Positions 1 to 40,324 of a stretch of DNA of 40,324 bases are shown piece after piece. The stretch covers positions 1 to 40,324 of the forward strand of contig PXCO01000053.1 in assembly GCA_003565295.1 (NCBI GenBank). Reading direction: 5' to 3'. Positions within the stretch are counted from its first letter, which is position 1. Every line of letters begins with the position of its first letter. Made by a program: the position numbers and the translations under genes. The notes beneath the pieces were generated by a model. The model was not told the DNA's origin. It did not search any database and saw nothing but the letters and a program-made list of their open reading frames with translations. The DNA comes from Cyclobacteriaceae bacterium (GTDB lineage: Bacteria > Bacteroidota > Bacteroidia > Cytophagales > Cyclobacteriaceae).

Positions 1-110
1 AACTTGTCCCAATCTTCGGGATAACCTGCCCCGTCCCGTAGCCATCGGGATCGGGGAACTCGATTTGGGTTGGTCATGCCCTGACTGCCGTTAGGCAGGC
101 TCGATTTCAT
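1..110 (-). repeat. Modular palindromic repeat, copy A
   Basis: This partial copy belongs to a dispersed palindromic repeat family also present near 12.8, 20.6, 23.7 and 27.9 kb. Read on the minus strand it starts at 110 with ATGAAATCGAGC, the same word that starts the other units. It then carries the optional hairpin module (CCTGMC-type arms, 80-100) and a second module with CCCCG/CGGGG arms at about 29-57. The first base of the unit overlaps the TGA stop of the DUF4924 gene, so here the repeat lies downstream of a gene, not upstream as in copies B, C and D. The left end lies outside the window. Confidence 0.7.
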
Positions 111-634
111 CACCTCTTTCCCGGGTAACAATGACTGAGATACCCAAGTACCTTGCCGAACTTTTCTGCGGCATTTAGCAATTCTTCATCTACTTTTTTG
201 CCATGAAGCCTGCAAAGCAGCAACCCATATATGCCATTGACACATACCTGTATCTCATGCCCCACTTCCTGGCCATCGGCGGCAAGCACATGGTCCACCA
301 CAAAGGGCTTGGCCTCCTGGTAGATTTGGAAATAGGCCTTGTCCTCCTTGAGCAATCCCCAATGTAGCCTCGCCAATTCATTTACGATGCGCTGCACGGC
401 AGGCAGGTGGCCAGATTCCCGGATTCCTGCTTTTTCCATTTCCCCGGCCAAATCCTTAAACCAATGCGTAACCTCGGCTTTTTCCCTGTCTTCTATGGGG
501 TAATGGGAGACCAGGTACTGTTGAAGCGCTTCCATATCAAAGTCGTAGGCCCTGATCAGGTCTTCCATTTGATACATGTAGACAATGTATTCTCCTATGT
601 TTTCATTTCTTTTTCTTTCTGCGACTTCTTGCAT
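110..634 (-). CDS. DUF4924 family protein
   Basis: This is a soluble protein of 174 residues with no signal peptide or membrane segment. It resembles the DUF4924 family known from Bacteroidota: an acidic, helical N-terminus beginning MQEVAERKRNENIGEY, then YMYQMEDLIR, and a helical C-terminal half around a KVDEELLNAAEKFGKVL stretch. Its function is unknown. An in-frame ATG exists 57 bases further upstream, but it lies inside the preceding gene. The ATG at 634 overlaps that gene's stop as TAATG, which fits translational coupling and sets the start. The last codon runs into the palindromic repeat at 1-110. The family call is from memory of the pattern. Confidence 0.75.
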   Translation of the reverse strand: MQEVAERKRNENIGEYIVYMYQMEDLIRAYDFDMEALQQYLVSHYPIEDREKAEVTHWFKDLAGEMEKAGIRESGHLPAVQRIVNELARLHWGLLKEDKAYFQIYQEAKPFVVDHVLAADGQEVGHEIQVCVNGIYGLLLCRLHGKKVDEELLNAAEKFGKVLGYLSHCYPGKR

Positions 635-1248
635 TAGGGGGTTACTTCTGATTTTAGTTTGCTGAGTTCCTTGTCGAAAAACTTGTCCCACTTCTGTTGC
701 TGGGTGGGGTTCCTGGGCTTGGTGGTTTCCAGGTCATAGAGCTGGTCCATCTGGTTCCAGGAGCGAAAATGCTTGCGAACGATTTGATTGAGCTGGTTTT
801 TATAATTTTTCTTGTCAAACTTAAACCCCTGTGCGTCCTTCACAATCCTGTAGCCGATGATCTGGGCAATCAAAAAATGCCCGTTTTCATGGTGTAACAC
901 CTGCGCCTTCACGGCATCACTTGCCTCGGAAAGGAAACTTTCCCGCACCTGGGACATTTCGTTTTGATGCTTGACGATGGCCTCCACTTCCAGCCGTACA
1001 TGGTCTGCATGGGTGGTGACACCCCGGATTTCCACATCGCAGGTACTGAGGCAGAGGGCGTTGATGGAAGATTTTCCCCTGATCTGGGGCACCACCGTAA
1101 AATCCTTCCACCCCAGGCTTCGGTTAGGGGTAATGGACACCTTGCCGGTGGGGGCATCATCGGTGAGTTGCTTTTCAGCAGTGGCCTCCGGCTGACCTAG
1201 AAAGGCCAGCCATACGAGAATCGTTTTTGCAATTGTCGCAGAGAACAT
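634..1248 (-). CDS. DUF922-like putative zinc-dependent envelope protein
   Basis: The protein has 204 residues. A hydrophobic N-terminus (about residues 1-24) looks like a signal peptide, which places it in the periplasm or outer envelope. Residues 46-50 (GWKDF) resemble the conserved W-x-DF motif of DUF922 proteins. Residues 120-124 read HENGH, an HExxH zinc-binding signature set in a helix followed by IAQI, as in that family, where peptidase activity is suspected. The C-terminus is basic and helical. It is the first gene of a two-gene unit with DUF4924 (TAATG overlap) and is divergent from lepA. The substrate is unknown, and the family assignment is by motif only. Confidence 0.65.
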   Translation of the reverse strand: MFSATIAKTILVWLAFLGQPEATAEKQLTDDAPTGKVSITPNRSLGWKDFTVVPQIRGKSSINALCLSTCDVEIRGVTTHADHVRLEVEAIVKHQNEMSQVRESFLSEASDAVKAQVLHHENGHFLIAQIIGYRIVKDAQGFKFDKKNYKNQLNQIVRKHFRSWNQMDQLYDLETTKPRNPTQQQKWDKFFDKELSKLKSEVTP

Positions 1249-1309
1249 GGTTTAGACAAGAATTTTAGAATGGTGGACGTATAAGATAACCATTTGCCAG
1301 GTTCGGAGG

Positions 1310-1327
1310 TTTCCCTATCACGGGAAA
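1310..1327. promoter_or_regulatory. Short inverted repeat in the divergent gap before lepA
   Basis: TTTCCC-TATCAC-GGGAAA forms perfect 6-base arms in the 155-base gap between the DUF922-like gene and lepA. It could be an operator or chance; nothing else supports it. Confidence 0.2.
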
Positions 1328-1386
1328 AGACCCCTGCCCTTGGAGAATTAAAATTACCAAATAATATTAAAACCCTAACAATTTGC

Positions 1387-1394
1387 TATTTTTG
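1387..1394 (+). promoter_or_regulatory. Candidate -7 box for lepA
   Basis: TATTTTTG matches the Bacteroidota -7 consensus TAnnTTTG exactly and lies 9 bases before the first ATG of lepA. Transcription would therefore begin a few bases before the start codon and give a very short leader. No good -33 TTTG was found at the expected spacing, so support is partial. Confidence 0.4.
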
Positions 1395-1403
1395 CACCCA
1401 ATT

Positions 1404-3197
1404 ATGAAGATGCAAAAAATAAGAAATTTCTGTATCATTGCCCATATTGACCATGGCAAAAGCACACTTGCAGACAGGCTGCTCCAGTTCACCAACACGG
1501 TGTCGGACAGGGAGATGCAAGACCAGTTGCTGGACAGTATGGACTTGGAGCGTGAGCGGGGGATTACCATTAAATCACATGCCATTCAGATGAAATACCC
1601 CTATCAAGGGGATGAATATACCTTGAATTTGATAGACACCCCGGGTCACGTGGACTTTTCCTACGAGGTATCCAGATCCATAGCCGCCTGTGAAGGGGCC
1701 CTGCTAATTGTGGATGCCTCCCAGGGCATAGAGGCACAGACCATTTCCAACCTGTACCTGGCCATAGGCCATGACTTGGAAATCATACCTGTGCTGAACA
1801 AAATCGACCTGCCCGGTGCGGAACCCGAAGTGGTGGCCGATGAGGTGATGGATCTCATAGGCTGCGATAGGGAGGACATTATCTTGGCCTCGGGAAAGGA
1901 AGGCATTGGCATAGAGGACATCCTCAATGCAGTGGTGGAGCGCATCCCCGCACCCAAAGGGGAGGAAGATGCTCCCTTGCAGGCCATGATCTTTGATTCC
2001 GTATATAATCCCTTTCGGGGGGTAGAGGTATTGTTCCGGATTTTTAACGGCACTTTGCAAAAGGGGGATAAAATCAAGTTTGTCAATACCGGCAAGGAGT
2101 ACGAGGCCGATGAAATAGGGGTACTGGGCATACAGCAAAAGCCCCAGCAGAGCATGTATGCGGGCAACGTAGGTTATTTGGTTTCCGGGATCAAAGTGGC
2201 CAAAGAGGTAAAGGTAGGGGATACCATCACCCATGTGAAAAAGCCCTGTACCCAAGCTGTAAAAGGTTTCGAGAACGTGAAGCCCATGGTTTTTGCGGGG
2301 ATCTATCCGGTGGAAACAACCGATTTCGAGGAATTAAGGGCTTCCATGGAGAAGCTTCAGCTCAATGATGCTTCCCTGGTATGGGAGCCAGAGACTTCCG
2401 CGGCCCTGGGGTTTGGGTTCCGGTGTGGGTTTCTGGGCATGCTCCATATGGAGATCATCCAGGAACGGTTGGAGAGGGAGTTTGACATGACTGTGATCAC
2501 CACGGTGCCATCGGTACAGTTCAGGGCCTTGATGAACAACGACCAGTACAGGGTCATAAATGCACCTTCTGATATGCCAGAGGCCAATTTGTTCAAACAT
2601 ATAGAGGAACCCTACGTGAAGGCCTCCATTATTACCGCTGCCGATTATGTGGGGCCTGTGATCCAGTTATGTATGGACAAGAGAGGACAAATCAAAAACC
2701 AGGTGTACCTTACCGCTGATAGGGTAGAGCTAGCCTTTGATATGCCCTTGGCGGAGATCGTATTTGATTTCTTTGATAAACTCAAGACCATTTCCAGAGG
2801 CTATGCCTCCCTGGATTACGAACTGATAGGTTTCAGGCAATCCCATATGGTAAGGCTGGACGTGATGCTCAATGGGGATGCTGTAGATGCCCTGTCGGCA
2901 ATCGTGCACCGGGACAAAGCCTACGAATGGGGCAAGCGGCTCTGCGAAAAGCTGAAGGAGCTGGTGCCCAGGCAAATGTTTGAGATCGCCATTCAGGCGG
3001 CCATAGGTACCAAGGTGATTGCCAGGGAAACCGTGAAAGCCCTAAGGAAAAATGTTACTGCCAAGTGTTACGGTGGGGACATTTCCAGGAAAAGGAAGCT
3101 GCTGGAAAAACAAAAGAAAGGGAAAAAACGAATGAGGCAGGTCGGCAATGTGGAAGTTCCGCAGGAGGCCTTTATGGCCGTGCTAAAGCTGGATTAA
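1404..3197 (+). CDS. lepA: Elongation factor 4 (LepA), ribosome back-translocase GTPase
   Basis: LepA/EF4 is a ribosome-associated translational GTPase implicated in back-translocation and in 30S biogenesis. The protein has about 597 residues, the usual length. All G motifs are readable: AHIDHGKST (P-loop), the switch region around RGIT, DTPGH and NKID. They are followed by the domain II barrel, the EF-G-like domains and the lysine/arginine-rich LepA C-terminal domain ending in [16 protein letters not shown]. The open frame extends back to a TTG at 1383, but that codon lies inside the likely -7 box, so ATG 1404 (MKMQKIRNF) is preferred; ATG 1410 is also possible. A strong terminator follows the gene. 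Confidence 0.97.
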
Positions 3198-3271
3198 TGC
3201 CTGCCGGTGAAGCTGGGGATATTATTCTAGGCTATCCACTGCAAACCCGCCATAACTGATTATCAAAAATG

Positions 3272-3323
3272 AATACTTTGTGTCCCGGTAGGCTAAACAC
3301 TTGGATACAAAGTATTTTTGTTT
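3272..3323 (+). terminator. Intrinsic terminator of lepA
   Basis: AATACTTTGTGTCC (3272-3285) pairs with GGATACAAAGTATT (3303-3316) over 14 positions with one G-U wobble, and a T-rich tail (TTTTTGTTT) follows. The tail also contains TATTTTTG (3313-3320), a perfect TAnnTTTG match that could act as the folD -7 box with a leader of about 80 bases. Confidence 0.8.
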
Positions 3324-3403
3324 CTAAAAAGTCAATAAACCCTGCTAGTGAAATAGATCGATCATCATAAGATAACCTTATTCATCAAAGCATTATACAC
3401 CTT

Positions 3404-4303
3404 ATGGAAACAACGAATAACCCCCAAATCATAGACGGAAAAAAAACATCGGCCACCATAAAAGAGGAGATCGCAGCCGAAGTGGTAAAGATCAAAGCAG
3501 CAGGAGGAAAAACCCCTCATTTGGCAGCCGTACTGGTGGGAGATGATGGGGCAAGCCAAACCTACGTAGGGGCGAAGGTAAAGGCCTGTGAGCAAATCGG
3601 TTTTACTTCCACCCTGGTGAAGCTTGATGCAGACATTTCTGAGGAGGGACTGCTTGAGGAGATTGAAAAATTGAACAGTAATGCTGATGTGGACGGAATG
3701 ATCGTGCAGTTGCCCTTACCTAAGCATATCAGTGTGCAAAAGGTGACCGAAAAAATCAGACCTGAGAAAGACGTGGACGGGTTTACACCTGCCAACGTGG
3801 GAAGGATGGCACTGAACTGGCCCACCTATGTTTCTGCCACCCCCAATGGCATAATGGAACTGATCAAGCGGTACAATATAGAAACCAGTGGGAAGCATTG
3901 TGTGGTAATTGGAAGGAGCCATATTGTGGGGTCGCCCATGAGTATTTTGATGGGAAGAAACGATAACCCCGGGAATTGTACGGTAACCTTGACCCATAGC
4001 AGGACTAAAAATCTGCCTGAAATCGCCAGAACCGCTGATATATTGATCGTGGCCATAGGGAAGGCCGAGTTTGTCACCAAAGACATGGTGAAACCCGGTG
4101 CGGTGGTCATCGATGTAGGCATACACAGGGTGCCCGATGCCAGCAAAAAAAGTGGCTTCCGCCTTATTGGTGACGTGAAATTTGACGAGGTGGCGCCTTT
4201 GGCCAGTGCCATTACCCCTGTACCCGGGGGAGTGGGGCCTATGACCATAGCCTCTTTGCTATACAACACCTTGATGGCTTCACAGCGGAAGATTTATTCT
4301 TAA
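3404..4303 (+). CDS. folD: Bifunctional methylenetetrahydrofolate dehydrogenase / methenyltetrahydrofolate cyclohydrolase
   Basis: FolD interconverts 5,10-methylene-, methenyl- and 10-formyl-tetrahydrofolate in the cytoplasm and supplies one-carbon units for purine and formyl-Met synthesis. The protein has 299 residues, typical for the family. The catalytic Tyr/Lys pair of the YxxxK motif is at Y54 and K58. The signatures IVQLPLPKH (substrate site), [10 protein letters not shown], the Rossmann [10 protein letters not shown] loop and the C-terminal [12 protein letters not shown] block are all present. It starts at ATG 3404, after the lepA terminator, and is followed after 60 bases by queE, which has its own leader RNA. 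Nothing unusual was seen. Confidence 0.97.
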
Positions 4304-4328
4304 AGGGATTTTGTTATTGATTTTGAAT

Positions 4329-4363
4329 AGCGGTTCAATCACCCGCTTTAACAAAAATTTGAT
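4329..4363 (+). promoter_or_regulatory. preQ1-I riboswitch controlling queE
   Basis: The 35 bases before the queE start fold like a class I preQ1 aptamer. P1 is AGCGG (4329-4333) with CCGCT (4343-4347). The loop starts UUC and ends A-C, with C4342 in the position of the ligand-pairing cytosine (C15 in the Thermoanaerobacter tengcongensis aptamer). The tail TTAACAAAA is the same as I recall for that RNA. P2 can form between CAA (4336-4338) and TTG (4359-4361). The start codon follows at 4364, so ligand binding should fold the A-rich region upstream of AUG into a pseudoknot and block initiation. A preQ1 sensor on a 7-deazaguanine synthesis gene makes biological sense. The fold is read by eye. 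Confidence 0.85.
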
Positions 4364-4990
4364 ATGCTAGAGAAAGAACAGGTAGCTGAAGGAACCATGC
4401 TGCCACTTATGGAAGCCTTTTATACCATTCAGGGAGAGGGCAGTTTCACCGGGCACTCCGCTTACTTTATCCGTTTGGGAGGATGTGATGTGGGCTGCGT
4501 ATGGTGTGATGTGAAGGATTCCTGGGAGGCAGGGAAATGGCCTTTGGTAGGTGTGGAAGAAATTGTGAATGAGGCCATGAAATATCCGGCCAGGCTTGCC
4601 GTTATCACAGGTGGTGAGCCTCTAATGTACGATTTAGGGCCATTGACCAGTATGCTAAAGGAAAGGGGTTTTCAGGTGAATTTGGAGACCTCCGGTGCGC
4701 ACCCGTTGTCGGGGGAGTTTGACTGGATATGTTTTTCCCCGAAAAAATTCAAATCCCCTGTAGAAGGGATTTACGAGAAGGCGAATGAATTGAAAGTGGT
4801 GGTTTTTCATTCATCAGATTTTGAATTTGCGGAAGTGCATGCCGCCAAAGTGAATGAGGGCTGCGTAAAACTTCTCCAACCCGAATGGTCAAAATCCTCG
4901 AGATTTATGGAAAAAATCATAACTTATGTGAAAAATCACCCGGAGTGGAGGATATCTCTCCAGACGCATAAGTTTATGGATATACCTTAG
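4364..4990 (+). CDS. queE: 7-carboxy-7-deazaguanine synthase
   Basis: QueE is a radical SAM enzyme that converts 6-carboxytetrahydropterin to 7-carboxy-7-deazaguanine, on the path to preQ1 and queuosine tRNA. The protein has 208 residues. The cluster-binding cysteines are C41, C45 and C48 (CxxxCxxC). GEGSFTG precedes them, and TGGEP, the SAM-binding GGE motif, lies near residue 87. The C-terminus (RISLQTHKFMDIP) carries the family's conserved LQxHK-type ending. It starts at ATG 4364 directly after the preQ1-I aptamer, and the next gene begins 3 bases after its stop. No other queuosine gene (queC, queD, queF) is in the window. Confidence 0.95.
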   Translation: MLEKEQVAEGTMLPLMEAFYTIQGEGSFTGHSAYFIRLGGCDVGCVWCDVKDSWEAGKWPLVGVEEIVNEAMKYPARLAVITGGEPLMYDLGPLTSMLKERGFQVNLETSGAHPLSGEFDWICFSPKKFKSPVEGIYEKANELKVVVFHSSDFEFAEVHAAKVNEGCVKLLQPEWSKSSRFMEKIITYVKNHPEWRISLQTHKFMDIP

Positions 4991-4993
4991 TGG

Positions 4994-6919
4994 ATGAAAA
5001 AGGCTTGTTTGATTTGTGGAATCCTCACACTGATCCAATTCGGTGGGCTTTATGCCCAGGAATATTCGGTAATAGACAGAAGAGCTATCAAGCATTTTGA
5101 GGAGGGGGAGCAGTTCCTGCTGCGCAGGCAGTTGGATGAGGCGATGTACAGTTTTCAGGCGGCCTATGATAGAAGCTCGGATTTTTTCGAGGCTTACCTC
5201 AGGCATGCCCAGGTGCTGCTTACTAAAGGCCTGCATGAACGTTCGTTGGAAATTGCAGAAAGGGGGGAGCGAAGGCTAAAGGCCGACAAGGAAAAGCAGT
5301 TTAAGGGACGGTTTGGCTGGCTGATGGTGCAAATATACCTGGGGATGGGTGAATTCGAGAAGGCCCTGGAAAAAATGGATGAAACCAACCCGCATTTGGA
5401 TGAATCTTTTTTGGCCTCAGAGAATTACCAAAAGAGTAAGGAAAGGCTTGACTTTATATCAGAACACCTTAAATCTCCCTTGTCCATCACCAAGGAACGG
5501 CTACCTGAACCTTTGAACCGGTTTAGGCTTCAGTATTTCCCCGTATTAACTGCCGATAGCAAAAAGATTCTTTTCACCAAGAGAGACGGGCTTCACCAAC
5601 ATGACAATGAGGATATATACGTATCTTATTATGACGGTGAAAGCTGGACTGCCCCGGAGTCCATTTCCAAAACCATAAACACCCGTTACAACGAAGGCAC
5701 ATGCACGATTTCAGCGGATGGCAATATCCTGATTTTCACCTCTTGCGATACCCCTGACTCCTTTGGCTCCTGTGATCTATACCTCACGCAAAGGATCAAC
5801 GGGATCTGGCAGAAACCTGCCAATATGGGGAAAAATGTTAATTCCCGGTATTGGGATTCCCAGCCCTCCCTTTCTGCAGACGGGTCTGTACTTTTTTTCT
5901 CCTCTAACCGCCGGGAAGGATTTGGGGGTAACGACATTTGGTTTACGGAAAGGCTATCCAATGGCACTTGGTCGGAGGCCAAAAACCTCGGAGAAAATGT
6001 GAATACCCCAAAGGATGAGGTCTCCCCCTTTATTTTCTTCAACAACGAGATGCTATTCTTTGCTTCCGATGGTCATTTGGGATTTGGGGGGAAGGACATT
6101 TTTGTATCCAGCTTTGACGGGCAGGAATTTGGCCCACCCCGGAATTTGGGCTACCCCATCAATGACCAAAATGACCAATTGGCGCTTTTTATCACAGCTC
6201 AAAAGGATTACGCATATTACACCCAGAATGCTTACATAGAGGGAAGGCCGGATAGCTCTTTTCTATATCGCTTCGATTTCCCCAAAACCATTGACCTCGG
6301 GGAGAAGATCATCGTAACGGAAGGCAGGGTACTGGATGCGACAAGCGGAAAGCCTGTGGATGCCCGGCTTTCCTTGGTGAATCTGGCCAATGATAGCACC
6401 ATGTATGAATTCAGGTCCGACGGAATGACCGGAGATTTTGTGATGCTCTATCCCGACGATCAGGGTCTTTCTGGTCTTTATGTGGAAAAGAAGGGGTTTA
6501 TTCCCCGAATTTATAACGTGGAGAGGGATAGTTTGAAAAACAGGAAAAACCTATCCATTGAGTTGGACCCTATAGAGAGCGGGAAGAATTTTGTGTTCGA
6601 AAATATATTCTTTGATTTCGATAAAGCGGATTTGAAAGACGAGTCCATCAGTTCTCTGAGCAGGCTCGCTAAGTTTTTACAGGAGCATCCCAATTTGCGC
6701 ATCATGATAGAGGGCCATACCGATAACGTGGGTGGGGCGGCCTACAATGAAAACCTAAGTATGAAAAGGGCCAATTCTGTGAAAGATTATTTGAGCAAAC
6801 TGGGCATTGCCGAGGCACGGATGGAGACCGTGGGAAGAGGGGACAAAAAGCCACTTATGGAAAATGATACCGAGGAGAACCGGGCACTGAACCGGAGGAT
6901 AGAGGTGATTATTTTGTAA
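4994..6919 (+). CDS. PorE-like envelope protein: TPR, beta-propeller, CRD, OmpA domain
   Basis: The protein has 641 residues and a signal peptide ending near residue 21 (GGLYAQ). Domains in order are: TPR-like helices (about 26-135); PD40/WD40-like propeller repeats (about 176-420) with recurring SADG and GGNDIW/GGKDIF blade motifs; a carboxypeptidase-regulatory-like domain (about 440-510); and a C-terminal OmpA peptidoglycan-binding domain (about 530-641) with FFDFDKADL, GHTDNVG and KRANSV. This order matches PorE (PG1058) of Porphyromonas gingivalis, a T9SS accessory protein that anchors the machine to peptidoglycan. Unlike PorE I see no lipobox. Paralogues with this architecture are common in Bacteroidota, so PorE itself is not certain. 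It probably shares a transcript with queE (3-base gap). Confidence 0.8.
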   Translation: MKKACLICGILTLIQFGGLYAQEYSVIDRRAIKHFEEGEQFLLRRQLDEAMYSFQAAYDRSSDFFEAYLRHAQVLLTKGLHERSLEIAERGERRLKADKEKQFKGRFGWLMVQIYLGMGEFEKALEKMDETNPHLDESFLASENYQKSKERLDFISEHLKSPLSITKERLPEPLNRFRLQYFPVLTADSKKILFTKRDGLHQHDNEDIYVSYYDGESWTAPESISKTINTRYNEGTCTISADGNILIFTSCDTPDSFGSCDLYLTQRINGIWQKPANMGKNVNSRYWDSQPSLSADGSVLFFSSNRREGFGGNDIWFTERLSNGTWSEAKNLGENVNTPKDEVSPFIFFNNEMLFFASDGHLGFGGKDIFVSSFDGQEFGPPRNLGYPINDQNDQLALFITAQKDYAYYTQNAYIEGRPDSSFLYRFDFPKTIDLGEKIIVTEGRVLDATSGKPVDARLSLVNLANDSTMYEFRSDGMTGDFVMLYPDDQGLSGLYVEKKGFIPRIYNVERDSLKNRKNLSIELDPIESGKNFVFENIFFDFDKADLKDESISSLSRLAKFLQEHPNLRIMIEGHTDNVGGAAYNENLSMKRANSVKDYLSKLGIAEARMETVGRGDKKPLMENDTEENRALNRRIEVIIL

Positions 6920-7499
6920 TCCCACTTTTATCGAATGGAAAGTGAAATTGGCTTCCAATATAATTTTAGGTTACCTGGGTTTATGTTGGAATTTAATCAG
7001 CAGCTTTTTTTCCGTAAATATGAAAGCATCTTAGGTCACTGATGTGTTTTCGTCCATGCTATGCGTGATGAATGAAAAAAATGTCACCTAAAAAAGTTGA
7101 CAGAAAAGGAGCTTTTTAAATCTGTTTATTGTCAATAAAATAATTGATCGCTGAGACTATACCGAGCTTCAACCGGATTTTTAAATTCCACTTTCAAATC
7201 ATTCTTTTTGCGTCTATTTTTTTTAAACCCACGCAGATTTAGAAGATTTAAATCATAAATCTCAAACTGAATCGTTAATATAGCGTTTATTCTACAAGCC
7301 TATTCCAAGGTTTAACGACCTGTTGTGGAGTATCCCTAAAAGAAAAGATAGTTGCGGCAGGGACCCTTGTCTTTTGCAGCAAGCCACTGAAAATTGAGAA
7401 TTGCCTGCCTTGGAAAAAATAGTTGTATTGATGAGCCATAATCACCCGCAATTCCTTATGTTTCGTATATTGATAGCTCTTTAACCGCAAAGCACTTAT
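6920..7499. other. 580-base non-coding gap before the SusC gene
   Basis: This stretch is AT-rich with no convincing gene. It holds a small hairpin (ATTGG-CTT-CCAAT, about 6949-6961) that might end the upstream transcript, distant GGCAGG/CCTGCC arms near 7353 and 7404, and a short CGCAGATTTAGAAGATTTAAA stretch near 7233 of the kind often dispersed between genes. A minus-strand open frame at 7287-7490 has no recognisable domain or signal. The closest promoter-like word is TATGTTTC (7457-7464), one mismatch from TAnnTTTG, without a spaced -33 box. The promoter of the SusC operon must lie here but I cannot place it. Confidence 0.5.
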
Positions 7500-10478
7500 A
7501 TGAGGAAAAATTTACTAGCAATTATCTTCTTCATCATCACCGTAGGTTGGGTAAGTGCCCAGAGCAGGGTAGTACGTGGGGTGGTGACTTCGGCCGAGGA
7601 CGGTCAACCGATCCCTGGGGTGACGATTATAATAAAAGGCACTTCTCAAGGAACCATCACTGACCTTGACGGGAATTACGAAATTGGTGTTCCCCCAGAC
7701 AGAAATACGTTGGTCTACCGATTTGTGGGTCTTCAAACCCAAGAGGTGGATATTGGAAACAGGGATGTGATCAACGTTGCCTTGGAGCCGGCGTTAACGT
7801 CCTTGGATGAATATGTCATCACTGCTTACGGAGACCAGACCCGAAGGGAAGTGACAGGGGCAATTGCTTCTGTAAAGGGGACGGTTTTCCAGGATCTGCC
7901 CATGCAGTCATTTGACCGTGCCATGCAGGGCAGGGTGGCGGGAGTACAGGTTACCGCAGGTTCCGGCCAGCCCGGAGGTACCCTTAATGTGAGGATCAGG
8001 GGTGTAGGTTCCATTAATGCCGGTACCCAACCCTTGTACATTGTGGACGGGGTGCAAATTGCCTCGGGCGGTTTATCCGGTCAGGGATCCCAAAATGCAC
8101 TCGCCTCCATCAACCCCAACGATATAGAGTCCATAGAGGTATTTAAAGATGCTGCGGCCGCCTCCATCTATGGTGCACAGGCTGCTAATGGGGTGGTACT
8201 GATCACCACAAAAAGGGGTAAGCAAGGAAAAACCAACGTGAGAGTAAGCGTGCAGGAAGGGATTGTGCAGCCCATTGAACTCTACGATGTAATGAACGCC
8301 AACCAATTGGCCTCGATAAAAAGACAGGCCTACATCAACGCGGGCTTAAACCCCGCTGATGCGGCACAGATTTTTGGAAGTCCAGGTGACAGGGAATTGC
8401 AAAGCTCTGATTGGGTAGATGCCCTATACAGAGACGGGAGGTTAAGCATTTATGATGTTTCCATGTCCGGTGGGGATGAGCGCACCCAGTTTTTCATATC
8501 AGGCTCTCACACCTATCAGGAAGGGCAAATCATCATGTCCGATTATCAAAGAACCACAGGCAGGCTCAACCTGACCCACAGGGCCAATGAGCGGTTCACC
8601 ATTAATGCCAACCTTTCTCTTTCACAACAAATCACTAATGGATCGATTGACCGTGGTAATTTTGTGAACAGTCCCTTTGTGGCAGGATATGTGGCACGTC
8701 CAAATGTGCCCATTTTTGATGAAGATGGAAATTTCGCCCCTTACCCAAGTGAACACTTGTTTGGCTATAATATCGTACAGGGGGTAAATCAGGAGTTAAG
8801 AAGGGCCACTACCTACCAATCGGTTTCCAACTTGCAGATGACTTATCAATTTCTTCCCTGGCTGGGCTTTACCACCTTCGGAGGCATTGATTTTTCGGAT
8901 AACAGGGACGAAAACAACAGACCTTCCACCATTCCTGCCTTTGCCAGTTATGGGGGTTCCTCCACTTTTACAGACCGAAGGATTGTCAATACCAATGCCA
9001 ATGCCAATTTCAACGTGAACAAGTCTTTTAATGATGTCCACACCCTATCGGGTATTTTAGGGTATGAATATAAGGCAGAAACCTCTGAGGCGAATTCGGC
9101 AACGGGACGGGGATTTCCCAATCCATTACTCAGGTACCTGCAAAATGCCGCAGTTCCCTTTGATGTGGGAGGGTTTTTCACCGAGTTTAGACGCTCGGGT
9201 TTCTTTTCTCAGGCCAAATATGATTATGATGACCGCTACACCTTTGACCTGACACTACGTAGGGACGGATCCTCCCGCTTTGGCACCAATACACGATGGG
9301 GGAATTTCGGTGCCATTTCGGGTGGGTGGCGCATTTCTTCCGAAAGGTTTATGCAGAATGCCTTATGGGTGGATAACCTTAGGGTAAGGGCCTCTTATGG
9401 GATTACGGGCAATTCCAATATCGGGAATTTCCAGGCCAGGACGCTAATAGGTTCTGCAGGTCAGTATTTTGGGTCTGGAGCCCTGCGCTTCAGCCAATTG
9501 GGCAATGACCTGCTGACCTGGGAGGAGGCGGCTTCCACCAACTTCGGAGTGGACGCCACCCTGTTCAATGGCAGAATAATCGCAACAGTGGACGTGTGGA
9601 GGAAGGATTCCCGGAGACTGCTGTTCGAGACTCAGCTTCCTATAGATTCAGGTTTTGGATCCATTACCAGGAATACGGGAAAGGTGAGGAATCAGGGGAT
9701 AGATTTTGACCTGCAGACCACCAATGTGGTGATGGGTAAGTTCAGATGGAACACAGCATTTAATATTTCCATATTTTCCAATGAACTGCTGGAATTGTAC
9801 GAAGGGCTGGACCGTCTGGGGAATGACCTAATCGTGGGTAAGCCCATTGATTTTTATTACGCTTATGAATATGCAGGGGTTAATCCGGCAAACGGGGCTC
9901 CCATGTATTTTGATGAAAACGGTGAGTACACGTATTTGCTTTCTGATGATGATCAAAAATACATAGGCAGTGCCTTACCATGGAATTTTGGAGGATTGTC
10001 CAACACCTTTTCCTACGGGCCGGTTTCCCTGGAAGTGTTTTTTCAATACCAATACGGCAACCTGGCCTTTAACCAAGATTTATATAACCTTGCACAGGCA
10101 GGTTCCATCGGTCAAGACAACCAAACCGTGGATCAGCAATTTTATTGGAGGAGACCCGGAGACATCACCAATACTCCCAAGCCCTACGAAGGGGGGAGGA
10201 TTCCCGGTCACTCCGGTTACCAGCAGTTTTCCACCAAGCAAATCTCTGATGCGAGTTATGTGCGATTGAAACAGGTAACCCTAAATTACGAACTGCCCGG
10301 GAAAGTGTTGAGAAAGGCAGGTATCGAGCAAGCCTCGGTTTTTGTGCAAGGGTTAAACCTGATGACATGGACCAAGTACAATGGACTTGACCCTGAGGTC
10401 AATTCAGTGGGTGGTTCCACGTATGGTACTTACCCCAATTCCAAACAAATCACCGCTGGTATAAACGTGAATTTCTGA
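7500..10478 (+). CDS. SusC/RagA family TonB-linked outer membrane protein
   Basis: SusC-type proteins form a TonB-dependent barrel that imports oligomeric nutrients delivered by a SusD lid. The protein has 992 residues, with a signal peptide at 1-20 (GWVSA/QS), a carboxypeptidase-regulatory-like domain at about 24-97, and a plug at about 113-240 with the family motifs LYIVDGV and SIYGAQAANGVVLITTKRG. The barrel fills the rest and ends in an aromatic residue (NVNF), as outer membrane barrels do. SusD follows after 6 bases. There is no glycoside hydrolase in the locus; a secreted S8 protease lies downstream, so peptides are a plausible substrate (inference, by analogy with RagAB). Confidence 0.95.
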   Translation: MRKNLLAIIFFIITVGWVSAQSRVVRGVVTSAEDGQPIPGVTIIIKGTSQGTITDLDGNYEIGVPPDRNTLVYRFVGLQTQEVDIGNRDVINVALEPALTSLDEYVITAYGDQTRREVTGAIASVKGTVFQDLPMQSFDRAMQGRVAGVQVTAGSGQPGGTLNVRIRGVGSINAGTQPLYIVDGVQIASGGLSGQGSQNALASINPNDIESIEVFKDAAAASIYGAQAANGVVLITTKRGKQGKTNVRVSVQEGIVQPIELYDVMNANQLASIKRQAYINAGLNPADAAQIFGSPGDRELQSSDWVDALYRDGRLSIYDVSMSGGDERTQFFISGSHTYQEGQIIMSDYQRTTGRLNLTHRANERFTINANLSLSQQITNGSIDRGNFVNSPFVAGYVARPNVPIFDEDGNFAPYPSEHLFGYNIVQGVNQELRRATTYQSVSNLQMTYQFLPWLGFTTFGGIDFSDNRDENNRPSTIPAFASYGGSSTFTDRRIVNTNANANFNVNKSFNDVHTLSGILGYEYKAETSEANSATGRGFPNPLLRYLQNAAVPFDVGGFFTEFRRSGFFSQAKYDYDDRYTFDLTLRRDGSSRFGTNTRWGNFGAISGGWRISSERFMQNALWVDNLRVRASYGITGNSNIGNFQARTLIGSAGQYFGSGALRFSQLGNDLLTWEEAASTNFGVDATLFNGRIIATVDVWRKDSRRLLFETQLPIDSGFGSITRNTGKVRNQGIDFDLQTTNVVMGKFRWNTAFNISIFSNELLELYEGLDRLGNDLIVGKPIDFYYAYEYAGVNPANGAPMYFDENGEYTYLLSDDDQKYIGSALPWNFGGLSNTFSYGPVSLEVFFQYQYGNLAFNQDLYNLAQAGSIGQDNQTVDQQFYWRRPGDITNTPKPYEGGRIPGHSGYQQFSTKQISDASYVRLKQVTLNYELPGKVLRKAGIEQASVFVQGLNLMTWTKYNGLDPEVNSVGGSTYGTYPNSKQITAGINVNF

Positions 10479-10484
10479 GAGGCC

Positions 10485-11924
10485 ATGGAAAAAAAGTTAA
10501 ATAACCTGATTACCTCCTTGATCCTGGCAACCATAATTGCCTCATGCACCGACCTGGATACCACCCCGCGGCAGAGCCTTACCCCCGAACAAGCATTAAA
10601 TGATGTTTCAGGGTATTTTGCCGTTTCCAATTCCATGTATAACCGTGCCACTAGTTTCAACTATTATGGACAGCAGATGATGATAGCCCCGGAGATATTG
10701 GCGGATAACCTTAGGCTGGTAGCCAATACCGGACGCTACCAAGGGGAAGAGGCCAATGGGGACAGGGACCATATTAATCTGTGGAATTCCAACGTCTTTG
10801 GTGGGATCAATGATGCAAATCTGATCATTGCAGGGATTGATGATGAAAATGTAACTGGTGAAGAGGCCCAGAAATCCATCATTAAGGGAGAAGCCTATTT
10901 TATGAGAGCATTGTTTTACTTTGACCTGTGCCGTGTGTATGGATACGAGCCTGGCCGTGAGGTAAACGGGTTTAATCTTGGGCCAATTCTGAGGTTAAGT
11001 CCCACGTTGGTGGCTTCTGATGCTGATTTCCGGGAAAGAACCACGGTATTAGAGGTGTACGAGCAAATAGAAAGTGACCTTATTGAAGCTATTCCGCTTT
11101 TACCCCCAGTTCCTTTAGGTTCTGAAGGGGTTTATTTTGGAAATAGGGGAGCTGCATTGACCTTGTTGGCCAGATTATATCTGTATTGGAACAGGATGCA
11201 GGATGCCGAGGCGGCAGCTACTGCCGCCATGAATCTTCTGGGGTTGGGATCTTCCGGGGATGGGCTAACTCCACCGGGCACCTATGTGCAGGGTTTCTCC
11301 AGGGCACCCCATCCTGAATCCGTGTTTGAGTTGGAATTGCGACAGGTGGACTGGAGCAGCGTGGACGGTGTGAATAATTCCTTGAATTCCCTTACCTCAG
11401 ATTCCGACCCGGCCGCTCAGTTTATAATTGCAGCATCGAATGAACTCATGGCCACTTTTGAAGCCGGGGACGTACGTAGGGACTGTTGGAGGGAAACCAC
11501 CAGGGACGGGATAGAAGGACCTGTATATGCCAGCAGGAAATGGACGGGCTTTAAGGGTGATTTCCTGGAAAACCTGCCCATCATCAGGGCTGCTGAGTTG
11601 TACCTCATCAGGGCAGAAGCCAGGTACCAAAGCAATCCCGCAGGCGCAAGGGAGGATATTAATGCCCTTAGGACGCAACGTGGGCTGGGGGCTGTGGACA
11701 ATGTGATCACAGGTCAGACCTTGTTCAATAGGATCATGTTGGAGCGGAGACAGGAGTTTGCCCTGGAAGGGCACAGATTCTTTGACCTGAAGCGGAATGG
11801 GATGAACATCACTAAACACGGGGATTTCCTGGAGGTGCCCTATTCGGACTACCGCATCCTTTCCAATCTGCCCCTTGCACAGATACAATTGAATGAACTG
11901 TTGGAACAAAACCCTGGATATTGA
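10485..11924 (+). CDS. SusD/RagB family nutrient-binding outer membrane lipoprotein
   Basis: The protein has 479 residues. It carries a lipoprotein signal with the lipidated cysteine at C21 (IIASC-TDLD), so it is expected on the outer membrane as the lid of the SusC barrel. The N-terminus has the SusD-like TPR scaffold, including FNYYGQQMM and the AYFMRALFYFDLCRVYG helix pair. The C-terminal half contains the conserved PIIRAAELYLIRAEA, NALRTQRGL and ERRQEFALEGHRFFDLKR blocks of the SusD/RagB family. It lies 6 bases after SusC and 2 bases before the next lipoprotein. The ligand cannot be deduced from the sequence. Confidence 0.95.
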   Translation: MEKKLNNLITSLILATIIASCTDLDTTPRQSLTPEQALNDVSGYFAVSNSMYNRATSFNYYGQQMMIAPEILADNLRLVANTGRYQGEEANGDRDHINLWNSNVFGGINDANLIIAGIDDENVTGEEAQKSIIKGEAYFMRALFYFDLCRVYGYEPGREVNGFNLGPILRLSPTLVASDADFRERTTVLEVYEQIESDLIEAIPLLPPVPLGSEGVYFGNRGAALTLLARLYLYWNRMQDAEAAATAAMNLLGLGSSGDGLTPPGTYVQGFSRAPHPESVFELELRQVDWSSVDGVNNSLNSLTSDSDPAAQFIIAASNELMATFEAGDVRRDCWRETTRDGIEGPVYASRKWTGFKGDFLENLPIIRAAELYLIRAEARYQSNPAGAREDINALRTQRGLGAVDNVITGQTLFNRIMLERRQEFALEGHRFFDLKRNGMNITKHGDFLEVPYSDYRILSNLPLAQIQLNELLEQNPGY

Positions 11925-11926
11925 TC

Positions 11927-12739
11927 ATGAAACCCATCGCTAAATTCCCGTATTATATGATCCTTGTCCTTCTTTTTGGACTTCACAGTTCGTGTATGGA
12001 GGAATCGGGGTTTACCATTCTTTGGGAAGGTATGGAAGTGGAATTTGAGGAGGCATCCAGGCCTAATGCCACCATCACCCGGATTTTCACTAAGGATTCG
12101 GATAATCAGGTGGATGAGACCACTGTGAGAATTAACCTGGTGGGCGCACATGTGGATAGGCCCATTGAGCTATTGATCGGTGCAGATCCGGAATCTACCG
12201 CCATACCGGGGGTACATTACACCCTGGCCACAGATAGGTACACCATTTCCCCAAACACCAGTTTTATCGATGTTCCCATCAGGGTATTGACAGGGAATTT
12301 AGGAACGGATGAAAACCCTGACCTCATTCTAACGATTATAGATGCAGGGGATACCAAAATCAGTGCTAATTATAAATCTGTAACCATTGAAATCAGGCTG
12401 GCATGTCCTTCTGACCTGGCAGGTACCTACAACACGGTGAATGTGGGCACAGGGGGCACTATCAATTATCAGGTGACCATAACTGAGATTGAGCCTTTTA
12501 CGTATCGTATTTCAGATATTACCGGAGGACTTTACTCACAGGTGTATGGAGCTGAAGATAACCCTGCCATCTTTACCGAACTCTGCGGGGTCATATCTGT
12601 GGTGGATCAGCCGGATGTGGTATTCGGAGGGGATGTGTTTAATGGTACGGGCACAGTGGATGCCAATGGGGTGATAAGGATTACCTGGAGCAATGGGTCT
12701 GAAGATAGCGGTACCACCACGATGACAAGGGTTCCCTAA
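11927..12739 (+). CDS. Surface lipoprotein with Calx-beta-like domain
   Basis: The protein has 270 residues and a lipoprotein signal with the cysteine at about residue 23 (GLHSSC). Residues of roughly 35-155 look like a Calx-beta or DUF1735/DUF4843-type beta-sandwich, with PGVHYTL and an IDVPIRVLTG strand followed by LILTIIDAG. The C-terminal 110 residues are a second beta-rich domain, beginning PSDLAGTYNTV, of a kind seen in SusCD-linked proteins. It is the third gene of the SusCD unit and probably a surface ligand-binding accessory. A TTG six bases upstream is in frame but overlaps the SusD stop, so ATG 11927, two bases after that stop, is chosen. Confidence 0.75.
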   Translation: MKPIAKFPYYMILVLLFGLHSSCMEESGFTILWEGMEVEFEEASRPNATITRIFTKDSDNQVDETTVRINLVGAHVDRPIELLIGADPESTAIPGVHYTLATDRYTISPNTSFIDVPIRVLTGNLGTDENPDLILTIIDAGDTKISANYKSVTIEIRLACPSDLAGTYNTVNVGTGGTINYQVTITEIEPFTYRISDITGGLYSQVYGAEDNPAIFTELCGVISVVDQPDVVFGGDVFNGTGTVDANGVIRITWSNGSEDSGTTTMTRVP

Positions 12740-12744
12740 GAGGT

Positions 12745-12924
12745 AAATCAGGAAGGTTCCAGCACGAAAACGAAATTTATGTGTATATGAAATCGAGCAT
12801 GGCGCAACCGACACACGGAGGGATGTTCATCATTGCGAGATTCCACCCCGACCTGCGGTACGGGGCAAGTTCCCGAAACAAGTTCGGGACAGGTAATGAC
12901 CGCTAAAAAACAAATTATAAACTG
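12745..12924 (+). repeat. Modular palindromic repeat, copy B, forming the leader of the S8 protease gene
   Basis: A complete unit runs from ATGAAATCGAGCATG (12787) to the base before the protease start codon (12924). A decayed second unit precedes it. The unit contains CACACGGAGGGATG, TGCGAGATTCC, a hairpin with CCCCG/CGGGG arms (about 12844-12864), a second hairpin CCCGAA-ACAAG-TTCGGG, and the terminal leader GACCGCTAAAAAACAAA-TTATAAACTG. The same leader, with few differences, precedes the genes starting at 27784 and 23630 on the other strand. The A-rich end probably serves as the ribosome-binding region. Confidence 0.85.
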
Positions 12925-15900
12925 ATGAAAAACTGGCTGCTTACAACCATCTGCTTCCTGGCGTTGACCTTGCCTGTGGTATCGCAAGTCACAAGGCCAG
13001 GAGATGATGGGCTTGGTGATACGCGAAGAGCTACTTTCGATCAACTCAGGGAAAGCGTGCGTCCTTACAGCCTGAGTAAGGAGGAGCGGGCAGAAATTGC
13101 GGAAAACTTTGGGGTTCCTCTCACCCTGTTGCTGGAAGATGGCAAGGTGGCCGAGTTTCAATACATGGACAGGGAAAACCACCCTGTGTACTTTACTACC
13201 CATAATGTCACGGCTGCCATTACCACAGGCACCAACGCCTTGCAGCCTGGTGGAAACCTGGGCCTAAACCTTACCGGAGCAGACATGATCATAGGTATCT
13301 ATGACCAAACCAGGCCAAGGGCTAACCACAATGAGTTTTCAGGGAGGGTGACACAGATAGATGGTTCAACGGAGACCATTAGCAATCACGCCACCCACGT
13401 GACAGGCACCATACTGGCCACAGGGAATAATGCCAATGCCCGGGGAATGGCCAATGCTGCCACAGGTTGGGCCTTCAACTGGGACGCGGATGTATCTAAG
13501 ATGATGCAAAATGCCTATGACCCCGAGGCTTTGCCTGGGGGACACCTTATTTCCAACCACTCCTATGGGATTCTGGTAGGCTGGTTTAGGGATAGCAATG
13601 GCAACTGGGCCTGGTCCGGAAACGAAAGCATTAGCCCAAATGAGGATTACAGGTTCGGTTTTTACACGAATAAAGCAAGGCAAATAGATGAGCTGGCTTT
13701 TTCAAGACCCTATTATACCGTCGTTTGGGCTGCCGGGAATGACAGAAGCGATGTGGGAGATGGATCCAGGGACTCGGATGGCCCTGACGATTCCATAGGG
13801 CCTGAAGGAGTGGCAAAGAACAATATTGTGGTGGGTGCGGTAAATGGCATCACCAATTATACAGGTCCTAATTCTGTGGTGATGAGCCCCTTTTCTAGCT
13901 GGGGGCCGGTGGACGATGGTAGGGTCAAACCTGACCTGGTGGCAATGGGGGTGAATGTATTCAGTTCCACTATCATCAATGACGGGGCCGGAGATGGGTA
14001 TGGGTCCCAAAGTGGCACCTCCATGGCCGCTCCAAATGTGTCGGGTTCACTCTTGCTCTTACAGGAACTGTACAGGGAAAGAAATGCTGGGAGATATATG
14101 CGTTCTGCCACCCTCAAAGCATTGGCCATACAAACAGCCAAGGAGGCAGGTATGAATCCGGGGCCGGATTACATGTTCGGCTGGGGGGTACTGGATGTAG
14201 AAGCTGCCGGGCAAATGATTATCGATGAGAACAGCTCCAGTAGAATCATCAGGGAGCTGGTGCTGGATAACAACCAAAGCTATGAATTTGACTTTATTTC
14301 AGATGGTATTGAGCCTATCAAGGCCACCATTGCCTGGACCGACCCCGCTGGCACTCCTCCGCCCCCTTCCCTCAACCCCAGGGATAGGATGCTGGTCAAT
14401 GATCTGGATGTTAGAATTATTGGGGAGGATGGAACGGAGTTTTTTCCTTGGAGCCTTAATTTCAGTCAAGGGGCAAATGCCATAGCAGTAAACACGGCAG
14501 ACAATAGTCGCGATAATGTGGAACAAGTGGCCATCAGTTCCCCAAGTGCCCAGCGTTATACGGTCAGGGTGACCCATAAAGGGAACTTGAGAAATAACCG
14601 GCAAGCTTTCAGTCTGATCCTTTCCGCAGGAGTAGTGGATGGCCAGTTGAACACCCTCTACTATATTGGTAATGATGGCAACTGGAATAACCCTAATAAC
14701 TGGTCATTGACAAGTAACGGGCCTGCTGATGGGATTCTACCCACCGAGGGCTCACGGGTGGTCATTGACAGACCTATTCAACAAGGACGTTTAACCGTCC
14801 CCGCAAATACGGAGGTGTTTAGCTTAAATTTGTTTGGGGATCAGCCATTGGTCATCGATTTGAACGGAAATAACCTTATCATTGATAGTGGGCTTAGGTC
14901 GAGTAACCCAAATGCCAGCCTTAGGGGAGGGAGTATCACCTTTCGATCAGATAGTCCAAGCGAGAATGTACTGGATTTTGGCCAACTTGCCCTTGAAGAG
15001 GTATCCATTACCATCGATCAAGGTCGATGGAGGGTGTTGTCCATGCCCAGCCTGAATGATTTTGTACTAGAAAATGCCAATCTGGAAGTTGATACGGAGA
15101 GGCTCTCAATAGGGAGCTTGGTATTAAAGGGTGAGTCTAATCTCACCGGGAGGGTAAATCAAATCACCTTCAGTCAGGTACTAGAGGTTGAGGCACCCGC
15201 TTCTATCAGAGGGGGATTAAATTTTAATTACTCTGGTGAGAAGGGGAGTTTTAAAGATTTGAGTAAGCAGGCAATAGGAACCTTAGGTATACTAGGGGGC
15301 AACTTGGTTGTGGAAAGCATAGGGGAGATTCAGGAAACCAGAATAATGGGAGGGCGTCTTCAGTTTATGGAACCCGCCATTACCATGGAAAAGTTGGCTA
15401 TAGCCAACGGGGTTACCCTAGAATTGGCAGATGGGCAAACGCTTAGCCTGCTGGAACAAATGGAACAGATCGATGAAGGGGCAGGCCCGGCATTAATCAG
15501 TTCAGAAGGAAAGGCCACCCTTAGTCATCCCCCCTACGTAAAATACTGCTTTGAGAACCTAAATGTAGAAAACGTGGACCTTGCCGGTGAGTCGGTGGTG
15601 AATTTGGGGCCAAATGCCCAAATCACCAATTCCGGGAATTGGTTAAGTTTAAATTGTGATGATGTACTGTTCCCCAATTTTGAAGTCAGGTTTAATTGTG
15701 CGGGAGGGGTAACGGAGTTTGTCAATACTTCCGAGGGGAACATCTCAAACTATAGATGGAATTTTGCTGGCTTGGGCACTTCAACGGCGCAGTCTCCTAT
15801 TTTTCTTTTCAATAACCCTAGGGCTTATACCATTACCCTGGAAATAACCGGTCCCGGAGGGGCTTCGGTTTTGGAAAGATCGATACAGGTAAGGCAAAAT

Positions 15901-16377
15901 TCCCTTCCTCTTCCGGAAATAGTAGCCAATGGAGCCCTATTGACGTCCAGAGTTCCTGCCAGCCGATACCAGTGGTACAGGAATGGTCGACCCCTTCCCG
16001 AAGCCACATCCCGCACCATTTCCGCTGAGGAAGGGGGCACGTTTCAGGTGGCTGTGATTGATGATCAATGCAATCGCATTTCTGCTCCTGTTACTATTTC
16101 CAGTTTACCGCCTGAATCTAGGTTAAGCAGACAAGGTTATCAAATAGGGCCAAATCCAGTGAAGCATAGCGTGAGAATCAATGTAAAAAATGACTATGCA
16201 GGACCAATCTCCTTTGATATTTATGATACCTCTGGTAGAAAAGTGCTTTCCAGGGTGGCTCACAAAACTTCATTGGAGGAAAGTCATGAAATTGAGCTGA
16301 ATATTCCTAAAGGCGTTTATGTTTTGTGGATTACCGAAGGGGAGAGAACATTCACGTTTAGGGTAATCAAGGATTGA
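12925..16377 (+). CDS. T9SS-secreted S8 (subtilisin-like) serine protease
   Basis: The protein has 1150 residues and a signal peptide ending near residue 20 (PVVSQ). The catalytic triad reads D127 (GIYDQTR), H155 (NHATHVTGT, where most relatives have HGTH) and S366 (SGTSMAAP), with oxyanion Asn272 (WAAGND). A beta-sandwich domain follows (about 430-545), then a NDGNWNNPNNWS module, a long beta-rich region, a PKD-like domain at about 915-985 (FVNTS, YRWNF, YTITLEITGP) and an Ig-like segment. The last 80 residues are a type A T9SS sorting domain (YQIGPNPV, FDIYDTSGRKV, GVYVLWI). It should be released or surface-attached through T9SS. It lies downstream of SusCD and is preceded by repeat copy B. 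Confidence 0.93.
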   Translation: MKNWLLTTICFLALTLPVVSQVTRPGDDGLGDTRRATFDQLRESVRPYSLSKEERAEIAENFGVPLTLLLEDGKVAEFQYMDRENHPVYFTTHNVTAAITTGTNALQPGGNLGLNLTGADMIIGIYDQTRPRANHNEFSGRVTQIDGSTETISNHATHVTGTILATGNNANARGMANAATGWAFNWDADVSKMMQNAYDPEALPGGHLISNHSYGILVGWFRDSNGNWAWSGNESISPNEDYRFGFYTNKARQIDELAFSRPYYTVVWAAGNDRSDVGDGSRDSDGPDDSIGPEGVAKNNIVVGAVNGITNYTGPNSVVMSPFSSWGPVDDGRVKPDLVAMGVNVFSSTIINDGAGDGYGSQSGTSMAAPNVSGSLLLLQELYRERNAGRYMRSATLKALAIQTAKEAGMNPGPDYMFGWGVLDVEAAGQMIIDENSSSRIIRELVLDNNQSYEFDFISDGIEPIKATIAWTDPAGTPPPPSLNPRDRMLVNDLDVRIIGEDGTEFFPWSLNFSQGANAIAVNTADNSRDNVEQVAISSPSAQRYTVRVTHKGNLRNNRQAFSLILSAGVVDGQLNTLYYIGNDGNWNNPNNWSLTSNGPADGILPTEGSRVVIDRPIQQGRLTVPANTEVFSLNLFGDQPLVIDLNGNNLIIDSGLRSSNPNASLRGGSITFRSDSPSENVLDFGQLALEEVSITIDQGRWRVLSMPSLNDFVLENANLEVDTERLSIGSLVLKGESNLTGRVNQITFSQVLEVEAPASIRGGLNFNYSGEKGSFKDLSKQAIGTLGILGGNLVVESIGEIQETRIMGGRLQFMEPAITMEKLAIANGVTLELADGQTLSLLEQMEQIDEGAGPALISSEGKATLSHPPYVKYCFENLNVENVDLAGESVVNLGPNAQITNSGNWLSLNCDDVLFPNFEVRFNCAGGVTEFVNTSEGNISNYRWNFAGLGTSTAQSPIFLFNNPRAYTITLEITGPGGASVLERSIQVRQNSLPLPEIVANGALLTSRVPASRYQWYRNGRPLPEATSRTISAEEGGTFQVAVIDDQCNRISAPVTISSLPPESRLSRQGYQIGPNPVKHSVRINVKNDYAGPISFDIYDTSGRKVLSRVAHKTSLEESHEIELNIPKGVYVLWITEGERTFTFRVIKD

Positions 16378-16495
16378 TAGGAGCAGATGCTCGATTCGAT
16401 TTTGCACTTATCCTAAAAATGTTTCGTAGGTAAATTTTTCAGCGTATTTTTATCGTTGAAAAAATATAAGCAGGGAAATCCCTATCATCTATTTT

Positions 16496-19210
16496 ATGAT
16501 CAACCTATTAAACCGTATCCACAAGACACGTTCTACTTTTGTAATTTTCATTTTACTGGCCATCATTGGGTGTGAAAAAGGCAGTCCTTATGACCATCAG
16601 ATGCCCGAAGAGAACCGGTTCATCAAAACCCCCTTAGTGGAGCAGTTAGACGAGCCCATGGAGTTGGAGGTATTGGAGGATGGCTCGGTTTTTTTTATAG
16701 AGAGGAAGGGCAGTGTGAAGCTCTATGATCATGCCTCGGGACAAACAGAGGTTGTAGGAAGGCTGGAGGTATATCCTGAGCATGAGGACGGGCTTCTGGG
16801 AATGGCCTTGGATCCAGGGTTTGAGCAGAATGGTTGGATGTACTTGTTTTATGCGCCAGCAGGTGAAAATAGCATCAACAGGCTTTCTAGATTTACTTTT
16901 GAAAACCGTAAAATGATGAAAGAGTCAGAAGTAGTGATGTTAGAAATTCCTGTTTTCAGGGGATGCTGTCACTCAGGTGGTTCCTTGGAGTTCGGCCCTG
17001 GCGGAAACCTCTTCCTTTCCTTAGGAGATGACACCAGCCCCTTCGAATCTGACAATTATAACCCTATAGATGAGCGGCCGGGTAGGGCAGAGGCATTTGA
17101 TGCACAAAGAAGCTCGGGCAGTAGCATGGATTTAAGAGGTGGGATTCTTCGCATCAAGCCAGAGGCAGACGGCTCTTACTCTATTCCAAAAGGCAATCTA
17201 TTTCCTGAAGGTACAGCGAATACCCGTCCTGAAATTTATGTTTTGGGAAACAGAAACCCTTTTCGCATTTCAGTGGATCCCAAAACCGGTTATCTGTATT
17301 GGGGTGAGGTGGGGCCGGATGCGGCTGAGGACCATCCTACAAGAGGGCCAAAAGGATACGATGAAATCAACCAGGCCAAATCAGCAGGTTTTTTCGGATG
17401 GCCTTATTTTGTCGGAGATAACAAAGCCTATTGGCATTATGATTTTGAAAGGGAAGAGAGTACCTTTCAATATGATCCTGAAGAGCCCGTGAATCACTCG
17501 CCAAACAATACAGGCGTTAAATCATTACCCCCTGCTCAAAAGGCCTTTATTTGGTATCCTTACGATGGCAGTGAGGAATTTCCGGAGTTGGGAGAAGGAG
17601 GCAGAAATGCCATGGCAGGGCCGGTTTATTATTCCGTCCTTCATGATGATTCCGATAAAAGGTTCCCCAAGTACTTTGATGGTAAGCTATTCATCTATGA
17701 CTGGATGAGAAACTGGATTTTTCTCGTTACCATGGACAAAAATGGGGATTACGAAAAAATGGAACCCTTTATGCCCAGCACAAAGTTTGACAAACCCATT
17801 GATATGCAATTTGGGAAGGATGGATCCCTCTATATCTTGGAATATGGCACTTTCTGGAACGCTCAAAATGACGATGCCGGCCTTTACCGGATTACCTTTA
17901 GTGAAGGGAACAGGCCTCCTGTGGTTCAGGTGGCAGCGGATAAGAATAAAGGAGGCGCTCCCTTGCGGGTCAATTTTTCAAGCGAGGGCACCCTGGATCA
18001 CGATGAGGGAGATGAATTGACTTATTTTTGGGATTTTGAAGGGGATGGTCAAAAAAAATCCCATCAGGCAAACCCCAGCCACACCTTTGAAAGACCAGGG
18101 ATTTATAGGCCCACATTGACTGTGACCGATCCCTCAGGTGCCGCTATGAGCAGAAATTTGGAAATTCAGGTTGGCAATGAACCACCACAGGTGGAAATTG
18201 CCATCAAAGGAAACAGGTCTTTCTATTGGGATGATTTAAAGCGGTTAACTTACTCAGTATTGGTGGAAGACCAGGAGGATGGGAGCCTGGAACATGGACA
18301 GATAGACAGTGACGATGTTCAGGTTAGCATAAACTATCTGGCAGGAGGTTTTGATAAAATAATGGCCAGTGCTGGCCACCAATCTACCGAATATGAACCC
18401 GTGGGTAAGGTCTTGATGGAAGGAAGTGATTGTTATGCTTGTCATGCATTGGACAAAGCCTCTGTTGGGCCTACCTTTAAGGAAATCGCTACAAGGTATG
18501 CAGGTGATTCGGGAGAGATGGATAGGTTGGTAAAAACGGTAGTTAATGGGGGAGGAGGAGAATGGGGAGAGCGTATCATGCCTGCCCACCCCCAGTTGAA
18601 GGAGGAAGAGGTAGTGACCATGCTGGAATATATATTTGCTTTGGACAATGAAGAAAAACTGACCGAAAAGGGTAGGCTTCCCATTACAGGGGAGCTTGAC
18701 TTGAACAAGCATGGCGAAGAAAGAGGCGTATACTTCTTTAGGGCCTCTTACATGGACAAGGGAGGAGAAGGTCTTGATCCTACACTTGGACAGGACGAAG
18801 TTCAACTCAGGTTCGCCAGGGTTTTGGCCGCCACAGCGGACGATACGCATGAGGCGGCAAAAGCGAACAATAAAGGTTCCTACTTGATTAAATTCACCGC
18901 TGATGGTGCATTCCTTAATTTCCGCAGTATTGATTTAAATGGGATAGGAAGTATAAGTGTTGAGGTGGATCCGGCAAACACAAGCGGGGTTCTGGAACTG
19001 AGACTTGGCGGAACAGAAGGCCACCTCATCGGTAAAACCCCGGAATTGTCGAAATCTGACAAACCAGAAAATGAACGGTGGATCAATGTGGAAATTCCTA
19101 TTGAAGCTACCCGAACTCAGGAAGACCTGTTTGTGGTGTACAGGGGGCCTGAAAAAACCAGTATATGGAATGGGTTTTTACTAAATTCACTTTATTTCAA
19201 AGGAAATTGA
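16496..19210 (+). CDS. PQQ-dependent sugar dehydrogenase / PKD / cytochrome c / CBM6-like lipoprotein
   Basis: The protein has 904 residues and a lipoprotein signal with C26 (LAIIGC). Domains in order are: a glucose/sorbosone dehydrogenase-type propeller (about 40-465; EDGLLGMALDP, GCCHSGGSLEFGPGGNLFLSLGD, LGNRNPFR, GEVGPDA); a PKD domain (about 472-560; YFWDFEGDGQ, HTFERPG); a linker; a class I cytochrome c (C646, C649, H650 as CYACH, with IMPAH as the likely axial methionine); and a C-terminal CBM6-like beta-sandwich (about 725-904). It probably oxidises a sugar at the cell surface or in the periplasm and passes electrons to its own haem. The order is familiar in Bacteroidota; the substrate is unknown. 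A Tat-exported oxidoreductase follows after 22 bases. Confidence 0.9.
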   Translation: MINLLNRIHKTRSTFVIFILLAIIGCEKGSPYDHQMPEENRFIKTPLVEQLDEPMELEVLEDGSVFFIERKGSVKLYDHASGQTEVVGRLEVYPEHEDGLLGMALDPGFEQNGWMYLFYAPAGENSINRLSRFTFENRKMMKESEVVMLEIPVFRGCCHSGGSLEFGPGGNLFLSLGDDTSPFESDNYNPIDERPGRAEAFDAQRSSGSSMDLRGGILRIKPEADGSYSIPKGNLFPEGTANTRPEIYVLGNRNPFRISVDPKTGYLYWGEVGPDAAEDHPTRGPKGYDEINQAKSAGFFGWPYFVGDNKAYWHYDFEREESTFQYDPEEPVNHSPNNTGVKSLPPAQKAFIWYPYDGSEEFPELGEGGRNAMAGPVYYSVLHDDSDKRFPKYFDGKLFIYDWMRNWIFLVTMDKNGDYEKMEPFMPSTKFDKPIDMQFGKDGSLYILEYGTFWNAQNDDAGLYRITFSEGNRPPVVQVAADKNKGGAPLRVNFSSEGTLDHDEGDELTYFWDFEGDGQKKSHQANPSHTFERPGIYRPTLTVTDPSGAAMSRNLEIQVGNEPPQVEIAIKGNRSFYWDDLKRLTYSVLVEDQEDGSLEHGQIDSDDVQVSINYLAGGFDKIMASAGHQSTEYEPVGKVLMEGSDCYACHALDKASVGPTFKEIATRYAGDSGEMDRLVKTVVNGGGGEWGERIMPAHPQLKEEEVVTMLEYIFALDNEEKLTEKGRLPITGELDLNKHGEERGVYFFRASYMDKGGEGLDPTLGQDEVQLRFARVLAATADDTHEAAKANNKGSYLIKFTADGAFLNFRSIDLNGIGSISVEVDPANTSGVLELRLGGTEGHLIGKTPELSKSDKPENERWINVEIPIEATRTQEDLFVVYRGPEKTSIWNGFLLNSLYFKGN

Positions 19211-19232
19211 ACACAATAAACCAAAAACGTAT

Positions 19233-20567
19233 ATGAGTAAGGACAACAACAGTGGATTTTCCAGAAGGAAATTTTTGGGAACAGGCTTACTGGGAGCCGC
19301 AGGGGTTGGGCTAAGCCCCTCCATTACCATGGCATCGGCAAAGCCCATTTCCACGACTTTAACAAAGGCAGACACCCTAAGATTGGGTTTTATTGGACTG
19401 GGAAGACAAAACAATGGTTTGATGAATAGTTTCATCACCCTACCCGGTGTAGAGGTGGTGGCTGGCTGTGATGTGTATGGGGTAAAAAGAGAAAGGTTTA
19501 AAAGGAAGGCAGAGGAGCATTATAGCAAGCAAGGCAAAAATGTGGAGGTGCAGGTATATGAGAATTATCATGACATTTTGGGCCGCAATGACATCGACGG
19601 TGTAGTGATCGCATCCCCGGACCACTGGCATGCGCTGATGGCCATTGACGCATGTAAGGCCAAAAAGGATATTTACCTTGAAAAACCGCTTACCTTTACC
19701 ATAAAGGAGGGGCAGGAGCTTATTAAGGCAGTTAGGGAAAACAACATAGTGTTGGCCACAGGCAGCATGCAGCGTTCCTATGCGAATTTTCAACATGCCG
19801 TGAAAATGGTACATAAAGGGCGTATTGGCAAAGTAAGTGAGGTTTATGCCTGCGTGGGAGGCCCGCCCAAACCTTTTGACCTTCCAAAGGAAGAAATCCC
19901 TGCCGACCTGAACTGGGAAATGTGGATGGGGCCATTGAATGCAGATATTCATTTCAACCATGAACTTAACCCACCCATTTCATTGGATCCACCTGAAAAC
20001 GAACAGATGTGGGGTGCCTGGAGATGGTACAAGGAAACAGGCGGTGGATTGACCACAGATTGGGGCGCACATATGTTTGACATTGCCCAATGGGCTATAG
20101 GCGCGGATAGAAGTGGCCCTGTGGAAATCATTCCTCCGGGGTATGAAGACACAGCGTACCTTACCTTCAAATACGCAAACGGGGTTACCGTGACTGAGCA
20201 GCCTTTTGATGAAAAGGAAACCAGGGGTTGCAAGTTTTTTGGAAAAGACGGATGGATAGAGGTGTCAAGGTCTCACTATGAAGCTTCTGATCCTTCCTTA
20301 TATCCGGTCTTGGAGGAAGGACAAAGTTTGCAAGGAGGTGGTGGCAGGGCCCATCATGAAGATTTTATTCATGCGGTTCGGGAACGCAGAGACCCAAATA
20401 CGCCGGTAGAAATTGGGCATAGCACCTGCGTCACCTGCACCTTGGGCAATATTGCCTATGAATTGGAAAGACCCCTAAAATGGGACCCAAAGAATGAGAA
20501 ATTCGTGGATGACCAGGAGGCAAGCAAGCATATCCATAGACCCTATAGGTCTGGCTATAGGCTTTAA
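19233..20567 (+). CDS. Tat-exported Gfo/Idh/MocA family oxidoreductase
   Basis: The protein has 444 residues. Its N-terminus has a twin-arginine signal, SRRKFLGTGLLGAAGVG, ending near residue 36, so it is exported folded with its cofactor. The Rossmann fold begins LRLGFIGLGRQNNG, the family motif LEKPLT is present near residue 151, and the C-terminal domain has GGGLTTDWGAHMFDIAQWA. Members include NAD(P)-dependent sugar oxidoreductases and NAD-dependent glycosidases (GH109). Which reaction applies here cannot be told. It lies 22 bases after the PQQ/cytochrome c lipoprotein, which suggests a joint extracytoplasmic carbohydrate oxidation step. It is convergent with the next gene. Confidence 0.92.
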   Translation: MSKDNNSGFSRRKFLGTGLLGAAGVGLSPSITMASAKPISTTLTKADTLRLGFIGLGRQNNGLMNSFITLPGVEVVAGCDVYGVKRERFKRKAEEHYSKQGKNVEVQVYENYHDILGRNDIDGVVIASPDHWHALMAIDACKAKKDIYLEKPLTFTIKEGQELIKAVRENNIVLATGSMQRSYANFQHAVKMVHKGRIGKVSEVYACVGGPPKPFDLPKEEIPADLNWEMWMGPLNADIHFNHELNPPISLDPPENEQMWGAWRWYKETGGGLTTDWGAHMFDIAQWAIGADRSGPVEIIPPGYEDTAYLTFKYANGVTVTEQPFDEKETRGCKFFGKDGWIEVSRSHYEASDPSLYPVLEEGQSLQGGGGRAHHEDFIHAVRERRDPNTPVEIGHSTCVTCTLGNIAYELERPLKWDPKNEKFVDDQEASKHIHRPYRSGYRL

Positions 20568-20575
20568 GCCAGGGG

Positions 20576-20630
20576 ATGAAATCTAGCGTGGAGAGAACTT
20601 CACACGGAGAGTGATTGATCAATCAGGTGA
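20576..20630 (+). repeat. Degenerate palindromic repeat, copy E
   Basis: Beginning 8 bases after the Gfo/Idh stop, ATGAAATC-T-AGC and then CACACGGAGAGTGAT-TGATCAAT match the start and middle of the repeat unit with scattered substitutions. The A-rich leader end is not recognisable. It appears to be an old, decayed copy. Confidence 0.55.
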
Positions 20631-20663
20631 GAAAGGCGCTGCGTCCGCAAAATAAACATTTAA

Positions 20664-20691
20664 AAGGGGTGAGCAACTTGGCTTGCCCCTT
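20664..20691. terminator. Bidirectional terminator between convergent genes
   Basis: AAGGGGTGAGC (20664-20674) and GCTTGCCCCTT (20681-20691) pair over 11 positions including two G-U pairs, with loop AACTTG. The stem lies between the ends of the plus-strand Gfo/Idh gene and the minus-strand gene at 20695. There is TTTTAAATG on the minus side but no long U-tract, so efficiency is uncertain. Confidence 0.6.
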
Positions 20692-20694
20692 ATA

Positions 20695-21084
20695 CTACTT
20701 GAATGCTGAAGCCAAATCGTTGATTTGCCTACTGATTGTTTGAGGGTTTTTGCTGAGGATGGCAGCTCCTAACCCCACCAAAGCAGTGGCAATGCTTATA
20801 CCGGACTGTATGGACTCCAGTCTTTTCACGGAGGTCTTCATGTTTTTTCCTATGGTCAAGATCCTTTCCAGGTCAGGTTTGACCTCTTCTAACACCAATA
20901 GCGTTGACTGAACCGCCATATCATCACTGTGTTTAAAAATGGCAGAAATAAGTTTTTCCAATTGTTTTCGCTGAGTTTCGTCCATATTTTTCCAATTGGA
21001 AAAAAGGTAATCCTGGAGCTGGTTCCCCATGGAGTGGAATGCTTTCCCTAGTTCCATGGACTGTTTAGCAGAAAGGTTTTCCAT
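20695..21084 (-). CDS. Unrecognised small helical protein
   Basis: The protein has 129 residues and I do not recognise a family. It is almost wholly helical and charged, with no signal peptide. One modest hydrophobic stretch near residues 95-110 (GISIATALVGLGAAIL) could be a membrane segment or an amphipathic helix. The sequence has the look of a membrane-associated coiled-coil adaptor. Its start lies 7 bases after the stop of the unrecognised lipoprotein, so the two are probably co-transcribed and may act together. Confidence 0.6.
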   Translation of the reverse strand: MENLSAKQSMELGKAFHSMGNQLQDYLFSNWKNMDETQRKQLEKLISAIFKHSDDMAVQSTLLVLEEVKPDLERILTIGKNMKTSVKRLESIQSGISIATALVGLGAAILSKNPQTISRQINDLASAFK

Positions 21085-21091
21085 TACTTTT

Positions 21092-21943
21092 TTAATTAAT
21101 TTGGTTGAAAGCAGCGATCAGGTCGGAAATGTCGCTTTGGTAAAGCTTAATATTGGCCTTAAAATCCTTGCGGGTAAGCCTTTTCCTTTGATCAAAGAGT
21201 ACTTGGTGCGCTTCGGTAATCTTTCTCAAGGCCTGTGTGGTGGCATCAATCTGTTTTTCCACTTTATGGATTTCATCAAGTTCCTCATAGTACAGCTTTG
21301 TGGCCAAGCCTGTCTCCAGATCACTAAGATTTTCACTGAAGGTGAGCCTCTGGTAAAACCCATAAAGCCTGGATTTTCTGTTTTCCAAGGTGGTTTGTAG
21401 GTTGCCCAAAAGTATCAATTCCAGTTGGTCCAATAGGGCGATGAGAGGGGTATTTGCTTCTTCTATAAATCTACGCAAATCTTTTCTCCTAAAACCGTCA
21501 GTGCTGGCCATTGCGATTAGTTCAGCCAGATGGCCATACGCCTGGGTCTCCTGTTCAGCAATTCGCCACTCCCCAAAAACTCCCTCTTGCATCAATTTTT
21601 TCGGGCCACTCAGGTTATACCGGGTAAGATGGTTTCCGCTCAATTGCTCCAAGCCGTCAAAATATCCCTGAATGGTCAATTGAATCCTTAAAAGGACACT
21701 GTCGGCTTCCTGATAGCTCTCACAAGCACATTCTTCTGATCTTTCTATACGGAATACCTCCATGGCATCCATTCTGCACCTGTCCCTACATGCCTGAGCA
21801 AAACCGTATTCTATTTCTTGCAATTTGGCCAAAGAGGTTTTGGAAGTATGGGCAAACTCACCCACCTCCTTTAAATTCACGCAGGCTGCGGAAAAAAAAC
21901 AGCAGGTACCTATCCAAAGTAATAAGGGTCGGGAAAAACACAT
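21092..21943 (-). CDS. Unrecognised coiled-coil lipoprotein
   Basis: The protein has 283 residues with a lipoprotein signal: a hydrophobic stretch and a lipobox ending FFSAAC (C21). The mature part is alpha-helical and charged, with likely coiled coils in the last 100 residues, and has a short cysteine-rich patch (CRDRCR and ECAC, about residues 72-95). I do not recognise a family. The open frame extends to 22012, but that would overlap the end of the upstream gene. A perfect TAnnTTTG box (21972-21979) lies about 30 bases before ATG 21943, so that start is chosen. It is followed after 7 bases by the small helical protein. Confidence 0.65.
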   Translation of the reverse strand: MCFSRPLLLWIGTCCFFSAACVNLKEVGEFAHTSKTSLAKLQEIEYGFAQACRDRCRMDAMEVFRIERSEECACESYQEADSVLLRIQLTIQGYFDGLEQLSGNHLTRYNLSGPKKLMQEGVFGEWRIAEQETQAYGHLAELIAMASTDGFRRKDLRRFIEEANTPLIALLDQLELILLGNLQTTLENRKSRLYGFYQRLTFSENLSDLETGLATKLYYEELDEIHKVEKQIDATTQALRKITEAHQVLFDQRKRLTRKDFKANIKLYQSDISDLIAAFNQIN

Positions 21944-21950
21944 ATTGAAC

Positions 21951-21979
21951 AGTAGATAAATTGATCTACTACAAATATA
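21951..21979 (-). promoter_or_regulatory. Promoter box with overlapping operator-like palindrome
   Basis: On the minus strand TATATTTG (21979-21972) matches the TAnnTTTG consensus. Immediately downstream, at the expected transcription start, is a perfect inverted repeat AGTAGAT-N6-ATCTACT (21951-21970). It could be an operator or a leader hairpin for the lipoprotein gene. No clear -33 box was seen. Confidence 0.5.
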
Positions 21980-21998
21980 ACCAATTGAATGAGAGATG

Positions 21999-23630
21999 CT
22001 ATTCCACTTCAAACATCAAGCTTTGTGTTTCCCATGTCCCGCTTTTTGGGTCTTGAAAGGTAACACTGAACTCGTATTCGCCCGGCAAGTGAGAAGTCGT
22101 AAAGGTTATGGATTCAGATGTGGGAGATAAGGCAGGCTCCCAAAGCAAAACATTTCTGAAGTCAGGTATTCGTTCATTGCTGGGAGGTAGGGTGAATTCC
22201 TGCTCTACAGGTATTTGTATACCCTCATATTCAATAAAAAGTGCTGATTTTGGCAAATCAAATTCTCCGAAATCATTTTCGAAGGAAACCAGGCTGATCA
22301 CTCCCTCAAAAATTTCCTTTTCATAGAAAAAATACCTGGTGAGTAGGTCTAGTCGCTTGATTTTCCAAGGGTTAAAATTGGCAAAAGCATCAGCATCAAA
22401 AACAGGCATGGCGTCAATCAGCAACAAAGGGTTACTGTCGAACAGGTTTTCATGGGGCTTATTGTAAGTTCGAAACAAGGTTTTCCGGTTTTGTCTTCTT
22501 ACCAGGACATGAGGCACATATTCCCTTATTACAGTGGCCATGTCATCAAATCGGTTATAATCATCTAATAAATAGGAATGGTCCGGATTTATGAGGTTGG
22601 CAAATTCTTTTGGAGGGGGCTGTGGTTTTGGGTGATAATACCGGTTCACGGATTTGGCCAAGGCCCTGTCCCTTATCCTTTCCCTAAGAATTGGATCTAT
22701 CACCAATCGGGGCAGTTGGAACTCATTATTTGGCCTGGCAGGCCAAAAGGGGGGGGTTATGACAAAGTTTACCTGTTCCCGGGATTTCCCGGACTGTACC
22801 ACCACATAGTCGAAATGCCGGAATGCACCGGTTTCAAAAAAAAGCTCCCCTTTTATATTGGGTTTGGAAAGAAAGAGGTGTGATGCCTTCCCGTGAGCGG
22901 TAAGGTAAAACAACTCAGAAGTGTCTATGGGGGTACTCACGGTCCTGCCTTTGATGACATGTCCATAGATCTCTGGAATGGGTGAGGGGTTCTCCCAAGC
23001 TTTGTCATCATAGACTGCTTCCCAATTTATTTCCGAACCAGCTTGCTGAAGGGGAAGCATGTGCCTTACTACAGCCTTTAGAGTTTTACCAGTAGCATTT
23101 AGTTCCTGCCATCTCACCGTCGCTTGCTCATTAGGTGCTAGCTTGTCATTTGAAATGCTCAGGGAAATTGACTTGGGGTTTAGGGGTTTCTCCTGGGGTA
23201 AGGGACCTGCGGCGGGTGGGGCGATTTCCGGGTTGATGACGGGCAAAATTTTATGGAAAACACCTTCAATGCCCGAAGTGTAAGGGCTGCTCCTGGTATA
23301 AACCCGAAAAAGGTAGTGGTCTGATGGGAGATTGGTAGGGACAGAAAGGTAGCCCCTAGCCTGGCCTCTGTCCAGGCCTAGCATTTGTTGGCTTACCGCT
23401 GTGCCTTCCCTATCTAAAAGTTCGGTGTAAACCACCTTCACAGGCGAGGGCTTATTATCCAATGATACGTTAATGTCTAACCATAGGTCTTCTCCGGTGA
23501 TTAGCTGTGAGGCTGATAGAAACACCTGTACTTTTTCCTTTCCAATTGGGGCGCTTTGTGCCCACGCATTCGTACCTACAAGCATATAGGAATGAAGGAC
23601 AAGGAAAGTGATGATATAGCTAATTTTCAT
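21999..23630 (-). CDS. Secreted protein with MG2-like domain, partner of TonB receptor/DUF4249
   Basis: The protein has 543 residues and a signal peptide ending near residue 25 (GTNAWAQ). Residues about 32-130 resemble the MG2 (macroglobulin) beta-sandwich, with VQVFLSASQLITGEDLWL and then LPSDHYLFRVYTR; the rest is beta-rich and unassigned. Proteins of this kind often accompany TonB receptors with DUF4249 lipoproteins in Bacteroidota, probably as periplasmic or surface partners. The open frame runs up to 23696, but those codons lie within repeat copy C. ATG 23630, exactly at the repeat's leader end and followed by a clean signal peptide, is the likely start. It is the third gene after the receptor and DUF4249. 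Confidence 0.7.
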   Translation of the reverse strand: MKISYIITFLVLHSYMLVGTNAWAQSAPIGKEKVQVFLSASQLITGEDLWLDINVSLDNKPSPVKVVYTELLDREGTAVSQQMLGLDRGQARGYLSVPTNLPSDHYLFRVYTRSSPYTSGIEGVFHKILPVINPEIAPPAAGPLPQEKPLNPKSISLSISNDKLAPNEQATVRWQELNATGKTLKAVVRHMLPLQQAGSEINWEAVYDDKAWENPSPIPEIYGHVIKGRTVSTPIDTSELFYLTAHGKASHLFLSKPNIKGELFFETGAFRHFDYVVVQSGKSREQVNFVITPPFWPARPNNEFQLPRLVIDPILRERIRDRALAKSVNRYYHPKPQPPPKEFANLINPDHSYLLDDYNRFDDMATVIREYVPHVLVRRQNRKTLFRTYNKPHENLFDSNPLLLIDAMPVFDADAFANFNPWKIKRLDLLTRYFFYEKEIFEGVISLVSFENDFGEFDLPKSALFIEYEGIQIPVEQEFTLPPSNERIPDFRNVLLWEPALSPTSESITFTTSHLPGEYEFSVTFQDPKSGTWETQSLMFEVE

Positions 23631-23855
23631 GTGTTTATAATTGTTTTTCAGTTGCCACATAGCCTGCCCCGGACTCGCTTCGGGGGAATCTCGCATGTAT
23701 TATAATCATCCCAGTGTGCGACGTTCTCGTCATGCCCTGACTGCCGTCAGGACAGGCTCGATTTCATCTGTTTATAATTGTATTTTTATGGTCAGATGGA
23801 ATCTCGCAACGATAATCATCCCCCCGTGTGTCGCTCTCGTCATGCTCGATTTCAT
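23631..23855 (-). repeat. Modular palindromic repeat, copy C: two tandem units filling an intra-operon gap
   Basis: Two units read on the minus strand: 23855-23768 (88 bases, short form) and 23767-23631 (137 bases, long form with two inserted hairpin modules). Each begins ATGAAATCGAGC and ends in an A-rich leader; the second leader stops at the ATG of the MG2-like gene. Together they occupy nearly all of the 235 bases between the DUF4249 stop (23866) and that start codon. Confidence 0.9.
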
Positions 23856-23865
23856 GGTAATCAAA

Positions 23866-25014
23866 TTAAAATGAAAAATCCTCCCAGAATGAGGGTCTTT
23901 CCAATGTCCCACCCCTTAACCTGCAGTCAGTACAATTCCTTGTGGTGGATAGAAACGCAGTGCAGACCGGTGAAAAACCATCACAATATTCCTGAATCGG
24001 CACATTGTTGCTGAACCGGAAGTGGTCTGCATAGTCCTCTCTGCTTACAGTGTCTATTTGACAAGCCCTGTATTCGGGGATGATAGCAAGCCAGGGCTGG
24101 GCATCCTGTCGGTCTATAAATATCCTTTTCTCTGTGGAAATTCCCACGCTGACATACCCTATCACGGGTTCAGAGGGATGATCCAAATTAATGATATTGC
24201 CACTGAGAAAGGAAGGTAAAGGGCTAAAGATGTTCCCTATATCATCCGAGTTTCTTCGGATACTTTCCCAAAACACAAATGCATCGTGATCCACAGCCCT
24301 TTGTCTCACCAAAATACTGTACCTATGTCCTAATTTCTCCGAATTCAATGGTATTTCTAGCAGTTCCTTGTTGTTGATCTGCCTATTTTGGAACCTCTCG
24401 GCAGATTCCATGATTATTCTTAAAGAGTTCTCCTCGTCCCAGCATTGATGAAGTCTTTGGTCCTGGTTCACAAAGTCTTCCAGTTCTTGATCGTATTCGA
24501 AATAAGAAACGTATGGTGTACGGTAGATCCAGGTTTCTTCATATCCCCAAATAAAAAAGTTGGCCTCTTCATTGCCTTTTGTGCTGGCAAAGATTTTCAT
24601 GCCTCCTGGAGATTTTTCAAAGCTCACTTCATTTATTTCCGGCGTGATTATAGGGGCCACAAATTGGGATGCATACTGCGTATTATCCATGGATATGGTA
24701 AGGCGATAGGCTTGGTTAGTGGGCAGGCTTCCTTCTAAGGCATAAAGTCCGTCTCCCTGAGGAATCAAATCCCATACCCCTTCTCTTTGACCTTCCACAG
24801 CTACCAATGCCCCATTTTGCGGTGTAGAGGCCTGTTCGCTATAGATGGGATTGGTTCTGCTAATTTTAAATTCGGTGGTGCTTTCCCCTACATCAATATA
24901 ACCTTCCACCACCAACAAGTTATGGTCGAAACTGCTTAATTCCGGTTCATATAGCTCCCTGCATCCCGAGAAGAAAACCATTAGAACACCCATATAATAG
25001 ATCCACTGCCTCAT
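23866..25014 (-). CDS. DUF4249 family outer membrane lipoprotein
   Basis: The protein has 382 residues with a lipoprotein signal; the lipidated cysteine is C18 (VFFSGC-RELYEP). The N-terminal beta-sandwich contains LVVEGYIDVG, the region typical of DUF4249, and the C-terminal half includes PLPSFLSGNI and a cysteine cluster near the end (CTAFL, CTDCR). DUF4249 proteins are encoded beside TonB receptors and are thought to assist uptake; the exact role is unknown. The open frame extends into the receptor gene, but ATG 25014, 4 bases after the receptor stop and just before the signal peptide, is the right start. The pair is very likely co-translated from one mRNA. Confidence 0.88.
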   Translation of the reverse strand: MRQWIYYMGVLMVFFSGCRELYEPELSSFDHNLLVVEGYIDVGESTTEFKISRTNPIYSEQASTPQNGALVAVEGQREGVWDLIPQGDGLYALEGSLPTNQAYRLTISMDNTQYASQFVAPIITPEINEVSFEKSPGGMKIFASTKGNEEANFFIWGYEETWIYRTPYVSYFEYDQELEDFVNQDQRLHQCWDEENSLRIIMESAERFQNRQINNKELLEIPLNSEKLGHRYSILVRQRAVDHDAFVFWESIRRNSDDIGNIFSPLPSFLSGNIINLDHPSEPVIGYVSVGISTEKRIFIDRQDAQPWLAIIPEYRACQIDTVSREDYADHFRFSNNVPIQEYCDGFSPVCTAFLSTTRNCTDCRLRGGTLERPSFWEDFSF

Positions 25015-25018
25015 AGGG

Positions 25019-27784
25019 TCAAAATTTAAAATTGTAAGTAATGAAAGGAATGGGCTGGGCAAATATGGAAAGCTGATACCCTTGCAGCACCCCATTGGTA
25101 GGTGCAAAGTAAACGGAATAGGGGTTCGCCCTTCCCAGGACATTGTATATTCCTGCCGACCAAGAGGCATGTGCCAATTTCCGGATCTTATGGTTTCCCT
25201 CTAAGTTAAAAGAAATGTCCACCCTGAAATAATCCGGGATCCTGTGTTCGTTCCGTTCTGAAAAGAACACTCTTTCAGCCCCTCCGTAATTAAACTTTGC
25301 GATGGGCAGGGTGATGGGCCTTCCTGTACTGTAATTAGCATTTACACTGGTATTGATGCGTTTGGTGAATTCCCAATTCCCTACTAACATGATGTCATGA
25401 GGTTGGTCAAAATTACTTGGATACCATCTACCGTCGTTGATTCTCTCCCCTAGTTCCTGGGCGGAGGTTCTGAGCAAAGACCTGGAATAGGTATAACTGA
25501 TCCATCCATTTAACTTACCCGCAGTTTTTTTGGCCATCAACTCTACTCCATAAGCCTGCCCGTCCGTGTTGAGGATGTCTTGTTCCACGGCATCGTTCAG
25601 TATCAGTGTTGCACCACTTCTAAAATCCACCAGATTCCGCATGGTCCTGTAATAAACCTCCACAGAGGTTTCTATGATGTTATTTTCAAAATTCTTAAAA
25701 TAACCTAAAGATAACTGACTCCCCAATTGGGGCCGCACGTTGGGGTCACTGAGCTTCCAGGTATCCGTTGGGGCTATGGCTGCCGTATTGGTGAGCATAT
25801 GTATATGTTGGCGATTGGTGTTAAATCCGGCCTTGATGGAGGTGAAATTATCAAGGGTGTATCTTGCGGATACCCGGACCTCGGCCCCATGGTAGGTGTT
25901 GATGATTTCGCCGGGCTCATATTGTTCCTGACCGATAAGGGTACTTTCACTTCTGATGGAGGTAGGCGGGTACAAGTTTACCGAATTCGGCCCCAGATAA
26001 TTATAGACCACATATCGGAGGCCCCCGCTTAGCAATAAATTAGAATTTACCTCATATTCATCCCCAATGTAGAATGCCGACTCCAATGCCCTTTCCCTGG
26101 GGATCACCTCAGGCAATACCAAGGAAGCTTCGCCTTGGGGGAATATACTGCCCGGGGAAAGGTTATAAAGAATGTGATTCATCCCGAAGGACAGCTGGTG
26201 GGAATCATCAAGATCCAGGTCAAAATGGGTTCTCCAATGGCTTTGGTTCATGGAAAAGCCGAAATCAAAAGCATTTAGCGGGTCAAATTCCCCGGCAATG
26301 GAAAACCTATACCTGTCATGGCCTAAGGTCATTTCTCCCTCCAGGTTATCGTTGAAATAGCGCCTCCATGAGAGGTTGGCATTTTGATTGCTGTAAGCGA
26401 AGGCAGTATCCCTGTCAAAGCGGAAGGCGTCCTGGCTCAAATATCCGGAGAATTTGAGGAGGTTGTTTTCGTCGATTTCATGTTGTACGTTGAGGTTGAG
26501 GTCGTGAAAGGATGCCCTACTGTCACGAAATTCCGATTCTTCGTCCAAGAACCCAAATAGCCAGTTGGAGTAGGTGCTCCTGCCCCCGGCGGCAAAGGTG
26601 GTTTTTTCTCCCAGGGGACCCTCCAGGTAGAGCCTACTGGTCATCAACCCTATTCCTCCGCCTCCTTCCAGCTTTTCCTTGTTGCCATATTTGCCCTGCA
26701 CATCCAGCACGGAAGACAACCTGCCTCCGTAGCGTACGGGCACCCCTGCCTTGTAAAGGTCCACCTGTTCCATCATGTCAGGATTAAAGGCCGAAAACAA
26801 GCCAAAAAGGTGGGTGGGGTTATAAATGGTAGCATTGTTATATAGGATCAAATTTTGATCGGCGGCACCACCCCTCACATTGAAACCTGCACTTGCCTCA
26901 CCGACCGTTTGCACACCGGGGAGCGTTAGAACGGCTCTGAGCACGTCCACTTCCCCTAACACTGCAGGGATTTTTCTCATGGATTGCATGCTGATGTTCT
27001 CCAGTCCCATCTCGGGTCTTTCAATATTGGCAGATTTTTCAGAGGTCACGGTAACCTCGGTCAGTGAAATGATATTGTCATCCATGGCAATGTCCAACCT
27101 TCCATCCCCCAATAGGTTTACCTGCCTTTGTTCCTGATAGGCTCCAAAACTTTGAATGACTAGGGTCAACCTGCCCTTGGGTAGGAGAATGGAATAATGC
27201 CCCTCCTCATCAGTAATTGCTCTGGCTGCTTGTTCCAGGGCATATACCACTGCACCTATGATGGGTTCTCCCGATTCAAAGCTGGTGATTGTGCCTGTAA
27301 GGCGTGCTTCCGTTTCACCCTCACTTCTGGCTGCATTGCCGATCTGCCATAGCCGGTTTTTAGCGAAACTTCTTTCTTCCTTAAGCTGGGACGGCTCATC
27401 TGCAGAAGGAAGGGTGTCAGCCTCTGATGCCACCCTATAGAGGTTTTCGGAGGGTTGGTAGGAAAGTTTTTCTCCTTTGGTGATGAATACCCGGTCATGA
27501 TGATCAATGGTGTATTGTAAATCGGTTTCCTTGAAAAGTTGATTAAGAAGTTGGGGAAGGGTGTTTTGGTAGGCATTAATGTTGATCGTTAAATCAGGGA
27601 TTTCATCCGGGTTGAAAAAAAAGCGATACGAACTTTTTTGTTCCACCATCTGAGCAAACCGTTCAAAGGATACCCCTGAAAAAACCCCGCTGATTTCCCT
27701 GGTTTCCTGGGCCTGGGAAGGATGAATCAGAAGACTCAGAAGGCAATTCAGCCCAATCAACCGCAAAAGTAATGCTTGTTTCAT
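25019..27784 (-). CDS. TonB-dependent receptor with N-terminal STN domain
   Basis: The protein has 921 residues with a signal peptide ending near 25 (HPSQAQ). An STN domain (about 31-103; FERFAQMVEQKSSYRFFF, LNQLFKETDLQYTI) is followed by a carboxypeptidase-regulatory-like domain (about 161-235) and a plug (about 262-365; PGVQTVGEASAGFNVRGG, YGGRLSSVLDV). The remaining barrel ends YNFKF. STN domains often signal to FecR/FecI pairs, but no such pair is adjacent. The ligand is unknown. It is first in the unit with DUF4249 and the MG2-like gene. Its start codon directly follows repeat copy D, and its transcript may carry all four repeat units as leader. Confidence 0.93.
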   Translation of the reverse strand: MKQALLLRLIGLNCLLSLLIHPSQAQETREISGVFSGVSFERFAQMVEQKSSYRFFFNPDEIPDLTININAYQNTLPQLLNQLFKETDLQYTIDHHDRVFITKGEKLSYQPSENLYRVASEADTLPSADEPSQLKEERSFAKNRLWQIGNAARSEGETEARLTGTITSFESGEPIIGAVVYALEQAARAITDEEGHYSILLPKGRLTLVIQSFGAYQEQRQVNLLGDGRLDIAMDDNIISLTEVTVTSEKSANIERPEMGLENISMQSMRKIPAVLGEVDVLRAVLTLPGVQTVGEASAGFNVRGGAADQNLILYNNATIYNPTHLFGLFSAFNPDMMEQVDLYKAGVPVRYGGRLSSVLDVQGKYGNKEKLEGGGGIGLMTSRLYLEGPLGEKTTFAAGGRSTYSNWLFGFLDEESEFRDSRASFHDLNLNVQHEIDENNLLKFSGYLSQDAFRFDRDTAFAYSNQNANLSWRRYFNDNLEGEMTLGHDRYRFSIAGEFDPLNAFDFGFSMNQSHWRTHFDLDLDDSHQLSFGMNHILYNLSPGSIFPQGEASLVLPEVIPRERALESAFYIGDEYEVNSNLLLSGGLRYVVYNYLGPNSVNLYPPTSIRSESTLIGQEQYEPGEIINTYHGAEVRVSARYTLDNFTSIKAGFNTNRQHIHMLTNTAAIAPTDTWKLSDPNVRPQLGSQLSLGYFKNFENNIIETSVEVYYRTMRNLVDFRSGATLILNDAVEQDILNTDGQAYGVELMAKKTAGKLNGWISYTYSRSLLRTSAQELGERINDGRWYPSNFDQPHDIMLVGNWEFTKRINTSVNANYSTGRPITLPIAKFNYGGAERVFFSERNEHRIPDYFRVDISFNLEGNHKIRKLAHASWSAGIYNVLGRANPYSVYFAPTNGVLQGYQLSIFAQPIPFITYNFKF

Positions 27785-28168
27785 CTGTTTATAATTTGTT
27801 TTTCAGCGGTCAGATGGAATCTCGCTTTGATAATCATCCCTCTGTGTGAGGTTTTCCTCATGCTCGATTTCATATGATTATAATTGTCTTTTCAATGGCC
27901 ATATGGAATCTCGCAGTCTATAATCATCCCAGTGTGTGACGTGCTCGTCATGCTCGATTTCATGTGTTTATATTTTCTTCTCAACGGTCATAACCTGCCC
28001 CGAACCGCAGGTCGGGGTGGAATCTCGCATCTCCCCGATAGCCATCGGGGCATCCCTCCGTGCGTCACTTGCGTCATGCCCTGACCGCCGTCAGGACAGG
28101 CTCGATTTCCTTTCTGTAAATGCCAATTTTTAGAATTCCGTGTGTCGTTTGCGTCATTTTCGATTTTA
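27785..28168 (-). repeat. Modular palindromic repeat, copy D: tandem array of four units
   Basis: Read on the minus strand the units are a decayed one (about 28168-28111), a long one (about 28110-27964), and two short ones (27963-27874, 90 bases; 27873-27785, 89 bases). Intact units start with ATGAAATCGAGC, contain TGATTATC and TGCGAGATTCCA, and end in a leader like GCTGAAAAACAAATTATAAA. The long unit has three extra perfect hairpins, including CCCCGAT-AGCC-ATCGGGG and a CCTGAC/GTCAGG type. The last leader ends at the TonB receptor start codon. Unit ends are imperfect inverted repeats of each other (8 of 11 positions). Confidence 0.92.
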
Positions 28169-28217
28169 CTTTGTCTGTTTATGGTCAATTGACAGGTAAA
28201 CGAATAATTCTCTATGT

Positions 28218-28225
28218 CAAAACTA
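28218..28225 (-). promoter_or_regulatory. Candidate -7 box for the TonB receptor operon
   Basis: TAGTTTTG on the minus strand is a perfect TAnnTTTG match upstream of the repeat array. If used, the leader would be about 430 bases and contain every repeat unit. No -33 TTTG at the right spacing was found. Confidence 0.3.
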
Positions 28226-28355
28226 AGAAAGCGGTCATTTTTTCCGCATTTCTAGTGAGCAATTTGCTGGAATAGGCTAAAGCCACATTCCTATTGAGTT
28301 GTTGGCCATTTATTCGCCTTCCATGCCCCGAGCTGCCTTACCCGAATTCCCAACT

Positions 28356-29060
28356 TCATAGGCCTTCGTTTGCCTTTGTGATCAATACTTTTAAATAGGC
28401 TTCTGTGTCCCGTTTAAACCTTAGCCGGTCCTTCCTGAGCAAGGGTTTCACTTCTTTTTTTCGTAAATCGAGCAACTCAAAGGCTTCTTTTTTTCTTTTA
28501 ACTAAGTGGTAATCCCCCTTCATTTTTACAAGGAACCAATCCCTCTCTTCATATTTCCGACCAGTTTCCATGGACCCGGTGTGTTTAGCTGGCTGTTTTC
28601 GATGTTTGCAATACAATTCAATTTCACCTTCTACCACCACCCTGTAAAAACCATTTTTATGGAAGAAATGGGGGAGCTCTTTCTTAATCCTGATAAAGGT
28701 ATGGCCTTCCAGTCCGAACCCATCAACTTTCTCATGATTCAGGATGGATTTTTGCCCCTTGGCAGGAGTGACACTCACCAATACATCATCCACAATGTCA
28801 TACTGTAAAGGAACTTCCTCAAAAGCTACATCTCCGATGATCAGTGGATTTCTATCCAGGTTTCTTGAAACGAAAAAGGGGTGGCCTTCCACACCACGGT
28901 ACCTAGGGAAATATTGTCCACCAGAATGGAGGTCGGGAAAATATTCAATGAGTTGGGAGTAATGCTCATACAGCACCTTCTCATTTACGGGGGTTTGAGC
29001 ATAAATTGAAAAAAAGAAAAAACTGAAGAAAATAAAAAAACTAATCCTAATCATTGGCAT
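28356..29060 (-). CDS. Secreted protein of unknown function
   Basis: The protein has 234 residues and a phenylalanine-rich signal peptide (about residues 4-21, ending SIYAQ). The mature protein is mixed alpha/beta and strongly basic toward the C-terminus, with lysine/arginine-rich helices from about residue 150. I recognise no domain. It is probably periplasmic or secreted. A second ATG two codons in (MIRISFF) is an equally good start. It is divergent from the cytoplasmic Gfo/Idh gene, on the same strand as the TonB receptor and separated from it by 571 bases containing repeat copy D. Confidence 0.65.
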   Translation of the reverse strand: MPMIRISFFIFFSFFFFSIYAQTPVNEKVLYEHYSQLIEYFPDLHSGGQYFPRYRGVEGHPFFVSRNLDRNPLIIGDVAFEEVPLQYDIVDDVLVSVTPAKGQKSILNHEKVDGFGLEGHTFIRIKKELPHFFHKNGFYRVVVEGEIELYCKHRKQPAKHTGSMETGRKYEERDWFLVKMKGDYHLVKRKKEAFELLDLRKKEVKPLLRKDRLRFKRDTEAYLKVLITKANEGL

Positions 29061-29093
29061 TATGGGTATTGTGCTGGTTAATAGGTTGTTTGT

Positions 29094-29110
29094 ACTTGTG
29101 CCTTACAAGT
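29094..29110. promoter_or_regulatory. Inverted repeat in divergent promoter region
   Basis: ACTTGT-GCCTT-ACAAGT has perfect 6-base arms and lies 34 bases before the secreted unknown gene, in the 217-base divergent gap. TATATTTT (29191-29198), one mismatch from TAnnTTTG, could be the -7 box of the gene at 29278. The site could be an operator; this is weak evidence. Confidence 0.3.
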
Positions 29111-29277
29111 TCTTTAATTGTCTTTGAGAATTTAGTTTTATTACATGAACGGTAATTTTTTGGTTTGGCACTCCGCCCTAACTAAAATTTTATATTTTTC
29201 ATGGGAAGCCCTGTAAATTTTTAGTAACTTCATTGGCTGATCTTTAATAGCTACTTTTAACCCAAATCAAAACATTT

Positions 29278-30360
29278 ATGACTCAGGAAAATAAACCCAT
29301 TCGCATTTTGGTGGTGGGGTGCGGTAACATGGGGAGTTCCCATGCCTTGGCCTACCATCAATTACCCGAATTTGAAATCGTGGGACTGGTTTCAGGCGGC
29401 AAGTCAAAGGAAATTTTGAATCAAAAATTGGGAGGGAAATACCCACTTTTTGATGATTACCACAAAGCCATGGAAACTACCCTGCCTGATGCAGTGAGTA
29501 TCAATACTTATCCCGACACCCATGAGCCTTACGCCATTTATGCTTTTGAGAAAGGGTGTCATGTGTTTGTGGAAAAACCCCTAGCCGATACGGTGGAAGG
29601 AGCCCAAAGGGGGGTGGAAGCAGCCAAAAAACATGATAAAAAACTCGTGATTGGCTATATTCTAAGGCATCACCCTTCTTGGGAAAGGTTTATTGAAGTG
29701 AGCCAGCAGTTGGGCAAGCCATTGGTAATGCGGATGAATTTAAATCAGCAAAGCGAAGGAAAGATGTGGACCCTTCACCGAAACCTGATGAAGAGTTTAA
29801 GTCCCATCGTAGATTGTGGGGTTCATTACATTGACGTAATGTGTCAGATGACCAGGTCTAAACCAGTACAGGTATATGCCATAGGCGCCAAACTTACCGA
29901 TGAGATACCGGAGGACAATTACAACTACGGGAACCTTCAAATTCGTTTTGAAGATGGATCTGTAGGTTGGTACGAGGCGGGATGGGGGCCAATGGTCAGT
30001 GAAACTGCGTTTTTTGTGAAGGATGTCTTCGGCCCTAAAGGATCTGTATCCATTGCTGCCAAAGAAGCAGGTGGGTCTGGGAAATCAGACAGTATTGAGG
30101 CCCATAGTAAAACCGAATCCCTCCTTTACCACAGAGGGGAGTTGGATGCGGAGGACAAATTCGTTTATGAGGATGAGTGGATAGACCTCAGTGATGAACC
30201 CGATCACAATGGCCTTTGCAAACGTGAACAGGAGTATTTTCTAAAAGCCATCAAAGAAAACCTGGACCTTACTAACCACATGCAAGATGCGGTGAACAGC
30301 CTGAAGATTGCGTTTGCCTGCGACGAATCCGTTCGAACCGGACAGGTGGTAAAGCTTTAA
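29278..30360 (+). CDS. Cytoplasmic Gfo/Idh/MocA family oxidoreductase
   Basis: The protein has 360 residues and no signal peptide. The Rossmann dinucleotide site is IRILVVGCGNMGSSHA at the N-terminus, the hallmark EKP is in VFVEKPLA near residue 100, and the putative catalytic segment DCGVHYIDV lies near residue 180. Such enzymes oxidise or reduce sugars, inositols or amino sugars with NAD(P). Substrate specificity cannot be deduced. It is followed 55 bases later by a 3-hydroxyacyl-CoA dehydrogenase-like protein on the same strand, and the two may act in one catabolic route for a sugar or sugar acid (inference). Confidence 0.92.
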   Translation: MTQENKPIRILVVGCGNMGSSHALAYHQLPEFEIVGLVSGGKSKEILNQKLGGKYPLFDDYHKAMETTLPDAVSINTYPDTHEPYAIYAFEKGCHVFVEKPLADTVEGAQRGVEAAKKHDKKLVIGYILRHHPSWERFIEVSQQLGKPLVMRMNLNQQSEGKMWTLHRNLMKSLSPIVDCGVHYIDVMCQMTRSKPVQVYAIGAKLTDEIPEDNYNYGNLQIRFEDGSVGWYEAGWGPMVSETAFFVKDVFGPKGSVSIAAKEAGGSGKSDSIEAHSKTESLLYHRGELDAEDKFVYEDEWIDLSDEPDHNGLCKREQEYFLKAIKENLDLTNHMQDAVNSLKIAFACDESVRTGQVVKL

Positions 30361-30415
30361 TCATTCAAATTCCCCCTTGTATGTACTCCTAAGGGGGATA
30401 TATTACCCTTACTAA

Positions 30416-31405
30416 ATGTATAAAACGAAGGAACCCAAAAACATCCCTGTGGGTATTGTAGGACTTGGCCTAATGGGCAGTAGTATAGCCGTATGTATGG
30501 TGCTTGCAGGTCATAAGGTGGTAGGATTGGAGCCGGTGGAAGCCCAAAGGGAAAAATCCAGGGATAGCATTCAGTCCCATTTGCAAACAGCCTATGAAAA
30601 GGGTTTGGTGTCTCATCCGCCAAGTCACTACATGGAGAATATACATTTGATTACTGAATATCAGGGTTTAAAGGATTGTAAAATCATCATAGAGTCTGTG
30701 AAGGAAGACCAGGAAATCAAATTCGGGGTGTTCCGTCAGATTGATGCAGCGGTGGGCAAGGATGCCATCATTACCAGTAACACCTCTGCAATTCCCATCT
30801 CTACCTTACAGGAGTCCGTTTCGCACCCTCAGCGCTTTTTTGGGCTACATTGGATGGAGCCTGCCCATACTACGCGCTTCCTGGAAGTAATTTGTGGGGA
30901 CAAGAGTGAACTGGAAGGAGGAGAGTACCTGTACAGTCTTGCAGAACTTTGGCAAAAGGAGGCGGTCTTGGTGAGAAAGGACATCCGCGGTTTTATTGCC
31001 AACCGGCTCATGTATGCCATGTACAGAGAGGCAATGCACTTGGTGGAGGGAGGTTACGCCACGGTAGAGGATGTGGACAGGGCTTGTAGAAATGTGGCGG
31101 GATTTGCATTCCCCATGATGGGGGTGTTTCGCTGGATGGATTTTACAGGGATAGATGCATATAAGAAGGTGATGGAAGAATTGTTTCCCACCTTGTCCAA
31201 TGCCGATGAACCGGGGAAATTAATCAGTGGCATTGTGGAACAAGGAGGCCGGGGGGTGTTTAATGGTAAGGGTTTCTATAATTACGAGGAAGGAGAAAAG
31301 GAGTTATGGGAAAAAGCCTATACGCAGTTTGCCTTTGAAATCCGCGAATTGGCACTTAAATATCCTCATGACGTAGTGGAGAAAATGAAGGGAGAAGAAG
31401 AATGA
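30416..31405 (+). CDS. 3-hydroxyacyl-CoA dehydrogenase family protein
   Basis: The protein has 329 residues. The N-terminal NAD site is VGIVGLGLMGSSIA, followed by the family's IIESVKED segment. The catalytic histidine lies in FFGLHWMEPAHTTRFLEVI, with the glutamate partner in LEVI, then GFIANRLM with the conserved Asn. The C-terminal helical domain has GFAFPMMGVFRWMDFTG and GRGVFNGKGFYNY. It has the single-domain length of HBDH and lambda-crystallin/L-gulonate 3-dehydrogenase-type enzymes rather than a multifunctional FadB. Given the Gfo/Idh neighbour a hydroxy-acid substrate is possible. It starts at ATG 30416. Confidence 0.88.
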   Translation: MYKTKEPKNIPVGIVGLGLMGSSIAVCMVLAGHKVVGLEPVEAQREKSRDSIQSHLQTAYEKGLVSHPPSHYMENIHLITEYQGLKDCKIIIESVKEDQEIKFGVFRQIDAAVGKDAIITSNTSAIPISTLQESVSHPQRFFGLHWMEPAHTTRFLEVICGDKSELEGGEYLYSLAELWQKEAVLVRKDIRGFIANRLMYAMYREAMHLVEGGYATVEDVDRACRNVAGFAFPMMGVFRWMDFTGIDAYKKVMEELFPTLSNADEPGKLISGIVEQGGRGVFNGKGFYNYEEGEKELWEKAYTQFAFEIRELALKYPHDVVEKMKGEEE

Positions 31406-31474
31406 AAAGTGAAGAGTGGTAGGAAATGAAAACCTATAGAAGCGATTGGTAAAATCGAAGTCCATGGATCTGCA

Positions 31475-31873
31475 TTAAACTTTCTGAATCACCTCTATCA
31501 TTTTATCTTTGTTAATCGGTTTGATTATAAAATCAGAGACCTCATTCATTTTATTGGCCATTTCAATTTCCTCTGGGGAAATGGAGGAGCTGCAGATGAA
31601 AATGTTTATTTTCTTGGGAAGCTTAGGAGAAAGTTTGTGAAACTCATTTAAAAACTGCCACCCATCCATTACCGGCATACTGAGATCCAATAACATAACT
31701 TCCGGCAACTTTTCGGGGTTCTCTTGGTTTTCCAATAAATAGTCGAGAATTTCCTGCCCATTATCGAAGACCTTCACCAATTCTACCAAATTGGTTTGCT
31801 TTATGGCCTTTTTGGCTAAGAAGACAAACACTTCATCGTCATCTACCAGGGTTAATTGATGTATGCGTTTCAT
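31475..31873 (-). CDS. Single-domain response regulator
   Basis: The protein has 132 residues comprising only a receiver domain. The acidic pocket is D11-D13 (LVDDDE), the phosphoacceptor is D63 (LLDLSMPVMDG), and the conserved lysine is K118 (DFIIKPI). There is no output domain, so it acts through protein contacts or a phosphorelay. Its ATG overlaps the kinase stop as ATGA (31870-31873), indicating translational coupling with the sensor kinase. Stand-alone receivers of this Rcp-like type beside PAS kinases are common in Bacteroidota. Confidence 0.93.
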   Translation of the reverse strand: MKRIHQLTLVDDDEVFVFLAKKAIKQTNLVELVKVFDNGQEILDYLLENQENPEKLPEVMLLDLSMPVMDGWQFLNEFHKLSPKLPKKINIFICSSSISPEEIEMANKMNEVSDFIIKPINKDKMIEVIQKV

Positions 31874-33354
31874 TTTGCATTATCTTTTATTTCTACAAAG
31901 AAGGTGGATCCAACATCAGGTTGGCTTTCCACCCAAATTCTCCCACCCATAGCCTCTACCTGGGTTTTTGTCATAAATAAACCGAAACCCTTGGCATCCT
32001 TATGTTTGTGGAATGTTTTGCGGATTTTAAACATATTTTTTTTATGAAGATCTAAATTGATCCCTAGCCCGTTATCTTTCACAGAAAGTATAGTTTTGTT
32101 TCCTTTTTTTGAGGTCTTCACAAGAATTTTGGGATCCCTTTTGGGCGACCTATATTTAAGGGAGTTGCCTATTAGGTTGGTCAATATGCTTTCCATATAA
32201 CGCTGAGGAAATTTAATGTGGGGCGATTCCTTCACATCAATCTGAATGTCTGCATTCGAGGCTGTTAGTTGGATGGAAAAACCTACAAGCACCTTTCTAA
32301 CCGTTTGCCCCAAGTCTATTTCATCAATTTTCACATCCTTATCTTGTTGTATTTGGATGGACTCTACCAGTTCATTAAAAACCTCCATGAGGTGGTTGAT
32401 GACGGGCTTGAGTTTATCCTGTATTTCTTGTCTTTCGTCCTTATCATCTTCGCATTCCAGGTAATCCACAAGCATGGAAATGTTAACCAAGGGTCCCCTT
32501 AAATTATGAGAAACAATATTGCAGAAATCCACGAGCTGCTTGTTTTTTTTCTCCAGAGCATTGGCATTTTCTTCAGCCTTATTTTTGCTTATTCTTAGCG
32601 CTTCTTCAGCCCTTTTTCTTTCGGTGATGTCGGATCTTATGGCCAGGTATTGATAAGGTTTTCTGTTTTCGTTCAGAAAAGGAACTATGGTGGTGTCTAC
32701 CCAGTAGATTGTGCCGTCTTTAGCCTTATTCCTTAGTTCTCCTTTCCAAACGTTTCCAGTGGCAATTGTCCCCCATATGTCTTTAATAAATTGTTTAGGG
32801 TGATACCCCGAATTGATGAGTCGATGATCTTGACCTATGAGCTCAGTTTTTGAATACTTAGATATCCTACAAAAATTTTCGTTTACATGAGTGATTTGCC
32901 CTTTTTGGTCAGTAATGGCTACTATTGCCGATTCGTCGAGGGCATATTTATAATCCGAAAGCTCTTTTAAGGATTCTTTTAACCTTTCCTCTCCCAACTT
33001 CCTTTCCGTAATATCATACCTTATGGCGACATACTTGTAGGGTATGCCTTCTTCATTTAAGAAAGGCACAATGGTGGTGTCCACCCAATAATAGGTGCCG
33101 TCCTTTGCTCTGTTTTTTATTTCACCTTTCCAGACCTTACCTTTGGTAATGGTTGACCAAAGGTTTTTGAAAAATCCCTTTTCATGAAAACCAGAATTGA
33201 TTACCCTATGATCCTTTCCAATCAGTTCCTCTGCCGAAAATTTTGAAATCTTACAGAAGTTTTCATTGACATGCTTTATCTCTCCTTTGTGATCAGTGAT
33301 GGCTACGATTGCAGAAACATCAAGGATATATTGAAAATCTTCAATTTTTTCCAT
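31870..33354 (-). CDS. Soluble tandem-PAS sensor histidine kinase
   Basis: The protein has 494 residues and no membrane segment or signal peptide, so it senses a cytoplasmic cue. Two PAS/PAC domains (about 9-119 and 137-247) are closely similar to each other, each with AIVAITD, HVNENFC, WKGE and YWVDTTIVPF, and each ending DITERK. A coiled linker leads to the H-box at H283 (VSHNLRGPLVN). The HATPase domain has NLIGNSLKYRSP (N box), DNGLGINLDLHK (G1) and GFGLFMTKTQVEAMGG (G2). The PAS type resembles redox- or oxygen-sensing aerotaxis-like domains, but the ligand is unknown. It is coupled to the downstream receiver gene. Confidence 0.94.
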   Translation of the reverse strand: MEKIEDFQYILDVSAIVAITDHKGEIKHVNENFCKISKFSAEELIGKDHRVINSGFHEKGFFKNLWSTITKGKVWKGEIKNRAKDGTYYWVDTTIVPFLNEEGIPYKYVAIRYDITERKLGEERLKESLKELSDYKYALDESAIVAITDQKGQITHVNENFCRISKYSKTELIGQDHRLINSGYHPKQFIKDIWGTIATGNVWKGELRNKAKDGTIYWVDTTIVPFLNENRKPYQYLAIRSDITERKRAEEALRISKNKAEENANALEKKNKQLVDFCNIVSHNLRGPLVNISMLVDYLECEDDKDERQEIQDKLKPVINHLMEVFNELVESIQIQQDKDVKIDEIDLGQTVRKVLVGFSIQLTASNADIQIDVKESPHIKFPQRYMESILTNLIGNSLKYRSPKRDPKILVKTSKKGNKTILSVKDNGLGINLDLHKKNMFKIRKTFHKHKDAKGFGLFMTKTQVEAMGGRIWVESQPDVGSTFFVEIKDNAK

Positions 33355-33600
33355 TAACTAAGAATAAAAATTTATTTTGATTTACGATTCGTGATAATAT
33401 ATCAACTTTTTTGAGACGTTCATTTTATTTTCAATTCCAATTTAATCTATTTATATAAATAATAAAAAAATGAGTCAGATAAATTAAATTAATTGAATTA
33501 TTTAATTAGTGATTTAATTAAATACAGGATTTAGGGTCTCAGTTTTTAAAAATACTCTCAAACAAAAAATATAATATAGGGGATATGATCCAGAAATTGG
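33355..33600. other. AT-rich intergenic stretch
   Basis: This stretch lies upstream of the kinase gene. It is very AT-rich with clustered TTAATTAA-like words between about 33480 and 33525. There is no gene or clear promoter box. It probably holds the kinase promoter, with strand-neutral AT tracts otherwise. Confidence 0.4.
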
Positions 33601-34157
33601 TTATTCACTAATCCATCTTTTCTCAAAGAGAACCACAAGCCAAACACAAAACAACACGGTCAAAGAGGCAATAAGTAATATGGGATTTACTTCTATGGTG
33701 TTGAGTGAAAGATTCACATCAGGTAAATCAAGGGATTTCCACAAATTAAATTTCCCCTTTCAAGTTGAGGAATGCACAAAGAAAATATACCCATAAATAA
33801 GATGGCTATTCCCCAAAATAGTGGTTTTGGCAGGTCCACAGGTTGGAAGGTAGTCTTGCTTTCCTGCGCAATTTTATCCATGATGAACGGGCTAAGGTCC
33901 TTTTCAAGTCCCTTACTTTCTTTGAAGTATTGCTTTAACTCGTTTTCTTTTAGGTTCATGGCCAAGCCAATGAATTTTTTGCGGTCATCCCATGTCAGTT
34001 GCTCCCATGAACCTGAATAACTTTGCGGATTTTCCTGTTGCTGCAGTTCTCTTTCTTTCACTTTTTCAGGGTTACGGGCCATTTTGGCCAATTGGTTGAG
34101 CGATAGGTTATGGGCAAAACGATAGATCCAGGTTGAGAACTTACTAGGGAAATCCAT
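33601..34157 (-). pseudogene. Degenerate ECF sigma-like fragment joined to a membrane protein, frameshifted
   Basis: The open frame 34157-33714 begins KFSTWIYRFAHNLSLNQL, which looks like region 2 of an ECF sigma factor (compare FSTWLYRIAYNLSLN). Its first part of region 2 is missing upstream and no region 4 follows. The remainder (about residues 50-147) is a different, acidic helical sequence with LEKDLSPFIMDKI and a membrane helix (PLFWGIAILFMGIFSL). A one-base frameshift near 33754-33757, in a GGGG run, cuts it. In the next frame the protein continues through VNLSLNTIEVNP and a second membrane helix (LLIASLTVLFCVWLVVLF) to a TAA at 33601. It looks like a deletion fusion of two genes plus a frameshift. 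Confidence 0.55.
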
Positions 34158-34164
34158 TAACCCC

Positions 34165-34293
34165 GATCATTTCCGGAGAAGCTACCCCCAGGCATATTTT
34201 ACCAGTATCTTTATTTTCTCAGGTTTTGGAATGATTGCTTCCTACTATTTAATTCGAAAAATTCAGCGAAATGAGCCAAAAAACATTGCTTAA
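34165..34293 (+). pseudogene. C-terminal remnant of a membrane transporter-like protein
   Basis: A frame ending at TAA 34291-34293 encodes about 42 residues: DHFRRSYPQAYF, a membrane helix (FTSIFIFSGFGMIASYYLI) and a basic tail (RKIQRNEPKNIA). This looks like the last helix of a transporter, perhaps MFS-type. It has no start and abuts the broken 5' end of the sigma-like fragment on the other strand, so a deletion junction probably lies near 34160. The 142 bases after it (34294-34435) hold nothing I can identify. Confidence 0.4.
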
Positions 34294-34435
34294 TGAATAT
34301 CAGAGGGAAACATCACACCCCCCTGTTTGGTAACTTTTTTTACAAGGTTGTGGATTACAAAATACAGCATATCAAACAGTTAATATAAAAAAATCAAAGG
34401 TTATCGATTTCCCAAAGTGTTTTTTTAGCTTTCCT

Positions 34436-34912
34436 CTAAAACTTTTCATGCCCACCCATTCCATAGATATACATCAAGGAACTATACATGTGATTATAGT
34501 TGTATCTTCGAAGGATATTTCCATCTTCAGGCATCATAACATCTAATTCAGGCATATTAGAAGGAAAATCATCAGGGAAGTTTTTTATGGGTATGTTGGA
34601 AGAAAAATTCTTTGAAAGGTCCTTAATGGGCATATTAGATGAATCCGGAAAATAACTTATGGTATTGTTTTTTCCTTTTAAAACCTTCGGGTCAATATGT
34701 TTGACGGGGATACCAGTTCCATTTAAATTCAATGTACCCTGCAGATCAGCGTCAAAGATTATCCACTTGTTACTGGGGTCAAGCAAATCAGGATAGAAAG
34801 GTAATGCTTTTAGTTCGTCCAAATGATTGGGGGTTGATTTAAAGGCCTTTTGACCATAAGTGGAACCCCATAAAAACATAAATCCAAAAAAAACGAATAG
34901 TACTTTACCCAT
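34436..34912 (-). CDS. Small secreted protein with short internal repeats
   Basis: The protein has 158 residues with a signal peptide ending near residue 20 (WGSTYGQ). I recognise no family. The middle contains a 12-residue degenerate repeat: SNMPIKDLSKNF, SNIPIKNFPDDF, then SNMPELDVM. The C-terminus is rich in Tyr and Met (YNYNHMYSSLMYIYGMGG). An in-frame ATG 36 bases upstream would put 12 polar residues before the signal peptide, so ATG 34912 is preferred. It lies downstream of the YncE-like lipoprotein gene on the same strand. Confidence 0.55.
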   Translation of the reverse strand: MGKVLFVFFGFMFLWGSTYGQKAFKSTPNHLDELKALPFYPDLLDPSNKWIIFDADLQGTLNLNGTGIPVKHIDPKVLKGKNNTISYFPDSSNMPIKDLSKNFSSNIPIKNFPDDFPSNMPELDVMMPEDGNILRRYNYNHMYSSLMYIYGMGGHEKF

Positions 34913-35051
34913 GGTTGTAGGTTTTAGTGTGAAACTATCTGCATACACTTAAAAGAGCCTTTTAAAGGAAAGGATAGTAATCCCCCTATAAACCCCTTTC
35001 GAAAATAGCCCCCGATGTTCTGGGCTTGGAATCCCAAACCCAGACTTTCTG

Positions 35052-36326
35052 TCAGAATATAGACCGTACCTTAATGCCGTGAAAATCACTGGCCTCACGG
35101 TCTTCCATAGGTGCAGGCTGGATGACTGCAATTTTTCTTCGGTTGGAAGTATTGATTACGGAGAACCCAGGGGTTTCCCCTGTGGCCACATGTGCGGCAC
35201 CACTTATGGGGTTTGGACCCCGTAAACTTATAAAAGCATATTTGCCATCAGGAGAGAAATCGAGAATATCTGGACTGCTACCTACATTATCCAGATTATG
35301 GACAATTATATCGGCCTCTGTATTGATCACAATTCCGTTGTCACTGCCACGGTTTACCTGCCATAGCCAAGGGCCACGGGGGCTAGTACGAGCACCGTGG
35401 GCATCTATGCCACGGGTTTCACTGCTTGATTTGATCAAAGTATGGTCAGAAGTATTAAACACATACCATGCTCCACTTTGAGCTGGAGGATTTTCCGCAT
35501 CCCCTGGATCACCCCAATTGGCGTACATTTTACTGCCATCACGGCTGAGTGCAAGCCCGCAATTTGCCTTTACCTCATCCCGGGAAAAGGCCTTCACAAT
35601 CTTTGGTTCACCGGATAAAATATCCACTACCACCAGACCACCTGCACCTGGGCCAAGGGTTAGGTAAGCGAAGGCTCCGTCTTGAGTATATGCATGGCAA
35701 ACCGGGGCTGAAACATTCATCCCCACTGCACCTCCTCCTCCGCCTTCAACATCTTTAAATATGCCTTTCCATTCATCGTCCTCCGTTAAGTCTAGTTCTC
35801 TTCCAAGGGCAAAAGTTTCCGTAGTTAGATCGGCAGTAATCTCGGTAAATGTTACTGTGCCTATATTGGCTACCCAAATGGATTTGTCATCCGGCGTAAA
35901 ACTAGCCATATGCGCACCTGCTCCGGTGCAGATTACTTCAATTACTTTCCGGTCAGCAGCCCTTATGATCGCCACATTCCCGGATGCAGGGGATGCCACT
36001 GCGGCGTATTCATAAGTGGAATTGAATTCAATCATGTGGGGCATGGTAACTTGTTCCCCTAATTCTCCCGAAGCAAACAGGTTGTAAAAATCGATGACGT
36101 CCGTCTCCTCCAGACTGGAATTGTAAATGTGGACCCTACTCAGCCCAGCTCCTTGGTCAAGTGCCCAAATTTCATAGTCTTGTTTGGCTTTTTTACCCTT
36201 TAAGGTCAAAAGGTCACTTTCTGCTTCACCGTCCACACTTAATTCACATCCTTGGAGAATGTTTCCTAAGAGTATTACAGCACAAATGAAATAGCTGTAT
36301 TTTAAATGATTGATAAACTTGCTCAT
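35052..36326 (-). CDS. YncE-like beta-propeller lipoprotein
   Basis: The protein has 424 residues with a lipoprotein signal and lipidated cysteine at C27 (GNILQGC-ELSV). The mature protein is a repeated beta-propeller of the YncE/lactonase-like type, with blades containing HMASFTPDDKSIWVANIG, AFAYLTLGPGAGG, LALSRDGSKMYANWG, PDILDFSPDGKYAFISLRG and GFSVINTSNRRKIAVI. It has GGGG and PGAGG turns. It is probably a surface or periplasmic binding scaffold; some relatives have enzymatic roles, but no catalytic residues could be identified. It is isolated on the minus strand in a region with gene remnants on both sides. Confidence 0.82.
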   Translation of the reverse strand: MSKFINHLKYSYFICAVILLGNILQGCELSVDGEAESDLLTLKGKKAKQDYEIWALDQGAGLSRVHIYNSSLEETDVIDFYNLFASGELGEQVTMPHMIEFNSTYEYAAVASPASGNVAIIRAADRKVIEVICTGAGAHMASFTPDDKSIWVANIGTVTFTEITADLTTETFALGRELDLTEDDEWKGIFKDVEGGGGGAVGMNVSAPVCHAYTQDGAFAYLTLGPGAGGLVVVDILSGEPKIVKAFSRDEVKANCGLALSRDGSKMYANWGDPGDAENPPAQSGAWYVFNTSDHTLIKSSSETRGIDAHGARTSPRGPWLWQVNRGSDNGIVINTEADIIVHNLDNVGSSPDILDFSPDGKYAFISLRGPNPISGAAHVATGETPGFSVINTSNRRKIAVIQPAPMEDREASDFHGIKVRSIF

Positions 36327-36498
36327 CTGGAATTGAAGTTAGTTGATTTGAAGGGATATAGTGGTCTTGGTTACTTATTAAAGTGATTTAAATTTAACAA
36401 TTATACAGGTCATTCCAAACAATAATTATAAGTAAATCTCATTTGCAGTCTTTGGTGAAATGATTAACTATCTTAGTAATATGGATGGCTGCTTTCCC

Positions 36499-36591
36499 CC
36501 CCAATATGGAGTAGGGGTGGAGGGAAGAATCAAGTCTAAATTCCATACCTTTTTCTTTGAAACTTTCCATATTTATGTCTCCATATTGGGG
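36499..36591. repeat. Small element bounded by perfect 13-base inverted repeats
   Basis: CCCCAATATGGAG (36499-36511) and CTCCATATTGGGG (36579-36591) are exact reverse complements separated by 67 bases. The interior has no coding sequence. The right end lies about 10 bases before the point where the GlxA-like pseudogene becomes recognisable. It could be a MITE-like insertion or a long hairpin; no target duplication was seen. Confidence 0.5.
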
Positions 36592-36599
36592 CACGGCCC

Positions 36600-36904
36600 C
36601 ACAGTGAGTTTATTATACCGGCTTTATATGGAGAATTGAGGCAGGCATTGGAGGTCAACAAGGCTTTAAAACCCTATATCCAGGCCCAATATGTCCAAGG
36701 GGGGAAATTGCCTCTCCTTGTATTGGAGCCTTTCTTCTGGCAAACACTGGCTTGCTAAACGGCAAAAATTGCTCTACCCACTGGGCCAAATATCAGGAAT
36801 TCAAAACCATGTTTCCTGAAGTGGAGTTGGTGGATGGTGGGATCATCACCGAAGAAAACCACCGGTTTGACCCCTTTGGACTACCGAAACAAGTATCAAA
36901 AAAT
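36600..36904 (+). pseudogene. Broken GlxA-type (DJ-1/PfpI) transcriptional regulator
   Basis: In one frame, 36606 onward reads EFIIPALYGELRQALEVNK followed by PYIQAQYVQG. After one missing base in the G-run 36699-36704 the next frame gives EIASPCIGAFLLANTGLL, then NGKNCSTHWAKYQEF and FPEVELVDGGIITEEN. This is the nucleophile-elbow half of the DJ-1/PfpI domain of GlxA/AraC-family regulators (CxGAFLLAxxGLLxGKxxxTHW). The first half of the domain and the whole AraC DNA-binding domain are missing. The tail after about 36860 no longer resembles the family and ends at TAA 36904-36906, overlapping the 3' end of the hydrolase gene on the other strand. Confidence 0.8.
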
Positions 36905-37624
36905 TAATGGGGTACAGGTTTGATGATCAGTGTTGTACAATAGTATTCCCTCCTTATCATTGGGCATTGCATATAGCCTTTCACCATTAGTGTTCCACCA
37001 TGCTGTGCCACCTGCCGCAATAAAGTCATCCGATGCACCGATGGAATTAACCATCCCCAGGCTAATCCTGTGTTTTGGGCAAAATCTCCCGTACTGCCGA
37101 TAAGCATCTTCTATTCCCTTTTGTGATTTGGAAACACTAGCCAAATAAATGGAAGAACCTGCCAAAGCAGCTTCTTCCACCTTATCTTCAAACATGGTTT
37201 CATAACAGATGCCAAAACTGACCAAAGAGTCTTGGAGTTTTAGTTGGAAAGGGGAGTGACCGGGTACAAAATAGGGGATTTCATCTTGGTGTAGTTTCCG
37301 CTTGGCATAAAAAACGGTGGAAGTATTAGGACTGAAGATTCCCAAGCCAATTTGTACACCATGTTCCGATTGAATGGGTAGTCCTATTGCAAAATGAATG
37401 TCAAGGGAATCACTAAGCTTTTGGAACTCCTTAATCCTTTCATCTCCTTTTTCCATAGCATGGATGTGTGCCAGTTTGGGTTCGTAATTGGTCAATGAAA
37501 GTTCGGGGAATAGCAGGAACTGCGCACCTTGTAAAGCAGCTTTTATTATATAGGCTTTATGCCTATCCATATTGGCTTCTAGGTTGTGTGAGGTGGATTG
37601 AAGCTGAGCAAGGGCAATTTGCAT
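36896..37624 (-). CDS. Carbon-nitrogen hydrolase (nitrilase superfamily)
   Basis: The protein has 242 residues and is cytoplasmic. The Glu-Lys-Cys triad is visible: E41 (LLFPELSLTNYEP), K110 (FYAKRKLHQ) and C140 (SFGICYETMFED). These enzymes hydrolyse amides, carbamoyl compounds or nitriles. The length is a little short for the family (usually 260-300), but the fold appears complete to the C-terminal strand. It is divergent from the class V aminotransferase, sharing a 89-base gap with a 9-base palindrome. Substrate is unknown. Confidence 0.9.
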   Translation of the reverse strand: MQIALAQLQSTSHNLEANMDRHKAYIIKAALQGAQFLLFPELSLTNYEPKLAHIHAMEKGDERIKEFQKLSDSLDIHFAIGLPIQSEHGVQIGLGIFSPNTSTVFYAKRKLHQDEIPYFVPGHSPFQLKLQDSLVSFGICYETMFEDKVEEAALAGSSIYLASVSKSQKGIEDAYRQYGRFCPKHRISLGMVNSIGASDDFIAAGGTAWWNTNGERLYAMPNDKEGILLYNTDHQTCTPLIF

Positions 37625-37661
37625 GGGATTTGACCAATTAGCTATAAATATAAGCTCCTTC

Positions 37662-37685
37662 CCTTAAAGTTTCCACACTTTAAGG
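37662..37685. promoter_or_regulatory. Operator-like palindrome in the divergent hydrolase/aminotransferase gap
   Basis: CCTTAAAGT-TTCCAC-ACTTTAAGG has perfect 9-base arms. It lies 38 bases before the hydrolase ATG and 29 before the aminotransferase ATG. A shared regulator site fits the position. A transcribed hairpin is possible too. Confidence 0.45.
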
Positions 37686-37713
37686 TACCTTGTCATTTAA
37701 AAATCACGTAAAC

Positions 37714-38856
37714 ATGAAATGCCAAAAAGAACTGTTTAACCTAAATCCCGACCTAACCTTTCTTAATTGTGCTTATATGTCTCCACAACTTAAAACGGTG
37801 ACTGAAACAGGTATTAAGGCATTATTGAGAAAAGAGGACCCAACCACCATTTCTCCGGTGGATTTTTTCGAACCTACAGAGCAACTAAGAAGCCTGTTTG
37901 CAACAATGGTTGAAGCAGACGACCCAAAGAGGATCGTAACCATTCCTTCGGTGTCATATGGGATGGCTATCGTTTCCCGTAACATCTCCCTTAATGCCGA
38001 TGATGAAATCTTGGTAGTAGGGGAGCAATTCCCCAGCAACGTATATCCCTGGACGACGCTGGCAAAGGAAAAAGGGGCTAAATTGCTCACTGTACCCCCG
38101 CCACCCCCAATGGAAGGCAGGGGGGAAAAGTGGAATTTGAAAATTTTAGATGCCATAGGACCGGCAACCAGGATCATTGCCATACCTCATGTTCATTGGG
38201 CGGATGGCACATGTTTCGACCTGCTTTCCATCAGCCAGAAGGCAAAATCCTTTGGAGCCCTTTTAATCGTGGACGGTACCCAGTCGGTTGGTGCCCTTCC
38301 ATTTTCGGTAAAGAAGGTTCAGCCTGATGCCCTGATATGCGCAGGATACAAATGGCTGATGGGGCCGTATAGCTTGGGACTTGCCTATCTGGGGCCTGCC
38401 TTTGACGAGGGGTTTCCACTAGAAGAAAACTGGATCAACCGATTGAACAGTGAAGACTTTGGAGGTTTGGTCCGGTACCAGGAGGACTATCAGCCGGGAT
38501 CCTTAAGATACGAGGTGGGGGAGCATAGCAATTTTATTCTGGTGCCTATGCTGAGCCGGGCTTTGAGGCAAATTCAAGAATGGGGGGTGGAAAACATTCA
38601 GGAATATCTCTTGGGTATCGGTAAAGCGCCTCTACAAAGGCTCAGGGATAAGGGGATTTGGGTGGAGAGGGAAGGAGCCATCAGTCCCCATTTATTCGGA
38701 ATTGCCATGCCTGATTTGGAAAAGGTAAAGGAAAAACTTATCCAGAGCAATGTGCACGTGTCCTATAGGGGAGACTTTATCAGGGTTTCTCCGCATGTCT
38801 ATAACCGGGAAGGGGATTTGCAGAGGTTGGTGGACGTTCTTTTGGGCGAAGGGTGA
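37714..38856 (+). CDS. Aminotransferase class V-fold PLP enzyme
   Basis: The protein has 380 residues. It is of the NifS/kynureninase-like class V fold: D187 in the LLIVDGTQSVGALPF segment binds the PLP ring nitrogen, K213 (CAGYKWLMGPYSLG) forms the Schiff base, and HVHWADGTCFDL precedes them. The C-terminal small domain ends RGDFIRVSPHVYNREGDLQRL. Relatives include cysteine desulfurase-like and isopenicillin epimerase-like proteins, and the substrate is unclear. A TTG at 37690 is in frame, but ATG 37714 (MKCQKELFNLN) is a better start. It is divergent from the nitrilase-family gene, with which it may share control. Confidence 0.9.
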   Translation: MKCQKELFNLNPDLTFLNCAYMSPQLKTVTETGIKALLRKEDPTTISPVDFFEPTEQLRSLFATMVEADDPKRIVTIPSVSYGMAIVSRNISLNADDEILVVGEQFPSNVYPWTTLAKEKGAKLLTVPPPPPMEGRGEKWNLKILDAIGPATRIIAIPHVHWADGTCFDLLSISQKAKSFGALLIVDGTQSVGALPFSVKKVQPDALICAGYKWLMGPYSLGLAYLGPAFDEGFPLEENWINRLNSEDFGGLVRYQEDYQPGSLRYEVGEHSNFILVPMLSRALRQIQEWGVENIQEYLLGIGKAPLQRLRDKGIWVEREGAISPHLFGIAMPDLEKVKEKLIQSNVHVSYRGDFIRVSPHVYNREGDLQRLVDVLLGEG

Positions 38857-38913
38857 GTTTCGGTAAAGAAATTAGAACCCTGTTGTACCCTGTTTTTTTT
38901 GAGAACTGGCTAT

Positions 38914-38955
38914 TAAAAAAAAATGCTCAGCTTTCCCTCAAGAAAACTGAGCATT
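38914..38955 (-). terminator. Intrinsic terminator of the M81 peptidase gene
   Basis: AATGCTCAG (38922-38930) pairs perfectly with CTGAGCATT (38947-38955) around a 16-base loop, whose ends can also pair (CTTT/AAAG-like). On the minus strand the stem is followed by a run of T (the A-run 38915-38923), giving a classic terminator 20 bases after the peptidase stop. It may also slow plus-strand transcription from the aminotransferase. Confidence 0.85.
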
Positions 38956-38975
38956 ATTTAAATCTATGTGCTTCC

Positions 38976-40324
38976 TTATTCCTCCGAAGACGGTATCATT
39001 CGGGCACTGAGGTCAGGGTCAGCCATGTCCTTGTCAAATGGGAACATGGGCCTGTTGATCCTTTTATATTCCAGCCTTTCCAAATCCTGATCCACCCCCC
39101 CGGGAGTCAAGGCCATCACCCAATCTGCCCGCATATCGTATAATTCCGGCACCAAATAACCTATTTTTACCATCACGATATCCGTCTCCCTGGGGTTAAG
39201 CCCCAGTCGGGTAAAATCACTTTCCCGGTGATAGGGTTTCCTATTTTTGGTCACGATGATGTTGGCAGAACCGATTTTCACTACCACTTCAGTTTCCGCG
39301 GCGGGATCCCCATGTTCTATGGCCAGGATTTCCCCGGAGAGGGTGATTGGAGGGGCATATCGGTCATCCACAATAGCACCGGCTTCGGCGGAGACTTTTT
39401 CACCCACCCCTGCCTCCATGGCAGCCTCCACAAATTCAGGCCCGGGGATGGAGGCGTAAATCAGCGAGGGTCCGTCCTCTGATTGTAATTCAGGCCGCTT
39501 TAATACCTCGTGAAGGGTCCAAGTTACGTCCCCAGCTCCCCCGGCAGTGGGATTATCCCCCATATCGCTGATCATAAAGGGCTTTTTGTCACTTTTGATG
39601 GCCATATCCAGGCTTTCCTTCAATGTGGTGGTGGGAGCGATAAAGTCAAACTCATTTCTTACCTCCCAGAAGCTTTGCGCCAGGTGTTCGGCAGTGGAAC
39701 TTACTTTTTCCTGGTCGTCTCCCACTACCATCACGGAGCCTTGGTTTCTGGGCTCGTCCGCCCATGCATAGCCGATCCAAATGGCAGCATCCACCACTCC
39801 TTCCTGGTCTGCTGCTGGATATACCTTTGCATACAGACTTTTCCCAGGATCCACCCGGGTGCTGGTTTTTTCACCCGGGAGCAAGATGGGTACAGGTATC
39901 CAAGCTTTAAAGTCAGGTTTTCCCTTTCCGCTTTCCAGGCGCTCCAGCAGATTGTCCACTGCCCTTTTTCGGGATTCCATGGCATCTTCATGGGGGGACA
40001 TGCGGTAGCAGGTAATGAGGTCCGTATGCTTGGCCAACCGCTCAGTCACATTACCGTGAGGATCCATACAGGTGGATATTAGGGGCTCTTTACCTATCAC
40101 CTCCCTTACCCTTACAATCAGGTCTCCTTCGGGATCGTCCAGTCCTTCTACGCTCATGGCTCCATGAATATCAAAGAACAAACCGTCATAGGGGCCATTT
40201 TCCCTAAGCATCTCCAAGGTCTTCTCAACCATGGACTCATAAGCCTCCCGGGTCACTATACCCCCGGGTATGGCATGGCCTTTAAAGGTGGGTATCCATT
40301 CTGCACGGTTACGGTTTTCTTCCC
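38976..40324 (-). CDS. M81 family (MlrC-like) metallopeptidase, 5' end beyond window
   Basis: About 449 residues are visible; the N-terminus lies beyond base 40324. An internal GTG at 40256 is not the start because the frame continues upstream with NRAEWIPTFKGHAIPGG, a typical MlrC-family N-terminal segment. Zinc-site motifs are FFDIHGAMSVEGLDDPEGD and STCMDPHGNVTERL; further family blocks are CYRMSPHED, SDMGDNPTAGGAGD and the C-terminal LGLNPRETDIVMVKIGYLVPELYD. The family is named for microcystin-degrading MlrC, but most members have unknown peptide or cyclic amide substrates. No signal peptide can be assessed. A strong terminator follows it. Confidence 0.9.
   Translation of the reverse strand, partial: EENRNRAEWIPTFKGHAIPGGIVTREAYESMVEKTLEMLRENGPYDGLFFDIHGAMSVEGLDDPEGDLIVRVREVIGKEPLISTCMDPHGNVTERLAKHTDLITCYRMSPHEDAMESRKRAVDNLLERLESGKGKPDFKAWIPVPILLPGEKTSTRVDPGKSLYAKVYPAADQEGVVDAAIWIGYAWADEPRNQGSVMVVGDDQEKVSSTAEHLAQSFWEVRNEFDFIAPTTTLKESLDMAIKSDKKPFMISDMGDNPTAGGAGDVTWTLHEVLKRPELQSEDGPSLIYASIPGPEFVEAAMEAGVGEKVSAEAGAIVDDRYAPPITLSGEILAIEHGDPAAETEVVVKIGSANIIVTKNRKPYHRESDFTRLGLNPRETDIVMVKIGYLVPELYDMRADWVMALTPGGVDQDLERLEYKRINRPMFPFDKDMADPDLSARMIPSSEE

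Follow-up and report, generated by a model that had tools for sequence, protein, structure and literature searches.

The window (the whole stretch of DNA analyzed here, 40,324 nucleotides from a Cyclobacteriaceae bacterium) carries on its forward strand a queE gene that is preceded by folD. The best NCBIfam match of the queE product is the QueE model TIGR04322 (135 bits, below its cut-off of 200), and matches two to five are to further QueE models, again without reaching their cut-offs. Immediately upstream of queE, at 4329-4359, lies a 31-nt pseudoknot resembling the aptamer of the preQ1-I riboswitch class, from which 4 nt lead to the queE AUG; in order, positions 4329-4366 read AGCGG-UUCAAUCAC-CCGCU-UUAAC-AAAAA-UU-UGAU-AUG. 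The components of the locus are:

3404-4303, forward strand: folD, the upstream neighbor, with its stop codon 25 nt before P1
4329-4333, forward strand: P1 5' strand, AGCGG, pairing in full with 4343-4347
4334-4342, forward strand: 9-nt loop, UUCAAUCAC, with C4342 at the specificity-base position directly 5' of the P1 3' strand
4334, 4335, 4336, 4339, 4341 and 4342, forward strand: loop bases U4334, U4335, C4336, U4339, A4341 and C4342, equivalent by position to U6, U7, C8, U11, A13 and C14 in the E. coli type III crystal numbering, as given in PMC10622847
4337-4339, forward strand: P2 5' strand, A-A-U (positions 9-11), pairing with 4357-4359, in the place of the E. coli anti-SD
4343-4347, forward strand: P1 3' strand, CCGCU
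4348-4352, forward strand: linker UUAAC, variable, with A at position 22 in 57 of 62 aligned rows and C at position 24 likewise in 57 of 62
4348-4357, forward strand: tail, UUAACAAAAA
4353-4356, forward strand: A-run (positions 25-28), which would lie along the minor groove of P1 and touch the ligand
4357-4359, forward strand: P2 3' strand, A-U-U (positions 29-31), at the site of the A-G-G that forms part of the Shine-Dalgarno (SD) sequence in E. coli type III
4360-4363, forward strand: spacer UGAU, 4 nt, to the AUG
4364-4990, forward strand: queE, 7-carboxy-7-deazaguanine synthase, 208 residues

The next gene (4994-6919) starts 3 nt past the queE stop codon and has PorE/OmpA-like NCBIfam matches, below their cut-offs, which suggests an operon combining queE with a gene of unrelated function.

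A first-pass annotation of this DNA had described a 5-bp P1, a UUC...AC loop with a cytosine at the ligand-pairing position and a possible 3-bp P2, and had proposed a preQ1-I riboswitch abutting the queE start codon without an SD sequence. P1 and the loop read as it described them. The P2 helix is likewise present, with its register shifted by one base: the CAA/UUG pairing implied earlier would end at 4361, whereas the conserved helix is RAU:AUU and ends 4 nt before the AUG. By analogy with type III, A4354-A4357 (-10 to -7) would be the adenines touching P1, the ligand and the ceiling.

Model R3, built from 14 elements of other genera with the window and its congener left out, matched 4329-4363 with 52.8 bits (E 2.3e-12), the runner-up among its nine matches in the window reaching 12.3 bits; the match is beyond chance. 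Along with the two-sided changes found in both helices (see below), this score bears out the presence of a preQ1-I-like aptamer upstream of queE. The search with the Rfam preQ1-I model RF00522, which had been proposed as a possible refutation, scored the window element at 12.8 bits, its gathering score being 39, a value that was also missed by all 15 genuine leader loci submitted, which came from 14 genomes. Since the same model also returned no match up to E 10 on the yhhQ leader of E. coli, whose type is structurally proven, we rejected it as too insensitive a judge; the expected hit is indeed missing at the cut-off, but this does not validly refute the aptamer. In a draw of 395 genomes across the phylum, RF00522 exceeded its cut-off in one (locus L193, discussed below) and gave matches at E 1 or better in 166; at that threshold there was none in the window's own genome. 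The genes following three weak matches (L194-L196) were judged by eye not to be queE.

To establish how widely the element accompanies queE we examined the relatives of the window's genome. A QueE match was present in 93 of 98 genomes, the window's own included, seven of these matches being short or weak, and of the 86 leaders read, that of the window among them, 20 carried the element before queE in near-identical form. Two elements (L008 and L021) were missed by our sequence pattern and found by eye, and two further pattern hits were judged to be chance. Model R1, built from 19 of the 20 queE-leader elements, does not detect the E. coli yhhQ element; across the family it gave matches at E 0.1 or better in 153 of 390 genomes, distributed over 36 of 84 genera. 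In a set of 60 family matches, chosen so as to include weaker ones, QueE was encoded immediately downstream in 54. Six others (L183, L185 and L187-L190), all with E >= 0.008 and no QueE nearby, were taken as chance, and two matches (L184 and L186) score as weakly as such QueE-less ones, yet are genuine. The phylum draw yielded R1 matches in 13 of 395 genomes, six of them within the window's own family; the seven outside it (L126-L132, all but L131 read base by base) had no QueE nearby and were taken as chance. Similarly, model R2 matched 16 of 213 genomes drawn from the order, 13 of them in the same family, and the three from elsewhere in the order (L355-L357) were also taken as chance: nothing better than E 0.7 matched QueE there, and L355 sits inside a cyclophilin-type gene.

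We further searched a collection of named-species genomes (84,980 by its description) with a relaxed pattern in which only the two inner P1 pairs were fixed, and recovered 109 stretches, all of which were tested for a following queE; one of them lay at an edge. Matches with an unbroken 5-bp P1 stood directly upstream of queE in 53 of 54 cases, which is the association with a queuosine gene expected of the preQ1-I class; the remaining one (L310) had no QueE match within 1,537 nt of sequence. With four P1 pairs, 4 of 15 matches preceded queE and 11 did not; with three pairs none of nine did so, and with two pairs 1 of 30, namely L252, which has one extra C. Where P1 was broken and queE absent, the pattern matches look like chance occurrences, and by eye several of them lie inside coding sequence. 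Among 80 titled stretches 47 were linked to queE, in genera such as Cecembia, Belliella, Cyclobacterium, Echinicola and Algoriphagus. Lunatibacter and Cecembia belong to the Cyclobacteriaceae, Shiella to the Shiellaceae, and Splendidivirga and Agaribacillus to the Splendidivirgaceae, all within the Cytophagales, an order to which the other genera named (e.g. Belliella and Echinicola) also belong. The queE-linked element was found here only in Cytophagales.

Examination of the sequence conservation patterns was performed on two sets. The first is an alignment of 62 unique rows, collected with a pattern that required the four inner P1 pairs, U6, C14, C15, the A-run and a tail with AUU, GUU or UUG; that these letters are invariant, and that the 3' strand of P2 does not vary, is therefore partly a product of selection. 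Some rows were edited by hand: the extra C of one row (L008/L252) was dropped, L265 was added, and gaps were placed in L163 and L184. For covariation 59 of the 62 rows were used, three rows of genus g57 (loop UUUCAACAC, tail AAUUG) being dropped as their P2, UCAA:UUGA, is ambiguous in register; in the 62-row count they appear unpaired at 11-29 and 9-31. The second set comprises 26 unique elements placed by model and free of that filter, for which 42 of 54 loci were used and 12 of other length left out. In all 26 of these we found U6, G5, C15, A10, A25-28 and UU at 30-31, with C14 in 25, U7 in 19 and A13 in 16; the four inner pairs of P1 can be formed by 25 of them. The exception at C14 is L184, which has a 10-nt loop. 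Thus, the features that characterize the preQ1-I class, i.e. the specificity-base C, the G-C pair closing P1, U6 and an A-rich 3' tail, are seen in this unfiltered set.

The 59 distinct rows display two-sided changes in four of the nine pairs, against a shuffle mean of 1.1, and none of 500 shuffles reaches four; sliding the partner strand by 1-3 columns leaves 0-1 pairs with such a change. A set of 14 rows without the window's genus again had four pairs with two-sided changes, with 0 of 500 shuffles reaching this number. Hence the compensatory changes in relatives that the first-pass annotation had asked for are present in both P1 and P2. For further pair types the count does not exceed that of shuffles, 359 of 500 of which reach it, and the covariation score of 0.070 for the real structure is exceeded by the 0.080 of the slide by +3, which contains six pairs. 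Both helices of an H-type pseudoknot can form across the alignment (91.1% of cells paired, partly through selection). In P1 (98.0% paired, again partly through selection) two of the five pairs, e.g. pair 4-16 with its change from G-C to A-U, vary on both sides and the other three are invariant. In P2, two different genera (L184, and L175, which equals L265) have C-G in place of U-A at pair 11-29, one of the two cases sitting on a shifted alignment column; pair 9-31 is A-U or, in 11 rows, G-U, a one-sided change, and pair 10-30 does not vary. Of the 59 rows 11 have C-G at the outer pair 8-32, eight have G-C and 40 leave it unpaired; it is thus optional.

The strong conservation of the primary sequence of P1, with its three invariant pairs, is also what one would expect if the inverted repeat AGCGG-N9-CCGCU were the binding site of a regulatory protein, in DNA or in RNA. 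We consider such a site in place of a riboswitch highly improbable: the A-run and the P2 strand, which lie outside the inverted repeat, are conserved as well in the model-placed elements, P2 covaries, and the element often stands downstream of promoter-like sequences and 0-6 nt from the AUG.

The region around the start codon is consistent with a riboswitch that acts on translation. No SD-like tetramer occurs at -20 to -1, a stretch mostly within the element itself, in any of 90 unique leaders, and in these leaders the distance from the end of P2 to the first in-frame ATG is 0-6 nt with a mode of 3; the earlier claims of a missing SD and a close abutment on the start codon thus hold across the set. 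In the window, SD-like tetramers precede 2 of 24 ORFs, against 1.26 expected by shuffling. With P2 ending 0-6 nt from the AUG, a terminator would not fit between the aptamer and queE, which favors translational control. Of 109 leaders 65 have the sequence TAnnTTTG, a Bacteroidota promoter motif, no more than 45 nt upstream of P1, against a shuffle mean of 1.85 and none of the 109 at -200 to -155; given this proximity many leaders may hold little beyond the aptamer. In the window the motif is missing from the 80 nt that precede P1 and, since the folD stop codon lies 25 nt before P1, queE may there be co-transcribed with, or read through from, folD.

In predictions without ligand P1 alone forms in most leaders (P > 0.5 in 90 of 108), and the median unpaired probability over leaders is 0.79 for the tail and 0.59 for the start region. 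For the window in a shorter context the corresponding values are a P1 probability of 0.74, with the tail 0.63 and the start region 0.42 unpaired. P1 is absent from the pseudoknot-free fold of 97 nt of the window, the energy of which is no better than that of shuffles (z 0.14); on the same ground we rejected a conserved alternative structure in which the 5' strand of P1 would pair with the start region. PMC6847099 describes initiation in F. johnsoniae as tuned by structure near the start codon and by adenines at -3 and -6, and a pseudoknot 0-6 nt from the AUG therefore places structure where F. johnsoniae initiation is sensitive.

To better understand the affinities of the element we compared it with the known preQ1-I types. 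The type III yhhQ leader of E. coli K-12 reads UUGGG-UUCCCUCAC-CCCAA-UGGUUAAUCAAAAAGG-UACAAU-AUG and shares with our element a 9-nt loop UUCNNUNAC, the AC before the P1 3' strand, the G5-C15 pair and the CAAAAA tail, as well as the H-type pseudoknot and a position immediately upstream of a queuosine-precursor gene, which is queE here and the yhhQ transporter in E. coli. The two differ at loop positions 9-10 (RA here, CC there) and in the tail (UU here, GG there). In the E. coli crystal structure U11-A28, C10-G29 and C9-G30 are paired, A27 of the SD touches preQ1 and C14 is the specificity base, according to PMC10622847. The CC:GG pairs thereby bury the SD in E. coli, whereas the present element has RA:UU pairs and no SD. 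A type III pattern matched 6 of 229 genomes of one gammaproteobacterial class, of which L338, L340 and L341 precede Vut_1/YhhQ-family genes and L336, L337 and L339 were judged by eye to be chance. Besides the E. coli leader, four type III leaders (the three just named and one from the genome of L268) all have CC:GG, precede Vut_1/YhhQ-family genes and place the GG 6-10 nt from the AUG. The end of P2 is accordingly 6-10 nt from the AUG in the five type III leaders read, against 0-6 nt here.

UU on the 5' side of the loop together with AC at the specificity base is listed as a type III feature in PMC11625349. It is present in the window, with U7 in 54 and A13 in 53 of the 62 rows, neither being required by the pattern. 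The other type III feature, a pyrimidine-rich loop with AAGG (the SD) in P2, is absent, the loop being UUCRAUNAC and the tail AAUU; we therefore call the element type III-like and not type III. The loop best fits the short scaffold of type III (PMC10622847), the SD:anti-SD pairs being replaced, and either common descent or convergence may account for the likeness to E. coli.

Type II elements (B. subtilis and Tte) share the AC at the specificity base and an A-rich tail, that of Tte, UUAACAAAA, being the same as in the window. Their loops, of 10 nt in Tte and 12 nt in Bsu, are longer than the 9-nt loop seen here. The type II elements also diverge in their mode of action, with that of Bsu acting by transcription and that of Tte burying SD nucleotides (PMC11625349). 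The AC before the P1 3' strand (A13 in 53 of 62 rows) is the type II hallmark, and the same source assigns type II to phyla similar to those of type I, Bacteroidota included; the element could accordingly be an ordinary short-loop type II switch, already among the published Bacteroidota type II sequences and with nothing special about its P2. We regard this as quite unlikely, given that the 9-nt loop is that of E. coli type III and is shorter than those of Tte and Bsu, that U7, C8, U11, A13 and the CAAAAA tail all align with E. coli type III, and that RF00522 stays below threshold. Type I has UC before the P1 3' strand; the window has AC, and U13 occurs in 3 of 62 rows.

A type I element was encountered in a genome (G531) from another Bacteroidota family of the same class: locus L193, at 50.7 bits with RF00522, lies upstream of a Vut_1/YhhQ-family gene. 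It shares with the present element the class I fold and, by eye, the lack of an obvious SD before the AUG, and differs in its UC in place of AC, its longer loop and its score above the Rfam cut-off. The 2014 survey that defined type III reportedly also lists Bacteroidota type II sequences. A review (PMC11625349) records types I and II in Bacteroidota or a comparable set of phyla, and type III almost exclusively in Pseudomonadota; hence the preQ1-I class as such is not new to Bacteroidota, a point on which the first-pass annotation could not decide. Among the matches listed by a PMC search, judged on titles and the beginnings of abstracts, there was no preQ1 switch in Cyclobacteriaceae and no preQ1-I element with a replaced SD.

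Taking together the conserved and covarying anatomy, the position, the absence of an SD and the link to queE, we consider it probable that the element belongs to the preQ1-I class and works as a translational OFF switch on queE, an early step of 7-deazaguanine synthesis; here we infer the ligand and the direction of control from homology, and the translational mechanism is likewise deduced. In the proposed sequence of events P1 would form first, leaving the A-rich tail open so that 30S subunits could load without an SD. Accumulating preQ1 (possibly preQ0) would then pair with C4342, the A-run would dock into P1, and A-U-U at 4357-4359 would pair with A-A-U of the loop at 4337-4339. The closed H-type pseudoknot, 4 nt short of the AUG, would sterically block the approach to the start codon and the loading of 30S subunits. 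It had been suggested earlier that the ligand buries the A-rich region favored by Bacteroidota ribosomes; the A-run would indeed be buried, but so would the P2 strand (-7 to -5), and simple occlusion of the start codon explains the arrangement as well as the hiding of a favored A-rich motif would.

Translational riboswitches are generally described as hiding the SD. Bacteroidota mRNAs are without SD sequences, as described in PMC6847099, which raises the question of how riboswitches in these bacteria stop translation. The presence of UU in place of GG, with matching changes in the partner strand, fits bacteria that do not use an SD. We lean slightly towards the reading that in SD-less bacteria a type III scaffold exchanged GG:CC for UU:RA and moved several bases closer to the AUG, giving an SD-independent translational switch in which the ligand would recruit adenines upstream of the AUG, and which might sense preQ0. 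The element would then amount to a natural experiment of 31 nt, i.e. the E. coli scaffold with the SD letters swapped along with their partners, in which SD-independent switching is directly testable. It also adds a subtype missed by RF00522 and names queE as its target across a lineage.

With respect to the ligand, near-full-length QueE was found in 86 of 98 genomes and QueA in 97, and TGT is present in the window's genome; the latter two indicate a queuosine pathway. The QueF model (PF14489) gave no match in the window's genome and exceeded its cut-off in 6 of the 98 (12 at E 0.001 or better), which leaves the conversion of preQ0 to preQ1 in Cytophagales without a recognized enzyme, and preQ0 may be the ligand. 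This scarcity of QueF, despite the common QueE and QueA, would be in keeping with an aptamer that senses preQ0 or another 7-deazapurine and not preQ1, as would the report that Tte prefers preQ1 over preQ0 only 17-fold (PMC10622847). We hold such a specificity to be unlikely: QueA, which acts on preQ1-tRNA, is present, implying that preQ1 is presumably made by an unrecognized enzyme or taken up, and both the specificity-base C and the G-C pair closing P1 are kept. Two QueA-family matches occur in the window's genome (G000:C270:12299-13336, 355 residues, and G000:C33:17598-18782, 409 residues), as in most relatives.

Several lineages display variant forms of the element. In genus g57 (L171-L174, L176-L182 and L354) P1 is AGCAG/CUGCU (UGCAG/CUGCU in L354) and P2 is UCAA:UUGA or similar, shifted by one. 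In part of genus g113 (L155-L162, L164-L170 and similar loci) the loops UCGAAUCAC and UGGAAUCAC alter U7 and change C8 to G. The latter change is matched by a C at tail position 32; U7, which contacts the ligand in E. coli type III, is C or G in these loci, and this counts against the assignment. Finally, G or U occupies position 13 in 9 of the 62 unique rows (L141, L143-L148 and similar loci; L152, L186, L191 and L192); by homology the A at this position is a possible gatekeeper, and its change might tune affinity.
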